This document shows positions 1 through 64,000 of a stretch of 64,000 nt of DNA, one piece after another. The notes below the pieces were generated by a model. That model worked only from the letters and a program-made list of their open reading frames with translations, made no database searches and was not told the origin of the DNA. A program made the translations under genes and the position numbers. The DNA is taken from contig BOKP01000001.1 in assembly GCA_016861045.1 (NCBI GenBank), forward strand, positions 995,529 to 1,059,528. Reading direction: 5' to 3'. The first letter of the stretch is position 1. The number at the start of each line of letters is the position of its first letter. This DNA is from Actinomycetes bacterium (lineage in GTDB: Bacteria; Actinomycetota; Thermoleophilia; Solirubrobacterales; 70-9).

Positions 1-2
1 AG

Positions 3-140
3 CTGACCGGTCTGCGGGGGGTCCTGGGCGAGCGGTTGCCCGCTGATCTGCTCGAGCGCCCCGAGTGTCTCGACCTGCTCGTCGCCACGCTTCGGGCCGC
101 AGCCGATCGAGCGGACCCGCCGGACGCGGACAGCCCGTAG
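3..140 (+). CDS. C-terminal end of an unidentified protein (5' cut by window)
   Basis: A frame open from the window edge encodes 45 residues ending DADSP before a TAG stop at 138-140. It is rich in Leu, Arg, Ala and Asp (for example ERLPADLLERPECLD), as expected for a helical C-terminus. The other plus-strand frame beginning near 65 is Arg/Pro-rich and looks like a shadow. No domain can be named from this fragment. The gene would converge on the AI-2E-type transporter, whose stop lies 37 bases further on. Confidence 0.45.
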   Translation: MTGLRGVLGERLPADLLERPECLDLLVATLRAAADRADPPDADSP

Positions 141-176
141 CCGGTTCGGCCTGCACGGGGATCGAGGCGGGGCGGT

Positions 177-1370
177 TCAGCCTGGTGCCGGTGTCGCCGC
201 TTTGGGGCCGGCCGTGCCGCCGGGGTCCTCGTCGGCACGCCGCTCGGCCTCGCGGGCCCGCGCGAGGTCGGCCGAGATCCGCACGACCGCGGCGACCAGC
301 GGCGCCGCGACGATCAGCCCGACGGTGCCGAACAGCGCGCCGCCGGCGATCGTCACGATCAGGACGGCGAGCGGGTGGATGCCGAGCGCGGTTCCCATCG
401 CGAACGGCTGGACGATCTGCTGCAGCGGCCCGTTGGCGAGGAGCTGGAGGAACGCCATCGCGCTCGCCGCGGCCGCGCCCTCGGCCCCGAGCGTCAGCAA
501 CACGGCGAAGATCGCCGCCGACCAGGCGCCGATGTAGGGGATGTAGCCGGCGACGAAGGTGACGGCGACGATCGTCCCGACGAGCGGAACGCCGATGATG
601 AGCGACCCGATCCCGACGACGACCGCGCTGAACAGCGCCACGAGCGTGGTGCCGAGGAAGTAGCCGCGCATCGAGCCGATCGTCCGCTGGGTGACGATCC
701 GGGCCACCGGCGCGGGGAGGCCCATGTGGCTCTCGGTCCAGGCGCGGATCGACGGTCCGTCCTTGAGCAGGAAGAAGAGGCTGAGGACGGTCATCGCGAG
801 GAAGAAGGCGAGCGAGGAGAGCCTGCCGATCCCCGAGATGACGCCGCCGAGCAGCGCCGAGATGCCCTCGGAGGCGCCCTTGCCGAGGTCCTGCTTCGCC
901 CGGTCGGCACGCTCCTGGCTGACACCGGCGTCCTGCAGCCACCCCGAGATCGCGTCCTTGGCGTCGTCGAGGTGGGAGGCGATGCTGCTCTCCTGGCTCT
1001 CGATCCCGCCGGCGACCATGACGCCGAGCCCGATGCCGGCGGCGACGACCGCGAGCATCAACAGCAGCGCACCGAGCGCGCGCGGCACCCGGTGGCGGTG
1101 CAGCCATCCGACCAGGGGTGATCCGACCACGGCGACGATCCCGGCGACGATCACCGGGATCGTGATCACCTGGGTCAGCGCCCCGAGCCAGACGAGTCCG
1201 CTGATCAGCAGCGTGACCCCGACCAGGAGCCAGGCCATCATCCCGATGTCCCGGAGCCAGTCCGGGACGTTGAAGATCCCGCTCAGCTGAGCGGGATCGA
1301 TCTCGACGATCTCCTCGCGGGCGCCCGGCTCCGGCGTGCCCGGGTGCCGTCGCAGTCGGCCGCGGATCAT
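177..1370 (-). CDS. AI-2E family transporter (PF01594-type membrane protein)
   Basis: A 397-aa polytopic membrane protein. Two hydrophobic segments near residues 43-85 are followed by another near 100, then a charged extracytoplasmic stretch (about 125-180), the FFLLKDGPSIRAW segment typical of the family, and a C-terminal block of membrane helices with GVPLVGTIVAV, GYIPYIGAW and IHPLAVLIV. Length and order fit the AI-2E/YdiK/PerM family, which is proposed to export small molecules or ions; the substrate here cannot be told. The start is the ATG at 1368-1370. It is divergent from the YrhK-like gene with only 44 bases between them. Confidence 0.9.
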   Translation of the reverse strand: MIRGRLRRHPGTPEPGAREEIVEIDPAQLSGIFNVPDWLRDIGMMAWLLVGVTLLISGLVWLGALTQVITIPVIVAGIVAVVGSPLVGWLHRHRVPRALGALLLMLAVVAAGIGLGVMVAGGIESQESSIASHLDDAKDAISGWLQDAGVSQERADRAKQDLGKGASEGISALLGGVISGIGRLSSLAFFLAMTVLSLFFLLKDGPSIRAWTESHMGLPAPVARIVTQRTIGSMRGYFLGTTLVALFSAVVVGIGSLIIGVPLVGTIVAVTFVAGYIPYIGAWSAAIFAVLLTLGAEGAAAASAMAFLQLLANGPLQQIVQPFAMGTALGIHPLAVLIVTIAGGALFGTVGLIVAAPLVAAVVRISADLARAREAERRADEDPGGTAGPKAATPAPG

Positions 1371-1414
1371 TCCCGGGAACCTAGCTGCGGGTCCCGACGG
1401 ATAGCCTCGCGCGG

Positions 1415-2032
1415 ATGAGCGCGGCGGCCCGTCGGGCCAACACCTGGATCGGCCTGCTGTTCGCGGTCGGCTCGATCTGCTTCGTCCTCGGGCCGTTCCC
1501 GGGCTTCGTCCAAAGGGTCGGCTCCAGCGCCGACGGCATCACGTTCTTCGTCGGCTCCGTCTTCTTCACCTCGGCGTCCTTCCTGCAGCTCGCCACCACG
1601 CGGCTGACCGGTGGCGGCGCGCTCGACCGCTGGGCGGCAGCGATCCAGTTCGCGGGTACCCTGTTCTTCAACCTGAGCACGTTCGAGGCGATGCAGGACG
1701 CTCTCGACACGTCCGCCACGGACCGCCTGGTCTGGGCGCCGGACGCTTTCGGGTCGGTCTGCTTCCTCGTCTCGAGCGCGCTCGCCTACCGTTCGGTGAA
1801 CGGCAGCTTCGGGCGTCGTCGTCACCGGGGAGGAGCGATGCGAATCGCCGTCGTCAACCTGATCGGGAGCGTCGCCTTCGGGATCTCGGCCGTCGCCTCG
1901 TTCGTCGTCCCGGCGACCGGCGACGTCCTCGATCTCGCCGCCGCCAACTTCATGACGGCGATCGGCGCCGCCGGCTTCCTCGCCGGAGCGATCCTCCTGA
2001 TGCCGGCGGTCAGTAGCCGACGCCCGTCTTGA
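1415..2032 (+). CDS. YrhK-like multi-pass membrane protein
   Basis: A 205-aa protein with about six hydrophobic segments (roughly residues 10-30, 43-62, 75-95, 108-125, 142-165, 170-195). The early pattern WIGLLFAVGSICFVLGPFPG followed by GITFFVGSVFFTSASFLQL resembles the YrhK-like domain, a small membrane module of unknown function. No catalytic residues are evident. Its last 23 bases overlap the end of the convergent glutamate decarboxylase gene, which may let the two transcripts interfere. The family assignment rests on remembered pattern, so it is moderate. Confidence 0.7.
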   Translation: MSAAARRANTWIGLLFAVGSICFVLGPFPGFVQRVGSSADGITFFVGSVFFTSASFLQLATTRLTGGGALDRWAAAIQFAGTLFFNLSTFEAMQDALDTSATDRLVWAPDAFGSVCFLVSSALAYRSVNGSFGRRRHRGGAMRIAVVNLIGSVAFGISAVASFVVPATGDVLDLAAANFMTAIGAAGFLAGAILLMPAVSSRRPS

Positions 2033-3398
2033 CCCGCCTGCGCTCGTGCTTGCTGGCGCCGCCCTTCTTCGCCAGCGTCTCGCAGGCGGCGGCGATGTCG
2101 TCGGCGAGGGTGCCGACCAGCGCCCTGGTCAGGTTCAGCTTGACGAGGGCGCGCAGCATCTTCACGCTCTCGGCCTTCGGCGGCATCGTGTAGGCGGGGA
2201 GCATCCAGCCGCGCTCGGCGGCGACTTGCCAGGCGATGTCGAACTCGTCGTAGGGGACGTCGGTGCCGCCGTCGAGGTGGAAGGCGACGAGCGGCAGCTG
2301 CTCGGCGTCGCCGCCGACGATCTCGAACGGCCCGATGGAGGCGAGCTGCTCCGCGAGGTGGTCGGCGTTCTTCTTCATCACCTCCATGACGAAGGTGTAG
2401 CCGTCGCGGCCGAAGCGGATCAGGTTGTAGTACTGGGCGAGCACCATCGCCGAGCCGGTCGAGAAGTTCAGGGTGAAGGTGGCGTCGGTCTTGCCGAGGT
2501 AGTTCTCGTAGAAGACGAGGTCCTCGGCGAGGTCGGACTTCTCGCGGAAGACGAGCCACCCGATCCCCGGGTAGACCATTCCGAACTTGTGCCCGGAGAC
2601 GTTGATCGAGCGCACCTGCTCGAGCCGGAAGTCCCACTCGCGGTCGGGGTAGAGGAACGGCCAGACGAAGCCGCCGCTGGCGGCGTCGACGTGCAGCGGC
2701 ACGTCGAGGCCCTTCTCCTCCCTGATCCGCAGCAGCAGGTCGTTGATGCCGCCGATGTCGTCGGCGTGGCCGGTGAACGTCGTGCCGAGCACCGCGGCGA
2801 CGCCGATCGTGTTCTCGTCGACGTGCGGCTCGACGTCCTCGGGGCCGATCGTGAACTTGTCGGGCTGTAGCGGCACGACCCTCGGCTCGACGTCGAAGTA
2901 GCGGCAGAACTTCTCCCAGACGACGTGGACGTCGCCGCCGAACACGAGGTTGGGCCTGTCGGTCGGCCTGCCGGCCGCCTCACGCCGCTCGCGCCACTTC
3001 CACTTCAGCGAGAGCGCTCCGAGCATGATCGCCTCCGAGGAGCCCTGCGTGCGCGCGCCGGTCGTCTCGCCCGGGGCGTGGTAGAGGCTGGCGAGCATGC
3101 GGATGCAGCGCTGCTCGATCTCCGCCGTCTGCGGGTACTCGGCGTGGTCGATGAAGTTCCGGTAGAGGTTGTCGGCGATCACCCGCTGCGCCTCCGGCTC
3201 CATCCAGGTGGTGACGAACGTGGCCAGGTTGCGCTCCGGGATCCCGTCGAGGACGAGCTCCTCCTGGATCAAGCGCATCGCCACGATCGGCTCGGCGCCC
3301 TGCGCCGGGATCTCGTCGTCGGGCGCCCCCTCGAGCAGCCATTCGTGGCCGGTGATCCGCGAGAGCGGCATCGTGCGCGCGTCGGAGTCATCTGTCAT
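2010..3398 (-). CDS. gadB: Glutamate decarboxylase (PLP-dependent)
   Basis: A 462-aa group II PLP decarboxylase that would convert glutamate to GABA and CO2, consuming a proton. The N-terminal region EYPQTAEIEQRCIRMLASLYHAP, the segment TQGSSEAIMLGAL, the cofactor aspartate in HVDAASGGF (about 236-244) and the PLP lysine in SGHKFG (K271) all match bacterial GadA/GadB. Full length for the family. The ATG at 3396-3398 is preceded by AGGAGAA at a good distance. No antiporter such as GadC is adjacent, so a role in acid resistance versus glutamate catabolism is open. It converges on and slightly overlaps the YrhK-like gene. Confidence 0.95.
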   Translation of the reverse strand: MTDDSDARTMPLSRITGHEWLLEGAPDDEIPAQGAEPIVAMRLIQEELVLDGIPERNLATFVTTWMEPEAQRVIADNLYRNFIDHAEYPQTAEIEQRCIRMLASLYHAPGETTGARTQGSSEAIMLGALSLKWKWRERREAAGRPTDRPNLVFGGDVHVVWEKFCRYFDVEPRVVPLQPDKFTIGPEDVEPHVDENTIGVAAVLGTTFTGHADDIGGINDLLLRIREEKGLDVPLHVDAASGGFVWPFLYPDREWDFRLEQVRSINVSGHKFGMVYPGIGWLVFREKSDLAEDLVFYENYLGKTDATFTLNFSTGSAMVLAQYYNLIRFGRDGYTFVMEVMKKNADHLAEQLASIGPFEIVGGDAEQLPLVAFHLDGGTDVPYDEFDIAWQVAAERGWMLPAYTMPPKAESVKMLRALVKLNLTRALVGTLADDIAAACETLAKKGGASKHERRRVKTGVGY

Positions 3399-3481
3399 CT
3401 GGTTCTCCTGCTGTCGGTGGCGGCTGCGCGCATCCTAAATGTCGGCCTCCGCGTCTCCATCGCCCGGGCCGGGTGATCCGC

Positions 3482-4348
3482 TCAGCCGGGCGCGGGTGAT
3501 GCGTCGAGGTCGGCCTCGACCTGCCGCTTCCACTCCGCCTTGTCGGCCCGCCAGCCGTCCTCGCTCCGGCGTCGCTTCCAGTAGCCGGAGATCGACGTGT
3601 CGCCGACCGGGACCCCGCGATCGACGAGCAGGTGGCGGCGGATCCCCCGCACCGCCCCCGCCTCGCCGTGGACGAATGCGTGGACGCGTCCGGAGGGGAA
3701 GTCGAGCCCGTGGATCGCCTCGACGAGCGGGTCGGGGTCGAGCTCGGCGCCGGCGTCGCGGTGGACCCAGCGGAGGTCGAGCGCGGCGGCCGTCTCCGGC
3801 GGCTGCTCCTCCTCGGGTCCGTCGACCGCGACCACGGCGACGGCGGGGACGCCCGAGCGGACCCGGGCAAGCGCCGCCGAGATCGCGGGGAGGACGCACG
3901 CGTCGCCGGCCAGCAGGTGCCAGTCGGCCTCCGGATCGGGCGCGTAGGCGCCGCCGGGGCCGATCAGCTGAACCTCGTCGCCGGGCCGCGCCGCGGCAGC
4001 CCACGGTCCGGCGATCCCGCCGTCGCCGTGATCGACGAAGTCGATCGTGAGCTTCCGCCGTCCCGGGTCCCAGGCCCGCACCGAGTAGGTGCGAACCCGC
4101 GGCCACCGCTCCCGCGGCAGCCCTGCCTTGATCCGGTCGAGGTCGAACGGCGGCCCGTAGCCGGCGTCGGCCGGCGGCAGCTGCAGCTTCACGTAGTGGT
4201 CGGTGAACGGCCCCGCCGCGAAGCCCTCCAGCCCCGGGCCGCCGAGCGTCATCCGGATCACCCGCGGCGTGACCCGCTCGCTGGCGAGGACCTCCGCGAC
4301 CCGCGGCGGCGTCCGCTTCGCGGACATCTTCGGGACCGGCTCGCTCAC
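3482..4348 (-). CDS. Siderophore-interacting FAD/NAD(P)H oxidoreductase (SIP/ViuB family)
   Basis: A 288-aa cytoplasmic flavoprotein expected to reduce ferric siderophores and release iron. The N-terminal FAD-binding barrel starts near ERVTPRVIRMTLGG; RTYSVRAWDP is the R-x-Y-S FAD signature; GPGGAYAPDPEADWHLLAGD leads into the SIP C-terminal NAD(P)H domain, and the end carries the family motif ISGYWKRRRSEDGW. The frame stays open upstream to 4549, but that part is Arg/Pro/Gly-rich and unlike the family, so I chose the GTG at 4346-4348 (ATG at 4325-4327 is the alternative). No siderophore biosynthesis genes are adjacent. Confidence 0.88.
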   Translation of the reverse strand: MSEPVPKMSAKRTPPRVAEVLASERVTPRVIRMTLGGPGLEGFAAGPFTDHYVKLQLPPADAGYGPPFDLDRIKAGLPRERWPRVRTYSVRAWDPGRRKLTIDFVDHGDGGIAGPWAAAARPGDEVQLIGPGGAYAPDPEADWHLLAGDACVLPAISAALARVRSGVPAVAVVAVDGPEEEQPPETAAALDLRWVHRDAGAELDPDPLVEAIHGLDFPSGRVHAFVHGEAGAVRGIRRHLLVDRGVPVGDTSISGYWKRRRSEDGWRADKAEWKRQVEADLDASPAPG

Positions 4349-4537
4349 GGTTCGCGGGAGGGTACGGGGGAGGGGGGCGGCGGGCGAGCCCGCGCCCGCC
4401 GGCGCCCGGGCCCGCTCGCCGGCAGCCGCCCCGGGACGGGATGCCCCGCCCGCACGTGTCCATTCGCCCGGCGGCCGCCCGCGCCCTCCGCCGACGGCCG
4501 GCGCGAGCCCAACGTCGGCCCGGGCGGCCCGGGGTAG

Positions 4538-4595
4538 TTGCGCGCGCAAGGACTGTGTGGTAGGCTAGTTGCGTAAGCAAAGGTTGTAGCCGCAA
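4538..4595. promoter_or_regulatory. Repeated TTGC-N4-GCAA dyads upstream of yceI (likely operators)
   Basis: Three similar dyads lie just before the YceI gene: TTGCGCGCGCAA (4538-4549, a perfect palindrome), TTGCGTAAGCAA (4569-4580) and a weaker TTGTAGCCGCAA (4584-4595). The first two share the TTGC-N4-GCAA form at 31 bases centre to centre. Such dyads suit a dimeric repressor, plausibly MarR-type because MarR regulators often control YceI genes, but no MarR gene is in this window. Confidence 0.55.
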
Positions 4596-4619
4596 GGCTA
4601 GGCAGAGAAAGAGAGAATC

Positions 4620-5186
4620 ATGAGCGTCACGGCAGGCATCGACGAGGCAACCATCCCGGCGGGTACCTGGGCGATCGACAAGGTCCACACGAAGCTCGGC
4701 TTCGCGGTCAAGCACATGGGCGTCTCCACGGTGCGCGGCGAGTTCCGCGATTACGACGGCGCCCTGGTGGTCGGCGAGGACGGCGGGCTTCGGGCGCATG
4801 GCGCGGTCCGTGCGGCCTCGGTGGACACCAACCAGGAGCAGCGCGACGAGCACCTGCGCTCGGCTGACTTCTTCGACGCCGAGCAGTACCCCGAGATCCG
4901 CTTCGAGTCGACCGCGATCGAGCGCGTGGACGAGGACAGCTTCCGGGTCGAAGGCGAGCTGACGATCCACGGGATCACCAACCCGATCGAGCTCACCGCC
5001 GAGCTCGGCGGCGTCGAGCGCGGCCCCGAGGGCGAGCTTCGCACCGGCTTCGAGGTGACCGGCCAGCTCTCCCGCAAGGCCTACGAGATGCGCTTCAACG
5101 CGGCGCTCGGCAGCGGCAACGCGGTCGTCGCCGACAAGGTCAAGCTCGCGCTCGACGTCGAGCTGATCCGCGAAGAGGGGGACTGA
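4620..5186 (+). CDS. YceI family periplasmic-type lipid-binding protein (no signal peptide)
   Basis: A 188-aa YceI-domain protein; the fold is a lipocalin-like barrel that binds long isoprenoid or fatty-acid chains. Family landmarks visible in order are WAIDKVHTKLGFAVKHMGVS near the start, VRGEFRDYDGAL, AAVRAASVDTNQEQRDEHLRS, FFDAEQYPEIRFEST, GELTIHGITNPIELTAEL and the closing NAVVADKVKLALDVELI. There is no signal peptide, so it is probably cytosolic as in many actinobacterial members. Its leader has purine-rich AGAGAAAGAGAG before the ATG. A second YceI lies at 34415-34954. The repeated dyads upstream suggest repression by a dimeric regulator. Confidence 0.92.
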   Translation: MSVTAGIDEATIPAGTWAIDKVHTKLGFAVKHMGVSTVRGEFRDYDGALVVGEDGGLRAHGAVRAASVDTNQEQRDEHLRSADFFDAEQYPEIRFESTAIERVDEDSFRVEGELTIHGITNPIELTAELGGVERGPEGELRTGFEVTGQLSRKAYEMRFNAALGSGNAVVADKVKLALDVELIREEGD

Positions 5187-5206
5187 CCGACAGCGGGGGA
5201 CGTGAC

Positions 5207-5238
5207 GGGCGGGCGGCCCCGGGACGGGCCGCCCGCCC
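5207..5238 (+). terminator. Strong GC hairpin after yceI
   Basis: A perfect 13-bp stem, GGGCGGGCGGCCC (5207-5219) with its complement at 5226-5238, closes a 6-base loop. It begins 20 bases after the YceI stop and ends 41 bases before the ZIP transporter. There is no U-run, as is usual in very GC-rich genomes, so it could act as a GC-only terminator or as a transcript-stabilising hairpin. Confidence 0.6.
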
Positions 5239-5279
5239 CGTCGGAGCGCGCCCGCCGTCGCGGGCGGTAAGACTCGCTC

Positions 5280-6002
5280 ATGCTCGAGCTCGTCCTCGTG
5301 GCGGCCCTGACCACGCTGGCGACGGGCCTCGGTGCGATCCCGGTCGCGTTCCTCGGCGAGCGGGCGCGCGAGCTCAGGGCCGGGCTGCTCGGCATCGCCG
5401 CCGGGGTGATGCTGGTCGCGGCGATCGTCGGCCTGCTGCTGCCGGCGCTCGGCGAGGGCGGCGGCGCCGACGTCGCGATCGGGCTCGCCGCGGGGATCGC
5501 GTTCCTGCTCGCCGCCGGCCGGGCGATCGGGGAGGCGCCGCCGGGGGTGGTCGCGGCCGGCGACCGGACCTGGATCCTCGTCTTCCTGGCCCTCTTCCTC
5601 CACAGCTTCCCGGAGGGCTTTGCGATCGGCACCGCCTACGCCTCGTCGACCGCCGGCCTCGGGCTCTTCATCGTCGTCGCGATCGCGGTCCAGAACATCC
5701 CCGAGGGGACGAGCACGGCGATCCCGATGGCGACGGCCGGCTACGGGTTGGGGGCGCAGTTCTGGGCCGCCGTCCTGACCAGCGCCCCGCAGCCGGTCGG
5801 GGCGGTGATCGCCTATCTGCTCGTCGAGGAGGTCACGGCGCTGCTGCCGGTCTCGTTCGCGTTCGCCGCCGGCGCGATGCTGGCGCTCGTGGTCGTCTCG
5901 GTCTTTCCCGACGCATGGCGCGAGGGCCGCCGCGACGCGCTCGCCGGCGCGATCTCGGGCGGCGCCCTCATGCTCGCCCTCGGGCTCGCCCTCGGAGTCT
6001 GA
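5280..6002 (+). CDS. ZIP family divalent metal transporter
   Basis: A 240-aa membrane protein with about eight hydrophobic segments. The ZIP metal-site motifs are clear: HSFPEGFAIG around residues 116-125 and QNIPEGTSTAIP around 139-150, in consecutive helices as in ZupT/GufA-type transporters that move Zn2+ or related ions into the cytoplasm. The length is normal for the short bacterial ZIP class. The ATG at 5280 follows the GC hairpin behind YceI, so it is probably a separate transcription unit. Metal specificity cannot be read from sequence. Confidence 0.9.
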   Translation: MLELVLVAALTTLATGLGAIPVAFLGERARELRAGLLGIAAGVMLVAAIVGLLLPALGEGGGADVAIGLAAGIAFLLAAGRAIGEAPPGVVAAGDRTWILVFLALFLHSFPEGFAIGTAYASSTAGLGLFIVVAIAVQNIPEGTSTAIPMATAGYGLGAQFWAAVLTSAPQPVGAVIAYLLVEEVTALLPVSFAFAAGAMLALVVVSVFPDAWREGRRDALAGAISGGALMLALGLALGV

Positions 6003-6027
6003 GCCAGCGCCCGCTAAGGTGATGCGC

Positions 6028-6270
6028 ATGGACGACGTGGCGCTGCGGGAGCGGATCGAGGCTCTCGTCGCCGAGCAGCGGCGCCTGCTCGATCAGTCCG
6101 TCGGCCGGGGCCCCGACGAGGGGCGCCACGAGCGGCTCCGGCAGCTCGAGGTCGAGCTCGGCCAGTGCTGGGACCTGCTGCGGCAGCGCGAGGCGCACGA
6201 GGAGTTCGAGCTCGATCCCGAGAACACCTCCGTCCGCGACGCCGACACCGTCGAGGGCTACGAGCAGTAG
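6028..6270 (+). CDS. DUF2630 family small protein
   Basis: An 80-aa hydrophilic, largely helical protein: MDDVALRERIEALVAEQRRLL, then RLRQLEVELGQCWDLLRQREA and a conserved-looking acidic tail DADTVEGYEQ. This matches the actinobacterial DUF2630 family (single-domain, unknown function, paired helices). GTG 6019 and ATG 6022 are in frame upstream, but AAGGTG at 6016-6021 is well spaced only for the ATG at 6028, so that start is preferred. It follows the ZIP gene by 25 bases and may be co-transcribed. Confidence 0.75.
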   Translation: MDDVALRERIEALVAEQRRLLDQSVGRGPDEGRHERLRQLEVELGQCWDLLRQREAHEEFELDPENTSVRDADTVEGYEQ

Positions 6271-6324
6271 GGCGCGGCCGGGCTGCGGGGGCCCGAGCCC
6301 GCGCGCTCCGAGGCCGGCTCAAGC

Positions 6325-6921
6325 TCAGCGCTCGCTGAGCCCGCCGACCATGGCGATCAGGGTTCGCGTCAAGAGCTCGTGGACCTCGGCGCGGGTGGCG
6401 CGCCCGCGGCGCAGCCACTCGTTGACGGCCGCCTCCGCCGCTCCCTGGAAGACGCGGAGGGCGAGCATCAGCTCCGGCGAGGGGTCTCCGCCGGGAGCGT
6501 GGTTGGCGGCCATCCGCAGCACGATCCCGTCGCGGGCGCGCGACATGATCGCGGCCACGTCGGGGTCGCGCCCGAGGCCGCCGCGATCGCCGAGCAGGAC
6601 CGCAAGGACCTCGTGATTGCGCTCGAACGCGTCGAGGAAGCGATCCATGTTGCGGTCGACGAGCTCCGCCAGCGGCAGGCCGGTGTCATCGACCTCGACC
6701 ATCTCCGGCAGGCCGGCGGCGAGGTCCGCGACGACGGCGAGGTAGAGGTCGCGCTTGGTTCCGAAGTAGTGGTTGACGAGACCGGTGGTGACGCCGGCCC
6801 GGTTCGCCACCGCCTCCATCGAGGCGTTCGCGTAGTCCTCTGCGACGAAGACCTCGCGCGCGGCGGCGAGGATCTGCCCGCGGCGGACGTCGGGGTCGAG
6901 GCGAGTCCGCGTGCCGCTCAT
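6325..6921 (-). CDS. TetR/AcrR family transcriptional regulator
   Basis: A 198-aa repressor-type protein. The N-terminal helix-turn-helix reads ILAAAREVFVAEDYANASMEAVANRAGVTTGLVNHYFGTKRDLY in successive parts, the standard TetR_N pattern; the rest is an all-helical ligand domain ending EVHELLTRTLIAMVGGLSER. The frame extends upstream to 7188, but the true start is the ATG at 6919-6921, just ahead of the domain. It is divergent from the sulfatase gene, and a 19-bp dyad between them (6951-6969) is the obvious candidate operator, so it may control the sulfatase and itself. The ligand is unknown. Confidence 0.9.
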   Translation of the reverse strand: MSGTRTRLDPDVRRGQILAAAREVFVAEDYANASMEAVANRAGVTTGLVNHYFGTKRDLYLAVVADLAAGLPEMVEVDDTGLPLAELVDRNMDRFLDAFERNHEVLAVLLGDRGGLGRDPDVAAIMSRARDGIVLRMAANHAPGGDPSPELMLALRVFQGAAEAAVNEWLRRGRATRAEVHELLTRTLIAMVGGLSER

Positions 6922-6950
6922 CGGGGAGCAGCATAGCCGTTGGCGGCCTC

Positions 6951-6969
6951 TATTGAGGTGTCCCCAATA
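6951..6969. promoter_or_regulatory. Candidate TetR operator between tetR and sulfatase genes
   Basis: TATTGAGGTGTCCCCAATA is an inverted repeat: TATTGAGG and CCCCAATA flank TGT, with a single mismatch between arms. It sits 30 bases upstream of the TetR start and 20 bases upstream of the sulfatase ATG, the usual place for an autoregulated TetR site. Confidence 0.6.
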
Positions 6970-6988
6970 ACGTGCTAGGGTGGCGCCG

Positions 6989-8482
6989 ATGCTCATCCGC
7001 GCGCTGCTCGCCGCTTCCGCCCTGATCGCCCTCGCGCTCCCGGCCGCGGCCACGGCCGAAAAGCCCGAGCCGCCGAACGTCGTCGTGATCATGAGCGACG
7101 ACCAGGACTTCCGCTCGATGTCGGCGATGCCGATGACGCGGCGCCTGATCGCGAACGCGGGCACCCGGTTCGACCGGAGCGTCGTCAACTATCCGCTCTG
7201 CTGCCCGTCCCGAGCGACCTTCCTGACCGGGCAGTACGCGCACAACCACGGCGTCCTCTGGAACAACTGGCCCTTCGGCGGCTACCGGATGCTCGACGGC
7301 AGCGAGACCCTTCCCGTCTGGCTCGGTCGCTCCGGCTACCGGACGATCCACATCGGCAAGTACCTGAACGAGTACGGCGAGGAGGACCCGACGGAGGTGC
7401 CGCCGGGGTGGGACGACTGGCACGGCGGGGTCGACCCCTCGACCTACGACTACTACGGGATGACGATCAACCACAACGGCAGGCTGAAGACCTACCCGCG
7501 GACCGAGCGCAACTACTCGACCGACGTCTACACGCGCCTCGCCGATCACGCGATCCGCGACGCCTCGAAGTCGGGCAAGCCGTTCTTCATGAGCCTGGCG
7601 CCGAACGCGCCGCACACCGTGGCGGTCAGCTCGGGGGCGACGATGGAGGGCACGCCGGCGTTGCCGCCGCCCCGCTACGCCGACGTCTACGCCGACCGGG
7701 AGATGCCGATCTACCCGAACTTCAACGAGGCCGACATCTCCGACAAGCCGACCACGCTGTCCGCGTTCTTCCCGACCCAGATGACCGAGGAGCAGGCGCT
7801 GCAGCTGCAGGAGCACTGGCGCGGGCGGATGGGCTCGCTGCTCGGGGTCGACGACATGGTCAAGGAGGTCGTCCGCAAGCTCCGGCGCACCGGCGAGTTC
7901 AAGAACACCGTGATCGTCTACACCTCCGACAACGGCTGGATCCTCGGCGAGCATCGCCTCCGCGACCCGATCACCGAGGACGGCAAGGCGGCCGGGGTCA
8001 AGTTCGTTCCCTACGAGGGCTCCTCGCGGGTACCGCTGATGATCGAGGGCCCGGGCTTTCCGGCGGGGAGGCGGATCAAGGGGGTGGTCAGCAACGTCGA
8101 CCTGGCGCGGACGATCGTCGACATCGCCGGCGCCCGCTCCGAGGTCGGGCTGAAGCTGGACGGGATCTCGCTGCTCGATGCCGTTCGCAAGCCGAAGGCC
8201 CTCGCCGACCGCGGCGCCCTGATCGAGACGGCGGTGAACCCGCGCGGCGTCCCGCCCTACATCGCGGTCCGCACGAAGCGCTACAACTACGGCCTCCAGG
8301 CGGACGGCCAGGAGGGCCTCTACGACCTCAAGCGCGATCCGTGGGAGCTCGAGAGCGTCCACGAGGATCCGCGCTACGACCGGATCAAGGCGATCCTGCG
8401 CACGGCCGCCGAGGACTTCGCCGAGTGCGCCGGGGCATCCTGCCGCAAGCCGGTGCCGCCGCTGCCGCAGCCGGGTCGCTGA
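6989..8482 (+). CDS. Secreted arylsulfatase-type sulfatase
   Basis: A 497-aa sulfatase-fold hydrolase with a signal peptide (MLIRALLAASALIALALPAAATA). Metal-site aspartates appear in IMSDDQDF (about 35-41), and the formylglycine signature C-x-P-S-R is present as LCCPSRATFLTG, so C71 would be the residue oxidised by the formylglycine-generating enzyme. Later landmarks are SLAPNAPHTV, YTSDNGWILGEHRL and DLKRDPWELESV. It should cleave sulfate esters outside the cytoplasm; the substrate is not predictable. TAGGGTGG at 6976-6983 favours ATG 6989 over GTG 6980. A downstream sulfatase-maturing gene is not seen in the window. Confidence 0.9.
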   Translation: MLIRALLAASALIALALPAAATAEKPEPPNVVVIMSDDQDFRSMSAMPMTRRLIANAGTRFDRSVVNYPLCCPSRATFLTGQYAHNHGVLWNNWPFGGYRMLDGSETLPVWLGRSGYRTIHIGKYLNEYGEEDPTEVPPGWDDWHGGVDPSTYDYYGMTINHNGRLKTYPRTERNYSTDVYTRLADHAIRDASKSGKPFFMSLAPNAPHTVAVSSGATMEGTPALPPPRYADVYADREMPIYPNFNEADISDKPTTLSAFFPTQMTEEQALQLQEHWRGRMGSLLGVDDMVKEVVRKLRRTGEFKNTVIVYTSDNGWILGEHRLRDPITEDGKAAGVKFVPYEGSSRVPLMIEGPGFPAGRRIKGVVSNVDLARTIVDIAGARSEVGLKLDGISLLDAVRKPKALADRGALIETAVNPRGVPPYIAVRTKRYNYGLQADGQEGLYDLKRDPWELESVHEDPRYDRIKAILRTAAEDFAECAGASCRKPVPPLPQPGR

Positions 8483-8518
8483 TCCCCCGGCCCGGGCAAT
8501 CCTGACCCTGACATGCAG

Positions 8519-8532
8519 GGTTGAGATGACCC
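8519..8532. repeat. 14-bp repeat GGTTGAGATGACCC, copy 1
   Basis: The sequence GGTTGAGATGACCC occurs here, between the sulfatase and the permease leader, and again exactly at 63870-63883 near the window end. An exact 14-mer of mixed composition in two intergenic regions is unlikely to be chance. It may be a mobile-element end or a dispersed regulatory site. Confidence 0.6.
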
Positions 8533-8544
8533 GGTGGGGCGGCG

Positions 8545-8612
8545 TCCGCTACGGTCCCGTCCGGTGCGCCGGGAAGCCTGGTCGGCAAGTGGCCATGTCG
8601 ACCCCTGACCAA
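8545..8612 (+). promoter_or_regulatory. Structured leader RNA, candidate nhaA-I-like (Li+/Na+) riboswitch
   Basis: The 150-base leader of the NhaD/ArsB-like permease contains nested complementarity: CCGG (8561-8564) with CCGG (8569-8572) around TGCG, and GGTCG (8580-8584) with CGACC (8599-8603) around a GGC/GCC-containing loop. The run CGCCGGGAAGCCTGGTCGGC followed by GTCGACCCC resembles, from memory, the nhaA-I motif reported as a lithium-responsive riboswitch class ahead of cation/proton antiporters. The adjacent gene type fits. Without a covariance search the assignment stays tentative. Confidence 0.45.
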
Positions 8613-8632
8613 AGCCCCGGCCCCGACCGGCG

Positions 8633-9892
8633 ATGGCTGTAGCCGTCGCGACGTTCCTGCTCGCGCTCGCGCTGATCGCGAGCGAGCGCCTGCACCGGAC
8701 GAAGGTGGCCCTGCTCGGCGCCGCGATCGCCGTCCTCTTCGTCCCCGGCTTCGGCCAGGAGGGCGCTGTCGCCGCGATCGACTTCAACACGATCGGGCTC
8801 CTCGCGGGGATGATGATCCTCGTCCACCTGACCCAGCAGAGCGGCGTCTACGACTACATCGCGATCCGCGCCGGTCAGCTCTCGCGGGGCGAGCCGTTCC
8901 GGGTCGTCCTCAGCCTCGCCTGCACGACGGCGCTGCTGTCGGCCTTCCTCGACAACCTGACCACGATCCTCCTCGTCGTCCCGATCACCTTCCTGCTCGC
9001 GGACGCGCTCGACGTCGACCCGATCCCGCTGATCGTGATCGAGGTCATGGCCTCGAACATCGGCGGAACGGCGACCCTGATCGGCGATCCCCCGAACATC
9101 ATCATCGCCGGCGCCACCGGGCTCAGCTTCAACGAGTTCATCGCCAACCTGGCGCCGGTCGTCGTCGTCACCTTCGCGGTGGTGATCGCCGCGCTCTACG
9201 GCTACTACCGCCCGCGCCTCCGGATCGAGGAGGGCAAGCGGGCGCACGTGATGGAGCTCGACGCCCGCGCCGCGATCCGCGATCGCGACGAGCTCCGGCG
9301 CACCGTCCCGGTGCTGGCCCTGACCGTGCTCGCCTTCTTCCTCCATCAGCCGCTCCACATCGAGCCGGCGACGGTCGCCCTCGCCGGCGCGTCGGTCGGG
9401 CTGCTGGTCACCCGAGTGCCGCTCGAGCAGGCGCTGTCCCGGATCGAGTGGCCGACGCTGTTCTTCTTCGTCGCGCTGTTCGTGATGGTCGGGGCGCTCG
9501 AGGAGACGGGGGCGATCGGCCACGTCGCCGACGCGGTCGGGGACGTGACCGGCGGGGACCGGACCACGGAGCTGATCGGCGTCCTCTGGATCGGCGGGAT
9601 CGGGTCGGCGATCGTCGACAACATCCCGTTCACGACGGCGATGATCCCGGTCGTGAGCGAGCTCAACGAGACGGGCGACGCCGCCTACTGGTGGGCGCTC
9701 GCGCTCGGCGCCTGCTTCGGCGGCAACGCGACGATCATCGCCGCCGCGGCGAACGTCGCAGCCGCCGGCCTCACCGAGCGCGCCGGCCACCCGATCGGCT
9801 TCACGTCCTTCCTCAAGATCGGGATACCGGTGGCCGTTGCTTCGCTTCTGATCGCGACCGGCTACGTCCTGCTCCGCTACGTGGTGGTATAG
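8633..9892 (+). CDS. NhaD/ArsB-like (SLC13/citrate-transporter superfamily) membrane permease
   Basis: A 419-aa integral membrane protein with about 11-12 hydrophobic segments. LLAGMMILVHLTQQSGVYDY, AFLDNLTTILLVVPIT, SNIGGTATLIGDPPNIIIAG and the repeated half GSAIVDNIPFTTAMIP and ACFGGNATIIAAAANV are the paired re-entrant motifs of the ArsB/NhaD ion-transporter superfamily. Members extrude arsenite or exchange Na+ for H+. No ArsR, ArsC or other arsenic gene is near, and the leader resembles a cation riboswitch, so Na+/Li+:H+ exchange is the better guess. The next gene encodes a CBS-domain protein only 4 bases away, suggesting a regulatory partner. Confidence 0.88.
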   Translation: MAVAVATFLLALALIASERLHRTKVALLGAAIAVLFVPGFGQEGAVAAIDFNTIGLLAGMMILVHLTQQSGVYDYIAIRAGQLSRGEPFRVVLSLACTTALLSAFLDNLTTILLVVPITFLLADALDVDPIPLIVIEVMASNIGGTATLIGDPPNIIIAGATGLSFNEFIANLAPVVVVTFAVVIAALYGYYRPRLRIEEGKRAHVMELDARAAIRDRDELRRTVPVLALTVLAFFLHQPLHIEPATVALAGASVGLLVTRVPLEQALSRIEWPTLFFFVALFVMVGALEETGAIGHVADAVGDVTGGDRTTELIGVLWIGGIGSAIVDNIPFTTAMIPVVSELNETGDAAYWWALALGACFGGNATIIAAAANVAAAGLTERAGHPIGFTSFLKIGIPVAVASLLIATGYVLLRYVVV

Positions 9893-9896
9893 GGCC

Positions 9897-10370
9897 ATGC
9901 CCGACTCGATCGTCCGTACCGTGATCCGCGAGGTCGAGCCGCTCGAGGCGGACGAGCTCGTAGGCGGCGCGGCGCGGCGCGTCCTCGACAGCGGCCTGCC
10001 GGCGCTTCCCGCGGTCGAGGCCGACGGTCGCTTCGCCGGGATCTTCGGCGAGCGCGAGTTCATGGCCGCGCTCTTCCCGGGATACGTCGGCGAGCTCGGC
10101 TCGGCGGCGATGGTCCGGCGCTCGATCGACGATGCGATCGACCGTCGCCTCTCCTGCCGGGAGGAGCCGATCCGCGACCACCTGACCGTCGACCACGTCG
10201 TCGTCGGGGACGACTACTCCGACACCCAGCTCGCCGAGATCTTCCTCCACCACCGCGTCCTCATCGTTCCGGTCGCCTCCGCGGGAAGGGTGCACGCGGT
10301 CGTCACCCGCTCCGACTTCTTCGCCGAGCTGCTCGGCAAGTTCGAGGAGGCGACGGGCCCGGGGACCTGA
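9897..10370 (+). CDS. CBS-domain protein, probable partner of the adjacent permease
   Basis: A 157-aa cytoplasmic protein with tandem CBS motifs: the first covers VLDSGLPALPAVEADGRFAGIFGEREFMAALFP in successive parts, and the second VDHVVVGDDYSDTQLAEIFLHHRVLIVPVASAGRVHAVVTRSDFF. CBS pairs (Bateman modules) bind adenine nucleotides and gate transporters or enzymes. It starts 4 bases after the permease stop, which indicates co-translation and a joint function. I infer that it senses a nucleotide and modulates the permease; nothing in the sequence shows which nucleotide. Confidence 0.88.
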   Translation: MPDSIVRTVIREVEPLEADELVGGAARRVLDSGLPALPAVEADGRFAGIFGEREFMAALFPGYVGELGSAAMVRRSIDDAIDRRLSCREEPIRDHLTVDHVVVGDDYSDTQLAEIFLHHRVLIVPVASAGRVHAVVTRSDFFAELLGKFEEATGPGT

Positions 10371-10512
10371 GCCGGGCTGACGGCGACGTCGATCCGGCTT
10401 GCGCAGGCGACGGGACCGAGGATCGGCCTCGGCGCCCAGCGCGCCTGGAGATCGCGCGGATCGAGAGCGGAGGTCGACCTCGATCGTCGCAGGTTTGGGT
10501 CCGGCGAGATCG

Positions 10513-10551
10513 GGAATCCGGCCGGGAGCGATCAGTTTCCGCCCGGATTCC
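10513..10551. promoter_or_regulatory. Inverted repeat upstream of the ABC exporter operon
   Basis: Perfect 9-bp arms GGAATCCGG (10513-10521) and CCGGATTCC (10543-10551) flank a 21-base spacer, about 45 bases before the ATPase gene. It could be an operator for a regulator of the exporter or a hairpin ending the permease/CBS transcript. The 220-base gap 10371-10593 shows nothing else that I recognise. Confidence 0.45.
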
Positions 10552-10593
10552 GGTCGTGTCCTCGAGCCGTCCCACCCGTCAGCGAGGAGCTGA

Positions 10594-11595
10594 ATGAGCG
10601 AGTCAACCCTCGAAGGTCCCGCGATCCTGGTTCGCGGGCTGGTCAAGTCCTACGGAGATGTGCGTGCCCTCGACGGCATCGACCTCGAGGCCGAGCGCGG
10701 CAGCGTGCTCGGCGTCCTCGGCCCGAACGGGGCCGGCAAGACGACCGCCGTCCGGATCCTGACCACGCTGCTGAGGCCGGATGCCGGCACCGCCGAGGTG
10801 ATCGGGCTCGACGTGGTCGAGCAGGCGCCGGCGCTCCGGGGCGAGATCGGCCTCGCGGGCCAGTACGCCGCCGTCGACGAGAACCTGACCGGGATCGAGA
10901 ACCTGGTGATGGTCGGGCGCCTGTACGGCGAGCGCCGTGCCGCGGCCCGCCGTCGCGCCGACGAGTTGCTCGACCGCTTCAGCCTCGCCGACGCCGGCGA
11001 GCGCATCGTCAAGACCTACTCCGGCGGCATGCGACGGCGTCTCGACCTCGCCGCCGCCCTCGTGGCCGACCCGCCGGTGCTGTTCCTAGACGAGCCGACC
11101 ACGGGGTTGGATCCGCGCAGCAGGCTCGAGCTCTGGGAGACCATCGAGCTGCTCGTCTCCACGGGCACGACGGTCCTGCTGACGACCCAGTACCTCGACG
11201 AGGCCGAGCGCCTCGCCGACCGGATCGCGGTGATCGACCGCGGCCGCGTGATCGCCGACGGGACCGCCGACGAGCTCAAGCGCCGGGTCGGAGGGCTTCG
11301 CGTCGAGGCCCACCTGACCGACCGCTCGCAGGCCGACGCCGCCGCGGCGGCGCTGGCGGCGATGTCGGACGACGAGCCGGCGATCGAGGACGCGAGGGTC
11401 AGCGTCAGGGTCGAGCGGGAGGCGGGGATGATCATGGAGGCCGCGCGGCGACTCGACGGCGCGGGGGTGGACGCCGACGACGTGGCGATCCGCCGTCCGA
11501 CCCTCGACGACGTCTTCCTGACCCTGACGGGGCGGGAGCTGAGCGAGGAGGAGTCCGGGCAGTCGGAGGAGGACCGAGAGGAGGTCGCGGCGTGA
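10594..11595 (+). CDS. ABC exporter ATP-binding protein (DrrA type)
   Basis: A 333-aa ATPase of the daunorubicin-resistance class. Walker A is GPNGAGKTT, the signature YSGGMRRRLDLAAAL, and Walker B VLFLDEPTTGLD, followed by the switch region TTQYLDEAERLADRIAVID. After about residue 220 comes the DUF4162-type C-terminal domain typical of DrrA proteins, with an acidic tail. It powers export through the membrane partner encoded next, whose GTG start overlaps this stop by 4 bases (GTGA). The cargo is unknown; DrrAB homologues export drugs, lipids or other hydrophobic compounds. Confidence 0.93.
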   Translation: MSESTLEGPAILVRGLVKSYGDVRALDGIDLEAERGSVLGVLGPNGAGKTTAVRILTTLLRPDAGTAEVIGLDVVEQAPALRGEIGLAGQYAAVDENLTGIENLVMVGRLYGERRAAARRRADELLDRFSLADAGERIVKTYSGGMRRRLDLAAALVADPPVLFLDEPTTGLDPRSRLELWETIELLVSTGTTVLLTTQYLDEAERLADRIAVIDRGRVIADGTADELKRRVGGLRVEAHLTDRSQADAAAAALAAMSDDEPAIEDARVSVRVEREAGMIMEAARRLDGAGVDADDVAIRRPTLDDVFLTLTGRELSEEESGQSEEDREEVAA

Positions 11596-12356
11596 CCCGC
11601 TTCGTGTCCGACAGCCTCGTGCTCGCCGAGCGCAACCTGGTGCGGCTGCCGCGCTCGCCCGACCTGCTGATCGGGTTCACGATCCAGCCGGTCATGTTCG
11701 TGCTCCTGTTCGCCTTCGTCTTTGGCGGCGCGATCTCGACGCCCGGCTTCGACTACATCGACTTCCTGATCCCGGGGATCATCGTCCAGAACACCGCCTT
11801 CGGGGGCTTCGTCACCGCGCTCGGCCTCGCCGAGGACCTGACGAAGGGCCTGATCGACCGCTTCCGGTCGCTGCCCACCTCGCGGGCGTCGGTGCTGGCC
11901 GGGCGCACCCTCGCCGACGTCGTCACCAACGGCATCTCGATCGTCGTCCTCGTCGTCACCGGCCTGATCATCGGGTTCTCGTTCGGGACGGGCGCGCTCG
12001 AGATCATCGGCGGGTTCGCGCTGCTGCTGCTGTTCGGATACGCGTTCTCGTGGATCTTCGCGCTGATCGGGATGTCGGTCTCCTCGCCCGAGGCCGCGAA
12101 CGGGATCGGCTTCATGATCATCTTCCCGATCACCTTCATCTCCTCGGCGTTCGTTCCGGTGGCCTCGATGCCCGCGGGGCTTCAGAAGTTCGCCGAGGTC
12201 AACCCGATCACGATCGTGGTCGACGCGATGCGGGCGCTCTGGCTCGGGGTCCCGGCGGGCGACAACGTCTGGGGCGCGGTCGTCTGGTGCCTGGCGCTGA
12301 TCGCGATCTTCGCGCCGCTCGCGGTCCGCAAGTACCGCCGCACCGCCGGGGCCTGA
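11592..12356 (+). CDS. ABC-2 type transporter permease (DrrB type)
   Basis: A 254-aa membrane protein with six predicted helices: FTIQPVMFVLLFAFVFGGAI, then segments near residues 55-75, 105-130, 135-160, 170-190 and 225-245. LIDRFRSLPTSRASVLAGR is the coupling-loop motif of the ABC-2 permease family. Translationally coupled to the ATPase by a GTGA overlap. Together the two would form a homodimeric-permease exporter. Length is normal for DrrB. Confidence 0.92.
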   Translation: MTRFVSDSLVLAERNLVRLPRSPDLLIGFTIQPVMFVLLFAFVFGGAISTPGFDYIDFLIPGIIVQNTAFGGFVTALGLAEDLTKGLIDRFRSLPTSRASVLAGRTLADVVTNGISIVVLVVTGLIIGFSFGTGALEIIGGFALLLLFGYAFSWIFALIGMSVSSPEAANGIGFMIIFPITFISSAFVPVASMPAGLQKFAEVNPITIVVDAMRALWLGVPAGDNVWGAVVWCLALIAIFAPLAVRKYRRTAGA

Positions 12357-12386
12357 GCCCGGGCGGCAACCGGCCGGGGGAGGCGG

Positions 12387-12821
12387 TTACGGATCGCCGG
12401 ACTCGGCGGCGGCGATCGCGGCGCCGAGGCGGCGCAGCGACACGCCGTCGAGCCGCTGCTCGATCCGCGGGAAGAGCTCGCGCTCCTCGAAGCGGACGTG
12501 GCGCTCCAGGAGCTCGCCGAGCTCCCGCAGCTCCGCGACGGCGGGCTCGCCGTCGCGGAGCCTGATCGCCGCGGCGCGGATCTCGAGGTGCTCGGCGAGG
12601 ACCCGGTGGGCGTCGGCGGCCTCAGCGTCGGGATCCGCGGCGAGCCAGCCGGGGAGGAGCACGGCCTCCTCGATCTCGAAGTGGCGGGCGCCGGTCTCCT
12701 CGTGGTAGTCGAGGAAGGCCGCCCCGGCTTCGGGCTCCTCGGCCCGCTTCAGCCCCATCGCGACGAACAGGGCCTGGTGGTGCTCGTGGGAGAGGGGCGT
12801 CAGCTCGGCGCTGCGCTTCAC
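12387..12821 (-). CDS. Hemerythrin HHE-domain protein coupled to the nar operon
   Basis: A 144-aa four-helix protein with hemerythrin-like ligands in order: LSHEHHQALF, HFEIEEAVLLP, AHRVLAEHLEI and LERHVRFEERELFPRIE. Such domains bind a di-iron centre and handle O2, NO or reactive nitrogen species. The GTG at 12819-12821 overlaps the narI stop (GTGA), so it is the last gene of the nitrate reductase operon. A role in sensing or detoxifying NO formed during nitrate respiration, or in iron-sulfur repair as with YtfE/RIC-type proteins, is inferred from this position. Confidence 0.88.
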   Translation of the reverse strand: MKRSAELTPLSHEHHQALFVAMGLKRAEEPEAGAAFLDYHEETGARHFEIEEAVLLPGWLAADPDAEAADAHRVLAEHLEIRAAAIRLRDGEPAVAELRELGELLERHVRFEERELFPRIEQRLDGVSLRRLGAAIAAAESGDP

Positions 12822-13561
12822 TGTCCGCCGACGTCGATCCGTGCCGCGGCGCTGGCCGGACGGGGGGGACGGGTGGTCCGCGACGTCCGCGTGCGGTAGA
12901 GGATCGGGCTGCGGCGCAGGTAGTCGACCGGAATGCTCCAGACGTGGACGAGCCGGCTGAACGGCCAGAACGCGTACAGGAACCAGACCAGCGTGACGTG
13001 GAGCTGGAAGATGAAGCTGACGTTCTCGCCGGTCATCGACTCCGGGCTCGGGTTGAAGATCAGCAGGTTGCGGAACCAGGGGCCGACCGACTCGCGGTAG
13101 TTGACCGAGTCGCCGAGGTTGGTCAGGGTCGCGAGCATCCCGCTGATGATCCCGAGCGCGAGCAGGGCGAAGACGACGACGTCGGCGCGAGTCGTCGTCA
13201 CCCGCACCCGCGAGTAGCGGATGCGCCGGTAGAGGAGCGCCGCGAACCCGACGCAGACCGCCGTGCCGGCGCTGACGCCGCCGATCACCGCGATCACGTG
13301 GTACGCGGAGTCGCTGAGGCCGACCGCCTCCGTCCACGACTGCGGCACGAGGATGCCGAGCACGTGGCCGCCGATCGCGGCGAGGACGCCGAGGTGGAAG
13401 ACGTTGCTCGCGAACCTGAGGACGCGGCTTTCGAGGAGCTGGGTCGAGCGGGCGCCCCAGCCGTACTGGTCGGTCCGGTAGCGCCACCAGGTGCCGACGA
13501 TGAAGACCGCGATCGCCGCGTAGGGAAGGACCCCGAACAGCAGCAGCGAGCCCTGGCTCAC
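12818..13561 (-). CDS. narI: Respiratory nitrate reductase gamma subunit (cytochrome b)
   Basis: A 247-aa membrane subunit with five hydrophobic helices. It anchors NarGH on the inner membrane face and passes quinol electrons through two b haems. The haem-ligand histidines fall in FHLGVLAAIGGHVLGI (about residues 57-71) and in FQLHVTLVWFLYAFWPFSRLVHVW near residues 190-215. The GTG start at 13559-13561 overlaps the narJ stop by 4 bases, and the stop overlaps the hemerythrin start. The C-terminal extension after RTRTSRTTRPP is low complexity. Confidence 0.95.
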   Translation of the reverse strand: MSQGSLLLFGVLPYAAIAVFIVGTWWRYRTDQYGWGARSTQLLESRVLRFASNVFHLGVLAAIGGHVLGILVPQSWTEAVGLSDSAYHVIAVIGGVSAGTAVCVGFAALLYRRIRYSRVRVTTTRADVVVFALLALGIISGMLATLTNLGDSVNYRESVGPWFRNLLIFNPSPESMTGENVSFIFQLHVTLVWFLYAFWPFSRLVHVWSIPVDYLRRSPILYRTRTSRTTRPPRPASAAARIDVGGQ

Positions 13562-14223
13562 AGCGCCACCTCACGGCCGCCGACGAGCGGGCGGGCGGCG
13601 CCGCGCTCGCCGGTCGGCATCACCTCGGGCGGTGCGAACGGCTCGAGCCCGACCTCCTCCGCCGGCGGCCCGGACTTGGCGAGCGCGCGGATCCGGCTCA
13701 GCTTCCGTGAGCTGAGCCGGCCGAGGCAGGCGGCGACGGCGTCGAGCGCCGGGGCGAACGGGCTCCGCTCGCGGCGCAGGCCGGTGCGGACGAGCTCGAT
13801 CGAGACGCGGTGGTCCTCGAGCAGGTCGAGGCCGCGCGAGTCCGGCGCGATCGCGGCGAACTCGAGCATCAGGGGCAGGAAGTCGGGCAGCTCGTCGCCC
13901 GGCGGCTCGATCCCCGCGGCCCGGTAGGCGTCCTTGAGCCGGAGCATCGCCATCCCGCGCTGGCGACGGTCGCCGTGGACGTGGTAGGTGAGGTGGAGGC
14001 TGCACTGCTTGGCGAAGTCGAAGGCATCGACGTAATCGCGCTGGAGCGCTCCGAGCGGTCGCGCCGCGTACCAGGCGCAGAGCTCGCGGAGCTCGCGCGC
14101 CGCCCGCTCGGGACCGGGGCCGATCTCGACCTCGGCGACGGCGGCCGCGGCCGCGCGCGACGACTCGTCCGGGTACTGCAGCAGCAGCGACGCCAGCTGC
14201 AGCGGGTGGACCTGCTCAGCCAT
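13558..14223 (-). CDS. narJ: Nitrate reductase assembly chaperone (delta subunit)
   Basis: A 221-aa TorD/NarJ-type cytoplasmic chaperone needed to insert the molybdenum cofactor and assemble NarGH before membrane attachment. Visible family landmarks are LLQYPDESSRAA near the start, LQRDYVDAFDFAKQCSLHLTYH, the segment GDRRQRGMAMLRLKDAYRAAG and ELPDFLPLMLEFAAI. The ATG at 14221-14223 overlaps the narH stop by 8 bases. The last 60 residues look variable. Its place between narH and narI is the classic order. Confidence 0.95.
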   Translation of the reverse strand: MAEQVHPLQLASLLLQYPDESSRAAAAAVAEVEIGPGPERAARELRELCAWYAARPLGALQRDYVDAFDFAKQCSLHLTYHVHGDRRQRGMAMLRLKDAYRAAGIEPPGDELPDFLPLMLEFAAIAPDSRGLDLLEDHRVSIELVRTGLRRERSPFAPALDAVAACLGRLSSRKLSRIRALAKSGPPAEEVGLEPFAPPEVMPTGERGAARPLVGGREVAL

Positions 14224-15790
14224 CGCTGCCTCCGTTGCGGTGGACGAGCTGCTCGCGGAGGTCGAAGCGGGCGGCGGCGGCCGCGTCGGCCGGGCTCGCG
14301 AGCGTGTCCTCGGTGCTTGCCGAGGCGTCGCCGGTCACCGAGCAGCCCGCGAAGTCGACGCCGTTGGTGCCCTGCATGCCGAACGGGTCCGGGGCGTCCT
14401 CGCCGTGGCGGCGGGGGATCACGTAGCGGTCGTCGTAGTCGCCGATCGCGACCATCTGGAACATGTCCTCGACCTCCGACGGCTCCATGCCGACGTCGCG
14501 GGCGATCTGGGCATCGACGCGCCCGTCGACGTTCGCCGCGCGCATGAACCGCCGCATCGCGGCCAGGCGCGAGAGCGAGCGGCGGACCGGCTCAGGGTCG
14601 CCGGCGGCGAGGAACCCGGCCAGGTACTCGACCGGGATCCGCAGCTCGTCGACGGTGGCGAAGAGCCGGTCGGGGTCGAGCTCGCCGCCCCGCTCGTCGA
14701 CCAGCGACTCGACCGGCGACAGCGGCGGCACGTACCAGACCATCGGCATCGTCCGGTACTCGGGGTGAAGCGGCAGCGCGATCCGCCAGCGCTTGCACAT
14801 CGCGTAGACCGGCGAGCGCCGCGCTGCCTCGAGCCAGTCGGGCGCGATCCCGTCCCGCAGCGCCTGCTCGCGGACCTCCGGGTCGTCGGGGTCGAGCATC
14901 AAGTCGAGCTGGGCGTCGAGCAGGTCGTGCTCGTTCGGGACCGACGCGGCGGCCTCGACCCGGTCGGTGTCGATCAGGACGATGCCGACGTGGCGGAGGC
15001 GGCCGACGCACGTCTCCGAGCAGACGGTCGGCAGGCCGGCCTCGATCCGCGGGTAGCAGAAGTTGCACTTCTCGGCCTTGCCCGTGTTCCAGTTGAAGTA
15101 GACCTTCTTGTAGGGGCAGCCGGAGACGCAGAAGCGCCACGAGCGGCAGGCCTCCTGGTCGACGAGGACGATGCCGTCCTCCTCGCGCTTGTACATCGCG
15201 CCCGACGGGCACGACGCGACGCAGGAGGGGTTGATGCAGTGCTCGCAGATCCGCGGCAGGTACATCATGAACGCCTTCTCGAACTCGATCTTGACCTTGT
15301 CCTCGAGCTCGCGCCGGTTCGGGTCGCCGGTCGCCGATACCTTCGAGGCGGCGAGGTCGTCGTCCCAGTTCGGTCCCCACTGGAGGTCGAGGTCCTCGCC
15401 GGTGACCAGCGACTTCGGGCGTGCGGCCGGCTGCGTGTCGCCGGCCGGGGCGCTGATCAGGTGCTCGTAGTCGTAGGTCCAGGGCTCGTAGTAGTCGTCG
15501 AGCGTCGGCAGGTTCGGGTTCCAGAAGATGCTCGCGAGCCGCTTCAGGCGCCCGCCTGCCTTCAGCTGCAGCCGACCCTTGCCGTCGAGCTTCCAGCCGC
15601 CGTTCCAGCGCTCCTGGTCCTCGTAGTCGCGCGGGTAGCCGCGTCCGGGCTTGGTCTCGACGTTGTTGAACCAGACGTACTCGGTGCCGGGACGGTTCGT
15701 CCAGACGTTCTTGCAGGTGACCGAGCAGGTGTGACAGCCGATGCACTTGTCGAGGTTCATCACCATCCCGACCTGGGCCCGGATCTTCAT
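14216..15790 (-). CDS. narH: Respiratory nitrate reductase beta subunit (Fe-S)
   Basis: A 524-aa electron-transfer subunit linking NarI haems to NarG. Cysteine groups are visible in order: CIGCHTCSVTC (C16, 19, 22, 26), CEHCINPSCVASCP, CRSWRFCVSGCPYKKVYFNW with the Trp that marks the [3Fe-4S] cluster, and CNFCYPR plus CSETCVGR, giving three [4Fe-4S] and one [3Fe-4S] cluster as in the family. An open frame continues upstream, but the ATG at 15788-15790 (MKIRAQVGMVMNLDKC) is the family start and overlaps the narG stop by 4 bases. Confidence 0.97.
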   Translation of the reverse strand: MKIRAQVGMVMNLDKCIGCHTCSVTCKNVWTNRPGTEYVWFNNVETKPGRGYPRDYEDQERWNGGWKLDGKGRLQLKAGGRLKRLASIFWNPNLPTLDDYYEPWTYDYEHLISAPAGDTQPAARPKSLVTGEDLDLQWGPNWDDDLAASKVSATGDPNRRELEDKVKIEFEKAFMMYLPRICEHCINPSCVASCPSGAMYKREEDGIVLVDQEACRSWRFCVSGCPYKKVYFNWNTGKAEKCNFCYPRIEAGLPTVCSETCVGRLRHVGIVLIDTDRVEAAASVPNEHDLLDAQLDLMLDPDDPEVREQALRDGIAPDWLEAARRSPVYAMCKRWRIALPLHPEYRTMPMVWYVPPLSPVESLVDERGGELDPDRLFATVDELRIPVEYLAGFLAAGDPEPVRRSLSRLAAMRRFMRAANVDGRVDAQIARDVGMEPSEVEDMFQMVAIGDYDDRYVIPRRHGEDAPDPFGMQGTNGVDFAGCSVTGDASASTEDTLASPADAAAAARFDLREQLVHRNGGSDG

Positions 15791-18700
15791 CGGTAGTCGA
15801 CCTCGCTCCTGCGCTTGCGGACGAGGATGAAGAAGTCGCGCTGCGGCCCGGTCGGCCCGTAGTAGTTGAAGCTCCAGGAGAGCTGCGCGTAGCCGCCGAT
15901 CATGTGCGAGGGCTTCATCGAGATCCGCGTCAGCGAGTTGTCGGTGCCGCCGCGGGCGCCCGAGAGCTCGGAGATGGGCACGTTCACGTGCCGGTCCTGC
16001 GAGTGGTAGAAGAGCGCGACCCCGGCGGGGATCCGGTGCGAGACGGCGGCGCGGCAGGCGACGACGCCGTGCTTGTTGTAGACCTCGAGCCAGTCGTTGT
16101 CGGCGACGTCGATCTTGTCGGCGTCCTCCTGCGAGAGCCACATCGCCGGACCGCCCCGGAACAGCGTCAGCATCAGCAGGTTGTCCTGGTACTCGGAGTG
16201 GATCGACCACTTCGAGTGCGGGGTCAGGTAGCGGACCTTGACCTCGACGCCGTCACCGGGCTCGAAGCCGCCGCCGACGCCGGCGAGCTGGCCGGCGTCG
16301 ACCGGCGGCCGGTAGGCGGGCAGGCCCTCGCCGAGGTCGAGCATCCAGGCGTGGTCGACGAAGAGCTGCTGGCGCCCGGTCAGCGTCCGCCAGGGGATCA
16401 TCAGCTCGACGTTGGCCGTGAACGGCGAGTAGCGGCGCTCGCGCGACTCGAGCCCCGACCACTCGGCCGAGGCGATCACCTTGCGCGGCTGCACGTCGAT
16501 CTCGCCGAAGGTGAGCCGGTCGTCGGCGCGGTCCTCGGGGACGTGGGCGAGCTCGAGGCCGGTCTGGTGCTCGAGGGCGCGGAAGCTCTCGACCGCGAGG
16601 CGTCCGTTCGTCGTCCCCGAGAGCGCCAGGATCGCCTCGCAGGCATCGACGTCGCGGCGCAGCGAGGGGCGGCCGTCGGCGGGGCCGCCCCCGTTCGAGC
16701 GGCCGTTGCGGCGGGCGAGCTCGGCGACCTCGGGCTCCGGCTTCCAGGCGACGCCCTTGGCGCCGATCCCGGCCTTCTCGACGAGCGGCCCGAGCGCGTG
16801 CATCTTCTCGTGGACGGCCGTGAAGTCGCGCTCGACCGCGACCAGGTTCGGCATCGTCCGGCCCGGGACCGGCTCGCACTCGCCGGCCTTCCAGTCGCGG
16901 ACCTCGCCGAGCGGCTGGGCGATCTCGGCCGGCGTGTCGTGCAGCAGCGACGCCGCGACGATGTCGGTCCGGGTCCCGAGGTGCTTGGCGGCGAGGCGGC
17001 TGAACTCCTCGGCGATCATCCCGAACGCGTCCCAGTCGCTGCGCGACTCCCAGGGCGGTGGGATCGCCGCGTTGAACGGGTGTACGAACGGGTGCAGGTC
17101 GGTGCTCGAGATGTCGTGCTTCTCGTACCAGGTGGCGGCGGGGAGGACGACGTCGGAGTAGAGCGCGGAGCCGTTCATCCGGAAGTCGAGCGTCGTGAAC
17201 AGGTCGAGCTTGCCGACCGGGGCCTCCTCCCGCCACTCCACCTCCTCGGGCCGGTGCTCCGGCGCCGACTCGTCGCTGCGAACCGCCGCGTCGGGGACGC
17301 CGAGCAGGTGCTTTAGGAAGTACTCGTGCCCCTTGCTCGAGGAGCCGAGCAGGTTGGCGCGCCACAGCGACAGCACCCGCGGGAAGTTCGCCGGGTCGTC
17401 GGGGTCCTCGCAGGCGAACCGCAGCCGGCCGGCCTCGAGCTCGGAGACGACGTGCTCGGCGGGCTCGACGCCCGCCTGTCTGGCCTCGTCGGCGAGGTCG
17501 AGCGGGTTGCGGTCGAAGGTCGGGTAGGAGGGCAGCCAGCCGAGCCGGGCGGCGAGGGCGTGGCAGTCGGCCGTGTGGCGGTCGCCGAGGGCGCCGTTGC
17601 CGGCCGGCGAGGTGAACTCCTCGGCGCCGAAGGACTCGTAGCGCCACTGGTCGGTCGCCAGGTACCAGAACGGGGTCGTCGGCTGCTGGCGCGGGGGCCG
17701 CGACCAGTCGAGCGCGAAGGCGAGCGTCGCCCAGCCGGTGATCGGCCGCACCTTCTCCTGGCCGACGTAGTGGGCCCAACCGCCGCCGTTGACGCCCTGA
17801 CAGCCGCAGAACAGGACCAGCGCCAGCATCGTCCGGTAGGTCTGGTCGGAGTGGAACCAGTGGTTGGTGCCGGCGCCCATCACGATCATCGAGCGGCCCC
17901 CGGTGCGCTCGGCATTGTCGGCGAACTCGCGCGCGATCCGGATGCAGAGGCCGGCATCGACGCCGGTGATCTCCTCCTGCCAGGCCGGAGTCGAGGGTGC
18001 GGAGGCGTCGTCGTAGCCCTCCGGCCACTCGCCCGGCAGCCCCTCGCGGGAGACGCCGTACTGGGCGAAGGCGAGGTCGAGCACGGTGGTCACCATGCGG
18101 CCACCGACCCGCTTGGCGGGGACGCCGCGGCGGATCGTCGTCCCGCCCTCGGTCTCGCCGCCGTCGAAGCGGGGCAGCACCACCTCGACCGCCCGGTCGT
18201 GGTCGCCGAGCAGCGTCAGCGCCGGATCGACGTCGCCGAGGTCGAGGTTCCAGCGGCCGGCGCCCTCCTCGCCCCAGCGGTAGCCGATCGACCCGCTCGG
18301 CACGACCGCCTCGCCCCGGGAGCGGTCGTAGACGACCGTCTTCCAGTCCGCGTTCTCGCTCTCCTCGCCGAGGTCGGAGGCGCGCAGGAAGCGGCCGGCC
18401 CCCCAGGTCCCGTCGGGACGCTCCTCGAGCGTGACCAGCATCGGCATGTCGGTGTAGCGGCGGGCGTAGTCGCGGAAGTATGGGACCTCGCGCTCGGCGT
18501 AGCACTCCTTCAGGATCACGTGGCCCATCGCCATCGCGAGGGCGCCGTCGGTGCCGGCGACCGCGGGCAGCCAGTGGTCGGCGAACTTCGTGTGCCCGGC
18601 GTAGTCGGGGGAGACGACGACGACCTTCTGGCCCTTGTAGCGGGACTCGCTGAGGAAGTGGGCGTCGGGCGTCCGCGTCTGCGGGATGTTCGAGCCCCAG

Positions 18701-19461
18701 AGGATCACGTAGCCGGAGTTCCACCAGTCGGCGGACTCGGGGACGTCGGTCTGATCGCCCCAGATCTGCGGCGAGGCGGGCGGCAGGTCTGCGTACCAGT
18801 CGTAGAACGACATGCAGACGCCGCCGATCAGCGACAGGAAGCGGGCGCCGGCGGCGTAGGAGACCATCGACATCGCCGGGATCGGCGTGAACCCGGCGAT
18901 CCGGTCGGGGCCATAGCGGCGGGTGGTGTGGACATGGGCGGCGGCGATCAGCTCGGCCGCCTCCTGCCAGGTGGCGCGCATGAACCCGCCCTTGCCGCGC
19001 TGCGACTTGTAGGCACGGGCGCGCTCGGGGTCCTCGACGATCGACTCCCAAGCCTCGACGGCATCGGCGCCGGCCGCCTTCGCCTCGCGGAACATCTCGA
19101 GCAGGACGCCGCGCACGTAGGGGTGCTTGGGTCGCAGCGGCGAGTAGACGTACCAGGAGAACGAGGCGCCGCGTGGGCATCCGCGCGGCTCGTAGTCGGG
19201 GGCGTCCCGGCCGTTGGTCGGGTAGTCGGTCTGCTGCGTCTCCCAGGTGACGAGGCCGTCTTTGACGTGGATCTTCCACGAGCACGAGCCGGTGCAGTTG
19301 ACGCCGTGGGTCGAGCGGACGACCCGGTCGTGCTGCCAGCGGTTTCTGTAGGCGCGCTCCCAGTCGCGGGCGTAGGTCGAGATCTCGTTCCAGCCGTCGG
19401 CCGAGCGCGTGCTCGGCCCGAAGAACTGGCGGGCGCGGAGGCGGGCGCGGCCTTCGCTCAC
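15787..19461 (-). CDS. narG: Respiratory nitrate reductase alpha subunit (molybdenum catalytic)
   Basis: A 1224-aa Mo-bisMGD subunit reducing nitrate to nitrite. The FS0 cluster ligands are His52, Cys56, Cys60 (HGVNCTGSCSW) and Cys95 (PRGCPRGASF). The Mo-ligand aspartate lies in FYDWYADLPPASPQIWG, and WGSNIPQTRTPDAHF and GAGTNHWFHSDQ are cofactor-binding landmarks. No twin-arginine signal precedes the domain, so the active site should face the cytoplasm. The start is GTG 19459-19461 without a clear ribosome site; it overlaps the stop of a 30-codon upstream frame by GTGA. Neighbours narH, narJ, narI and narK complete the system. Confidence 0.97.
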   Translation of the reverse strand: MSEGRARLRARQFFGPSTRSADGWNEISTYARDWERAYRNRWQHDRVVRSTHGVNCTGSCSWKIHVKDGLVTWETQQTDYPTNGRDAPDYEPRGCPRGASFSWYVYSPLRPKHPYVRGVLLEMFREAKAAGADAVEAWESIVEDPERARAYKSQRGKGGFMRATWQEAAELIAAAHVHTTRRYGPDRIAGFTPIPAMSMVSYAAGARFLSLIGGVCMSFYDWYADLPPASPQIWGDQTDVPESADWWNSGYVILWGSNIPQTRTPDAHFLSESRYKGQKVVVVSPDYAGHTKFADHWLPAVAGTDGALAMAMGHVILKECYAEREVPYFRDYARRYTDMPMLVTLEERPDGTWGAGRFLRASDLGEESENADWKTVVYDRSRGEAVVPSGSIGYRWGEEGAGRWNLDLGDVDPALTLLGDHDRAVEVVLPRFDGGETEGGTTIRRGVPAKRVGGRMVTTVLDLAFAQYGVSREGLPGEWPEGYDDASAPSTPAWQEEITGVDAGLCIRIAREFADNAERTGGRSMIVMGAGTNHWFHSDQTYRTMLALVLFCGCQGVNGGGWAHYVGQEKVRPITGWATLAFALDWSRPPRQQPTTPFWYLATDQWRYESFGAEEFTSPAGNGALGDRHTADCHALAARLGWLPSYPTFDRNPLDLADEARQAGVEPAEHVVSELEAGRLRFACEDPDDPANFPRVLSLWRANLLGSSSKGHEYFLKHLLGVPDAAVRSDESAPEHRPEEVEWREEAPVGKLDLFTTLDFRMNGSALYSDVVLPAATWYEKHDISSTDLHPFVHPFNAAIPPPWESRSDWDAFGMIAEEFSRLAAKHLGTRTDIVAASLLHDTPAEIAQPLGEVRDWKAGECEPVPGRTMPNLVAVERDFTAVHEKMHALGPLVEKAGIGAKGVAWKPEPEVAELARRNGRSNGGGPADGRPSLRRDVDACEAILALSGTTNGRLAVESFRALEHQTGLELAHVPEDRADDRLTFGEIDVQPRKVIASAEWSGLESRERRYSPFTANVELMIPWRTLTGRQQLFVDHAWMLDLGEGLPAYRPPVDAGQLAGVGGGFEPGDGVEVKVRYLTPHSKWSIHSEYQDNLLMLTLFRGGPAMWLSQEDADKIDVADNDWLEVYNKHGVVACRAAVSHRIPAGVALFYHSQDRHVNVPISELSGARGGTDNSLTRISMKPSHMIGGYAQLSWSFNYYGPTGPQRDFFILVRKRRSEVDYR

Positions 19462-19550
19462 GATGCGGGGGAGGGGTCGGGGTGCTGCGGCGTGCCCTCA
19501 CGGCTGCGCGACCTCGAGGTCGCGGGACGGGATTCCGTGACGGCGCTCAT
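19458..19550 (-). CDS. Possible 30-aa leader peptide translationally coupled to narG
   Basis: A short frame beginning MSAVTESRPATSRSRS and ending HPDPSPAS has its TGA embedded in the GTGA that forms the narG start. A longer version starts at the ATG at 19560-19562. narG has no visible ribosome binding site, so ribosomes finishing this frame could reinitiate at narG. Ser/Arg/Pro richness and short length mean it could also be chance. No homologue is recognised. Confidence 0.3.
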   Translation of the reverse strand: MSAVTESRPATSRSRSREGTPQHPDPSPAS

Positions 19551-19648
19551 CGCTCGGACCATCCTACAAACGCCCCCCGCGGGCCTGCGCGGCCGCGCCG
19601 GCGTCGCCGGCCGCCCCCGCCGTCCCCGGGCCGCTGTCGATCGCGGGC

Positions 19649-20881
19649 TCAGCTCGGCACCGCGCCCTCTCCGCCCGGCTCCGGCGCCGGGCGGACCTCG
19701 AGCAGCGCCAGGGCGAGGCCGGCGCACATCCAGGCGAAAGCGACGAGCAGGACGAAGCCGATCGTGAACTCGCCGGTAGCGTCCTTGACGATGCCGAGCA
19801 GCAGCGGCGGGAAGAACCCGCCGAGCCCGCCGGCGGCGCCGACGATGCCGGTCGCGGCGCCGGTCGCGTTCGGGTAGAAGGCCGGCACCATCTTGAACAC
19901 CGCGCCGTTGCCGGCGCCGAGGAACGCGGCCATGGTCAGACAGAGGATCGTGACCGGGACCATCGACGGGTCGGCCGCCTGCCAGGAGAGCCCGATCGCG
20001 TCGATCCCGACCCCGATGAACGCGACGGTGAGGACCCGCGATCCGCCGAACCGGTCGGCCAGGACGCCCCCGACCGGGCGGGAGGCGGTGGCGAGGATCG
20101 TGAAGCCCGCGGCGCGCAGGCCGGCGTCGGTGAGCGAGAGGTCGAACCAGTCGGTGAGGAGCTTCGGCAGGTAGATCGCCATCGCCACGAAGCCGCCGAA
20201 GGTGACGAAGTAGAAGAGCGAGAGCCGGTAGAGGTCCCAGCCGGACCGCAGCACCTCCCCGTAGGGCTGCTTCTTCGGCTTGCGCCCGGGGACGTCGCGG
20301 GCGACGCTCCACCAGATCAGCGCGTAGACGGCGATCACCGCCGCGAACACGAGGCCGGCGACCTCCTGGCCGGCGGAGTCGCGGATCGCCGGCACCGAGA
20401 AGGCGGCGACGGCGGTGCCGATGTTGCCGACCCCGTAGACGCCGAGCGCCCAGCCCTGCCGCTTCGGCGGCGTCCACTCGGCGACGAAGGGGATCCCGAC
20501 CGCGAAGCTGGCGCCGGTGACCCCGAGCAGGAGGCCCGCCCCGAGCAGCGCCGCGTAGCTCGACGCGAAGCCGACGAGCAGTGCCGCCAGCGCCGTGTAG
20601 ACGAGCATGAACGCGAACACCTTGTGGCCGCCGATCCGGTCGGTGAGGACGCCGAACGGGAGCCGCAGCAGCGATCCGAGCACGACCGGGATCGCGATCA
20701 TGATCGAGGTCTGGGTATCCGAGAGCCCGAGCTCGTCCTGGATGTCGGGGGCGATCGGCGCGATCATCCCCCAGGCCGAGAAGCAGAGGGCGAAGGCGAT
20801 CGTGGCGAAGGTCAGGTTGCGGGCGCCTCCCGCGGCTCCGCCGGGCTTGGGCTGGGGGCTCGATCCGGTCGCGGCTTCCAT
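19649..20881 (-). CDS. narK: Nitrate/nitrite transporter, MFS (NarK type)
   Basis: A 410-aa major facilitator protein with 12 hydrophobic segments. Family landmarks are FATIAFALCFSAWGMIAPIAP, SDTQTSIMIAIPVVLGSLLRLPFG with LTDRIGGHKVF, GASFAVGIPFVAEWTPPKRQGWALGVYGVGNIGTA in pieces, and the second-half GNGAVFKMVPAFYPNATGAATGIVGAAGGLGGF, the nitrate-signature type glycine-rich helix. It should import nitrate or exchange nitrate for nitrite. The ATG at 20879-20881 is used; upstream residues in the same frame are not protein-like. It precedes narG by about 190 bases on the same strand. Confidence 0.92.
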   Translation of the reverse strand: MEAATGSSPQPKPGGAAGGARNLTFATIAFALCFSAWGMIAPIAPDIQDELGLSDTQTSIMIAIPVVLGSLLRLPFGVLTDRIGGHKVFAFMLVYTALAALLVGFASSYAALLGAGLLLGVTGASFAVGIPFVAEWTPPKRQGWALGVYGVGNIGTAVAAFSVPAIRDSAGQEVAGLVFAAVIAVYALIWWSVARDVPGRKPKKQPYGEVLRSGWDLYRLSLFYFVTFGGFVAMAIYLPKLLTDWFDLSLTDAGLRAAGFTILATASRPVGGVLADRFGGSRVLTVAFIGVGIDAIGLSWQAADPSMVPVTILCLTMAAFLGAGNGAVFKMVPAFYPNATGAATGIVGAAGGLGGFFPPLLLGIVKDATGEFTIGFVLLVAFAWMCAGLALALLEVRPAPEPGGEGAVPS

Positions 20882-20921
20882 GGCTGCGCGGGAGCCTCGC
20901 ACAATCGCCGGTTGCGGATCT

Positions 20922-20936
20922 CCGTAGGGCCTACGG
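20922..20936. promoter_or_regulatory. Palindrome in the narK/CDF divergent region
   Basis: CCGTAGGGCCTACGG has 6-bp arms CCGTAG and CTACGG around GGC, 40 bases upstream of the narK ATG. A symmetric site here could bind a regulator of nitrate respiration, or of the divergent metal transporter. It does not match an FNR or NarL box that I know. Confidence 0.4.
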
Positions 20937-21013
20937 GACGGGAATCGGCCTTCTCCTGTAGCGGTCCGTAGTCTCCCGCTCCGGATGGACCGGGCGACGG
21001 CGGGATCCTCACG

Positions 21014-21961
21014 ATGAGCACGGGCGGCGACGGCGGCCACGGCGAGAGCGCCGGGGCGATCCTCGCCGCGTTCCTCGCCAACATGGGGATCGCGGCGACG
21101 AAGCTCATCGGCTTTCTGATCACCGGGTCCTCCTCGCTTCTGGCCGAGGCGATCCACAGCGTCGCCGACTCCTCCAACCAGGGCCTCCTGTTCCTCGGCG
21201 GCAGGCGGGCGCGGCGCCCGGCGACGGCGCTGCACCCGTTCGGGTTCGGCCGCAGCCGCTACTTCTGGTCGTTCGTGGTCGCGATCGTGCTGTTCAGCGC
21301 CGGCGGGCTGTTCGCCCTCTACGAGGGCTGGCACAAGATCAGCCATCCGGAGGAGATCGACTCCCCCGCGATCGCGATCGCGATCCTCCTCGCCGCCCTC
21401 TGCTTCGAGGGCTTCGCGCTGCGGACAGCGGTCCGGCACGCGCGGCCGTTTCGCGGCGATCGCGGCTGGCTCGCCTACGTCCGACGCTCGCGCAGCCCCG
21501 AGCTGCCGGTGCTGCTGGTCGAGGACAGCGCCGCCCTCGCCGGGCTCTCGCTCGCGCTGCTCGGAGTCGTCCTCGCGACCGTGACCGGCGAGCCCGTCTT
21601 CGACGGCATCGGCACCCTCGCGATCGGCGCGCTGCTCGTCGCCGTCGGCGTCTTCCTCGCGGTCGAGATGCAGAGCCTGCTCCTCGGCGAGGCCGCGGTC
21701 CCGGAGCAGCGGGAGGCGATCGCGACGAGCGCGAGCGCCGTTCCCGGGGTCGGGAAGGTCGTCCACATGCGGACCCAGCACCTCAGCCCCGATGATCTCC
21801 TCGTCGCGCTCAAGGTCGACTTCGACGAAGGGATGTCGGCCGCCGCCGCGGGCGAGGTGGTCAACGACTGCGAGGCGGCGATCCGCGCCGCGGTGCCGAT
21901 CGCGACCCACATCTACGTCGAGCCGGCCGCGGCGAGCGACGCGCCGGCCTCCGCTCGCTGA
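21014..21961 (+). CDS. Cation diffusion facilitator family transporter
   Basis: A 315-aa CDF protein with six membrane helices. Helix 2 holds the metal-site HSVADSSNQ (in AEAIHSVADSSNQG), followed by HPFGFGRSRYFWSFVVA in the loop and helix 3. The helix-5 region reads LLVEDSAALAGL, where many members have His/Asp; this variant resembles the SLC30A9-like subgroup. The C-terminal cytoplasmic domain (after about residue 225) carries VPGVGKVVHMRTQHLSPDDLLVALKVDF. It probably exports Zn2+ or a similar cation. Divergent from narK. Confidence 0.9.
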   Translation: MSTGGDGGHGESAGAILAAFLANMGIAATKLIGFLITGSSSLLAEAIHSVADSSNQGLLFLGGRRARRPATALHPFGFGRSRYFWSFVVAIVLFSAGGLFALYEGWHKISHPEEIDSPAIAIAILLAALCFEGFALRTAVRHARPFRGDRGWLAYVRRSRSPELPVLLVEDSAALAGLSLALLGVVLATVTGEPVFDGIGTLAIGALLVAVGVFLAVEMQSLLLGEAAVPEQREAIATSASAVPGVGKVVHMRTQHLSPDDLLVALKVDFDEGMSAAAAGEVVNDCEAAIRAAVPIATHIYVEPAAASDAPASAR

Positions 21962-22014
21962 GCGCCGCCGCCGGCCGCGGCGTCCGGCCCGGCCGCAATA
22001 GAGTCGGGCCGATC

Positions 22015-23187
22015 ATGAGCCGTCCCGCCACCACCCGGCGTCACCTCAGCGGAGCTCTCGCCGCCCTCTTGGCCGTCGTCGCGGTGGCGCCGGCGACGCC
22101 GGCCCCGGCGGCGCTGACGAAGTCCGAGCGGGCGCTCCAGAACCGCCTCGACGCGCTCGTCCGGATCGACGGCGGTCCGCCCGGGGCCTCGGTCCTGCTC
22201 TCGCGCGGCCGCCACGAGAAGTTCCTTCGCGCCGGGGTCGCCGACCTCGGTACGGGCGCCCCGTTCCGCCGCCGGATGCGGATGCGGGTCGCGAGCGTCT
22301 CGAAGGCCTTCAGCGGCGCCGTCGCCCTGGCGCTCGTCGACCGCGGCCGGCTCCGCCTCGACGACACGATCGGCGAACGGCTGCCGGAGCTGCCGACGGC
22401 GTGGGCGCAGGTCACCCTGCGGGAGATGCTCGGCCACACCGGCGGCCTCCCGAGCTACACGAAGAACCAGGATTTCCTCGACCGATTCGTCGCCGGCCCC
22501 CGGACCCCGATCACGAAGCCGGAGATCATCGACTTCATCGCCGCCGAGCCGCTCGACTTCCCGGCCGGGACCCGCTACGAGTACTCGAACACGGACAACA
22601 TCGTCATCGCGATGATGGCCGAGGCCGCGACCGGCACGGGCTACGCGCGGCTGCTGCACCGCCTCGTCACCGGTCCGCTCGGCCTCGGCAGCACCGAGCT
22701 CCCCGGCGGATCGCGGCTGCCGCCGCCGCGGATCAACGGCTACGAGACCCTGCCCGCCGTCGAGGACTTGACGAGATGCTGCGCGATGTCGTACCTGAGC
22801 GCCTCCGGCGGGATCTACTCGACCCCGGCCGAGCTGACCAGGTTCATCCGGGCCTACGTCGGCGGTGAGCTCTTCGGTCGCGCCCAGCGCCGCGCCCAGC
22901 TCGCCTTCCACCGCGGGGCCGGCTCGGAGCCGCCCGGTCCCGGCGAGCAATCGGGCGGGCTCGCCGTGTTCCGATACCGGACCCGCTGCGGACCCGTCTT
23001 CGGCCACAGCGGCAACTTCCTCGGCTACACCCAGTTCGCGGTCGCGACCCGCAACGGCCGCCGCGCGCTCACGTTCACCGTCAACCGCCAGCTCGCCCCC
23101 GACGCCCCCGGCGAGCTCGCCCCGCAGGCGTTCCGGACCCTGCGCCGCGACTACGGCCACGCGGTCTGCACGCTGCTCGACCGCTGA
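22015..23187 (+). CDS. Secreted serine beta-lactamase-family hydrolase
   Basis: A 390-aa protein of the class C beta-lactamase/DD-peptidase fold. An Arg-rich n-region and hydrophobic core (LSGALAALLAVVAVAPATPAPA) form a signal peptide. The active-site S-x-x-K is SVSK at residues 94-97 in RVASVSKAFSGAVA; the second motif is YSN in RYEYSNTDN; the third is the HSG of FGHSGNFLGY. Members are carboxypeptidases, esterases or lactamases, and this sequence does not decide between them. It stands alone on the plus strand. Confidence 0.88.
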   Translation: MSRPATTRRHLSGALAALLAVVAVAPATPAPAALTKSERALQNRLDALVRIDGGPPGASVLLSRGRHEKFLRAGVADLGTGAPFRRRMRMRVASVSKAFSGAVALALVDRGRLRLDDTIGERLPELPTAWAQVTLREMLGHTGGLPSYTKNQDFLDRFVAGPRTPITKPEIIDFIAAEPLDFPAGTRYEYSNTDNIVIAMMAEAATGTGYARLLHRLVTGPLGLGSTELPGGSRLPPPRINGYETLPAVEDLTRCCAMSYLSASGGIYSTPAELTRFIRAYVGGELFGRAQRRAQLAFHRGAGSEPPGPGEQSGGLAVFRYRTRCGPVFGHSGNFLGYTQFAVATRNGRRALTFTVNRQLAPDAPGELAPQAFRTLRRDYGHAVCTLLDR

Positions 23188-23266
23188 CGACCCGCGGGCG
23201 CGGCATCGTGGCGCCGGGGGCCGCGTCGGGACCCCCGGAGTCGGGGAATGACCCGGCGCGCAACCG

Positions 23267-24157
23267 TCAGCGCTCGATCGGCCCCGGCAGCAGGAACGGG
23301 TAGGGGCGGCCGGTGCGCAGCCGCCAGGCGCGATCGAGCCGGCGGAGCCGCAGCAGCAGCGCCCAGAGCCGCGCGTCGGAGCGGTAGTAGCCGTGGACCT
23401 CGCGCTCGGTCAGCGGCCTCGCGAGGTGGCGGTTGGTGGCGGCGAGGAACGCGGGCAGCCACGGTGTCAGCCGCTCCTTGATCAGGTTGCCGGCGAGATC
23501 CTCGTAGACGCTTCGCAGCTTGCGGTAGCCGTCGAGGATCCGCGGCGCGATGAAGCGGCGCAGGGGCGGGCGAAGGATCGCCGGGTAGGCCTTGGCGAGC
23601 GGCTCGACGTCGAGGCGGGAGGCGCCGCGATCGTCCCACTCGAGCGGCGTCGAGACGTCGATGTAGGTGAGCCGGCCGTCGTCCCAGGCCCAGTTCGCGA
23701 GCTGCGCGTCGAGGCCGAGCCGGGGCGAGACCGCCGCCGCCGCCGCGTCGGCGATCGCCGCCACCAGCGGGTGTCCCTCCGCGGGGTCGGTCCGGTGGAG
23801 GACGGCGGGGGCGAGCGTCGCGGCCGGCAGGATCGGCTGGATGACGTAGCCGACGACGGACAGGTCGTCGTGGTCGACGCCGCGCATCTCGGTCGGAGCG
23901 ACCGCGATCCCCACCGCCTCGAGCCGCTCGACGTAGTCGTCGATCGCCCGCCGGTAGGACTCGAAGGCCGCGCGAGAGTCGAACGCGGGCATCCGCTTGC
24001 AGGCGAACCGCGGCGCCTCGGCCGGCCAGCCGAGGACGAGCGAGATCTCACCGTAGCCGAGCACCGGCAGCTCCCCGTCGCGGCCCGCCGCGAGCGCCTC
24101 GCCGACGAGCGCCTCGAGCGCCTCGAGCTCGCCGTCGCCGAGCCCGGCGGCGCTCAT
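23267..24157 (-). CDS. Kinase-fold-like protein, probable DUF6206 family
   Basis: A 296-aa cytoplasmic protein. GYGEISLVLGWP with the following FACKRMPAFDSR looks like the glycine-rich loop and Lys strand of an aminoglycoside-phosphotransferase-like kinase. Later, LGLDAQLANWAWDDGRLTYIDVSTP has the D-x4-N ... D layout of a catalytic and metal-binding loop. This is fold inference only; I recall the family as DUF6206, of unknown function. Its ATG overlaps the aminotransferase stop by 4 bases (ATGA), so it is the second gene of a tight pair and probably acts on the product or a partner of that enzyme. Confidence 0.65.
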   Translation of the reverse strand: MSAAGLGDGELEALEALVGEALAAGRDGELPVLGYGEISLVLGWPAEAPRFACKRMPAFDSRAAFESYRRAIDDYVERLEAVGIAVAPTEMRGVDHDDLSVVGYVIQPILPAATLAPAVLHRTDPAEGHPLVAAIADAAAAAVSPRLGLDAQLANWAWDDGRLTYIDVSTPLEWDDRGASRLDVEPLAKAYPAILRPPLRRFIAPRILDGYRKLRSVYEDLAGNLIKERLTPWLPAFLAATNRHLARPLTEREVHGYYRSDARLWALLLRLRRLDRAWRLRTGRPYPFLLPGPIER

Positions 24158-25395
24158 GCCAGCGCGCCGCGAACCGCGGCGGCGATCTCGTCGACCTCGG
24201 CCTCGGTGACGATCAGCGGCGGCTTGAACTGGGTGACGGAGTGGTCGTGCTCGGCGTAGACGGCGAACACGCCGGCGTCGATCAGCCGCTTTGCGGCCAT
24301 CACCCCGCCCTGCTCCTCGTCGAAGGCGAAGCCCATCGTCAGCCCGTAGCGGCGCAGCGAGAACGGCATGTCGGCGAGCGCCTCCTCGAAGCGGCGCCCG
24401 AGCCGCTCGACGCCGTCGAGGAAGCCCGGCTCGGCGATCTCGTCCATCACCGCCGAGGCGGCGACGCAGCCGATCTCGGCCCCTCCGAAGGTCGAGACGT
24501 AGGCGAACGGCCGCGCGTCGAAGAACTCCTCGAGCTCGGGGGCGAGCAGGGCCGCGCTGACCGGGTAGACGCCGCCGCCGAGCCCCTTGCCGGCGATCAG
24601 GATGTCGGGCTCGACGCCCTGCTGCTCGTAGTACCAGCGGGTGCCGGTCCGCCCGAGGCCGGTCTGGACCTCGTCGAGGACGAGCAGCGCGCCGGCGTCG
24701 CGAGCCGCCGTGGCGACCGCCGCCAGATAGCCGGGCGCGGGCTCGGGAAAGCCGAGGGTCGCCGGGATCGACTCGAGGATCACCGCGGCCGTGTCGACGC
24801 CGATCGCCGCGCGCATCGCCTCCGGGTCGTTGTAGGGAACGTGGGTGAAGCCCTGCGGGGGGTACCCGAACGGGTCGAACCAGCGCGGGTCGCTGGCGGC
24901 GAGCGCGAACCCGCTGAGGCCGTGGTAGGCGCCGTCGACGGCGACGATCCCGAGGCGTCCGGTGCGGGCGCGGGCCAGCCGCAGGGCGAGATCGACCGAC
25001 TCGGTTCCCGAGGGGGTGAAGACGGCGAACGGGAGCGAATCGCCGGTGCTGGCGGAGAGCTGTCCGGCGAGGCGCGCCCGCCAGCCGCTGATCAGGTGGT
25101 GGTTGCCGACGTCGAGGTGGTCGAGGCCCCGCTTGACGGCGGCGACGACGCGCGGGTGGCGGTGTCCGAGGTTGAAGACGCCGCCGTTGCAGTGGCAGTT
25201 CCAGTACCAGCGGCCGCTGTAGGCGTCCCGGAAGCGGGCGCCCTCACGGTCGCCGATGACGATGTCGACGCCGATCCCCTCGAGGGCCCGGACCTTGCCG
25301 CGGTTGACGTGGGCGGCGAACGCCGCGCTCGCCTCCTCGCGGCTCGGGTAGGGCTGGCCCGGCTCCGGACCCTGCTCTGCGCGCTGATCGTCGAT
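24154..25395 (-). CDS. Class III PLP aminotransferase with apparent ATC start
   Basis: A 413-aa fold-type I aminotransferase (ornithine/acetylornithine/GABA group). Reading 5' to 3': GGVFNLGHRHPRVVAAV, FTPSGTESVDLALRLAR, VDGAYHGLSGFA, LVLDEVQTGLGRTG with the PLP aspartate, LIAGKGLGGGVYP with the PLP lysine, and STFGGAEIGCVA. The frame is open from a TAG near 25431 to 24154, yet no ATG, GTG or TTG occurs before the conserved N-terminus. A strong site AAAGGAG lies 8 bases before an ATC at 25393-25395, giving (M)DDQRAEQGPEPG; this is the likely start. An internal ATG at 24814-24816 would delete half the domain. Coupled by ATGA to the kinase-like gene. Confidence 0.85.
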   Translation of the reverse strand: MDDQRAEQGPEPGQPYPSREEASAAFAAHVNRGKVRALEGIGVDIVIGDREGARFRDAYSGRWYWNCHCNGGVFNLGHRHPRVVAAVKRGLDHLDVGNHHLISGWRARLAGQLSASTGDSLPFAVFTPSGTESVDLALRLARARTGRLGIVAVDGAYHGLSGFALAASDPRWFDPFGYPPQGFTHVPYNDPEAMRAAIGVDTAAVILESIPATLGFPEPAPGYLAAVATAARDAGALLVLDEVQTGLGRTGTRWYYEQQGVEPDILIAGKGLGGGVYPVSAALLAPELEEFFDARPFAYVSTFGGAEIGCVAASAVMDEIAEPGFLDGVERLGRRFEEALADMPFSLRRYGLTMGFAFDEEQGGVMAAKRLIDAGVFAVYAEHDHSVTQFKPPLIVTEAEVDEIAAAVRGALA

Positions 25396-25492
25396 CGCCG
25401 AGGCTCCTTTCGCTCGCGCCCGGCAAAGCTAGCGGACCGGCGCCCGCCGGAGCGTGATCTCCGTCGCCGCGGCGACGCCGGGCGCCGCGCGC

Positions 25493-26752
25493 TCAGCTCG
25501 GGCCCGCTCGCGCCCGGGGCGGCTCCTCGCCGAGCAGGTCGCGGGCGGCGCGGGCGCCGCTGCGGAGCGCGCCCTCGATCGTGCCCGTCCACTCCGGCTC
25601 GGCCGTGTGCTCGCCGGCGAAGACCAGGTTCGGGGCGGGCGGGGCGATGGCGGCGTCGCCGCGCGGGTCGGCGATGCCGGGCAGCACCGAGTAGGCGCCG
25701 CGCGCCCAGCGGTCGCGCTGCCAGTCCGTGAGCAGGGCATCCTCGGCGACCGGGTCGAGCCCGGGCCAGAGCGCGCCGAGGCGGGCGAGCCACCGCGCCG
25801 GGCCGGCTTCGACCGCGAGTCGCCCGAGCACGGGCGCGGCGCCGGCCCACGCGTTCGCGATCCGCCCCCCGGTGCCGTCGCAGACCGTCGTCCAGGCCCA
25901 GAAGCGGTGGCGTGCCGACATCAGCGCCCGGGGGGCGTGCCGCGACCGCAACGGCACCGCGAGCTTCGCCGCACGGCTCGTCGGTATCGCCGCGATCGCC
26001 TCGGCCTGTCGGTCGGGGAGGGGCGGGTCGAAGCGAAGCTCCGGCAGGAGCGCGAGGGGGATTGCGACGACGCAGGCCTCGACCCCGAGCTCGAAGCCTT
26101 CGCCGATGACCCGGATGGCGTCCCCTTCTCTCCGGATCTCGCGGACGGCCGATCCGGTCCGGACGGGGCCGGGCAGTCGAGCGGCGAGCGCCTCGGCGAG
26201 GCGCTGGTTGCCGCCGTCGACGCGCCGGGCCTCCGCGGTCGTGACGAGGTCGGGAAGGTGAGCGAGAAAGCGCGCGTCGAGGGCGTCGAGGGGGTGGGCG
26301 AGCGCGCTCTGGAGACGCATCGCGAGGACCTCGCGGACGGCGCCGTCGGCGACGGCGCCGTCGAGCGCGGCCGCGGCCGCCGTGCCGGGCGTCGCGACGG
26401 CGGCCGCGGCCGCCGCCGTCTCGGCGCCCCGCCGCAGCGCGCCGGGCCCGGGGCCGGGCCCGGGGTGGAGCTCGCGGTCGGGGTAGTCGATCCCCATGCC
26501 GACGAGGGCGATCCCGAGCCGCGCGGCGGTTCGCTCCGTCACCGAGTAGCCGGAGGTGACGAACTCGCCGCCGCGCTCGACGACGCCGCCGGCGAGCTGC
26601 GCCGACCAGACGCGTCCGCCGACCCGCTCGCGGGCCTCCAGCACGACGACCTCGAGCCCGGCCGCGGCGAGCCGCTCCGCGGCGGCGAGGCCCGCCAGGC
26701 CGGCACCGACGACGGCCGCGCGGCGGGGATTGCGGTCCGAGGCCGGCCCCAT
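25493..26752 (-). CDS. FAD-dependent amine oxidase family protein (first of two)
   Basis: A 419-aa flavoprotein. The N-terminal Rossmann dinucleotide motif reads VVGAGLAGLAAAERL with the ribose-binding acid in VVVLEARERVGGRVW, followed by the GG motif region ERGGEFVTSG. The C-terminal FAD loop is LVFAGEHTAEPEWTGTIEGAL, which matches monoamine-oxidase-type enzymes that oxidise amines with O2 and release H2O2. The FAD-attachment Cys of eukaryotic MAO is not seen. The ATG at 26750-26752 is divergent from the sigma-factor gene. It is a paralogue of the protein at 32925-34418. Confidence 0.88.
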   Translation of the reverse strand: MGPASDRNPRRAAVVGAGLAGLAAAERLAAAGLEVVVLEARERVGGRVWSAQLAGGVVERGGEFVTSGYSVTERTAARLGIALVGMGIDYPDRELHPGPGPGPGALRRGAETAAAAAAVATPGTAAAAALDGAVADGAVREVLAMRLQSALAHPLDALDARFLAHLPDLVTTAEARRVDGGNQRLAEALAARLPGPVRTGSAVREIRREGDAIRVIGEGFELGVEACVVAIPLALLPELRFDPPLPDRQAEAIAAIPTSRAAKLAVPLRSRHAPRALMSARHRFWAWTTVCDGTGGRIANAWAGAAPVLGRLAVEAGPARWLARLGALWPGLDPVAEDALLTDWQRDRWARGAYSVLPGIADPRGDAAIAPPAPNLVFAGEHTAEPEWTGTIEGALRSGARAARDLLGEEPPRARAGPS

Positions 26753-26780
26753 GCCCCAGCGACGCTACCCTGCGGTGGCG

Positions 26781-27908
26781 ATGACCGGAAGGGCGCGACC
26801 GGCGGAGGGCGCTTCGACGGCCCGGCTAGACGCCGCCCGCAACGGCGACGAGCGGGCTTTCACGGCCCTCGTCGAGCCCTATCGGGGCGAGCTCACCGCC
26901 CACTGCTACCGGATGCTCGGGTCGCTCCACGACGCCGAGGACGCGCTGCAGGAGTCGATGCTGCGCGCCTGGCGCGGGATCGGTCGCTTCGAGGGCCGAA
27001 GCTCGCTGCGGTCCTGGCTCTACACGATCGCCACCAACGCCTGCCTGAGCGCGATCGAGCGGCGCAAGCCGCGGCAGCATCCGATCGACTACGGCCCGAG
27101 GACCGATCCCGACGCGGCGGTCCCGGGGCTGCCCGTGGCCGAGTCGGCCTGGATCGAGCCGCTCCCGGACGAGCTGCTCGGCGTCGCCGACGGGCCGATG
27201 GCCCCGGAGGCCCGCTACGAGGCGCGCGAGGCGGTCGAGCTCGCCTTCATCGCCGCCCTCCAGCACCTGCCGCCGAACCAGCGCGCGGTCCTGATCCTGC
27301 GCGAGGTCCTCGGCTACTCGGCGCGGGAGACGGCGGCGACGCTGGAGACCTCGCTCGCGGCGGTCAACAGCGCCCTCCAGCGCGCCCGGGCGAGGCTCGA
27401 GGACCGGCTGCCCGACCGCAGCCAGCAGGCGACGCTGCGGATCCTCGGCGACGACGGCGTCCGCGCGGTCGTCGGTGCCTATGTCGACGCCTGGGATCGC
27501 GAGGACATCGACGGCGTCGTCGCGATGCTGACCGAGGAGGCGACGTTCTCGATGCCGCCGATGCCCACCTGGTACGGCGGGTCCGGCGGCCATCCCGAGC
27601 TCCGCGGCTTCCTGCGGGCGGGGCCGCTGACCGGGGAGTGGCGCTGGAAGCACCTGCCGGCCCGGGCGAACGGCCAGCACGCGCTCGCCTTCTACTGCTG
27701 GCACGAGCCCGACCGGACCCACCACCCGTTCGCGCTCAACGTGCTCAGCTTCGAGGACCGGAGGATCAGCGACGTGACCTGCTTCATCAACCGCTCGATC
27801 GACAGCGACGACCCCGACGACTACGTGCGCTTCCCCAACCAGCCGCTCGACCCCCGCCGCACCGAGGCCTTCTTCCTTCGCTTCGGCCTTCCCGACCGGA
27901 TCGACTGA
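26781..27908 (+). CDS. ECF sigma factor with C-terminal SnoaL-like domain
   Basis: A 375-aa extracytoplasmic-function sigma factor. Region 2 spans FTALVEPYRGELTAHCYRMLGSLHDAEDALQESMLRAWRG in successive parts; region 4 reads LPPNQRAVLILREVLGYSARETAATLETSLAAVNSALQRARARL. From about residue 225 an NTF2/SnoaL-like domain follows (VVGAYVDAWDREDIDGVVAMLTEEATFSMPP), as in the SigJ/SigX5-type actinobacterial sigma factors that use the fused domain in place of a separate anti-sigma. Start ATG 26781; GTG 26775 is in frame two codons earlier. Upstream open frame is an antisense shadow of the amine oxidase. Confidence 0.9.
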   Translation: MTGRARPAEGASTARLDAARNGDERAFTALVEPYRGELTAHCYRMLGSLHDAEDALQESMLRAWRGIGRFEGRSSLRSWLYTIATNACLSAIERRKPRQHPIDYGPRTDPDAAVPGLPVAESAWIEPLPDELLGVADGPMAPEARYEAREAVELAFIAALQHLPPNQRAVLILREVLGYSARETAATLETSLAAVNSALQRARARLEDRLPDRSQQATLRILGDDGVRAVVGAYVDAWDREDIDGVVAMLTEEATFSMPPMPTWYGGSGGHPELRGFLRAGPLTGEWRWKHLPARANGQHALAFYCWHEPDRTHHPFALNVLSFEDRRISDVTCFINRSIDSDDPDDYVRFPNQPLDPRRTEAFFLRFGLPDRID

Positions 27909-27952
27909 TACCCGCCGCGCCGAGACGGCCCCCGGCACCAGCCGCCGAACCG

Positions 27953-29032
27953 ATGATCGTCTACGGCTCCGAGTACTCCTACTTCACCGGCAAGCTCGAG
28001 GGGTACCTCCGCTACAAGGAGATCGGCTACGAGCGCCGCCCGCTCGGCGTCTGGATGTACTCCTGGAAGCTGCGCCGGCTGCTCGGCGGAGCCCAGCTTC
28101 CCACCGTGCGCCTCGACGACGGACGCTGGATGACCGACACGACCCCGATGATCGCCTGGCTCGAGGCTCGATGCCCCGACCCGCCCGTGATCCCCGCCGC
28201 CGAGCCGATCCGGCTGGCGGCGCTGCTGGTCGAGGACTTCGGCGACGAGTGGCTGTGGCGGCCGGCGATGCATTACCGCTGGAGCCACGCGGCCGACCGG
28301 GACCTGCTCTCGCGCCGGCTCGCGGCCGAGGTGGTCCGGCTGCCGCTACCGCTGGCGCTGCGTGGGCGCTGGTTCGCGCGCCGGCAGGCGCGCCTGTTCG
28401 TCGCCGGCGACGGCGTCGACGCGCGGACCCGGCCGCACGTCGAGGCCGCCTACACCCGCGTCCTCGACATCCTCGAGCCGCCGCTGGCCCGGCGCCCGTT
28501 CCTGCTCGGGGAGCGGCCGACTATCGCCGACTTCGGCATGTTCGGATCGATGTTCCGTCACTTCTCGCTCGACCCGACCCCGGCCGCGATCATGCGCGAG
28601 CGCGCGCCGGCGGTCCACGGGTGGGTCGCGCGGGTCTGGGCTGCGCGCGCGAGCCGGGTCCGGGCCGCTCCCCTTCTCGACGCCTTCCCCGCGGATCTCG
28701 AGCCGTTGCTCGCCGAGGCCGGGCGGACGCACCTGCCGATGCTCGCCGCCAACGCTTCGGCGTTCGCCGCCGGCCGCCCCGTCCACGACTTCACCGCCGG
28801 GGGCGTCACCTACCGCGGCGTGCCCACCAGCCGCTATCGGGTCTGGGCCCTCGCCCGGGTCCGCGACGCCCTCCTCGACCTCGCCGGCGACGACCGGGCG
28901 GCGGCCGAGGAGCTGCTCGGCCGGACCGATTGTCTGGCGCCGCTGCTCGCCGTCGATCCGCCCCCGAGCGGCCACGACCCCGAGGGCAGGGCTCCGTTCA
29001 GCCGCGTCGCCCGCATGGTCCGGGACGGATGA
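27953..29032 (+). CDS. Glutathione S-transferase-like protein
   Basis: A 359-aa protein. The first 80 residues look like a thioredoxin-fold GST N-domain: MIVYGSEYSYFTGKLEGYLRYKEIGYERRPLG in pieces, then GAQLPTVRLDDGRWMTDTTPMIAWLEAR, which contains the usual cis-Pro strand and the substrate-loop Thr. An all-helical C-domain follows, with ARRPFLLGERPTIADFGMFG as the N-capping/hydrophobic staple region. An extra 100 residues at the C-terminus are unusual in length. Actinobacteria mostly lack glutathione, so the true thiol partner is unclear. It is 44 bases behind the sigma factor and probably in its transcript. Confidence 0.82.
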   Translation: MIVYGSEYSYFTGKLEGYLRYKEIGYERRPLGVWMYSWKLRRLLGGAQLPTVRLDDGRWMTDTTPMIAWLEARCPDPPVIPAAEPIRLAALLVEDFGDEWLWRPAMHYRWSHAADRDLLSRRLAAEVVRLPLPLALRGRWFARRQARLFVAGDGVDARTRPHVEAAYTRVLDILEPPLARRPFLLGERPTIADFGMFGSMFRHFSLDPTPAAIMRERAPAVHGWVARVWAARASRVRAAPLLDAFPADLEPLLAEAGRTHLPMLAANASAFAAGRPVHDFTAGGVTYRGVPTSRYRVWALARVRDALLDLAGDDRAAAEELLGRTDCLAPLLAVDPPPSGHDPEGRAPFSRVARMVRDG

Positions 29033-29243
29033 TCCCGACCCGATCCTCCGCTGCGCGTCCGGTCCGGTCGCCTCGCAGGCCCCGACCACGGCGGCGCCGG
29101 GGCGCCGTCACCCGACCGCCGAGATGCAGATCGCGGCCCCCGGGGAGCACCGATTCGCATCTCACCCCCGATCTGACGACGGCGGCCCGACAGGCCCCGC
29201 CCGGGCCGCGCGAGCCGCCTCGCGGCCGCCCCGGGGCGGGGCG

Positions 29244-29951
29244 TCAGGCCTCGTCGCGGGCGGCGATCAGCAGCGCCCGCGCGACCGCGAGCGTCCCGCC
29301 CTGCGCGTCGAGGACGGCGGCGCCGGCGTGGTGCTTGCGTCCATCGAACGCGATCGGCCAGGCGATCACGACGTGCTCCTCGCCGGCCCGGATCGGGCCG
29401 TCGATCCGGACCGCGTGGCGGGCGAGGAAGCTGAGCGTCGCCGGATCGTCGTACAGCGCGAAGTAGGTCGGGCAGTCGAGCACGGCGGAGACGAGCTCGG
29501 AGCTGACGGCGTCGCCCGCGGCCTGCGCCGCCGGAGTCCAGGGCGAGGCGACGAGGTCACGGCCGGCCACCGGGCCGGCGAAGACCCCGATGGCGTCGGC
29601 TCGCGTCCGGCCGCAGACGAAGCAGTCGCTGAACGGGCCGTCGGCGAGCCCGGCGTAGCGGGCGGCGGCCTCGCGTGCTTCGGCGGGGGAGACCGGCGCC
29701 GGCACCTCGACGTCGATGGCGGGAACCGCCCGCGCCTCGGCGACGAGGGTCTCGCCCTCGAGGAGCCGGACCGAGCCGTCGCCACCGGTCTCGACCCGAA
29801 GCCCGACGTCGAGCGGGACCGGGCTCCGCAGGCTGACCTCGGCGATCCCACCGACGTGGCGGGCGAGGAGCCCCGCCGCGTAGCCGCCGTTGCCGCTGTC
29901 GCGGGGTCCGTTGAAGCGGCTCGGGATCGTGATCGTGTCGGCTGCCCGCAT
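29244..29951 (-). CDS. Tandem hotdog-fold-like protein (thioesterase-like)
   Basis: A 235-aa protein that appears to hold two hotdog-like halves. The first begins IPSRFNGPRDSGNGGYAAGLLARHVGG, typical of the helix and strand of acyl-CoA thioesterase-like proteins; the second begins after FSDCFVCGRTRADAIGVFAGPV and ends with HAGAAVLDAQGGTLAVARALLIA. The CFVCG motif between halves could bind a metal or be a disulfide pair. No biochemical role is assigned. The ATG at 29949-29951 is used; the frame upstream to 30446 overlaps the secreted gene antisense and is not protein-like. Confidence 0.6.
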   Translation of the reverse strand: MRAADTITIPSRFNGPRDSGNGGYAAGLLARHVGGIAEVSLRSPVPLDVGLRVETGGDGSVRLLEGETLVAEARAVPAIDVEVPAPVSPAEAREAAARYAGLADGPFSDCFVCGRTRADAIGVFAGPVAGRDLVASPWTPAAQAAGDAVSSELVSAVLDCPTYFALYDDPATLSFLARHAVRIDGPIRAGEEHVVIAWPIAFDGRKHHAGAAVLDAQGGTLAVARALLIAARDEA

Positions 29952-30111
29952 CGGCGATCTCGATCCTCGCATCGCCCGGCGCCGGCGGCAAGGGCGATCC
30001 GACCGGTCCGCGGACCGGTCGGGCCGGCATCCGCGGGGGCCGCGACGGCGAGTCGGGACCCGGCGCCGGCCGGCCGGCCCCTTGCTAGCCTCGGCGACCG
30101 TGGGAGCAGCG

Positions 30112-30597
30112 GTGCGCACGGAGGCGACACGGGCGCGGGGCGGGGTCCGGCGCCCGGCGGTGGCGGCGCTCGCCGCGGGCGCGATCGTGGCCGTCCTCGC
30201 GGCGGTGCTCCTCGCCGGCCCGCCGGCCGCCGACGCCGGCAAGCGGAAGAAGGAGCGCGTGGTCGCCTGCTTCAAGTCGACCGTCCCGCAGGGGCAGAAG
30301 CCGAAGTTCGGCGACCGCCCGCGGCGCTGCGTCTTCATCGCCGCCGGCGCCGTCGGGTTCCCCGTCCCGCCCTCCTTCGCCGTCCAGCAGATCATCAAGA
30401 TCCGCTGGAAGCAGTGGGGCAAGAGCCGCGCCAAGGGGCGCGGCAAGGGCTATACCGCGGCCCGCAAGCAGCCGGTCCCGGTCACGGTCACGTTGACCAG
30501 GCCGCGCGCCAGGTGCGGGCACCACGCCTTCACGCGGGCGAAGTTCAACTACCAGTACGGGATCCCGGCCCAGCCGCTGAACCTCTCGACCTGCTGA
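30112..30597 (+). CDS. Small secreted or membrane-anchored protein of unknown function
   Basis: A 161-aa protein with a basic N-terminus (VRTEATRARGGVRRP), a hydrophobic segment VAALAAGAIVAVLAAVLLAG, and a probable cleavage site near ADAGK. The mature part is very basic (GKRKKERVVACF, GKSRAKGRGKGY) and holds four cysteines that could form disulfides. No family is recognised. GGAG at 30103-30106 favours GTG 30112 over GTG 30100. It converges on the trypsin-like protease gene, with a single base between their stops, but no functional link is evident. Confidence 0.6.
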   Translation: MRTEATRARGGVRRPAVAALAAGAIVAVLAAVLLAGPPAADAGKRKKERVVACFKSTVPQGQKPKFGDRPRRCVFIAAGAVGFPVPPSFAVQQIIKIRWKQWGKSRAKGRGKGYTAARKQPVPVTVTLTRPRARCGHHAFTRAKFNYQYGIPAQPLNLSTC

Positions 30598-30598
30598 C

Positions 30599-31834
30599 TC
30601 AGCGGCTGCGGCGGCAGCGCCACTTCCCGATCCCGCGCCGCACCACCGCGGTGCTCGAGGCCGAAACCGAGACGCGCCTGCCGCACCGGATCCGGGAGCG
30701 ACGCTTCCTCGCGTACTCGATCACCTTGCACCGGTAGCCGCCGCCGGCGCGCCGGCAGGGTCGTGCGGTCACGGCGCGGCAGGGCCGCCACCGGCGGCAG
30801 TCGTCGATGACGTAGATCCAGGCGTTCTCCCGGGCTTGGGCGGGCGTCATCGACGCCGGCGGGACGCCGCCCGAGCCGACGATGTCGGTGCCCGCTATCT
30901 CGAGCGCGGCCGCCTGCAGCGACGAGCGCATCGGCTCGGCGGCGAGCTTTCCGTAGGCGGACGGGATGTATGTCCCGCACCTGCCGGCCGTCCCGTACGA
31001 CGTATCGCCCACCAGGCGCATCTCGCCGCCGGAGACCGGAACCGCGATCGGGCCGCCGCTGTGTCCGAAGCAGGTCCCCTCCGTTCCCAGCGCCGTGCCG
31101 GCGCAGAAGGACGTCCGGGCAAGGCGTCCGAAGTAGTCGGAGCACTGGGAGTCGGGCAGGACGACGACGCTGGCCGCGCGGAGGCCGTCCGGATAGGGAC
31201 CCTTCGGCCCCTTCGTCGACCCCCAGCCGCTGACCTGGGCGGCGCGGCCGACCTCCCAGGCATCGACCTCCGACGGCCCGGCGAGCTTGATCGGCGTCCC
31301 CGCCGCCGGGCCGGACAGCTCGAGCAGCACCACGTCCCACGCGCTCGACCGCGGGTTGTAGACCGGCCGGTCGGAGCCGTCGACGAAGTAGTAGTACTCG
31401 CTGACGCCGGTCTCCACTCCCGACCCGGAGCTGAGCACGGTCCGGCCTGAGACCACCGAGAACCGCTCGGCGGGGCTGCGGAAGCGGCCCCGCTCGTCGG
31501 CGACGCAATGGGCGGCGGTGATGACGAGGGCGGGCGCGACCAGCGAGCCCCCGCAGATCTGCCGCCGGTGGGCGTTGCCGTCGGCCCAGCCGGGGGCGAT
31601 GTCCACGGCGACCTGCCATGGCGCCTCGCCGACCGGGATGGGGCCGCCGCCGATGATTCGCCGCCGCTCCGGCGCGCGCAGCCCGGCGATCGGGCCCGAG
31701 CCGCCCGGGCCCTCGGCCAGGTGGACGGCCGGCGCGGCGCGCCGATCGCCCGCCGCGGCCGGTACGACCCCCGGCGAGGCGAGAGCCAGCGCTAGGAGGA
31801 TCGCCCCGCCGACGCAGACCTTCATCTCCCTCAC
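30599..31834 (-). CDS. Secreted trypsin-like serine protease (S1), variant GHSGGP motif
   Basis: A 411-aa protein with signal peptide (KVCVGGAILLALALASPGVVPAAA). The mature catalytic domain would begin at the zymogen-type site RIIGGGPIPVGEAPWQVAV; His is in TAAHC, Asp in WDVVLLELSG, and Ser in the motif FGHSGGPI. Most S1 proteases have GDSGGP, whose Asp pairs with the new N-terminus after activation; here it is His, so activation may differ or the enzyme may be weakened. A Cys-rich C-terminal tail (RRWRPCRAVTARPCRRAG) is extra. The GTG at 31832-31834 is preceded by GAGGGG at good spacing. Confidence 0.85.
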   Translation of the reverse strand: MREMKVCVGGAILLALALASPGVVPAAAGDRRAAPAVHLAEGPGGSGPIAGLRAPERRRIIGGGPIPVGEAPWQVAVDIAPGWADGNAHRRQICGGSLVAPALVITAAHCVADERGRFRSPAERFSVVSGRTVLSSGSGVETGVSEYYYFVDGSDRPVYNPRSSAWDVVLLELSGPAAGTPIKLAGPSEVDAWEVGRAAQVSGWGSTKGPKGPYPDGLRAASVVVLPDSQCSDYFGRLARTSFCAGTALGTEGTCFGHSGGPIAVPVSGGEMRLVGDTSYGTAGRCGTYIPSAYGKLAAEPMRSSLQAAALEIAGTDIVGSGGVPPASMTPAQARENAWIYVIDDCRRWRPCRAVTARPCRRAGGGYRCKVIEYARKRRSRIRCGRRVSVSASSTAVVRRGIGKWRCRRSR

Positions 31835-32014
31835 CGCTTCCCCTCTCCGGCTCGTTCGGACGTGACGAGTCTATGCGGCCGATCGGCAGCTGCCCCGACC
31901 GGACGGGTTCGCGGTCCGGGCCCGGCGCCCGAGCGTCGGTCAGCGGACGACCGGGCGGCGCAGCCGGCGCGTCCGCCGCCCGCCCGACAGGGCGGCCGCG
32001 CGTAAGCTCGGGCC

Positions 32015-32059
32015 ATGGCGTTCGGCAACCGCTTCCCGCCCGTCGCTCCGCGCGCATGA
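32015..32059 (+). CDS. Possible mini-ORF 1 (14 aa) ahead of the amidotransferase
   Basis: Encodes MAFGNRFPPVAPRA. Its TGA overlaps the ATG of a second mini-ORF by ATGA, which in turn overlaps the amidotransferase start, forming a chain of coupled frames. Could be a leader peptide or chance in GC-rich DNA. Confidence 0.25.
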   Translation: MAFGNRFPPVAPRA

Positions 32060-32103
32060 GCCCGGTGACCGCGGTGCCGGAGGCCGGAGGCGCCTGGCGA
32101 TGA
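32056..32103 (+). CDS. Possible mini-ORF 2 (15 aa) coupled to the amidotransferase
   Basis: Encodes MSPVTAVPEAGGAWR and ends in the ATGA shared with the amidotransferase start at 32100. GGAGGCCGGAGG inside this frame would serve as the ribosome site for the next gene, which may be the simpler reason for its existence. Confidence 0.25.
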   Translation: MSPVTAVPEAGGAWR

Positions 32104-32834
32104 CCGTGCTCTTCGTCGAGCACGTGCCCTGGGAGGGGCCGCACCGGATCGCCGAGCGGCTCGGCGGCGCCGCTCCGGCGCTGACCGTCAACCCGCTGGC
32201 CGGGGGGCGGCTGCCGGATCACGCCTCGATCGCGGCCGCCGTCTTCATGGGCGGTCCGATGAGCGTCAACGAGACCGACGCCCACCCGGAGCTCGCCGAT
32301 GAGGTCCGCTGGATCGAGCTGGCGCTCGAGCGCGGGCTGCCCCTGCTCGGCGTCTGCCTCGGCTCGCAGCTGATCGCCCGGGCCCTCGGCGCCCCGGTCG
32401 GCGTCCGCGGCGCGCCCGAGCTCGGCTGGGCGCCGGTGGATATCCACGCTCCCGCCGATCCCCTGCTCGGTCCGCTCGCCCCGCTCACGACCGTGCTCCA
32501 CTGGCACGGCGAGTCCTTTCCCACGCCCGCGGGCGCCGAGCTGCTGGCCTCCTCGAGCCGGGCGGAGTGCCAGGGCTTTCGCGCCGGCGGCGCCTGGGGC
32601 GTGCTGTTCCACCCCGAGGCGGACGGCCGGCTCGTCCGCTCCTGGCTGGCCGAGCCCTCGATGGCGGCCGAGGCGGAGCGGGCGCTCGGGCCGGATGCGA
32701 GCGATCTCCTGCTCGCCGGCGCCGCCCGCCACGAGGCCGCCCTCGTCGCCCGCTCCGGCCGCGGCTTCGACGCGTTCGCCGGGCTGATCGCCGGGGACGG
32801 AGCCGGGGCCCGGGCTCCCCGCGGCGGGCCCTGA
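32100..32834 (+). CDS. Class I glutamine amidotransferase-like protein
   Basis: A 244-aa GATase1-fold protein. The nucleophile elbow is LLGVCLGSQLIARALG (Cys about residue 84), the oxyanion strand FMGGPMSVNETDAHPEL, and the His/Glu pair occurs in VLFHPEADGRL. This matches stand-alone GMP-synthase-like amidotransferases that may act on gamma-glutamyl compounds. LGVRGAPELGW-like text (GVRGAPELGWAPVDI) and the WHGESF motif support that group. No partner synthase is adjacent. The first ATG at 32100 overlaps the preceding mini-ORF stop. Confidence 0.85.
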   Translation: MTVLFVEHVPWEGPHRIAERLGGAAPALTVNPLAGGRLPDHASIAAAVFMGGPMSVNETDAHPELADEVRWIELALERGLPLLGVCLGSQLIARALGAPVGVRGAPELGWAPVDIHAPADPLLGPLAPLTTVLHWHGESFPTPAGAELLASSSRAECQGFRAGGAWGVLFHPEADGRLVRSWLAEPSMAAEAERALGPDASDLLLAGAARHEAALVARSGRGFDAFAGLIAGDGAGARAPRGGP

Positions 32835-32924
32835 GCCTCAGGGTCGCCGCAGGGCCGGATCAGTAGCGGCTACCGGCGCGGTGGCGGGCCCGGCGGGCTT
32901 GACTTGGCGGGCGGACCCGCAGAC

Positions 32925-34418
32925 GTGAGCAACGACCACCCCGATCGCGCCACCCCGGCCCGAGCCGAGCTCGAGGTCGACGTCGGGATCGTCGGCGCCG
33001 GGCTCGCGGGCCTCGCGGCCGCCACGGCGTTGCGCGCGGCCGGCGCGACCGTCGCCGTGCTCGAGGCGCGCGACGGGGTCGGAGGCCGCCTGCGCAACGA
33101 GATGCTCGGCGGCGCGGTGATTGCCGATGCGGGCGGGGCCTGGATGGGCGCCGGCCACGAGCGCCTCGCCGCGCTGGCACGCAGCCTCGGCGAGCACAGC
33201 TTCCCGACCTACGACGTGGGCGACAACGTCCTCCTGCTCCGCGGCCGCCGTCGCACCTACCGCGGAACGATCCCGCGGCTCAACCCGGTCGTCCTCCTCG
33301 ACCTCCTCCGGGCCCGGCGGCGGATCGACCGGCTCGCGCGCCGCGTCACGGCCGACTGCCCCTGGGAGGCGCCGGATGCGCGCCGTCACGACCGCGAGAC
33401 CTTCGCCACCTGGATGCGGCGCCACGTCCACACCCGGACCGGCCGCGAGTTGCTGGCGATCGCGGGGCGAACGGTCTGGGGCGCCGACCCGAACGAGCTC
33501 GGCCTGCTGCACGTCCTCTTCTACGTCTCCAGCGCCGGCGGCATCGAGCGGCTCTTCGACACGCAGGGCGGCGCCCAGCAGGACCGCTTCGCGGGCGGGG
33601 CGCAGGCGCTCGCGACGGGGCTCGCCGAGCGGCTCGGCGGCGCGGTCTTCCGGTCGGCGCCGGTCGAGCGGATAGTCGCCGAGCGGGGAGGGGTCCGGCT
33701 CGTATCGCCGCGCCTGAGCGTCTCCGCGCGCCGCGTGGTGGTCGCGATCCCGCCCGCGCTGACTGCGCGGATCGACTTCGCGCCGGAGCTCGGGGGCATG
33801 CGACGGCAGCTCGCGCAGCGGATGCCGCTCGGCACGCTGACCAAGTGCTTCGCCCTCTACCGGCGACCGTTCTGGCGCGAGTCCGGCTGCTCCGGGGAGG
33901 CGGTGAGCGACTCCGGGCCCGCGACCCTGACCTTCGACTGCTCGCCCGAGGACGGCCGGGCGGGCGTGCTGCTCGGCTTCGTCGGCGGTCCCGACGCGCG
34001 GGCATTCTCCCGGCTCGGGCCGGGCGAGCGCCGGCGCGTGGTCCTCGGCGGGTTCGCGCGCCTGTTCGGCCCGGCCGCGGCGGCTCCCGAGGACTACCTC
34101 GAGGCGAGCTGGGCCGACGAGCCGTGGTCGCAGGGCGGCCCGACTTCGAGCTTCGGCGCCGGCGGCTGGACCGCGTACGGGCCGTGCCTGCGGGCGCCCG
34201 TCGGGCGGATCCACTGGGCCGGAACCGAGACGGCGACGGTTTGGAGCGGCTACATGGAGGGAGCGCTCGAGTCGGCGGAGCGGGTCGTCGCCGAGGTCCT
34301 CGCCGAGGGCCCGGTCGCGGGCGCCGCCCGGGGCGGGCCGGGAGCCGCGGCCGAGGAGCGGGGCGTGGGGGGGCCGGGCCAAGGCCGGGCGGCGGACCCC
34401 GCGGGCGCGCGGTCATGA
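32925..34418 (+). CDS. FAD-dependent amine oxidase (second of two), coupled to YceI
   Basis: A 497-aa flavin monoamine oxidase-type protein. The Rossmann motif is VGIVGAGLAGLAAATALRAAGATVAVLEARDGVGGRL in parts; ADAGGAWMGAGHERLAALA is the second FAD motif; TVWGADPNELGLLHVLFYVSSAGG resembles the substrate-channel segment of MAO-like enzymes; and RIHWAGTETATVWSGYMEGALESAERVV is the C-terminal FAD loop. It should oxidise an amine to an imine with H2O2 release. GTG 32925 is chosen over TTG 32904. A Gly/Ala-rich tail ends in ATGA overlap with a YceI gene, so the two are co-translated. Confidence 0.9.
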   Translation: MSNDHPDRATPARAELEVDVGIVGAGLAGLAAATALRAAGATVAVLEARDGVGGRLRNEMLGGAVIADAGGAWMGAGHERLAALARSLGEHSFPTYDVGDNVLLLRGRRRTYRGTIPRLNPVVLLDLLRARRRIDRLARRVTADCPWEAPDARRHDRETFATWMRRHVHTRTGRELLAIAGRTVWGADPNELGLLHVLFYVSSAGGIERLFDTQGGAQQDRFAGGAQALATGLAERLGGAVFRSAPVERIVAERGGVRLVSPRLSVSARRVVVAIPPALTARIDFAPELGGMRRQLAQRMPLGTLTKCFALYRRPFWRESGCSGEAVSDSGPATLTFDCSPEDGRAGVLLGFVGGPDARAFSRLGPGERRRVVLGGFARLFGPAAAAPEDYLEASWADEPWSQGGPTSSFGAGGWTAYGPCLRAPVGRIHWAGTETATVWSGYMEGALESAERVVAEVLAEGPVAGAARGGPGAAAEERGVGGPGQGRAADPAGARS

Positions 34419-34954
34419 GCAGCACGGCCGAGCTCCTCGCGACCGGGCGGTGGGCGATCGACCCGTCGAGCTCGACCGTCGAGTTCGCGATCAAGCACAT
34501 GCTCGTGGCCACGGTGCGGGGGCGATTCCTCGATTTCGAGGGGACGATCGACCGCGACGACGGCGGGCTCGCCGCCTCCGGCGCCGTCCGCGCGGCGAGC
34601 GTCGACACGGGTGAGCCCGTTCGCGACGCGAACCTGCGCGGCCCCGGCTTCTTCGATTCCGGCCGGCACCCGGAGATCCGCTTCGCCTCCGAGAGCGCCG
34701 AGCCGGCTGATGACGGCGCCGTCTTGATCACCGGGCCGATCACGATCGCCGGGACGACCCGTCCGCTTCGGCTCCTTGTCGCGGTCGAGCCCGACGGCGG
34801 TGTGGACCGGGTCCGGCTCCGCGCCCGGGGGGTCCTCCGTCGCAGCGAGTTCGGGATCGAGTCGGCGAGCCTCCTCGATGCCGGCGTCTCCGACAAGGTC
34901 GATCTCGCCCTCGACGTCCGCGCGCGCCGGCTTGACGACCCACCACCGGGCTGA
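34415..34954 (+). CDS. YceI family protein, second copy, coupled to amine oxidase
   Basis: A 179-aa YceI-domain protein: GRWAIDPSSSTVEFAIKHM, VATVRGRFLDFEGTI, SGAVRAASVDTGEPVRDANL, FFDSGRHPEIRFASE, ITGPITIAGTTRPLRLLV and SDKVDLALDVRARR. It is more diverged than the copy at 4620 (GVLRRSEFGIESASLLDAG instead of the usual ligand loop) and again lacks a signal peptide. Its ATG overlaps the stop of the amine oxidase (ATGA). YceI barrels bind isoprenoid-like lipids, so a link to lipid-amine or quinone chemistry is possible but unproven. The 134 bases after it hold no gene. Confidence 0.88.
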   Translation: MSSTAELLATGRWAIDPSSSTVEFAIKHMLVATVRGRFLDFEGTIDRDDGGLAASGAVRAASVDTGEPVRDANLRGPGFFDSGRHPEIRFASESAEPADDGAVLITGPITIAGTTRPLRLLVAVEPDGGVDRVRLRARGVLRRSEFGIESASLLDAGVSDKVDLALDVRARRLDDPPPG

Positions 34955-35088
34955 GCGCCGCCGCCGTCAGACGCGCCCGGGCTGCCGCGGGGCGCCCGCC
35001 CCGTACCCGTCGGCGCCGCCGCGCTGCCACGGCCGCCCCGCCGGCGATCGCCGGGAGGGTCGATCCCAAGACGGTCTTTGCGGTCCTG

Positions 35089-35967
35089 TCAGCTGTCCCC
35101 CGGGAGCAGGACCGCGAAGCGCGACCCGGTGGGGAGGCTCTCGACCGTGATCTCGCCGCCGAGCGCGTCGACGATCCGCTTCGCAAGCGCCAGCCCGAGC
35201 CCCGACCCCGCGCCGGCACGGGAGCTGTCGCCGCGCCAGAACGGCTCGAAGACCCGATCCAGAGCCTCGGGCGCGATGCCCTCCCCGTCGTCCTCGACGG
35301 CGAGCTCGATGCCGCCGGGCAGAACCCTCGCCTCGACCCGGACCGTGCCGTCGGGCGGGGTGTGCCGGATCGCGTTCTGGAGCAGGTTCTGGACGACCCG
35401 CGTCAGCCGGGGTGAGCAGGCGGCATCGCCGGCGCCGTTGAGCGCGGTCTCGACCGCGAGCCCCTTGCCGAGCGCTTCGGGATCGCAGGTCGCGACCGCG
35501 GTGCCGATCACGTCGGCGAGCCGGGCGCGCTCGTTCCCGGCGAGGATCGCGCCGGCGTCGATCTGCGTCAGCTCGAAGAGGTCGTCGACGAGGGCGACCA
35601 GCGAATCGACCGCCGATCGCATCTCGGCGACGTAGCGCAAGAGCGTCTCCCGATCGTCGACGACGCGATCGTCGATCGCCTCCGCCGCCGCGCGGAGCCC
35701 CGCCAGTGGCGTGCGGAGGTCGTGGGAGACGGCGATCAGCAGGTCCCGGCGTTGCTCCTCCGCGAGGCGTTCGCGCTCCGCGGCGGCCTGGCGCCGGGCC
35801 GCGATCGCGGTCACCACCGACGCGACCAGGAGCGCCGGCAGCAGGAGTTGGCCGAGGTGACCGAGCTCCTCGGTCGGCATCCCGGAGGCGGCCGCCAAGC
35901 CGAGGGTCCCCAGGCAGACCGCGAACGAGGCCGCGGCAACGATCGCGATCGGCCGCCAGCCGCTCAC
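35089..35967 (-). CDS. Membrane sensor histidine kinase
   Basis: A 292-aa kinase with two N-terminal membrane helices (AIVAAASFAVCLGTLGLAAA and LLLPALLVASVVTAIAAR) and almost no extracytoplasmic loop, so it probably senses within the membrane or from inside. The phospho-acceptor H-box is IAVSHDLRTPLAGLRAA; the N box NLLQNAIRHTPP; G boxes EDDGEGIAPEAL and GSGLGLALAKRIV. No HAMP domain is seen. The GTG start overlaps the response regulator stop by GTGA, so the pair is co-translated. The signal is unknown. Confidence 0.93.
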   Translation of the reverse strand: MSGWRPIAIVAAASFAVCLGTLGLAAASGMPTEELGHLGQLLLPALLVASVVTAIAARRQAAAERERLAEEQRRDLLIAVSHDLRTPLAGLRAAAEAIDDRVVDDRETLLRYVAEMRSAVDSLVALVDDLFELTQIDAGAILAGNERARLADVIGTAVATCDPEALGKGLAVETALNGAGDAACSPRLTRVVQNLLQNAIRHTPPDGTVRVEARVLPGGIELAVEDDGEGIAPEALDRVFEPFWRGDSSRAGAGSGLGLALAKRIVDALGGEITVESLPTGSRFAVLLPGDS

Positions 35968-36656
35968 GGCACGAACCTGTAGCCGGAGCCGAACACGGTC
36001 AGCAGGTGTCGAGGCTGGGAGGGGTCGGCCTCGATCTTCTCCCGGAGGCGGCGGATGTGGACGGTGACCGTGGAGGGGTCTCCCTCGAAGGCGACGTCCC
36101 AGAGCTCGTCGAGGAGCTGCCAGCGGCTGAACACCCGTCGCGGCTGCGAGGCCATCAGATTCAGGAGGTCGAACTCCTTCGGGGTCAGGCCGACGACCCG
36201 GCCCTCCACCCTGACCTCACGGGCGCGGGGATCGACCTCGAGCCCGTCGAAGCGGAGGCTCTCGTCGGGCGTCGCCGCACCCGGAGACCGCACCCGGCGC
36301 AGCACCGCGCGAACGCGCGCGACCACCTCGGAGGGAGAGAACGGCTTGGCGACGTAGTCGTCGGCGCCCATCTCGAGCCCGACGATGCGCTCGGTCTCGG
36401 CTCCGCGCGCGGTGAGCATGATCACCGGGCTCTGCGCCTCCGCCCGGATCCGGCGAAAGACCTCGAAGCCGTCGATCCGCGGCAGCATCAGATCGAGCAG
36501 GACGATGTCGGGGCGCCGCTCGCGATAGGCGGCGATCGCCGCCTCGCCGTCACCGGCGGTCTCGACCTCGTAGCCGTCTCTGGTCAGGTAGCGGGCGAGC
36601 ACGTCGCGAACGATCGACTCGTCGTCGACCACCAGCACCCGGGCGCTCGGGCTCAT
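35964..36656 (-). CDS. OmpR/PhoB-type response regulator
   Basis: A 230-aa two-domain regulator. The receiver domain has acidic residues in LVVDDESIVRDVL, the phosphorylated Asp in DIVLLDLMLPRIDGFEVF (about residue 56), Thr in IMLTARGAE, and Lys in DDYVAKPFSPSE. The winged-helix effector covers LTPKEFDLLNLMASQPRRVFSRWQLLDELWD and VTVHIRRLREKIEADPSQPRHLLTVFGSGYRF in parts. It is divergent from the spondin-domain gene; two CCTTAC half-sites 11 bases apart in the gap look like an OmpR-type box, so it may control that gene and its own operon. Confidence 0.94.
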   Translation of the reverse strand: MSPSARVLVVDDESIVRDVLARYLTRDGYEVETAGDGEAAIAAYRERRPDIVLLDLMLPRIDGFEVFRRIRAEAQSPVIMLTARGAETERIVGLEMGADDYVAKPFSPSEVVARVRAVLRRVRSPGAATPDESLRFDGLEVDPRAREVRVEGRVVGLTPKEFDLLNLMASQPRRVFSRWQLLDELWDVAFEGDPSTVTVHIRRLREKIEADPSQPRHLLTVFGSGYRFVP

Positions 36657-36676
36657 GCCTGGATTGTCCTCCGTCG

Positions 36677-36693
36677 CCTTACGAAGACCTTAC
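36677..36693. promoter_or_regulatory. Direct CCTTAC repeats, candidate response-regulator box
   Basis: CCTTAC occurs at 36677-36682 and 36688-36693, exactly 11 bases apart start to start, the usual spacing for tandem OmpR/PhoB-family half-sites. It lies about 20 bases from the regulator start and 70 bases ahead of the spondin gene. Confidence 0.5.
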
Positions 36694-36762
36694 CGGCGGC
36701 CGTAACCGGCTCGAAACCTCGCCCGCCTAGCTTCGCGGCAGTCCACCACCAGAGGAGGAAGC

Positions 36763-37497
36763 ATGAGGACCATGTTGCGTACGGCGCTGCCGGCGGTTGC
36801 CGGCGTCGCCGCCGCCGCCCTGCTGCTCGCGCCGTCGGCGATGGCGCGGCAGTACGAGGTCTCGATCGAGAACCTCACCGAGGGACAGGCGTTGACCCCG
36901 CCGGTGATCGCCACCCATCGCGGACGCCATCAGGTGTTCGAGGTCGGCCGGCCGGCGAGCGTCGGGGTCCGGGAGATCGCCGAGAACGGCAACGCCCTGC
37001 CGCTGCTGGCCCAGCTCACCGCGGACCCGTTCAACCGGATCACCGCGTTCGCGGAATCGACCGGCGGCCCGCTCGTGCCCGGGGGCACGCCGGGATCGGC
37101 GATGTTCGCCGACGAGGCGACGCTGACGATCCGTGGCAGGGCCCGCGATCGGCTCTCGTGGGTCTCGATGCTGGTCTGCACGAACGACGGGCTGACCGGG
37201 GTCGACAGCCTGAGGCTCCCGCACAAGGTCGGTCGATCGGTCGGCGCCCGGACCGACGCCTACGACGCGATGACCGAGGCCAACACCGAGGACTACGCGG
37301 ACATCGTGCCCCCGTGTCAGGCCCTGATCGGCGACAGCTCCGGCGAGCCGGGCACCGGGGCCAGCAACCCGGCGCTCGCCGAGGGCGGCGTGATCGCCCA
37401 CCACGAGGGAATCGACGGCACGATCGGCGATCTCGATGCGGCGATCCACGGCTGGACGGACCCGGTCGCCCGGATCCGCGTCGAGCGCACCGGGTAG
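36763..37497 (+). CDS. Secreted spondin-domain protein
   Basis: A 244-aa protein with signal peptide (MRTMLRTALPAVAGVAAAALLLAPSAMA). The mature part YEVSIENLTEGQALTPPVIATHR, the phrase REIAENGNALPLLAQL, GGPLVPGGTPGSAMF and WVSMLVCTNDGLTGVDSLRLP match the bacterial spondin_N domain (PF06468 type), an extracellular beta-sandwich of unknown bacterial role. AGAGGAGGAAGC gives a strong ribosome site before ATG 36763. Likely under the adjacent two-component system, given the 11-base-spaced repeats upstream. Confidence 0.88.
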   Translation: MRTMLRTALPAVAGVAAAALLLAPSAMARQYEVSIENLTEGQALTPPVIATHRGRHQVFEVGRPASVGVREIAENGNALPLLAQLTADPFNRITAFAESTGGPLVPGGTPGSAMFADEATLTIRGRARDRLSWVSMLVCTNDGLTGVDSLRLPHKVGRSVGARTDAYDAMTEANTEDYADIVPPCQALIGDSSGEPGTGASNPALAEGGVIAHHEGIDGTIGDLDAAIHGWTDPVARIRVERTG

Positions 37498-37666
37498 CTG
37501 CGGATCCGAGCCGCGACGGCCGGGGACCCGCCTCCGTGTGGATCCCCGGCCGGATCGGTGCCCGCGGTCGCGGCACTTCGAGATCCGCGCCGACGCGGAG
37601 GCCGGTCCGCCCGCTGCCGGGGCCCGCCGCCGCGGCCACCGGTGCCGGCCGTAGCCTGCAGCGGCG

Positions 37667-38137
37667 ATGAGGCTGGCTCGCCCGGTGAGATGGCTGCTGA
37701 AGGCGCCGGTCGCCTTCTACTCCGCGGACCTCGGCTGGCTGTTCGGCCACCGCTTCCTGCTGCTCGCCCACCGCGGCCGCCGCAGCGGGCGCGTCTACCG
37801 CACGATGCTCGAGGTCGTCGCCTGGGACGAGGCGGCGAGCGAGGCCGTCGTCATGTCGGGCCTCGGCCGCCGGTCGCAGTGGTACCGAAACGTCCTCGCG
37901 GCGGATCCGGTCGAGGTGCGGATCGCACGCCTTCGCTTCGCTCCCCGGGTCCGCGTCCTCGACCGCGGCGAGGCGGCCGACGTGCTGGCGGGCTATGAGG
38001 CGCGGAACCGGATCGTCGCCCCGGTCGTCCGGGCGGTCCTGTCGCGGCTCGCCGGCTTCCGCTACTCCGGCACGGCGGCCGACCGCCGTCGGCTCGTCGA
38101 GACGCTGCCGCTCCTCGCCTTCCGCCCGCGCGATTGA
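37667..38137 (+). CDS. F420/deazaflavin-dependent nitroreductase-family protein (DDN type)
   Basis: A 156-aa split-barrel protein. FGHRFLLLAHRGRRSGRVYRTMLEVVAWDEA, then VMSGLGRRSQWYRNVLAADPVEVRIARLRF, matches the Mycobacterium Ddn/AOX family that binds the deazaflavin F420 or fatty acids; the short N-terminus suits the non-Ddn subgroup. It would catalyse F420H2-dependent reductions in the cytoplasm. Its presence supports an actinobacterial host. No F420-biosynthesis genes are in the window. Confidence 0.85.
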   Translation: MRLARPVRWLLKAPVAFYSADLGWLFGHRFLLLAHRGRRSGRVYRTMLEVVAWDEAASEAVVMSGLGRRSQWYRNVLAADPVEVRIARLRFAPRVRVLDRGEAADVLAGYEARNRIVAPVVRAVLSRLAGFRYSGTAADRRRLVETLPLLAFRPRD

Positions 38138-38158
38138 GCGGTCAGCCCGCCGCCTTCG

Positions 38159-38416
38159 TCACGAGCGCGCGCGGATCCTCTTCTCCTCGGCTGCGGTCAG
38201 CTCCTCGAGCGCGAAGGAGGTCGGCCACATCGCGCCTTCGTCGAGGTTCGCCGCATCGTTGAAGCCGAGCGTCGCGTAGCGCGCCTTGAACTTCGCCGCG
38301 CTCTGGAAGAAGCAGACCACCTTGCCGCCCTTGGCGTAGGCCGGCATCCCGTACCAGGTCCGCGGCGCCAGTTCCGGAGCGCAGTCGGTGACGATCGCGT
38401 GAACCCGCTCGGCCAT
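38159..38416 (-). CDS. DUF1801-family protein, C-terminus altered by a GC slip
   Basis: An 85-aa protein: [36 protein letters not shown], then [40 protein letters not shown] in parts, as in the DUF1801/YdhG-like family. In-frame codons upstream of the ATG ([10 protein letters not shown]) also resemble the family, so the true start may be lost or non-canonical. At GCGCGC in 38165-38172 the frame ends RARS; deleting two bases would restore the family-like tail RALVTKAAG ending at 38142. It lies just outside the island's left att repeat. Confidence 0.6.
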
Positions 38417-38507
38417 CTCGCGATCCGATCTCTCCACTATTGCCGCACGCGGCCGTGGCCGGGCGCGGCGGTCGCCGCCGGTCTGCATCCGCGGCGTCTT
38501 GGCTCTC

Positions 38508-38530
38508 GCGATGCCGGAGGAGAGACTCGA
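38508..38530. repeat. Island att repeat, distal copy
   Basis: Begins GCGATGCCGG and ends GAGACTCGA; identical over 23 bases to 51585-51607. Twenty of these bases equal the tRNA-Met T-loop to 3' end (complement strand). The sequences diverge on both sides. Confidence 0.85.
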
Positions 38531-38726
38531 CCTCCACCACGGCTTTGGGACGCTCGCGGTCCAGGTGTTCCCGCTCTCCGACGTCAAGGCCTACATGGGC
38601 CACGCGGACATCGCGACGACGATGATCTACGTCGATCACGTGCCACAGGCGGACGCGGCCGAGAAGCTCTCGACTGCCCTGTCGGAGGTAGCTGGCGTGG
38701 CCGAGCCTGCCGCGCACCGTCGCTAG
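38531..38726 (+). pseudogene. Tyrosine recombinase C-terminal stub at the att site
   Basis: Directly after the att repeat the frame reads [14 protein letters not shown], then [21 protein letters not shown], the C-terminal catalytic box of a phage-type integrase (intact relatives read [15 protein letters not shown]). The box arginine is His here, while the second His (YMGHADI) and the nucleophile Tyr (TTMIYV) remain. Only about 65 residues survive, ending at the TAG at 38724-38726; codons before the att repeat (ALAMPEER) are not integrase-like. It is a non-functional relic joined to the repeat. Confidence 0.75.
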
Positions 38727-38741
38727 ACGGTCTCTGCCAGC

Positions 38742-41700
38742 TCAGTCGCTGGCCGCCCGGGTGAGGGCGTGCGCGACGACCTCGTCCTCGAGCTCGGGGG
38801 GCAGGCCGTGGAGGCGACAGATGAGGCGCTCGCACGCCTCGACCAAGGTGCGACCGTTGTCGAGCAGGCGTGCCACGGTCGCGGTCTCCGCGTCCAGGTG
38901 CGCGGCGAGCTCGTCCGGGTCCTTTGGCAGGAGGACGGTTCCGAGGTCCGCAGTACGCGGGCGCTCGAGTTGAGCGACGAGCTCCGAGAGGAGCGCAAGC
39001 TGCGGTTCGGGACCGGCGACCCGTGCGCTGTCCTGGCGGCCGTGGCGAAACCGGATCGCACCCTTGACGAGAGTTCCGCGGCCGAGCGCGCCCTCGTTCT
39101 CGATGGTGAGATCCAGCGACGGATCGAGCCGAACGGAGATCGTTTGGGCCGGTTTCAGGTCGGCGACGTAGGCGGGGCGGCTCGCTTCGATCGGGCCCAC
39201 CGACCAGGGGTCCTTCACGACTCGCCCCAAGCCGGGGAAGCGCGACCGGTAGGGCAGCAGCTCGCGGCGGTTGGCGGCGATGGCGCGCACCAGGCGCTCG
39301 ATCGCGGCGGCGGCGAGCCTTTCGGCGCCGTCGACGCCTTCGGCGAGCTCCGCTCCGATCGCGCCGGCGACGGCCGCCGCGGCGCCTGCGTCCTTCGCCA
39401 ACGCCGAGTCGAGCCGGGTCAGCCTCTGTCCACCGGCGTCCGCGATCCCGTCGACGTGCCGGTACGGCATCGGTCCCATCGGCTTCGGCTCGTAGTTCCG
39501 CCAGACGTCTCTGGGAACCTTGCCCCGGACCCCGTACCAGAGATCGAGCAGCTCGGAGTTGAGCAGCCCGCACAGGTAGGCGACCGACAGGCCGTCTTCC
39601 TTCGGGATCGCCAGTGTCGTCTTGATCGACGGCTGCCAGTCCCCGGCCTCGTCGAGCGCGAACCGGCCGCGATCCGTCCGGTAGAGGGCGATCACCTTCG
39701 GCTGGCGAAGCTGCTGCTTGTCCCGTGGCCAGGTGGTCTCCCACCAGCGTCGCTTCTCATTTCTGCGGATCTCAGCGCGGTTTGCCAGCACCGGCTTCCA
39801 CGGCTCGAGCGCGTCGATCACCGCCTGCGGGGTCTTGTCGTCGCGGCCGATCCAGACCAAGCTCGTGTACCGAGCCTCGTCCATGGCTCCGTAGAGGATC
39901 GCGTCCGGTTCGATGCTACGGGCGAGCAGCTCGGCGTTGTCCTTCCACGGCGCGCGCGTCTCCCAGCCGGCTGGAAGCTCCATGATCGGCGCGCCGGTCT
40001 CCGCTCCACGCTGATCGAGCTCGCGCTTGGCGTCCGGGAACTCGCGCGAGAGGCGCTGCTGGATCCGCGGCGTGTACGCGTCGGCTCCGGTCTGGATCCC
40101 TTGCGGAATCGCCCACCGGTCCGACAGTGGCTCCACCGGCACCGCGGCGTCGTCGAGCTGAGCCTGCAGGTGGGCGACTACGCGCGGCCCGACGTCTCGC
40201 GCGCCGTGCTTGATCGGCCACGGGCGGTCATGGACGAGGTCAGCCTGGCGAGCGTCGTGCACGTGGATGCCGCCCCGTCGGCCGGCCCGCCCGGCGCGGC
40301 GTCGCGCCATCTCGGCGAGCAGAAGGTCGCGATCGGGCACGACGGCATCAGGGTCGGCGGCGAGCTCCTTGGCCGCCTCGGCCTCGTTCTCGAGCGCGAC
40401 CACCCGCAGCTTGTGCGACCTGGGAGCGTCGGCCTTCGTGGCGGTCAGGATCGCGCTCTCGACGGTCGGCGTCGGGGCTCGCAGGCGACGATGCCGCGCC
40501 TCGCGCTCCGGCGCGAACAGCCGGTTCGAGCCAAAGAGATAGAGGTCGTCGAGCCTCAGGTTGTCGGCGACGAACTGCCGCAGCCAGTCGGCGTTGCCGG
40601 CGTTCATCCAGCCGGCCGGCGTGATCACGCAGAGCCGGCCGCCGGGCGCCAGCTTCTCGATCGCCAGGTAGAGGAAATAGTAGAGGTAGTCGCTCTTGCC
40701 CTGGTAGATCTGCGTCCACGCCGGGATCAGGCGCAGGCGCTCGAAGAGGAGGCGATTGTTCGTCTCGAAGACGTAGGGCGGGTTGCCGATCACGATGTCG
40801 AAGGCCCCGTCCTCGCGGATGCGGTCGAACGCAGCCTGCTTTTGCGGGTCGAGGGGAATCAGGCCGAAGTGCGGATCCTGCGTCAGGATTGCCGCGTCGG
40901 TGCGCTCCTCCGCCGCCAGGCCTTCGATGCTCGTCGCGCCGCCCGATCGCGCGGTCAGCGTGTCGGCGTGGACCGCTCCGAGCACGAACGACCCGGGCGC
41001 TCCCTCCCCGGCCGCTGACAGCGCACCGAGCAGGCGCGAGACCTGGAGCAGCAGGTTGATCTCGGTCAGGTAGTAGGGGAACGGGCTGATCTCGCACCCG
41101 TGGAGCCCGCTGACGATCGACACGAGGCCGTCGCCGAGATCCTCAGGGTCAGCGAGCGAAAGACCGCCGCGGTCGATGATCCGTCGCGCCGCTTCGACCA
41201 GGAACCCGCCCGACCCCGACGCGAAATCGAGCAGGCGCTTCGGCCCGCGCTGGTCGCCCTCGATCCGGAAGATGCCGTCGGACCCGTCGAAGCCGGCCTG
41301 CTGGAGCATGAACCGCACCACCGCACGCGGGGTGTAGAACTGGCCGAGGCGGTCGCGGTCGATCTCCTCGACGTAGGACTCGTAGAGGCCCCCGAGGACG
41401 TCGGCGTCGAGCTTCCCGAGCGCGAACGGGATCAGCGCGTAGAGGACGTCGACGAGCGTCTCCGGGCGCGGGCGGTACCAGTCGTAGTTGTTGTCGGCGC
41501 CGTAGAGCCACGGGTAGCGCTGCAGGCCCTCGGCGAACGCATGGTTGAGGACGTTCCGCAGATTCCCGTCGAGCCGGTCGTAGGCGAGGCGGAAGCCGCC
41601 GTCGTAGAGGCAGTCGTCAACGAAGTTGACGTCCTCCCAGGCCCGGTAGAGCACGATCCGCGCGAGGCAGAGCTGGGCGACGCGGAGGAGGTACTGGCGC

Positions 41701-42560
41701 CAGACGCGAGCCGCGAGCCCTTCCGACGCAGCCACGTACTCGCCGACCGATGACGGCAGCGAGTCGAGCGCGGTGCCTGGGTCGATGTCCTGGGCGAGGG
41801 CCTCGAGCTCTCCGAGCATCGCCTGCTCGCGACCCGGGTTGAGCTTCAGGTGGCCCTCGAGGGAGGACTGCTGGGCCGCTGCGTCGTCGGTCAGCTGGCG
41901 GGAGAGGTCGCGGAGCTGCTCGACGAGGTAGTCGATGTCGACCTCGATCGTCTCGCCGCGCGCGTCGCGATCGCTCCAGGGCTCGGCGGCGCTGATCCGC
42001 TCGACCTTCTCGTCGAGGCCCATTTCGCGGAAGCGAAACGTCTCGATGAAGAGGTCCAGGGCGGCGAGCTCCGCGTCGATCGCGAGCGCGGTGCCGCTGG
42101 CGGCCTCCCAGAGCGGCTGCAGCCGGAACGAGAGCGCCGGGTCATATCCCTTCTCGCCCCGGCGATAGACGCGGAACTCGCGGAGGTTGAAGAGGATCCC
42201 GAAGTCGAGCCGGCGCTCGTCGATGTAGGTGCGGATTTGGGGCTCGTGCTTGACGAGGTCCTGGAGCGAGCTCTTCGCGTCGAGGACGAACGGGTGGGCG
42301 ATCGTGTCCATCGGCGTCAGATCCGGCTTCAGCCCGCCCTTGCTGAACTGCGGGAAGTACGCATCCGTCGGGAACTCGAGGAGGTCCTCGAGCAGCTTTG
42401 CGAGGACCGGCTCGGTGAGGATCTCCTCGTCCTCCTGGGAGGGCTTCTTCGCGAGGTAGTCGGCGTAGTCGGCTGCCCCGGCGAGCTCCTTGTAGCGACC
42501 CGCCTGTCGATCGAGGACCGCGCGGAGGCTCCGCAACCGTGCCTTTTGCTCCTTGGTCAT
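38742..42560 (-). CDS. Type IIG restriction-modification enzyme (fused nuclease-methyltransferase)
   Basis: A 1272-aa single-chain enzyme. The N-terminal PD-(D/E)xK nuclease has KPD80 and LDAK with D94 and K96. A helical linker leads to an N6-adenine methyltransferase: motif X GQFYTP (406-411), motif I DFASGSGGF (445-453) and catalytic motif IV NPPY (593-596). A large target-recognition region follows, including a TaqI-C-like segment IYQGKSDYLYYFLYLAIEKLAPGGRLCVITPAGWMN in parts and KPVLANRAEIRRN. This is the Eco57I/DISARM-unrelated stand-alone type IIG layout that methylates and cuts. ATG 42558-42560; divergent from an 81-aa gene. Defence against foreign DNA is the expected role; the site is unknown. 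Confidence 0.9.
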   Translation of the reverse strand: MTKEQKARLRSLRAVLDRQAGRYKELAGAADYADYLAKKPSQEDEEILTEPVLAKLLEDLLEFPTDAYFPQFSKGGLKPDLTPMDTIAHPFVLDAKSSLQDLVKHEPQIRTYIDERRLDFGILFNLREFRVYRRGEKGYDPALSFRLQPLWEAASGTALAIDAELAALDLFIETFRFREMGLDEKVERISAAEPWSDRDARGETIEVDIDYLVEQLRDLSRQLTDDAAAQQSSLEGHLKLNPGREQAMLGELEALAQDIDPGTALDSLPSSVGEYVAASEGLAARVWRQYLLRVAQLCLARIVLYRAWEDVNFVDDCLYDGGFRLAYDRLDGNLRNVLNHAFAEGLQRYPWLYGADNNYDWYRPRPETLVDVLYALIPFALGKLDADVLGGLYESYVEEIDRDRLGQFYTPRAVVRFMLQQAGFDGSDGIFRIEGDQRGPKRLLDFASGSGGFLVEAARRIIDRGGLSLADPEDLGDGLVSIVSGLHGCEISPFPYYLTEINLLLQVSRLLGALSAAGEGAPGSFVLGAVHADTLTARSGGATSIEGLAAEERTDAAILTQDPHFGLIPLDPQKQAAFDRIREDGAFDIVIGNPPYVFETNNRLLFERLRLIPAWTQIYQGKSDYLYYFLYLAIEKLAPGGRLCVITPAGWMNAGNADWLRQFVADNLRLDDLYLFGSNRLFAPEREARHRRLRAPTPTVESAILTATKADAPRSHKLRVVALENEAEAAKELAADPDAVVPDRDLLLAEMARRRAGRAGRRGGIHVHDARQADLVHDRPWPIKHGARDVGPRVVAHLQAQLDDAAVPVEPLSDRWAIPQGIQTGADAYTPRIQQRLSREFPDAKRELDQRGAETGAPIMELPAGWETRAPWKDNAELLARSIEPDAILYGAMDEARYTSLVWIGRDDKTPQAVIDALEPWKPVLANRAEIRRNEKRRWWETTWPRDKQQLRQPKVIALYRTDRGRFALDEAGDWQPSIKTTLAIPKEDGLSVAYLCGLLNSELLDLWYGVRGKVPRDVWRNYEPKPMGPMPYRHVDGIADAGGQRLTRLDSALAKDAGAAAAVAGAIGAELAEGVDGAERLAAAAIERLVRAIAANRRELLPYRSRFPGLGRVVKDPWSVGPIEASRPAYVADLKPAQTISVRLDPSLDLTIENEGALGRGTLVKGAIRFRHGRQDSARVAGPEPQLALLSELVAQLERPRTADLGTVLLPKDPDELAAHLDAETATVARLLDNGRTLVEACERLICRLHGLPPELEDEVVAHALTRAASD

Positions 42561-42640
42561 GTAATCCGATGCCGAATCGCCGCTATTTAGGCACGAACCG
42601 GTGTTGATTGGCGTCGGGACCGACGTCTAGATTGCTCTGC

Positions 42641-42886
42641 ATGCTCGAACCCGGGTCTTTCGACGCGCTCACCTCACAGGAGATCGACGCGCTGAAGAGC
42701 GCCGCCAGCTGGTATGCGAAGTACCACGCCCGGATCATCGCCGAGAGCGCGGATGATCCGTCGGCCTACGCCCTCGCCCAGCGCGACCGCTACCTGGCTC
42801 TGCTGTCCGGACTCGACAAGCTCGGCGTTCAGGTGCGCAATCCGCTCGGCGACGCTCGGCCCGAGGTCGAGCGCAAGGCCGCCTGA
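42641..42886 (+). CDS. Small conserved-looking orphan divergent from the restriction enzyme
   Basis: An 81-aa helical, acidic protein: MLEPGSFDALTSQEIDALKSAASWYAKYHARIIAES, then QRDRYLALLSGLDKLGVQVRNPLGDAR. No helix-turn-helix is obvious. It shares an 80-base divergent promoter region with the type IIG gene, so a controller, antagonist or unrelated role are all possible. ATG 42641 is used (an in-frame TTG at 42608 is less likely). I do not recognise the family. Confidence 0.55.
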   Translation: MLEPGSFDALTSQEIDALKSAASWYAKYHARIIAESADDPSAYALAQRDRYLALLSGLDKLGVQVRNPLGDARPEVERKAA

Positions 42887-43271
42887 CCTAGCGCGGTGCC
42901 GACGCGGTAGCTCGTGACGCCCTGCTCCGTCGACTCGTTGAGCTGGAAGAGCGACGTTCCTTGCCAGACGCCTCGAACCGGCCGAATCGCGGAACGAACC
43001 GTCAGGACGTTTGCTCGCCGCCATCGCAGCCGATCCTTCCAGCGAGCCGCCGAATCGAGCGCGCCTCCTGTGAAGAAGGCATGCCAAGCCAGACAAATGC
43101 GGCTGGATTTCCACCGCGGCTTCGGGTCCGCTTGGACCGTCCTGGCGCTGGCACCGGGGCGTCTCGACATCCCCCATCGAAGCGGCGTAAACGCCCATCA
43201 GTCCCTCCCGGCGCGTTCGGCGGCTGGGAACGACAGCCTGCGCTGGCCCCGGACGCACGCGACTCGCCGCA
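42887..43271. other. Intergenic stretch without a convincing gene
   Basis: No frame here looks like a protein with recognisable motifs. A segment near 43105-43125 translates to RLDFHRGFG and is loosely like RLDLHHGFG at the distal integrase stub, suggesting decayed recombinase or att-flank DNA. The rest is featureless to me. Confidence 0.4.
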
Positions 43272-44037
43272 ATCGGCACCCGCGATGCGGACGCGTTCAT
43301 CGCTTGGCTGCTCGACCCCAATGAGCAGGAGCGCCAGCTGTCGGCCCGGACCGTGGAAGGATCGTCGTCCCGGTTCGCCTCTGCTTCAACGCCGCCGTGC
43401 GGCACGGTCTGGTTGCCTCCAACCCGTTCCAGTCAGCTGTGGTGCCTCGCCCTGACGAGATCGAAGAGGACGAGCCGAAGGCACTGACGATCGAGCAGCT
43501 GCGGAACTTTCAGTGCACCGTTGATCCTGACTGGCGTCTCTTCTTCGAAACCCTCGCCGCCACGGGTGCCCGGTGGTCCGAGGCGACTGCCTGGCGCCGC
43601 GAGACCTCGACCTCGCGCAGGCCTGTCTCAAGGTCCGGCGGAGCCTCTACCAGGGCGAGCCTCAGCCGCCGAAGACTCGCCACTCCCGTCGGAGCATTCC
43701 TCTGAGCGCCGACCTCTTGGACAAGCTGGCAACGAAGGTCGCGGTGCTCGATCCAGACGATCTGATCTTCAGCGCCTCCAACGGAGCGCCTCTGCGCGCT
43801 GAGAACGTCAGGCGGAGGCAGCTCAAGCCAGCAGGCGAGCGGATCGGAGCTCCCTGGATCGGGTTCCACACCTTTCGGCACACGGCCGCCTCGTTGCTCT
43901 TCGGCAGGGGCGCGAACGTTGTCCGCGTCCAGCGCTTCCTCGGTCATCACTCGCCCGCCTTCACTCTCGACACCTATATCCATCTCCTCGACGACGACCT
44001 CGGGCCGGGACTCGACCTGGGACCAGAGGTTGGGTGA
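43272..44037 (+). pseudogene. Tyrosine recombinase (integrase) broken over three reading frames
   Basis: Three successive frames read as one phage-type integrase. The first (from 43272) gives IGTRDADAFIAWLLDPNEQE and QLSARTVEG, the SAM-like core-binding domain. The second (to about 43590) gives IVVPVRLCFNAAVRHGLVA, PFQSAVVPRPDE and FFETLAATGARWSEA with the first catalytic Arg. The third (to 44037) gives RDLDLAQACLKVRRSLYQGE, FHTFRHTAASLLFG with His/Arg, FLGHHSPA and the nucleophile Tyr in TYIHLLDDDL. Shifts near 43365 and 43590 break it. All catalytic residues persist in the DNA, so decay is recent or the frames reflect base-call error. Confidence 0.75.
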
Positions 44038-44086
44038 CCCTTCGATGGTTGGCTTTGGCTGCAACCCTCGGGCGTATCCTGGGCTC

Positions 44087-44992
44087 GTGCGCCGCCTACT
44101 TCAGGCCACGGCCTTGGCCATCCTCTCGGCCGCCCTCCTCGTCAGTTGTGGCGACGACGACGATGTCACGGAGGATCCCCAAGCGGTCCTCGAGGACGCT
44201 TCGACGGCGCTGGCTGGAGTGTCAAGCGGTGATCTCGACGCTGCGCTGAGTCTCGACATCTCAGCTGACGAGCTTTCGCAGGGGGAGAGCGTCCGCCTGC
44301 AAGGACCGTTCGTGCGGAACGCGGCCGAGGCACCACAGCTTCAGTTCACGGTGACCCTTAGCCAGCAGATCGGAGATGCAAGTCTGTCGCCCACGGAGTT
44401 CACCCTCTCGGCCAGCGGGGGCGCGGCCACGCTCCAGGTCGGAGACCAGACCTACGAGGTCGCCCCCGGTGTTGTCCGCCGTTTTGAGCAACTGACCACT
44501 GCGCCGCAAACGACAGGCGGAGAGAGCGGGACACAAACAGCTCTCGATCTCTCCGACTGGTTCATCGACCCGTCCAACGAAGGCACCGAGGACATCGGAG
44601 GCACCGAGGTCGACCATATCTCCGGGCCCGCCGATCTCGAACAGATCGCCGCCGATCTCTCTCCGTTCGTGGAGGGGCTCGGGCTCGATGCAACGTCCGA
44701 GCTCGACGGCCTGGGCAAATCCCTCGACGAGGCCGAGATTGATCTCTACGTCGGAACTGAAGATCAGGTTCCGAGGCGCGGTGAGCTAGCCCTGCGGTGG
44801 AGCGATCGTCTGGAGGGAGGCGAGCCCTTCGACGGGGCGATCGACGTTTCGATCGACCTCAGCGAGATCGACCAACCCCAAGAGATCACGACGCCGGAGG
44901 GTGCTCAGCCCCTGCGACAGGAGTCCATCGACAAGCTTCCCGCGCAGCTCTCGGGCCTCGGGGAGTTTCTGGCCGGCGCTCCCGCGAGCTGA
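44087..44992 (+). CDS. Predicted lipoprotein of unknown function
   Basis: A 301-aa exported lipoprotein. From GTG 44087 the n-region VRRLLQATALAILSAALLVSC ends in a lipobox with the acylated Cys before GDDDD. The mature part is acidic and strand-rich (LDISADELSQGESVRLQGPF, QLQFTVTLSQQIG, ATLQVGDQTYEVAPG, EIDLYVGTEDQVPRRGELALRW, GAIDVSIDLSEID), resembling the LppX/LolA-like half-barrels that carry lipids; this is a weak structural guess. An in-frame ATG at 44045 would add a Cys-containing extension and is less likely. Island cargo, function unknown. Confidence 0.7.
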   Translation: MRRLLQATALAILSAALLVSCGDDDDVTEDPQAVLEDASTALAGVSSGDLDAALSLDISADELSQGESVRLQGPFVRNAAEAPQLQFTVTLSQQIGDASLSPTEFTLSASGGAATLQVGDQTYEVAPGVVRRFEQLTTAPQTTGGESGTQTALDLSDWFIDPSNEGTEDIGGTEVDHISGPADLEQIAADLSPFVEGLGLDATSELDGLGKSLDEAEIDLYVGTEDQVPRRGELALRWSDRLEGGEPFDGAIDVSIDLSEIDQPQEITTPEGAQPLRQESIDKLPAQLSGLGEFLAGAPAS

Positions 44993-45211
44993 CAGGCCGC
45001 CGCTGCCGCGCAGCACCCGATCTCGACTGGCGGCAGATCAAACGAGCTATGCGAAAACCGGCTGAATCCTCGGCGCGGGCCTACGGTCGCGGGGTGAGTG
45101 TCGAACGCAGAGAGCGGCGATGAGTGCTGGCGGCGGTGTGGTCGTTCCGGCCAGCCGGTCTTCACTTGAGGGAGCCGAGCGAAGCGAGGCGCCCTTATGC
45201 CAAACAAAACA

Positions 45212-46623
45212 GGGTTCTTGCCGACTAACCGGGGAGACGCCGGGTGATCCCGTCAGCCGCATGCTAGGAGAACCCGCTCGCGAAAGCCCGCGAAGCTCGG
45301 TAGCCCGTATGCCCGGCGCTTGATCACCTTGACCTTGTTGATCACGCCCTCGGCGTAGCCGTTGGAGGCCGGCTCGTCAAAGTAGGCAAGGATCTCCTCG
45401 CGCCAGGACGCGATCCCCTTCGCGTAGGCCTCGAACGGCTGCAGGGCGGAGCGACCAACGGCGGCGAAGAACAGGTCAAGGCGTAGCTCCGCCTCGGCTC
45501 GATCCACTGCCGCGTAGACCGCGCGCAACGCCTCCTTCAGCCCCCACGCCTCGGCGATCAACGGATCTGCTGCGAACAGCTCGCAGAGCCTGCGGCGCTG
45601 GCGCTCGCTGAGCCGCTCGCGGGCCCGCAACAGCGTGTGGCGAGCCCGATAGAGCTCCGGGCGCCAGCTCTCCCGCCGGCCGTGCTTGCCCTTCGGCTTG
45701 CGGGCGAGCCGCTGGCGCGAGCGACGCACCGTGTCGAGTGCCTCGCCGGCGCCGCGGACGACGTGGAAGGGATCGCAGACGATCCGGGCATCCGGGAGCT
45801 GGGAGTGGACCGCCAGGCGGTAGGGCTCCCAGGGGTCGATGCAGACGAGCTCCACCCGCTCACGCCGCGCCTTGCTGATCGAGCGCAGGTAGCGCTCGAC
45901 GACCGGCCGTGAGCGCCCGTCGAGGACCTCGTGCACGGCCTTGCGGTCGAGGTCGGAGACGATCGTCGCGAGGTTGCGCGAGCCTTTGCGGTGGGCGGCC
46001 TCGTCGAACGAGAGCGCCCGCGGCAGGCCCGTCGGGCGGCCGGCAATCGTGTCCTGGGCGGCGATTCTCATCGCCTGTGCAACCTGGTAGCTGACGAGCC
46101 CAGAGACGTTCCGAACGCCGTGACGACATAGATCCGGGCCTGCCGAGAGGCTGTGGGTGTCAAAGCTCACGACCTCAAGGAGGCCCGGAATGCAGCACGC
46201 TAACTCCCCGCTCACCCCGAACGGCAGGCGCCCGCGCGCCGGCACTTGGTCGTGCGATTCGGTGTGCGTCCGCCGACACGCCCGGCAGCGGTAGCGGCGC
46301 TTGCGCCAGCGCAGCGAAGTCCGGCGCCCGCCGCAGTCGAGGTCACGGACCCGGACGACCGGGCGCTCGTGGATCTCGAGTTCGCGGCTCGAGCAGTAGG
46401 GGCACCGCTCGGCCCGCGCGAGCAGCTCGACCTCGAGGTCGAGCTGCTCGCCGTCCTCGACCACCGCTCTGACTTCGAACCCGTCCAGGCCGACGACACG
46501 GCTAACTTGCTCCTGCATCCGCTGTTCCTCCTAGCTCCGTGATCTATGACCACTCGGAGCCTGGAGAGGGCAGCGGATGTTCCTTCGCCTACCGCCTCAT
46601 CCCCGCTCGTTCAGCAAGACCCC
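45212..46623. mobile_element. Probable ISL3-type insertion sequence (ends tentative)
   Basis: GGGTTCTTGCCGAC at 45212-45225 matches the reverse complement of 46610-46623 (TTCAGCAAGACCCC) at about ten of the inner twelve bases, flanking the transposase. No 8-bp target duplication is visible outside, so the ends are only a proposal or the copy is rearranged. The right end cuts a small membrane-protein frame. Confidence 0.4.
45253..46518 (-). CDS. ISL3-family transposase
   Basis: A 421-aa transposase. The N-terminal zinc-ribbon pattern CPYCSSRELEIHERP and CRACRRTHTE fits ISL3 family members. DDE landmarks are LSFDEAAHRKGSRNLATIVSD with the first Asp, VCIDPWEPYRLAVHSQLPDARIVCDPFHVV with the second, and SNGYAEGVINKVKVIKRRAYG with the Glu. 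The segment between about residues 105 and 150 (CCIPGLLEVVSFDTHS, GPDLCRHGVRNVSG) does not look like the usual HTH and may be rearranged. Start is the ATG at 46516-46518. Imperfect inverted ends may be GGGTTCTTGCC at 45212 and its near complement at 46612, without a visible target duplication. Confidence 0.8.
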   Translation of the reverse strand: MQEQVSRVVGLDGFEVRAVVEDGEQLDLEVELLARAERCPYCSSRELEIHERPVVRVRDLDCGGRRTSLRWRKRRYRCRACRRTHTESHDQVPARGRLPFGVSGELACCIPGLLEVVSFDTHSLSAGPDLCRHGVRNVSGLVSYQVAQAMRIAAQDTIAGRPTGLPRALSFDEAAHRKGSRNLATIVSDLDRKAVHEVLDGRSRPVVERYLRSISKARRERVELVCIDPWEPYRLAVHSQLPDARIVCDPFHVVRGAGEALDTVRRSRQRLARKPKGKHGRRESWRPELYRARHTLLRARERLSERQRRRLCELFAADPLIAEAWGLKEALRAVYAAVDRAEAELRLDLFFAAVGRSALQPFEAYAKGIASWREEILAYFDEPASNGYAEGVINKVKVIKRRAYGLPSFAGFRERVLLACG

Positions 46624-46736
46624 ATTTGGCTGTAGACGACCATTGCGGTGATCAGGGCGACCCAGCCGGAGATCCCAGCGCGAAGAGCGACGGCTGCGGC
46701 GAGGATGGCAAGGCCGATCAGAAGTCCGGCGAACAT
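46611..46736 (-). CDS. 41-aa membrane-protein fragment abutting the IS end
   Basis: MFAGLLIGLAILAAAVALRA, then WVALITAMVVYSQMGSC and a TGA that falls in the proposed IS terminal repeat. Two hydrophobic stretches suggest a small membrane protein whose true C-terminus was removed by the insertion. It could also be an intact micro-protein. No family recognised. Confidence 0.3.
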   Translation of the reverse strand: MFAGLLIGLAILAAAVALRAGISGWVALITAMVVYSQMGSC

Positions 46737-46759
46737 GCCGCTCTGAAGCCCTCAGCGCG

Positions 46760-46791
46760 CAGTTGCGCCCCCCTTTAGGAGGAAGCAACTG
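46760..46791 (-). terminator. Hairpin downstream of the nuclease-like gene
   Basis: CAGTTGC (46760-46766) pairs with GCAACTG (46785-46791), with CCCCCC/GGAGG pairing inside around TTTA. It lies 38 bases past the stop of the 46829-47296 gene, a good place for a terminator. Confidence 0.5.
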
Positions 46792-46828
46792 TGGAGGAAG
46801 CAGCCGCTGGTGGCATGGGAAGCGGGAG

Positions 46829-47296
46829 TCAGCCCGGCTCGTCGTCGGGGGCGGGGGCGGGGGCGTTGACCATCTGCTGGCGCGCCTGAGCGGCAACGAC
46901 ATCCGCCCTGGCGGCGTTGTCGAGCGGACAGACCATCGTCTCGATCCTCTGGGAAGCGAGAACCTCGGCGCGCCAACCCACCACCGAAGCCAGAGCCTCC
47001 TCGCTTGCGAAAGCGATGATGCATCGAGTGCCGGGGTGGTCAATGCGCAACGCGACAAGCTTAAGGGCGTCCGTCGAGACCTTATGAAGCTGGGCCCCCT
47101 TCAGGCGGCCGACTCGAGCAAAGACCTCGACCAGGATGCGGCGATCGGCGGTTGCGCCGTCGACTTCGACAGTGGCGTTACCCACTGACATTCGGACCGT
47201 TTGCTCCAGCTCGGTACCCAGCCGCTCGGAGAGCGCGCCCAGGATGAGACCCTCGGCTTTCCGTTGACTCGCGGAGTCGCTGCGGTGCTCGGCCAT
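46829..47296 (-). CDS. Putative PD-(D/E)xK-like orphan protein
   Basis: A 155-aa protein: MAEHRSDSASQRKAEGLILG, SVGNATVEVDGATADRRILVEVFARVGRLKGAQLHKVSTDALKL in parts, then GTRCIIAFASEEALASVVGW. The VEVDG ... ILVEVFAR ... LK spacing resembles the core of a restriction-like nuclease fold (acid, Glu-x-x, Lys), and I recall similar orphans in actinobacterial islands. This is inference from pattern only. The frame is open upstream to 48073, but ATG 47294-47296 starts the protein-like part. Divergent from the RusA-like gene with a 123-base gap. Confidence 0.55.
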   Translation of the reverse strand: MAEHRSDSASQRKAEGLILGALSERLGTELEQTVRMSVGNATVEVDGATADRRILVEVFARVGRLKGAQLHKVSTDALKLVALRIDHPGTRCIIAFASEEALASVVGWRAEVLASQRIETMVCPLDNAARADVVAAQARQQMVNAPAPAPDDEPG

Positions 47297-47419
47297 CCAC
47301 GGATTCTCTCGCCTATCGCGCCGAGCGGTAGTTCTGACGATCCGGACGGCCAAGGCTGTGCGCCCAGGGCAGCAGCCGTTACGAAGCCGCGGTTCCTTGT
47401 TTACGCTCAGCCAATCCCC

Positions 47420-47878
47420 ATGCCTCCGAAACCCTCGACCAGCCGCGATGAGTACCCGGATCGGTGGCGGATTCAAGTGCGTGGACACCCAGCGCGCGTC
47501 AAGGACATCGGCTGGAGGGAGGCCATACGCGACGAGGTGAAGGCGAGATACCCGCAGGCGCCTTTCACTGCGCCGCCCTCGGAGACCAAGTTCGACGTCG
47601 AGGTGATCTTTCGAATGACTCCAGAGGACCTGGATAGACCGGCCTTCGATCTCGACAACTTCGTCAAGCCTGTCCTCGACACACTCTTTACCTCGCAGAA
47701 CGTCTCGCCGAGAGTGACCGGCGTGCTTCTCCCGGTGAACGACACATGGGTGTTCCGGCTCGTCCTTGAGAAGGTCGGAGTGGAGACTCCGGAGGAGCAG
47801 GGTGCCGACATTACGGTCACGTCGCACCCACCGGGTACCCCGGATCTCAGCACTGCTTCGGCTCCTCCCTCCGCGTGA
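47420..47878 (+). CDS. RusA-like endodeoxyribonuclease-family protein
   Basis: A 152-aa protein. The segment KFDVEVIFRMTPEDLDRPAFDLDNFVKPVLDTLF carries the D-x-D-N-x-x-K core of the RusA Holliday-junction resolvase fold, followed by VNDTWVFRLVLEKVGV where RusA has its D-D-x-x-V strand. RusA enzymes are usually phage-borne and resolve four-way junctions. The ATG at 47420 begins PPKPSTSRDEYPDRW; upstream frame to 47201 is antisense to the neighbour. Role in island or phage DNA processing is inferred. Confidence 0.55.
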   Translation: MPPKPSTSRDEYPDRWRIQVRGHPARVKDIGWREAIRDEVKARYPQAPFTAPPSETKFDVEVIFRMTPEDLDRPAFDLDNFVKPVLDTLFTSQNVSPRVTGVLLPVNDTWVFRLVLEKVGVETPEEQGADITVTSHPPGTPDLSTASAPPSA

Positions 47879-47993
47879 GTGGGGCAATTGCAGGCTGATC
47901 CGGTGCCGGTCGGCGGCAGGGTGAACACAGTCGGCCGGTTGGGCCGAGGGAACGGCCGCCATGGTGGCACGCAGTGCGTGCAGAGGGGCGGCC

Positions 47994-48557
47994 ATGTCCC
48001 CTCGACCCACCACGGCCACCGCGATCGTCCTCCGAGCGACGGCGGCGCGGGTCGCCGAGGAGAGCACCGACATGCTCCGCGGGGTCGCCTACAACGCTGG
48101 CGCCCGGGGCGACCAGGTCGAGGAGGCCGTCCAGCAGGGCTTCGCGCAGCTGCTGAGCGCGTTCCCGGGCGATCCCGCCGACGTCGTTGGCGTTCGGCGA
48201 TACCTGATCCGCTGCGTCCAGTCGTCGGCCTGGAAGGCGCAGCGCACCGAGCGGCGGCGGTCGGTTTGGATGGCTCGGGACAGCGAGCGTGATCGCTTCG
48301 AGGCGCGGTCCGGCGACAACCAGCGCAGCGACGGGGTCGAAGCCGGTAAGCCCCTGGAGCGGATCCTCGACAACGAGGCGCTCGACGAGGCGCGTGAGCT
48401 GCTGCGCGAGATCCCCGAGGAGTGGGCCGCGGTGCTGCTCCTGAGCGCGGCCGGCTACGGGACGTCCGAGATCGCCGAGCAGCTCGGACTGACGGAGCGG
48501 CAGGTTCGCAAGCGGGTCCAGAAGGCGAACGTGCGGCTGAAGGAGCTTGGGCTCTGA
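47994..48557 (+). CDS. Sigma-70-like (ECF-type) protein of the island
   Basis: A 187-aa protein. Helix-rich N-terminal half (ARGDQVEEAVQQGFAQLLSAFPG, VRRYLIRCVQSSAWKAQRTERRR) resembles sigma region 2; the C-terminal IPEEWAAVLLLSAAGYGTSEIAEQLGLTERQVRKRVQKANVRLKEL is a clear sigma region 4 helix-turn-helix. AGAGGGG at 47982-47988 favours ATG 47994 over ATG 47961. It precedes the recombination-module genes on the same strand and may direct their transcription. Confidence 0.75.
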   Translation: MSPRPTTATAIVLRATAARVAEESTDMLRGVAYNAGARGDQVEEAVQQGFAQLLSAFPGDPADVVGVRRYLIRCVQSSAWKAQRTERRRSVWMARDSERDRFEARSGDNQRSDGVEAGKPLERILDNEALDEARELLREIPEEWAAVLLLSAAGYGTSEIAEQLGLTERQVRKRVQKANVRLKELGL

Positions 48558-48585
48558 GGGGCGCACTGCAGGCGGGTGGGGTTGC

Positions 48586-48892
48586 ATGGCAGTGAGCGAC
48601 GGCCGCTACAGGATCGACGAGCACGAGTGCGACTTCGGCGCGGCGCTCACGGCGATGCACGCGCTGCTCGGCCGGCGCGTGTGCGTGGGCGTGCGGGGCG
48701 CGAGCTCGCGCACCCGAGAGCCGGCGCTGCTGTTCACGGGCCGCGTGGAGCGCGGCGTCGAGCTCGGCGGCTTGGGTGAGGGCGCGCTGGCGATCGAGGA
48801 CGGAGTATGCGGACGGCGACGGCCGCTGGCTCTCGGTTGCTCTGGTTTTCGACGGCGGGCTCGCGCTTGAGATCGACGAGCTCGACGAGTAG
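48586..48892 (+). pseudogene. Frameshifted small orphan gene
   Basis: Frame one runs MAVSDGRYRIDEHECDFGAALTAMHALLGRRV, then LLFTGRVERGVELGG and EGALAIED to about 48800; the protein-like continuation EYADGDGRWLSVALVFDG and LALEIDELDE is in another frame ending TAG 48890-48892. One extra G near 48801 explains it. Function unknown; it lies between the sigma-like and winged-helix genes. Confidence 0.5.
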
Positions 48893-48942
48893 AGGCCTCC
48901 GCCGTCCATACAAATCGCGTCCTGCTCCGACTTGGTAGAGCG

Positions 48943-49692
48943 ATGAGCGCGCGAAGCGCATTTCCGATTACAGGCCGTGACGCACCGGAGTACGTTGCCG
49001 CTGCCGCCGACGGCAGCAGCGCAGTCCGTGATTGGGAGATCGTCCGATGGATCGGCCGGATGGGGGCGGTGACGGTCGATCAGATCCGCGCCCGCTTCGG
49101 CCTGGGCCGAACCGCCGGGTACCGGCGGGTGGCGGCCTGTGCGAGCGCCGGATTGGTGGAGCGGGTCGAGACGCTCCGCGGCCAGCCGTCGCTGATCCGC
49201 GCAACCAAGGCCGGCCTTCGCTTCACTGGACTGGAGCTGCGGATCGCGCAGGTACGGCCCGAGCTCGTCGGGCACTGGATCGCCTGCGGGGATGTGGCGC
49301 TCGCGCTCGAGCGGGAGTTCGGTGCCGCCGCCGTTGTGAGCGAGCGCGAGATCAGGGTGGTCGAGGCCGATACCACGCGTCCTCTGGCCAGCGCGATCGT
49401 GGGGGAGCGGCCCGACGGCACGGAGATCCGCCACCGCGCCGACCTGGCTGTACTTCGTAAGGGGGAGACCGTGGCGATCGAGGTCGAGCTGACCGCGAAG
49501 GCCCCGCGGCGCCTTGAGGCGATCGTCAGGGCCTGGCGACGAGCGCGCTGGGTGGCGGGAGTGCGTTACTACGTTGCGGCCGGGGTCGCGGGCGCCGTTG
49601 AGCGGGCGATCGCGCGGACCCACGCGGCGGATCGCGTCGACGTCCACGCGGGGCTTCCTCCGGCGTCTCACCATCGGGAGGGGGAGGGATAG
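48943..49692 (+). CDS. Winged-helix plus nuclease-like protein (replication-relaxation type)
   Basis: A 249-aa protein. Residues 28-95 form a winged helix-turn-helix (WEIVRWIGRMGAVTVDQIRARFGLGRTAGYRRVAACASAGLVERV in parts). The C-terminal half has HRADLAVLRKGETVAIEVELTAK, with the Asp ... Glu-Val-Glu ... Lys layout of a PD-(D/E)xK nuclease core. This matches the replication-relaxation-type proteins of actinobacterial integrative elements, proposed to act in plasmid or element replication. Its TAG overlaps the GTG of the excisionase-like gene by one base, so both form a module. Confidence 0.65.
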   Translation: MSARSAFPITGRDAPEYVAAAADGSSAVRDWEIVRWIGRMGAVTVDQIRARFGLGRTAGYRRVAACASAGLVERVETLRGQPSLIRATKAGLRFTGLELRIAQVRPELVGHWIACGDVALALEREFGAAAVVSEREIRVVEADTTRPLASAIVGERPDGTEIRHRADLAVLRKGETVAIEVELTAKAPRRLEAIVRAWRRARWVAGVRYYVAAGVAGAVERAIARTHAADRVDVHAGLPPASHHREGEG

Positions 49693-49925
49693 TGGCTGGC
49701 GGATCGCTGCTGACGGCGGCGGAGGTTGCCCAGCTGCTCGGAGTCCCGGTCAGCTGGGTGTATGAGCAGTCACGTCGGGGATTGATCCCGACCGTGACCC
49801 TCGGTCGCTACCGGCGGTACCGGCTCGAAGCGATCGAAACGTGGATAGAGGAGATCGAGGCCGGCGGGTCGGCCGGGCGCATCCTTGAACGGCGGAATGG
49901 AACACGCCGGACGGTGGTTCGGTAG
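49692..49925 (+). CDS. Excisionase-like helix-turn-helix protein
   Basis: A 77-aa MerR/Xis-type DNA-binding protein: LLTAAEVAQLLGVPVSWVYEQSRRGLIPTVTLGRYRRYRLEAIETWIEE in parts, the classic AlpA/excisionase pattern. The GTG start shares one base with the upstream stop. In comparable elements an integrase follows the excisionase gene; here the next gene is the TIR-like protein on the other strand, so the native integrase seems to have been lost or replaced. Confidence 0.85.
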   Translation: MAGGSLLTAAEVAQLLGVPVSWVYEQSRRGLIPTVTLGRYRRYRLEAIETWIEEIEAGGSAGRILERRNGTRRTVVR

Positions 49926-49979
49926 CCCTCGGGGCCACTCGATCCACGCGCGCCTCGATCCGCTAGAGGCGAAGGGGCG

Positions 49980-51368
49980 CTAAACCGGCTCGGCCCCCTG
50001 GACGGTGTCGGGTCCATCGCCTTCCTCCTCGAACCGCCGCAGGTCCGGCTCGCGGGACGGGTCCGTGGGGTCATCGACCTCCGTCGAGCCGCTCACGCTC
50101 GCGACGGTCACCGGCGAACGCCACCGGGCAAGGGTCGCCAAGGAGGTCTCGTCGAGTTCGAACCTCGGAACGTCATCCCCGGGGGGCGCATCGTCAAGCA
50201 GTTTCGCGTAGTCCCGGCGCTTTCGGCTTATCTCGTCTCGGTAGTCATGCAGCGCATTCCTGCGCAGGATCGCGTGGCTAGCGAGGTGGGCGCCACTGTG
50301 CGTCGCTCCCCGCGAGGCCATCTCCCCGCTGCGTTGGCTCATCTCGGCCGAGAGTTGCCGATCGCGATCAGCGATCCAGCGGCGGGCATCGTCCTGAAGG
50401 TACCCGACCTCACGAGCCACGGTCCTGCCGCTCCTCCGCCGAGGAACTGCACGGGGTGCGCCACCCACGGAGGCAGCGCTTGGGAACTGGCTCGGGTCGT
50501 CCCAGCCGTCCGCCGCCCTGTCCACGTCGCAGCCCGCCGTCTCCAGGCGCTGGGCAAGGCTTCGCAGTTGCGCTGCGCTGCCGTTTAGCCGCACGGCGTG
50601 GCGTCCACCGAGGTCCGTGAAGGGCCGGAGCCGGCCAAGCTCAACAAGGACTGTGGCGTTTGGGTGGCTGGCGAGGGCCATCCCGGCTTCGAACAAGACA
50701 TTCGGTCGCGCCTGCGGAGTGAGGTCTCGCTCATCGTCCTCATCCTCCGGTTGCAGGAAATCGTCCCGGAGCTTCGCTTCGTCATCCGGCGTGAACAGGA
50801 CTACCACGGCCTTCGCGGTCCCGAACGCCTCGGTCAGGACATCCCCGACGAAGGGAGCCGCCGACTCGGTGAGGGACACCAACTCGTCCCAGTCGAGAGG
50901 GCGGAGGCCGATGCCCTTAAGGAAGCTGAACATCGCCGCGCTCGCTTCGGCGTTCCTGCCATGGACGACCATCACGACCTTGGGATCTGCCGCTTGACCG
51001 AGCTCGTCCGAGGAGCCCGCTCGGCTCCCTTCCTCTGGTCTCGGTCCCGGTGACTCCGGCGGGCTCGGAGGTTGATCCTCCTCGGTGCTGCGCTCGTCAA
51101 ACGCCGAGGACGCACTCGCCGGGATGAAGAAGTTGAACCCGCTCCCCTCGCGGTGGTGCGAGGTCACCCGGATCAGACCCGCGTCGTCCAAGGCGATTAC
51201 GTCCTCGTAGAGAACGTCGAGTTCCAAGCCGTTGCCCTGGATGCTGTCGCCGCCGAACGTGCGCAGGAACATGAACTCCTCTCGGTCCTCGCGCGAGGGC
51301 AATGCGGCGACCGCGTCGCGGAGGGCGGTGAACAGCGCTTCCTGTTCGGGTTCAAGGTCGATCGCCAT
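49980..51368 (-). CDS. TIR-like nucleotide-binding protein, candidate defence effector
   Basis: A 462-aa protein in three parts. Residues 1-90 (EQEALFTALRDAVAAL, YEDVIALDDAGLIRVTSHH) look like a small helical/winged domain. After a Pro/Glu-rich linker comes a TIR-like domain (PF10137 type, about 130-285): VVMVVHGRNAEASAAMFSFL, GTAKAVVVLFTPDDEA and RPNVLFEAGMALASHP with a conserved-looking Glu227 where TIR NADases keep their catalytic Glu. The C-terminal 170 residues are helical and charged. Such TIRs often deplete NAD+ in anti-phage responses. Alone beside the tRNA end of the island, so island cargo. ATG 51366-51368. Confidence 0.75.
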   Translation of the reverse strand: MAIDLEPEQEALFTALRDAVAALPSREDREEFMFLRTFGGDSIQGNGLELDVLYEDVIALDDAGLIRVTSHHREGSGFNFFIPASASSAFDERSTEEDQPPSPPESPGPRPEEGSRAGSSDELGQAADPKVVMVVHGRNAEASAAMFSFLKGIGLRPLDWDELVSLTESAAPFVGDVLTEAFGTAKAVVVLFTPDDEAKLRDDFLQPEDEDDERDLTPQARPNVLFEAGMALASHPNATVLVELGRLRPFTDLGGRHAVRLNGSAAQLRSLAQRLETAGCDVDRAADGWDDPSQFPSAASVGGAPRAVPRRRSGRTVAREVGYLQDDARRWIADRDRQLSAEMSQRSGEMASRGATHSGAHLASHAILRRNALHDYRDEISRKRRDYAKLLDDAPPGDDVPRFELDETSLATLARWRSPVTVASVSGSTEVDDPTDPSREPDLRRFEEEGDGPDTVQGAEPV

Positions 51369-51382
51369 GGGCCGCGAGGTTT

Positions 51383-51409
51383 ACCAGGGGCGTCGACTGA
51401 CCAGGGGCG
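51383..51409. repeat. Two 10-bp direct repeats near the island end
   Basis: ACCAGGGGCG occurs at 51383-51392 and 51400-51409, between the TIR-like gene and the tRNA. Paired repeats near an att site can be excisionase or integrase arm sites; here they may also serve the TIR gene promoter. Confidence 0.4.
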
Positions 51410-51584
51410 CGGTTCGGTCGGTGGGCTTCGCGGACGAGGGGTGGCCGTTCCACGGCGCCGCACACTCGCTCTCTGCCGCGCATGAGCGAGCGGGCGGAAG
51501 CCAACTTTTGGGACCTATTCGGGACTCATTACGTGGGTGTCCTGCCGCCATCGGTCCGTTATTTGGCTTGTTTACTCGGGTTTG

Positions 51585-51607
51585 GCGATGCCGGAGGAGA
51601 GACTCGA
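51585..51607. repeat. Island att repeat within tRNA-Met 3' end
   Basis: Identical over 23 bases to 38508-38530. It spans the tRNA 3' end (51589) through the T-loop on the complement strand, plus four bases beyond the tRNA. Confidence 0.85.
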
Positions 51608-51662
51608 ACTCCCGACACGCGGATTATGATTCCGCTGCTCTAACCAGCTGAGCTACTCCGGC
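51589..51662 (-). tRNA. tRNA-Met (anticodon CAU)
   Basis: 74 nt. The acceptor stem GCCGGAG pairs with CTCCGGC followed by discriminator A; the D-arm GCTC/GAGC, anticodon stem GCGGA/TCCGC with loop ATCATAA (anticodon CAT), and T-stem GGGAG/CTCTC with loop TTCGAGT all fold. CCA is not encoded. A lysidine-modified tRNA-Ile2 also has CAU, but the acceptor and arms look like elongator Met. The 3' end is the island's attachment site. Confidence 0.92.
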
Positions 51663-51825
51663 GGGAGGACGGGAATCTTAGTGGCCGGGGCTCGCCGTGG
51701 AGGCCGGAACGGCAGGCCTTGCCGAGGCAGCGCCGGCGTCCTCCGGGGGGGGGTCTCTGCCGTCTGCAGGGCTCGGGGTGGGGCGGCAGGAGGGAGACGG
51801 GGGGCGATCTGAGAGGCTGCGAGGC

Positions 51826-52926
51826 GTGAGCACGGTCCTCGCCTGGGATGAGCGCTGCCTCGGCCATGAGAACGGGTCGATGCTGGTTCGGAGACCGGCG
51901 ATGGATTGGCTCGACGTGCCGCACTTCGAGCGGCCCGAGCGGCAGGCGCGGACGATCCTGGTGCTCGAGCGGGCCGGGGTGCTGGACGCGCTGCGACGGC
52001 TCGACTCCCGACCGGCGACGCGGGAGGAGCTCGAGCTCGTCCACGAGCCGGCGATGATCGACGCGTTGGAGCGTGCCTGTGCCGGGGGCCGGTTCGCGAC
52101 GGTCGGCTCCGAGGCCCGCGTCGGGCCCGGCTCCTGGGAGCCGGCGCTGCTCGCCGCCGGCAACCTGCTCGCCGTGACCGACGCGGTGCTCGACGGCGCC
52201 GCCGGCAACGGCTTCGCGATCGTCCGCCCGCCCGGCCATCACGCGACCGCGAGCGAGCCGATGGGCTTCTGCCTGTTCAACAACGTCGCGATCGCCGCCC
52301 GCCACGCGCAGCGCCGCGACGGGGTCGAGCGGGTCGCGATCGTCGACTGGGACGTCCACCACGGCAACGGCACCGAGACGATCTTCTGGTCCGATCCCTC
52401 GGTCCTGCTCGTCTCCCTGCACCAGGACGACCTCTATCCGGTCGGCCGCGGCCGGGCCGGCGATCGCGGCGCCGGGGCGGGGGAGGGCGCGACGGTCAAC
52501 GTGCCGCTGCCGGCGGGCGCCGGCGATGCGGGCTACGCCTACGCGTTCGAGCGGGTCGTCGCGCCGGCGCTCCGGGCCTTCGGCCCCGACCTGCTGTTCG
52601 TCTCCGCCGGGCAGGACCCGGCCGCATCCGACCCGCTCGGCCGGATGAGCATGACGGCCGAGGGCTTCCGCGAGCTGACCGGGCGGGCGCTGGCGCTCGC
52701 CGCCGAGCTCTGCGGCGGCCGGCTCGTCGTCACGCAGGAGGGCGGCTACAGCCTCGAGCAGCTCCCGTTCTGCAACCTCGCGATCGTCGAGCGGCTCGCC
52801 GGCCTCGATCCGGCTTTCGCCACCGACCCGCTCGAGCTCGACGTCCCCCGCGGGCTCCGTGACTTCGAGCGCGCCGCGGTCGATGCGATCGCCGAAGCGC
52901 TTGCCCTGAGAAGCAAGTCGGACTAA
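51826..52926 (+). CDS. Histone deacetylase-superfamily hydrolase
   Basis: A 366-aa zinc-dependent deacetylase-fold protein. The charge-relay His pair is in [25 protein letters not shown]; the Zn ligands appear in [16 protein letters not shown] and in [15 protein letters not shown]; the late motif [11 protein letters not shown] carries the transition-state Gly/Tyr. Bacterial members deacetylate polyamines or small molecules. The region N-terminal of GTG 51826 in the same frame is Gly/Arg-rich and is excluded. It is the first chromosomal gene after the tRNA. Confidence 0.9.
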
Positions 52927-52969
52927 GCTGGCGGGGCCACGGCTCGTCAGCCGGGTGCTGGTGGGCCGG

Positions 52970-52990
52970 GCGCCCCCTTCGGGAGGGCGC
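52970..52990 (+). promoter_or_regulatory. GC hairpin between the deacetylase and secreted-protein genes
   Basis: GCGCCC (52970-52975) pairs with GGGCGC (52985-52990), with CC/GG continuing inside a TTC loop. It lies 44 bases after the deacetylase stop and 47 before the next start: a terminator or a leader hairpin. Confidence 0.45.
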
Positions 52991-53036
52991 TGTGGGGTCG
53001 CGATCGCGGCCGCCCGAGCGACAAGGAGGTTGACCG

Positions 53037-54503
53037 ATGATCAAGGAATGGATCAGCGCCGATCGTTCCCCGACGCCTACCCGCACCGGAGCCGGAGGGG
53101 CAACCCTCCTCAGGAGGGTGGCGACCGTTGCCGCGGCGGCGATCGCATCGACGCTCCTCGCGGCGTCCGCGGAGGCTGCATCGTGGATCAGGGTCACCAG
53201 CGAGCCGCAGCCCCACAACACGAGCGAGGTCGGCCTCGAACGGACGGCCGACGGCGTGCTCCACGTGCTCTGGTCGCGCGACTCGGGCGCGAGCGAGCAG
53301 GTCATGCACAGCGCGATCTCGGCGAGCGGGAAGACCGTCTCGGGGCCGCAGCAGGTCGCGACGACCCCGAACTTCGTCAACTCCAGCGTCGATCTCGTCG
53401 CCGGGCCGGGGGGTGGGTTGCGCGCGTTCTTCGCCGGCGTCTTCCCGAGCGTCTCGAACAACGCGATCAGGACGGCCACGGCGGGGAGCACGGGCACGGT
53501 GTGGTCCGCCAGCGCGACGGCGTCGGCGCTCTCGGGGTCGACGAATGCGAGCGCGGGCGCCGGGATCGGCGCGGTCGACGACGGCGGGACTCCGTGGTCG
53601 GCCTGGGGTGACTCGAGCCCCAGCGGCGGCGGGCTCCACGTCGGCGTCAACCCCGCCGGCGCGGATCTGGCGTTCAGCCCGTCCTGCTGCGAGCGCGACC
53701 CGAACCTCGCGGTCGATGCCAGCACCGGGCTGGTGGCTGTCGGCTGGAACCGCCTGAACCAGGGGGCGAACGCGCTGCAGGTCCTCGTCCCGTTCGTCAG
53801 CCCGGTCGAGAACGCCCCGAACTCCGGTGCGGTCTGGCTGCAGCAGCGGATCGGGTTGACCGGGCGGATCGGGGCCGGCGGCATCTACGCCGCATATGGC
53901 TCGGGAAGCAACCAGTTCAACGCACGCCCGGCCCTGTGGCGCATCGGGTCTTCCGGCGCGAACGTGGTCAAGACGCGGCGCGACGCCGAGCACACGACGC
54001 TCGCGCCCGCCCCGGGCGGGCGCCTTTGGGTCGCCTGGGAGGGCAAGGACCGCGGCAACCGGATCTTCGCCACGCGGACGAATCCCGCGGCGACCAGGTT
54101 CGGCGCGATCGTCGCGACGAAGCCGCCCCCGGGGACCGACGCGATCCATCGGCTGAACGTCGAGGGCTCCCGCGGCCCCCTGGACGTGGTTGCGCTCGCC
54201 GATCGGGGCGGGGGCGACATCGCCCACTGGACCGCTCGGCTCCGGCCCGGCCTGACCCTTGCGGCGAAGCCGAAGAAGGTCGCGGCCGGCAAGAAGGTCA
54301 CGTTCACCGTCAGCGATGCGGGCATGCCGGTGCAGGGCGCGAAGGTCGAGCTGAGCCTCGGGGGCAAGCAGCCGGCGAAGCAGACGAACGCCAAGGGCAA
54401 GGCCAAGATCAAGGTCCCCGGCTCGACCAAGCCCGGTCGTTACGAAGCGATCGCGGGCAAGGGCGGCTACGAGTCCGCGCAGCTGAAGATCCGGGTGAAG
54501 TAG
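53037..54503 (+). CDS. Secreted beta-propeller-like protein with Ig-like C-terminal domain
   Basis: A 488-aa exported protein. A long basic N-terminus leads to a hydrophobic core VATVAAAAIASTLLAASAEA and a likely cleavage at AEA-ASW. The mature part has repeated short strands (GLERTADGVLHVLWSRD, SVDLVAGPGGGLRAFFAG, GGTPWSAWGDSS, DPNLAVDASTGLVAVGWNRL, AEHTTLAPAPGGRLWVAWEGK) like an exo-sialidase/propeller, without a catalytic motif I can name. The last 80 residues (AKPKKVAAGKKVTFTVSDAGMPVQGAKVEL) resemble an Ig-like module. ACAAGGAGG precedes ATG 53037. Confidence 0.7.
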   Translation: MIKEWISADRSPTPTRTGAGGATLLRRVATVAAAAIASTLLAASAEAASWIRVTSEPQPHNTSEVGLERTADGVLHVLWSRDSGASEQVMHSAISASGKTVSGPQQVATTPNFVNSSVDLVAGPGGGLRAFFAGVFPSVSNNAIRTATAGSTGTVWSASATASALSGSTNASAGAGIGAVDDGGTPWSAWGDSSPSGGGLHVGVNPAGADLAFSPSCCERDPNLAVDASTGLVAVGWNRLNQGANALQVLVPFVSPVENAPNSGAVWLQQRIGLTGRIGAGGIYAAYGSGSNQFNARPALWRIGSSGANVVKTRRDAEHTTLAPAPGGRLWVAWEGKDRGNRIFATRTNPAATRFGAIVATKPPPGTDAIHRLNVEGSRGPLDVVALADRGGGDIAHWTARLRPGLTLAAKPKKVAAGKKVTFTVSDAGMPVQGAKVELSLGGKQPAKQTNAKGKAKIKVPGSTKPGRYEAIAGKGGYESAQLKIRVK

Positions 54504-54707
54504 GTCCGATCCCGGCCGGCGACATCCTCGCCGCCCGGTGTGCCGCTTTGAGCGGTCTCGTCGTGGGCCCGGTCGCCCGCATCGCCCGCCTTCGCCGCCG
54601 TGCAGGCGTTCGCGCGGGCGCCGGCCGGACCGATCGTCCGGCGGAGCGGCCGCCATAGCCCCCGAGCACTGGCGGCTCGTCGAGGCGAACGGTCCGCTCG
54701 CGGCCCC

Positions 54708-54995
54708 TCAGGTCGCGATCTCGTAGGCCGGTTCCGCCATTCCGTTGTCGGACGGAGTCATCCCGACGAGCCGCATCGGCGCCACCGCCCCGGCGAACAG
54801 CGGGAGCCCGGCGCCGAGCACAGCCGGGACGATCGTCACCCGGACGACGTCGAGCAGGTCGGCCTCGAGGTACTGGGAGGCGACGTTGCCGCCGCCGACG
54901 AGCCAGACGTCGCGCCCCGCGGCCGCCTCGGCGGCCTCCTCGTGGATGGCGCCGATCGGCCCGGAGGCGAACCGCGGGCCAGCGGGCGCTCGGCG
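54708..54995 (-). pseudogene. Dihydrofolate reductase-family C-terminal remnant
   Basis: From about 54977 to the TGA at 54708-54710 the frame reads PRFASGPIGAIHEEAAEAA, then GRDVWLVGGGNVASQYLEADLLDVVRVTIVP and LGAGLPLFAGAVAPMRLVG in parts, the second half of a RibD/DHFR-like protein with its GGGNVASQ nucleotide loop. DAERPLARG just upstream is family-like but in another frame. The N-terminal half is missing where the secreted hydrolase gene ends, so this is a deletion relic of about 90 codons. Confidence 0.7.
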
Positions 54996-57275
54996 TCAGC
55001 TCCGACTCGCCCCAGCCCCGGGCTCGGGCTTGACCCGGAAGCGCTTCGACGCGGGCGACGACACGTTGCCGTCGCCGTCGGTAGCCCGGACGCGGAACGC
55101 GTGGGCGCCGCGGCCGATTCCGCGGTAGCGGACCGGAGATCGGCAGCGCCTCCACCTGCCGTCGTCGATGCGGCAGTCGAAGCGGGCGATCCCGGAGCCG
55201 CCGCGGTCGTGGCCGCCGAAGCGCACCTTCACCCTGGCCCTCCGCGCCCGGCCGCGCCCGCTTCCGCGCCGGCGCTTGCCGGCGACGGCGATCCGCTTCA
55301 CCTTCGCGGTTGGGACGTCGAAGTCGGGGGCTCGGGCGGTCGTCTCGCCGCCGAACCCTGACGCGGGCTCATAGCCGTCGGGCAGGTACTGCCGCTTCGG
55401 CGCCGTGACGAGCCCGCCCGAGGCGCCCGGGCCTTCGAGCGTCGGAATCCGGATCTCGATGTCACGGACCTCGATCGGGTGCTGGGCGGCCGCATCCGGG
55501 GTTGCTGCGTTGAGGTGGCTGTAGGGGAAATCATCGGCCAGCAGCTCGACCTTGAGCCGGTGCCCGGGCTCGACCTGCCACCAGTTGGGATGAAGCTGCA
55601 GGACCTGAACCGCGCCGGGCGTCCCGACACCGGGGCGCAACAGGCCGCGCTGGACGAGCGTCTCGGTGCCGTCGGGAGCGACATCGAGCAGCCGGGCCGC
55701 GAGCTGGTCGCTCTGCCCGCCGACCTCGAGCCGCATCAGCAGCGTCGTCGAGCCGGAGAGGGTGTAGCCGCCGCCCGTCGCCGCCCTGGTCAGGAAGTTG
55801 GCCGTGGCCGGGTTGTTGGTCGCGTCGACCGAGGTGCACGGCCCGGTCGCGGTCGGAGCCGAGAAGTCGGCGCCGTTCAGGGCCCCGGTCGCGGCGATCG
55901 TCCGGTCGGCGTCCGTCCTGCGGATCCGGATCTCGCCGGGCGAGGCCTGGTCCCAGGAGCCGAACGCGTAGGGGCCGCCGGAGGGCGCCGAGCCCGGGCA
56001 GGTGAACCCGTAGACGGTGATGTCGGCCGGCGGGGGGGCGCCCGCGCGGCGATCGCGGACGTAGTGGTTCATCCAGGCGTGCTGTCGGGCGCGGAGCGCG
56101 GCGATCGCGTCCGCCTTGTCCTGGGAGCGGCGGTGGCCCATGTCCCCGAGCAGCATCGACACCGGCACCTCGGGGAAGTACGTACGGATCTTGTTGAAGA
56201 GCTTGATCGACTCGTCGCCGGGCACGAAGTCGTCGACGAGGCCGTCGGAGAGGATCATCGGCGCCGGCTCGATCGAGCGATCGACGTTGTAGGCGCCGTG
56301 GGTGGCGACGATGGCCTCGAGCGCCGGCTTCAGGGCGTCGTAGGGGCCGCTCGCGTTGGCTGCGCTCGCGAGCCCGAGGAGCTCGGGGCTGGGGTTCCCG
56401 ATCGTGTTGGTCCCGTCGAGGAAGCTGCCCATGAACCCGTTCATGACCGTGTACTTCTGGACGCCGACGCGGGCGTCGCCACCGGGCCCGAAGTACGGAG
56501 ACCAGGCGGCGTAATCGAGGAAGGCGCCGTTCGGCAGCTGCGTGTAGAGGATGTCGGAGCCGAGCTGGGCGGGCGCGGCCGCCGCGGTGTGGAGGGGGAT
56601 CCCTCCCGGGCTCGTCCACGGGACGTACTGACCGGCGAGATTCATGCTCATGTCGTTGAGGGCGCCGAGCGTGACCGAGGCGATCCCGCCGTAGGACCCG
56701 CCGCTCTGACCGATCCTGTCGGGGTCGGCGACCCCCTCGTCGACCAGCAACGAGATCAGGTACTGCGCGTCACGGATCTCGTAGCGGTAATCCATCAGCC
56801 TGATCTGGCCGTTCGCGCAGGTGCCCCAGGAAGGGACGCTGGCCCGCGCGGCCGCCGTTCCGCAACTGGCCCACCAGCCGCGGGCCTGCATCGTGAAGAC
56901 GGCGTAGCCGTCCTCGAGCCAATCCCGGGCGCGGCCCGAGCCGGCCTTCTGGCCGCTCCAGCCGTGGTAGAGCCCGATCAGCGGAAAGCCGCCGTCGGAG
57001 CCGGCGGCGGGCTCCGGCGGGAGGAAGACGCTGACGTCGATCGGGGTGCCGTCGAAGCTCTGGACGAGCGACGGGCTGCCCGTGCACCAGCGCTGGCCGT
57101 CGGCGACCCCGCCGGTCTGGACCGTGCACGCGACTGGCGAGCTTTCGACGGTCCCGGCCGGGCTGCCGGCACCGGTGAACACCTCGGTGATCGCCGCCCC
57201 GGCGGGCGCGGGCGCCGCCAGCAGCGAGGCGAGCGCCGCCGCGATGACGATCCCCGTCGTGGTCCTCCAGATCAC
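54996..57275 (-). CDS. Secreted CocE/S15-family alpha/beta hydrolase
   Basis: A 759-aa exported hydrolase. Signal peptide: VIWRTTTGIVIAAALASLLAAPAPAGA. The alpha/beta core has DRIGQSGGSYGGIASV (nucleophile Ser), DGLVDDFVPGDESI (acid) and MLLGDMGHRRSQDK (His), and the C-terminal jelly-roll LLMRLEVGGQSDQLAARLLDV and WWQVEPGHRLKVELLADDFP is the X-Pro dipeptidyl-peptidase/CocE domain. The last 130 residues add a basic linker and an Ig-like end (GGSGIARFDCRIDDG, AHAFRVRATDGDGN). Substrate could be proline peptides or esters. Start: GTG 57273-57275 behind AAGGAGGG; upstream frame to 59447 is not coding. Confidence 0.85.
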   Translation of the reverse strand: MIWRTTTGIVIAAALASLLAAPAPAGAAITEVFTGAGSPAGTVESSPVACTVQTGGVADGQRWCTGSPSLVQSFDGTPIDVSVFLPPEPAAGSDGGFPLIGLYHGWSGQKAGSGRARDWLEDGYAVFTMQARGWWASCGTAAARASVPSWGTCANGQIRLMDYRYEIRDAQYLISLLVDEGVADPDRIGQSGGSYGGIASVTLGALNDMSMNLAGQYVPWTSPGGIPLHTAAAAPAQLGSDILYTQLPNGAFLDYAAWSPYFGPGGDARVGVQKYTVMNGFMGSFLDGTNTIGNPSPELLGLASAANASGPYDALKPALEAIVATHGAYNVDRSIEPAPMILSDGLVDDFVPGDESIKLFNKIRTYFPEVPVSMLLGDMGHRRSQDKADAIAALRARQHAWMNHYVRDRRAGAPPPADITVYGFTCPGSAPSGGPYAFGSWDQASPGEIRIRRTDADRTIAATGALNGADFSAPTATGPCTSVDATNNPATANFLTRAATGGGYTLSGSTTLLMRLEVGGQSDQLAARLLDVAPDGTETLVQRGLLRPGVGTPGAVQVLQLHPNWWQVEPGHRLKVELLADDFPYSHLNAATPDAAAQHPIEVRDIEIRIPTLEGPGASGGLVTAPKRQYLPDGYEPASGFGGETTARAPDFDVPTAKVKRIAVAGKRRRGSGRGRARRARVKVRFGGHDRGGSGIARFDCRIDDGRWRRCRSPVRYRGIGRGAHAFRVRATDGDGNVSSPASKRFRVKPEPGAGASRS

Positions 57276-57417
57276 GCTGACCCTCCTTGCCGCCGGTTCC
57301 GATCCGCCCCCATTCTGCAGACACCGGCGGCGTCGGGGAAGTTGCGCACCGCGGCGCGCTCGCGTCCGGGGCGGGCGCCGCGCGGTGCGCCGTTGCCGCG
57401 TTAGGGTCGGGCGACGA

Positions 57418-58383
57418 ATGAGCGGGCCCCCGGGCGAGGATCTCGAGCGCGCCGTCGCCGCGGTCGTCGGCGACTGCCTCGGCGTGCGGACGGGGGAGGA
57501 GGTGCTCGTGGTCGCCAACCCGGCGACGCTCGGGCTCGGCGAGCGCCTTCGCGGCGAGGCTGGCCGCGCCGGGGCCGACGCGGTGCTGGCGCTGATGGCC
57601 GAGCGCGGCTCGCACGCCGCCGAGCCGCCGGCGACGGTCGCGGCGGCGATGCGCGCCGCCGACGTCGTCCTCGCCCCGACCGTCCAGTCGCTCTCCCACA
57701 CGGCCGCCCGCAGGGCCGCCTCGGAGGCGGGGGCGCGGATCGCGACCCTGCCCGGGGTCACCGAGGAGATGCTGGCGCGGGTGATGAGCGCCGACATGGC
57801 CGCCCTGCGCCGCCGCGGGCGGGCGGTCGCGACGATCCTCGACGCCGGCGCAGAGGCCCGGATCACGTGCGCGAACGGCAGCGACCTCCGCCTCGGGCTG
57901 GCGGGGCGGACCGCGATCCCCGACGCCGGCGAGCTCACCGCGCCGGGCGCGTTCGGCAACCTCCCCTGCGGCGAGGGCTTCATCGCTCCCGACGACCGCG
58001 CCAGCTCCGGCCGGCTCGTCGTCGACGGGACGATCGCCGGGGTCGGCATCCCGGCCGCGCCGGTGGCGATGGAGGTCGAGGGCGGCCGGCTGATCAGCGC
58101 GAGCGGCGCCGAGGGCGCGGCCCTGCTCGAGCTCCTCACCGCCCACGGCGAGGAGGGCGCCACCGTCGCCGAGCTCGGCGTCGGCACGAACGAGAAGGCG
58201 AAGCTGACCGGCAACGTGCTCGAGGACGAGAAGCTGCTCGGCACCGTCCACGTGGCGTTCGGCGCCTCCGCCGCGATCGGCGGCCGCATCCAGGTCCCGG
58301 TCCACCTCGACTGCGTCGTCATGCGTCCGACCCTGACCGTGGACGGCGTCGAGGTCGTCCGCGACGGCGAGCTGCTCGTCTGA
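57418..58383 (+). CDS. M29-type leucyl aminopeptidase-like protein
   Basis: A 321-aa protein. The N-domain GVRTGEEVLVVANPATLGLG and the metal-binding C-domain VAELGVGTNEKAKLTGNVLEDEKLLGTVHVAFGAS, then GGRIQVPVHLDCVVMRPTLTVDG, match thermophilic metallopeptidase family M29, in which a Glu, His and Asp set binds two metals; E-x-K-L-x-G-x-x-x-E-D and H-x-D are seen. It would trim N-terminal residues from peptides in the cytoplasm. Length is short of the usual 400 residues, with the middle domain reduced. The formimidoyltransferase gene begins 5 bases after its stop. Confidence 0.82.
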   Translation: MSGPPGEDLERAVAAVVGDCLGVRTGEEVLVVANPATLGLGERLRGEAGRAGADAVLALMAERGSHAAEPPATVAAAMRAADVVLAPTVQSLSHTAARRAASEAGARIATLPGVTEEMLARVMSADMAALRRRGRAVATILDAGAEARITCANGSDLRLGLAGRTAIPDAGELTAPGAFGNLPCGEGFIAPDDRASSGRLVVDGTIAGVGIPAAPVAMEVEGGRLISASGAEGAALLELLTAHGEEGATVAELGVGTNEKAKLTGNVLEDEKLLGTVHVAFGASAAIGGRIQVPVHLDCVVMRPTLTVDGVEVVRDGELLV

Positions 58384-58388
58384 TCGAC

Positions 58389-59291
58389 GTGGACGCGATC
58401 GACAACCGCCTGCTCGCGGTCCCGAACGTCTCCGAGGGCGCCGACGGGGTGCTGATCGGCGAGCTCCGGAGCAGCCTCGGCTCGCGGGTGGCGCTGCTCG
58501 ACGAGCACTCCGACCCGGTCCACGACCGCACCGTCTTCACCCTCGCCGGCGACGAGGCCGGGCTGCTCCCGGCCCTGGTCCGGCTCGCCGGCGTCGCGAT
58601 CGAGCGGATCGACCTCGGCCTCAGGGAAGGCGCCCACCCGCGGATCGGCGCGATCGACGTCTGCCCGATCGTCTGGCATCACGAGGCGCTGCGTTCGCGC
58701 GCCGTCGATCTCGCCGGCGCAGTCGCCGTCCGGCTCGGCGAGCTCGGCGTGCCGGTCTTCCTCTACGGCGAGCTGGCGAGCGAGCCGGGGCGCCGGGAGC
58801 GCGCCTACTTCCGCCGCGGCGGCCACGTCGAGCTGACGCGGCGGATGCGCGAGGGTGAGCTGGTCCCCGACGCGGGGCCGGGCGTCGCGCACCCGAGCGC
58901 CGGCGGGGTCCTCGTCACCGCCCGCCCCCCGCTCGGGGCCTTCAACCTCGAGCTCGCGCCGGGGGCGACGCTCGCGGAGGGCAAGGCGATCGCCGCCCGC
59001 CTGCGCGAGGACGGCGGCGGCCCGGTCGGGGTCCGGGCGATCGCGATCGAGCTCGCCCCCGGCCGGATCCAGGTCTCGACGAACGTCCAGGACCCGGTTG
59101 CCGTGCCCCTCGCCGAGGTCGTCGCCGCGACCAACCGGCTCGGCGAGCCGCTCGGCACCCGTCCGGCCGTGGCCGAGATCGTCGGCCTCGTCCCGGCCGC
59201 CGCGCTCGCCGGCTGGCCGGAGGACCTGCCGATCATCGGCGACGGCGCCGCCCGGACGATCGAGGCGCGCCTGGCGGCGACGGCGGCCTAG
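58389..59291 (+). CDS. ftcD: Glutamate formimidoyltransferase
   Basis: A 300-aa protein. LLAVPNVSEGADGVLIGEL is the conserved start of the formiminotransferase N-domain; the active-site region is DLGLREGAHPRIGAIDVCPIV, with the His of GAHPRIGA; the C-subdomain has GAFNLELAPGATLAEGKAIAARLRE and GRIQVSTNVQDP. The enzyme moves the formimino group from N-formimino-glutamate to tetrahydrofolate in histidine breakdown. No cyclodeaminase domain follows, and no hut genes are in the window. GTG 58389 is chosen. It is 5 bases after the aminopeptidase, implying a shared transcript. Confidence 0.92.
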   Translation: MDAIDNRLLAVPNVSEGADGVLIGELRSSLGSRVALLDEHSDPVHDRTVFTLAGDEAGLLPALVRLAGVAIERIDLGLREGAHPRIGAIDVCPIVWHHEALRSRAVDLAGAVAVRLGELGVPVFLYGELASEPGRRERAYFRRGGHVELTRRMREGELVPDAGPGVAHPSAGGVLVTARPPLGAFNLELAPGATLAEGKAIAARLREDGGGPVGVRAIAIELAPGRIQVSTNVQDPVAVPLAEVVAATNRLGEPLGTRPAVAEIVGLVPAAALAGWPEDLPIIGDGAARTIEARLAATAA

Positions 59292-59301
59292 AATCGGGCC
59301 G

Positions 59302-59700
59302 ATGCCGGGCAACCAGAAACCGCGTCGCCGCAAGCATCGCGGCACCCAGACCGGGAGCGTCAGCAGGCGGCCGGCGCGCCGCCCCCGCAGCCGCCAGGAG
59401 GCGATGGCGCAGGCGCGCTCGCGAAGCCGCGGCGGCGCCGCGCGCAAGCAGCGGGTCGATCGTCGCGACGTCCCGCCGAGCTGGCGCGGCGCCGGGATCC
59501 GCGGCCTCCTGTTCGCGGCGCTCCTGCTTCCGGTGTCGCTGCTCTTCGGCCAGCCGCTCGCCGGCGCGATCGTCCTTACCGTCGTCGCGGCGATCTTCTA
59601 CGTGCCGCTCGGCTACTACACCGAGACGTTCTTCTACAACCGCCGCCAGGCGCGGTTGCGGAAGGAGCGCGAGGCGAAGCAGGCCGAGAAGGCGGGCTGA
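59302..59700 (+). CDS. Small basic membrane protein
   Basis: A 132-aa protein. The first 65 residues are very basic (PRRRKHRGTQTGSVSRRPARR), followed by two membrane helices (LLFAALLLPVSLLFG and AGAIVLTVVAAIFYVPLGYY) and a basic tail (RRQARLRKEREAKQAEKAG). It resembles small conserved membrane proteins of high-GC Gram-positives that sit ahead of hisS; function unknown. ATG 59302. Ten bases after ftcD and five before the MBL gene, so it is inside one operon. Confidence 0.7.
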   Translation: MPGNQKPRRRKHRGTQTGSVSRRPARRPRSRQEAMAQARSRSRGGAARKQRVDRRDVPPSWRGAGIRGLLFAALLLPVSLLFGQPLAGAIVLTVVAAIFYVPLGYYTETFFYNRRQARLRKEREAKQAEKAG

Positions 59701-59705
59701 GCCCC

Positions 59706-60353
59706 GTGGACGTCCGCAGCTTCACGGTCGGGCCGTTCGCGGAGAACACCTACGTCATCCGTCGCGACGGGGCCGAGACGGCGATCGTCTTCGACCCCGG
59801 CGACGAGGCGCCGCGACTGCTCGACGCGATCGAGGCGCTCGGCGTCGAGATCGAGGCGATCCTGCTCACCCACACCCACGTCGATCACGTCGGCGCCGTC
59901 GCGCCGGTCGCGGCGGCGTCGGGCGCGACCGTCTACTGCCCCGAGCTCGAGACGCCGATGCTCGCGGACATCATGAAGTGGACGCCGATCCCCGGCATCG
60001 GCCCCTACGAGGGCTACGACGCCGACGAGACGCTCGCCGGCGGCGAGCGTCTCGCGCTCGCCGGGTTCGAGATCGACGTCATCTCCACGCCCGGCCACAG
60101 CATCGGCCACCTCACCTACTCGATCCCCGGGGAGCGGGCGCTGTTCAGCGGCGACGTCCTCTTCCAGGGCTCGGTCGGCCGCGTCGACCTCCCCGGCGGC
60201 GACTGGCCGACGCTCGCCCGCAGCCTGCGGACGCTCGTCGACGCCCACCCGCCCGAGACCGTCGTCCACCCCGGCCACATGGGGATCACCACGCTCGAGC
60301 GCGAGCTCGCCTCGAACCCGTTCCTCGCCGACCTGCCGGCGGCGACGCCCTAG
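59706..60353 (+). CDS. Metallo-beta-lactamase-fold hydrolase (glyoxalase II-like)
   Basis: A 215-aa MBL hydrolase. The metal motif is LLTHTHVDHVGAVAPV (H-x-H-x-D-H about residues 58-63); further ligands are His in ISTPGHSIGHLTYS, Asp in LFSGDVLFQGSVGR and His in VVHPGHMGITTL. This pattern is typical of glyoxalase II-like thioesterases. It is co-transcribed with hisS (GTG of hisS is 7 bases later), a linkage common in actinobacteria and allies. Confidence 0.9.
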   Translation: MDVRSFTVGPFAENTYVIRRDGAETAIVFDPGDEAPRLLDAIEALGVEIEAILLTHTHVDHVGAVAPVAAASGATVYCPELETPMLADIMKWTPIPGIGPYEGYDADETLAGGERLALAGFEIDVISTPGHSIGHLTYSIPGERALFSGDVLFQGSVGRVDLPGGDWPTLARSLRTLVDAHPPETVVHPGHMGITTLERELASNPFLADLPAATP

Positions 60354-60359
60354 CACGTC

Positions 60360-61592
60360 GTGGCGTCGCGGCATCAGGCACCGAAGGGCACCTTCGACGT
60401 GCTCCCCGGCGACGAGGCCGCCCACGCGGCGGTGGCGGCCGCGGCCGCTGCGCGATTCGCCGCCGCCGGCTACGGGCGGATCGAGACGCCGATCTTCGAG
60501 GACACCGGCCTGTTCGCGCGCGGGGTCGGCGAGGCGACCGACATCGTCCGCAAGGAGATGTTCACCTTCGAGGACCGGGGAGGGCGCTCGGTGACGCTGC
60601 GGCCCGAGGGCACCGCGCCGGTCTGCCGCGCCTACGTCGAGCACGGGATGCACCGGCTGCCGCAGCCGGTGAAGCTCTCCTACTCGGGGCCGTTCTTCCG
60701 CTACGAGCGCCCGCAGGAGGGGCGGTTCCGGCAGTTCCACCAGATCGGGGCCGAGGCGATCGGCTCCGGCTCGCCGCTCGTCGACGCCGAGCTGATCCTG
60801 CTTCTCGCCGGGACCCTCGCCGACCTCGGGATCGACGACGTCGAGCTGCGCCTCTCGTCGCTCGGCTCGCCCGCGGCGCGGGCCCGCTACCGCGACGAGC
60901 TGCGTGAGTTCCTGCGCAGCCGCGAGGACGAGCTCGCCCCCGGAGTCCGCGACCGGATCGACGCCAACCCGATGCGCGCCTTCGACTCCGACGACGCCGC
61001 GACGCGGGCGGTGATGAAGTCGGCTCCGCGGATGCTCGACCGGCTCGACGGAGAGGACGCCAAGCACTTCGCGGCCGTCCGGGAGCTGCTCGACGACGCC
61101 GGCCTCGCCTACCGCCTCGACGGGACCCTCGTCCGCGGGCTCGACTACTACAACCGGACCGTCTTCGAGTTCACCTGCGACCGGCTCGGGGCGCAGTCGG
61201 GCGTCGGCGGCGGCGGCCGCTACGACGGCCTCGTCGAGCTGCTCGGCGGCCCGCCGACGCCGGCGATCGGCTGGGCGGCCGGGGTCGAGCGGATCCTGCT
61301 GGCGATGGGGGCGACGCCGGAGCCGGAGCCGATCGCGGTGTTCGTCGTCGCCGCCGAGGATCGCGAGCGCGCGTTCGCCCTCGTCCGCCGGCTCCGCGAG
61401 GCCGGGATCGCGGCCGACCTCGACCTCGCCGGGCGCAGCTTCAAGGGGCAGATGAAGCAGGCCGACCGATCGCGCGCCCGCCACGCGCTGATCCTCGAGC
61501 CCGGCGGCACCGCCATGCTCCGCGACATGACCAGCGGCGAGCAGCGTGAGGTCGATCCGGCGGAGCTCGTCTCCGAGCTCGGCGGCCGCTGA
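60360..61592 (+). CDS. hisS: Histidyl-tRNA synthetase
   Basis: A 410-aa class II synthetase charging tRNA-His. GTFDVLPGDEAAH is the N-terminal landmark; motif 2 is FFRYERPQEGRFRQFHQIGAEAIG in parts; the HisA box is VRGLDYYNRTVFEF; motif 3 is GWAAGVERILLAMG. The C-terminal anticodon domain includes RLREAGIAADLDLAGRSFKGQMKQADRSRARHALIL in parts. Complete length. GTG 60360 starts 7 bases after the MBL gene; aspS follows after 22 bases. Confidence 0.97.
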   Translation: MASRHQAPKGTFDVLPGDEAAHAAVAAAAAARFAAAGYGRIETPIFEDTGLFARGVGEATDIVRKEMFTFEDRGGRSVTLRPEGTAPVCRAYVEHGMHRLPQPVKLSYSGPFFRYERPQEGRFRQFHQIGAEAIGSGSPLVDAELILLLAGTLADLGIDDVELRLSSLGSPAARARYRDELREFLRSREDELAPGVRDRIDANPMRAFDSDDAATRAVMKSAPRMLDRLDGEDAKHFAAVRELLDDAGLAYRLDGTLVRGLDYYNRTVFEFTCDRLGAQSGVGGGGRYDGLVELLGGPPTPAIGWAAGVERILLAMGATPEPEPIAVFVVAAEDRERAFALVRRLREAGIAADLDLAGRSFKGQMKQADRSRARHALILEPGGTAMLRDMTSGEQREVDPAELVSELGGR

Positions 61593-61614
61593 GGGGCTGC
61601 AACACTGCGCCGTC

Positions 61615-63419
<1,805 letters not shown>

Positions 63420-63423
<4 letters not shown>

Positions 63424-63809
63424 GCGGCGACCGGGCCGAGCAGGCGGCGCGTGCGATCGCCGCGATCAACGCGCGCGATCCGGAGCTGATCGCCGCCGCC
63501 TTCGACCCGCTCGCCGAGGTGCGCACCGGCCGCGGCGTCCACCGCGGGATCGAGGCGGTGCTGGCGTGGGCCGCCAAGGCGTACGAGCACCTCGAGCGCC
63601 GCTACGCGATCGTCGCGACGCACACCCGCGGCGAGGAGGTGCTGGCGCTCGGCGCCGTCGAGTACATCTGGCGCGAGGAGGGCGAGGTGGGGGACAGCTC
63701 CCCGATCGCGCTGCGGCTCTCCTTCGCCGGCGACCGCGTCCGCCGCCTCGTCGTCGAGGACGATTCCGGGGCGGCGCTCGACGCCTTCGAATCCGACGCC
63801 CCTGGGTGA
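63420..63809 (+). CDS. SnoaL/NTF2-like small protein
   Basis: A 129-aa cone-fold protein of the NTF2/SnoaL group: AARAIAAINARDPELIAAAFDP, VRTGRGVHRGIEAVLAWAAKAYEHLERRYAI, EVLALGAVEYIWREEGEVGDSSPIALRLSF and VRRLVVEDDSGAALDAF in parts. Such folds are isomerases, hydrolases or simple binding modules; no catalytic residue stands out. Its ATG overlaps the aspS stop, so it is the last gene of the hisS-aspS operon here. Confidence 0.75.
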
Positions 63810-63844
63810 TCACCCTCGGGAGATGGGAGGCCCCCCGGGGACGT

Positions 63845-63883
63845 GGGTCATCTGACCCGCGCCAGTCGTGGTTGAGATGACCC
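63845..63883. repeat. Inverted repeats near the window end, including 14-mer copy 2
   Basis: GGGTCATCTGACCC (63845-63858) is a 14-bp inverted repeat with a TC centre. GGTTGAGATGACCC (63870-63883) repeats 8519-8532 exactly, and its AGATGACCC is the complement of GGGTCATCT at 63845-63853. The remaining bases to 64000 hold no gene I can support; a mobile element or regulatory cluster may begin here. Confidence 0.55.
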
Positions 63884-64000
63884 AGGTCGGCGGAGCCGGC
63901 GTCCGGGGTGCTCAAGGTTTTCCGCCCTGCCGCCGAACTGCCTTGGTAGCTTGCAGATGGGCCCGAACTCGTTCGACAGCCGCTCCAATTGTGAACCAAC

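Follow-up and report, generated by a model that had tools for sequence, protein, structure and literature searches.

A conserved 25-nt RNA hairpin ahead of actinobacterial cation-transport genes, a possible sodium or lithium riboswitch

A 25-nt hairpin was found in the leader of a permease operon in the window (the whole 64,000-nt stretch of Actinomycetes bacterium DNA that was analysed) and, with nearly the same sequence, ahead of cation-transport genes in many other actinobacteria. It is very probably a real and widespread cis-regulatory RNA of these genes, uncatalogued within our scans. Computation here established four properties, namely an RNA stem, conservation across the phylum, association with a set of genes and an enriched downstream complement that abuts the Shine-Dalgarno (SD) sequence. 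The hairpin may act as the aptamer of a small riboswitch for an alkali cation.

Results

The element occupies positions 8563–8587 of the forward strand, as do all features described below for the window, and follows the consensus GGNG-N-GCCG-GGAAGNCUGGU-CGGC-R. Model R1, built on the element, found this site and no other in the window genome at E ≤ 0.01 (E 8.1e-7, 43.6 bits). Its stem P1 is formed by GCCG (8568–8571) and CGGC (8583–8586), both strands being supported by conservation and by a stem permutation test. The 11-nt loop GGAAGNCUGGU (8572–8582), in which N is C in the window, is conserved in the site profile. At the base of P1 a further pair covaries; it is C at 8567 with A at 8587 in the window and mostly U–G or C–A in the site profile. 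The stem is preceded by the conserved GGNG (here GGTG, 8563–8566), the transcript 5′ end as predicted from the −10 spacing only.

In Pfam the permease gene (8633–9892) falls in the CitMHS family (E 2.1e-83), ArsB and NhaB matching less well; the top NCBIfam score was for MamN, under that family's cut-off, ahead of ArsB and NhaD. We predict that it is a cation/H+ antiporter. The gene for a CBS-domain protein (9897–10370, CBS match) starts 4 nt 3′ of the permease stop. Among the matches listed, NhaA was not found in the window genome at E ≤ 1e-30, and the permease may be used there in place of NhaA. Directly upstream of the operon lies a sulfatase-family gene (6980–8482, Pfam). A strong hairpin is predicted at 8484–8538, between the stop codon of this gene (8482) and the permease promoter, and is possibly the sulfatase gene terminator.

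Upstream of the element the window carries a −10-like box, TACGGT (8550–8555). The same arrangement recurs: TANNNT starts 17–19 nt 5′ of GCCGGG in 149 of 236 non-redundant sites, all with GGNG, that were kept for the site profile after removal of near-duplicates above 85% identity. From this spacing transcription is expected to start at or beside GGNG, and the hairpin probably lies at the very 5′ end of the mRNA.

The element is present in 80 of the 296 sampled genomes of the phylum. The pattern CGCCGGGAAGNCTGGTCGGC with at most one mismatch, a search biased toward C before GCCGGG, was found in 81 of the 296, and the reversed control gave four matches (control counted by eye). With model R1 at E ≤ 0.01, matches came from 104 of 396 genomes of the phylum, some dozen of which gave weak matches only. 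Closer to the window, the permease occurs in 22 of the 61 genomes searched (the window's own and 60 relatives). Five of these 22, the window genome included (G000, G001, G002, G015 and G056), have GCCGGGAAGNCTGGTCGGC directly 5′ of it; in G005 the motif stands 5′ of an nhaA that is itself ahead of the permease, and in G007, one of the 22, a contig end cuts the upstream region. A scan of named genomes gave at least 119 matching stretches. The 80 with a listed name are from Actinobacteria (Streptomyces, Mycobacterium, Arthrobacter, Nocardia and others), with the exception of two Chloroflexi bins, one unclassified bin and one Mesorhizobium. The Mesorhizobium match falls within an open frame and looks like chance. 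In one Chloroflexi bin (L230) the hairpin is 5′ of a Na+/H+ exchanger-like gene, which would be a case beyond the actinobacteria if the contig has been binned correctly. No exact match to the element was found in viral contigs. The hairpin occurs at least eight times in one genome of 9.7 Mb (G185), where two clusters of some 4 kb (L097 and L098) contain three copies apiece along with STAS, NhaA and CPA1 genes. Sites with less than 45 nt upstream and locus L034, a duplicate of L138, were left out, and all these counts are inflated by related sequences despite the identity filters.

The downstream gene was read at 244 sites, of which the phylum sample with the relatives supplied 114 and the named records 130. 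The first gene encodes NhaA at 136 sites, a CPA1 antiporter at 14, MrpA at 11, a CBS protein at nine and an SLC13-type permease at eight. Single or paired sites precede a P-type ATPase, an H+-pyrophosphatase, TrkH, TrkA_N and a Na/Ca exchanger, and CPA2, DUF2254 and an ABC ATPase are other rare first genes. An obvious tie to cations is lacking for a hydrolase (4 of 244), a PPDK-like protein (3), STAS (3) and a CRP-like regulator (2). A further 27 first genes are unassigned, and ten fall into two clusters without a Pfam match. It is important to note that these labels come from automatic reading-frame choice and clustering in which only cluster representatives were scanned, and that they include errors: L064, apparently an NhaA site, went into the unassigned group, and at L278 the permease is some 600 nt downstream. 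The representative of one hairpin-linked family, seen at L153 (861–2261, reverse strand) and seven similar sites (8 of 244), has no match in Pfam or NCBIfam; this family is a candidate cation transporter. Viewed from the gene side, and among the matches listed, the element stands no more than 800 bp 5′ of 62 of 150 NhaA genes. Within this listing the same placement is seen for 62 of 110 elements, of which 103 came from the stem-free loop search described below and seven from model R1. Recurrent linkage to one physiological gene set, as looked for in a riboswitch, is thus observed.

The sequence-only reading had regarded the joining of permease and CBS protein under such a leader as a new gene association. 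The association is not confined to this locus: the element also stands 5′ of CBS-permease and CBS-NhaA operons elsewhere. A relative of the window permease follows the CBS gene at six of the seven sites of the first CBS group, CPA1 at 4 of 14 and NhaA at 4 of 136 sites, counts made on downstream sequence that is often short. In G037 (L141 and L142) relatives of the window CBS protein, 41 and 45% identical to it, are encoded between the element and nhaA, which suggests CBS control of both transporter types. As CBS joins both permease and NhaA operons, the pairing in the window is one form of a recurrent module.

Evidence for the stem comes from a search of the 296 phylum genomes in which only GGNG, the loop GGAAGNCTGGT and the final purine were fixed. 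It returned 139 matches, as compared to 19 for the reversed control (rows counted by eye), and 97 of the 139 have the canonical GCCG/CGGC stem. In six of the remaining 42 the stem differs yet is fully Watson–Crick: GTCG/CGAC in four, GCTG/CAGC in one and GGCG/CGCC in one. Permutation of the 3′ halves gave a mean of 0.72 complementary stems, and the value of six was reached once in 20,000. nhaA is downstream of five of the six sites, and the sixth has no assigned gene. Four of the 36 non-complementary matches were inspected, and two (L289 and L290) lie within long GC3-rich reading frames; L291 and L292 are likewise in open frames, but less clearly. The permutation of 3′ halves is the unselected test: the 62-row alignment contains complementary-stem sites only, and its 100% pairing is due to that selection.

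The pair at the base of P1 was read in 104 sites, a subset drawn from the 114 phylum-sample sites, ten of which lack GGNG. It is T–G in 48, C–A in 27, A–A in 10, A–G in nine, C–G in two and other in eight, and the T–G and C–A forms are both present within nine families (counted by reading match tables). In RNA, U–G and C–A wobble pairs have a near-identical shape. The element is a conserved structured RNA with covariation, another property looked for in a riboswitch. Minimum-energy folding was uninformative as proof of structure, given z values for the window leader of −2.45 (8540–8650), −1.27 (8483–8640), −0.54 (8563–8635) and +0.29 (8563–8604); in a folding comparison of six stretches, the one from L080 did not include the element.

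The sequence-only reading was right in the kind of object that it proposed, a structured leader RNA ahead of a probable cation-transport operon, and partly right about its paired arms. GGTCGGC (8580–8586) is complementary to GTCGACC (8597–8603), with one G–U pair, as it had said; its other arm, CGCCGGGAAGCC (8567–8578), pairs otherwise, in that the GCCG within it (8568–8571) pairs with CGGC (8583–8586). CGGC belongs to both helices, so P1 and the GGTCGGC/GTCGACC helix exclude each other. The same reading had named absence of an Rfam hit together with absence of conserved pairing in relatives as what would speak against it; the first was found, and the second was not, as the paired bases show compensatory changes.

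The 3′ half of the hairpin, CUGGUCGGC (8578–8586), overlaps P1 and is complementary to downstream sequence in the pairing tests. Near-duplicates above 70% identity were removed for these, which kept 229 of the 244 sites, 223 of them with the canonical stem. Over the 229 sites the downstream complement of CUGGUCGGC beats shuffled sequences with a mean z of −0.67 (s.e. 0.07). Pairing of the 5′ half, GCCGGGAAG, with downstream sequence is absent (mean z 0.03, 229 sites), and that of GGNG is marginal at most (mean z −0.15). More specifically, an SD can be recognised at 170 sites, and at 82 of these a complement of CUGGUCGGC abuts it; none of about 150 permuted arms reaches this number (mean 18, maximum 72). 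Anywhere in the leader, the real arm finds a complement at 132 of 223 sites and permuted arms at a mean of 65, with 2 of about 150 equalling the real value. Of the 229 leaders, 52 contain the word CCGACC between +20 and +75 and five between +120 and +175. Other complement words are without enrichment: GCCGA is found 39 times vs 37 farther downstream, and GACCAG 19 times vs 19 for its reverse. The SD-abutting complement is absent at 88 of the 170 SD sites, and none of the 11 MrpA sites has it. No SD can be recognised in the window leader, where CCGACCGG (8623–8630), an alternative partner of CUGGUCGG, ends two bases 5′ of the ATG, and GUCGACC (8597–8603) is the alternative partner of GGUCGGC.

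Scans of known RNA families did not return the element. At Rfam gathering thresholds the whole window yielded nothing but a tRNA. The sequence-only reading had likened the leader to the nhaA-I class, reported to sense Li+, and had proposed a search with the nhaA-I and other covariance models. That search, run with cmscan at E ≤ 10 over 8300–8800 and 8545–8645, gave no significant match: nhaA-I, nhaA-II and Na+-I were all absent, and the assignment to nhaA-I was wrong. The element did not reach the gathering score of nhaA-I (RF03057, 37 bits) or nhaA-II (RF03038, 70.4 bits), and genome-wide searches with 150 of 1590 and 150 of 2785 candidates scored, respectively, did not list it either. For Na+-I (RF03071, 40.5 bits) the gathering score was likewise not reached, and the genome-wide match was only elsewhere (E 3.08). 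On the strength of the Rfam scans, membership in these three classes was rejected. Several faint matches were rejected as chance: Chloroflexi-1 (20.3 and 17.3 bits vs a gathering score of 80), Guanidine-I (10.5 vs 63) and mir-598 and Burkholderiales-2 (weak, far below gathering) over the window leader. Among 33 further loci scanned at E ≤ 1 no convincing match lay at the element, and radC at L053 (29.3 bits vs 40) was likewise taken as chance.

Discussion

The element most probably is a cis-acting hairpin at the 5′ end of monovalent-cation transporter mRNAs and would serve as the aptamer of a small alkali-cation riboswitch. Without ligand, CUGGUCGGC would pair with its complement beside the SD or start region, which in the window would be CCGACCGG or GUCGACC, and translation would be low. 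At a high concentration of the cation, most likely Na+, the loop and P1 (8568–8571 with 8583–8586) would fold, the downstream sequence would be freed and the exporter would be made. The hairpin and the SD-abutting helix are mutually exclusive, which suggests that the SD is masked without ligand and freed with it. In this scheme we infer the start site, the direction of switching, the sensing of a cation and the identity of that cation. The element is most likely a translational ON switch, if it is a switch, and the sensing of a ligand is rather probable. Na+ or Li+ is a tentative choice of ligand. A hairpin of 25 nt is very small for an aptamer. The complete reading is a putative, previously undescribed Na+ (or Li+) riboswitch class, phylum-wide in actinobacteria, with a 25-nt hairpin at the mRNA 5′ terminus as aptamer, which would control NhaA, Mrp, CPA, SLC13-type and other cation transporters and, in some genomes, several operons; we give it somewhat less than an even chance.

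A protein could take the place of the small ligand. An actinobacterial RNA-binding protein that steers translation or decay in salt stress might recognize a hairpin this short, with its asymmetric loop that hardly varies, and the mixed set of downstream genes, with STAS and CRP-like regulators among them, would fit such a target. The alternative helix next to the SD fits a self-contained switch instead, and we regard the protein-bound leader as unlikely.

The tight tie to the −10 box is also compatible with a protein operator or with an effect at initiation. An operator in DNA, bound by a transcription factor and overlapping the start site, would account for the near-fixed spacing (149 of 236 sites); GCCG...CGGC is an inverted repeat, and paired changes alone might preserve operator symmetry. 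The base of P1 argues the other way, since its main forms, T–G and C–A, do not make a palindrome in DNA. The 11-nt centre also lacks symmetry, and the complement beside the SD lies at variable distance, so that an operator is improbable.

The known classes accompany genes of the same kind: nhaA-I (Li+-I) lies in 5′ leaders of cation-transporter genes, nhaA among them, the DUF1646 motif (Na+-I) in leaders of diverse Na+ transport genes and nhaA-II (Li+-II) in the nhaA leader. The nhaA-I consensus segments GGGUGC and UGGUCGGG (UGGUCGG-like) recall GGUG and CUGGUCGGC of the element, a likeness that is only a lead. The architectures differ. nhaA-I has two hairpins over 55 model positions, and P1 and P2 with its conserved P1 base and P2 loop were not found here, where one hairpin covaries; Na+-I is built of P1 plus P2, and the nhaA-II model spans 84 positions. 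With no match at E ≤ 10 in scans of 501 or 101 bases, a divergent nhaA-I or Na+-I riboswitch missed by Rfam is very improbable. In the accessible text of PMC9646797, translational control is proposed for nhaA-I, nhaA-I and nhaA-II are reported from Proteobacteria, and nhaA-II from Gammaproteobacteria; that of PMC9337991 describes Na+-I as an ON switch for Na+.

In Streptomyces a STAS gene has as its leader the dauA motif, described as a junction of three stems with 57 members (PMC11109978, accessible text), and 3 of our 244 sites are also 5′ of STAS. The motif and the hairpin may overlap; an Rfam scan of the three STAS loci (L097, L098 and L251) was without a match. No nhaA-linked actinobacterial element is described in the accessible parts of PMC11109978 or PMC8632094. 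A literature search that covered few subscription papers found no description of the element, which may have been published elsewhere.

A translated leader peptide acting as a short attenuator has a negligible chance: the window has an in-frame GTG start (GTG CGC CGG ... TGA, 8564–8608), but neither the frame nor its start is preserved from site to site, the GGAG and GGCG forms lack that GTG and nearly all positions are fixed regardless of frame.

As a putative riboswitch, the hairpin makes a good candidate for a salt sensor of a new type that is built into the mRNA. The accessible text of PMC9337991 and PMC9646797 places the Na+ and Li+ riboswitch classes that it describes in other phyla. The element marks candidate genes of a sodium regulon across Streptomyces, Mycobacterium and their relatives. 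Its presence also predicts cation/proton antiport for permeases with uninformative names, the SLC13-type gene of the window among them, and the element links a CBS protein to both transporter types. The 25-nt RNA lends itself to immediate probing. If it is true that the hairpin alone binds the cation, it would be among the smallest aptamers.
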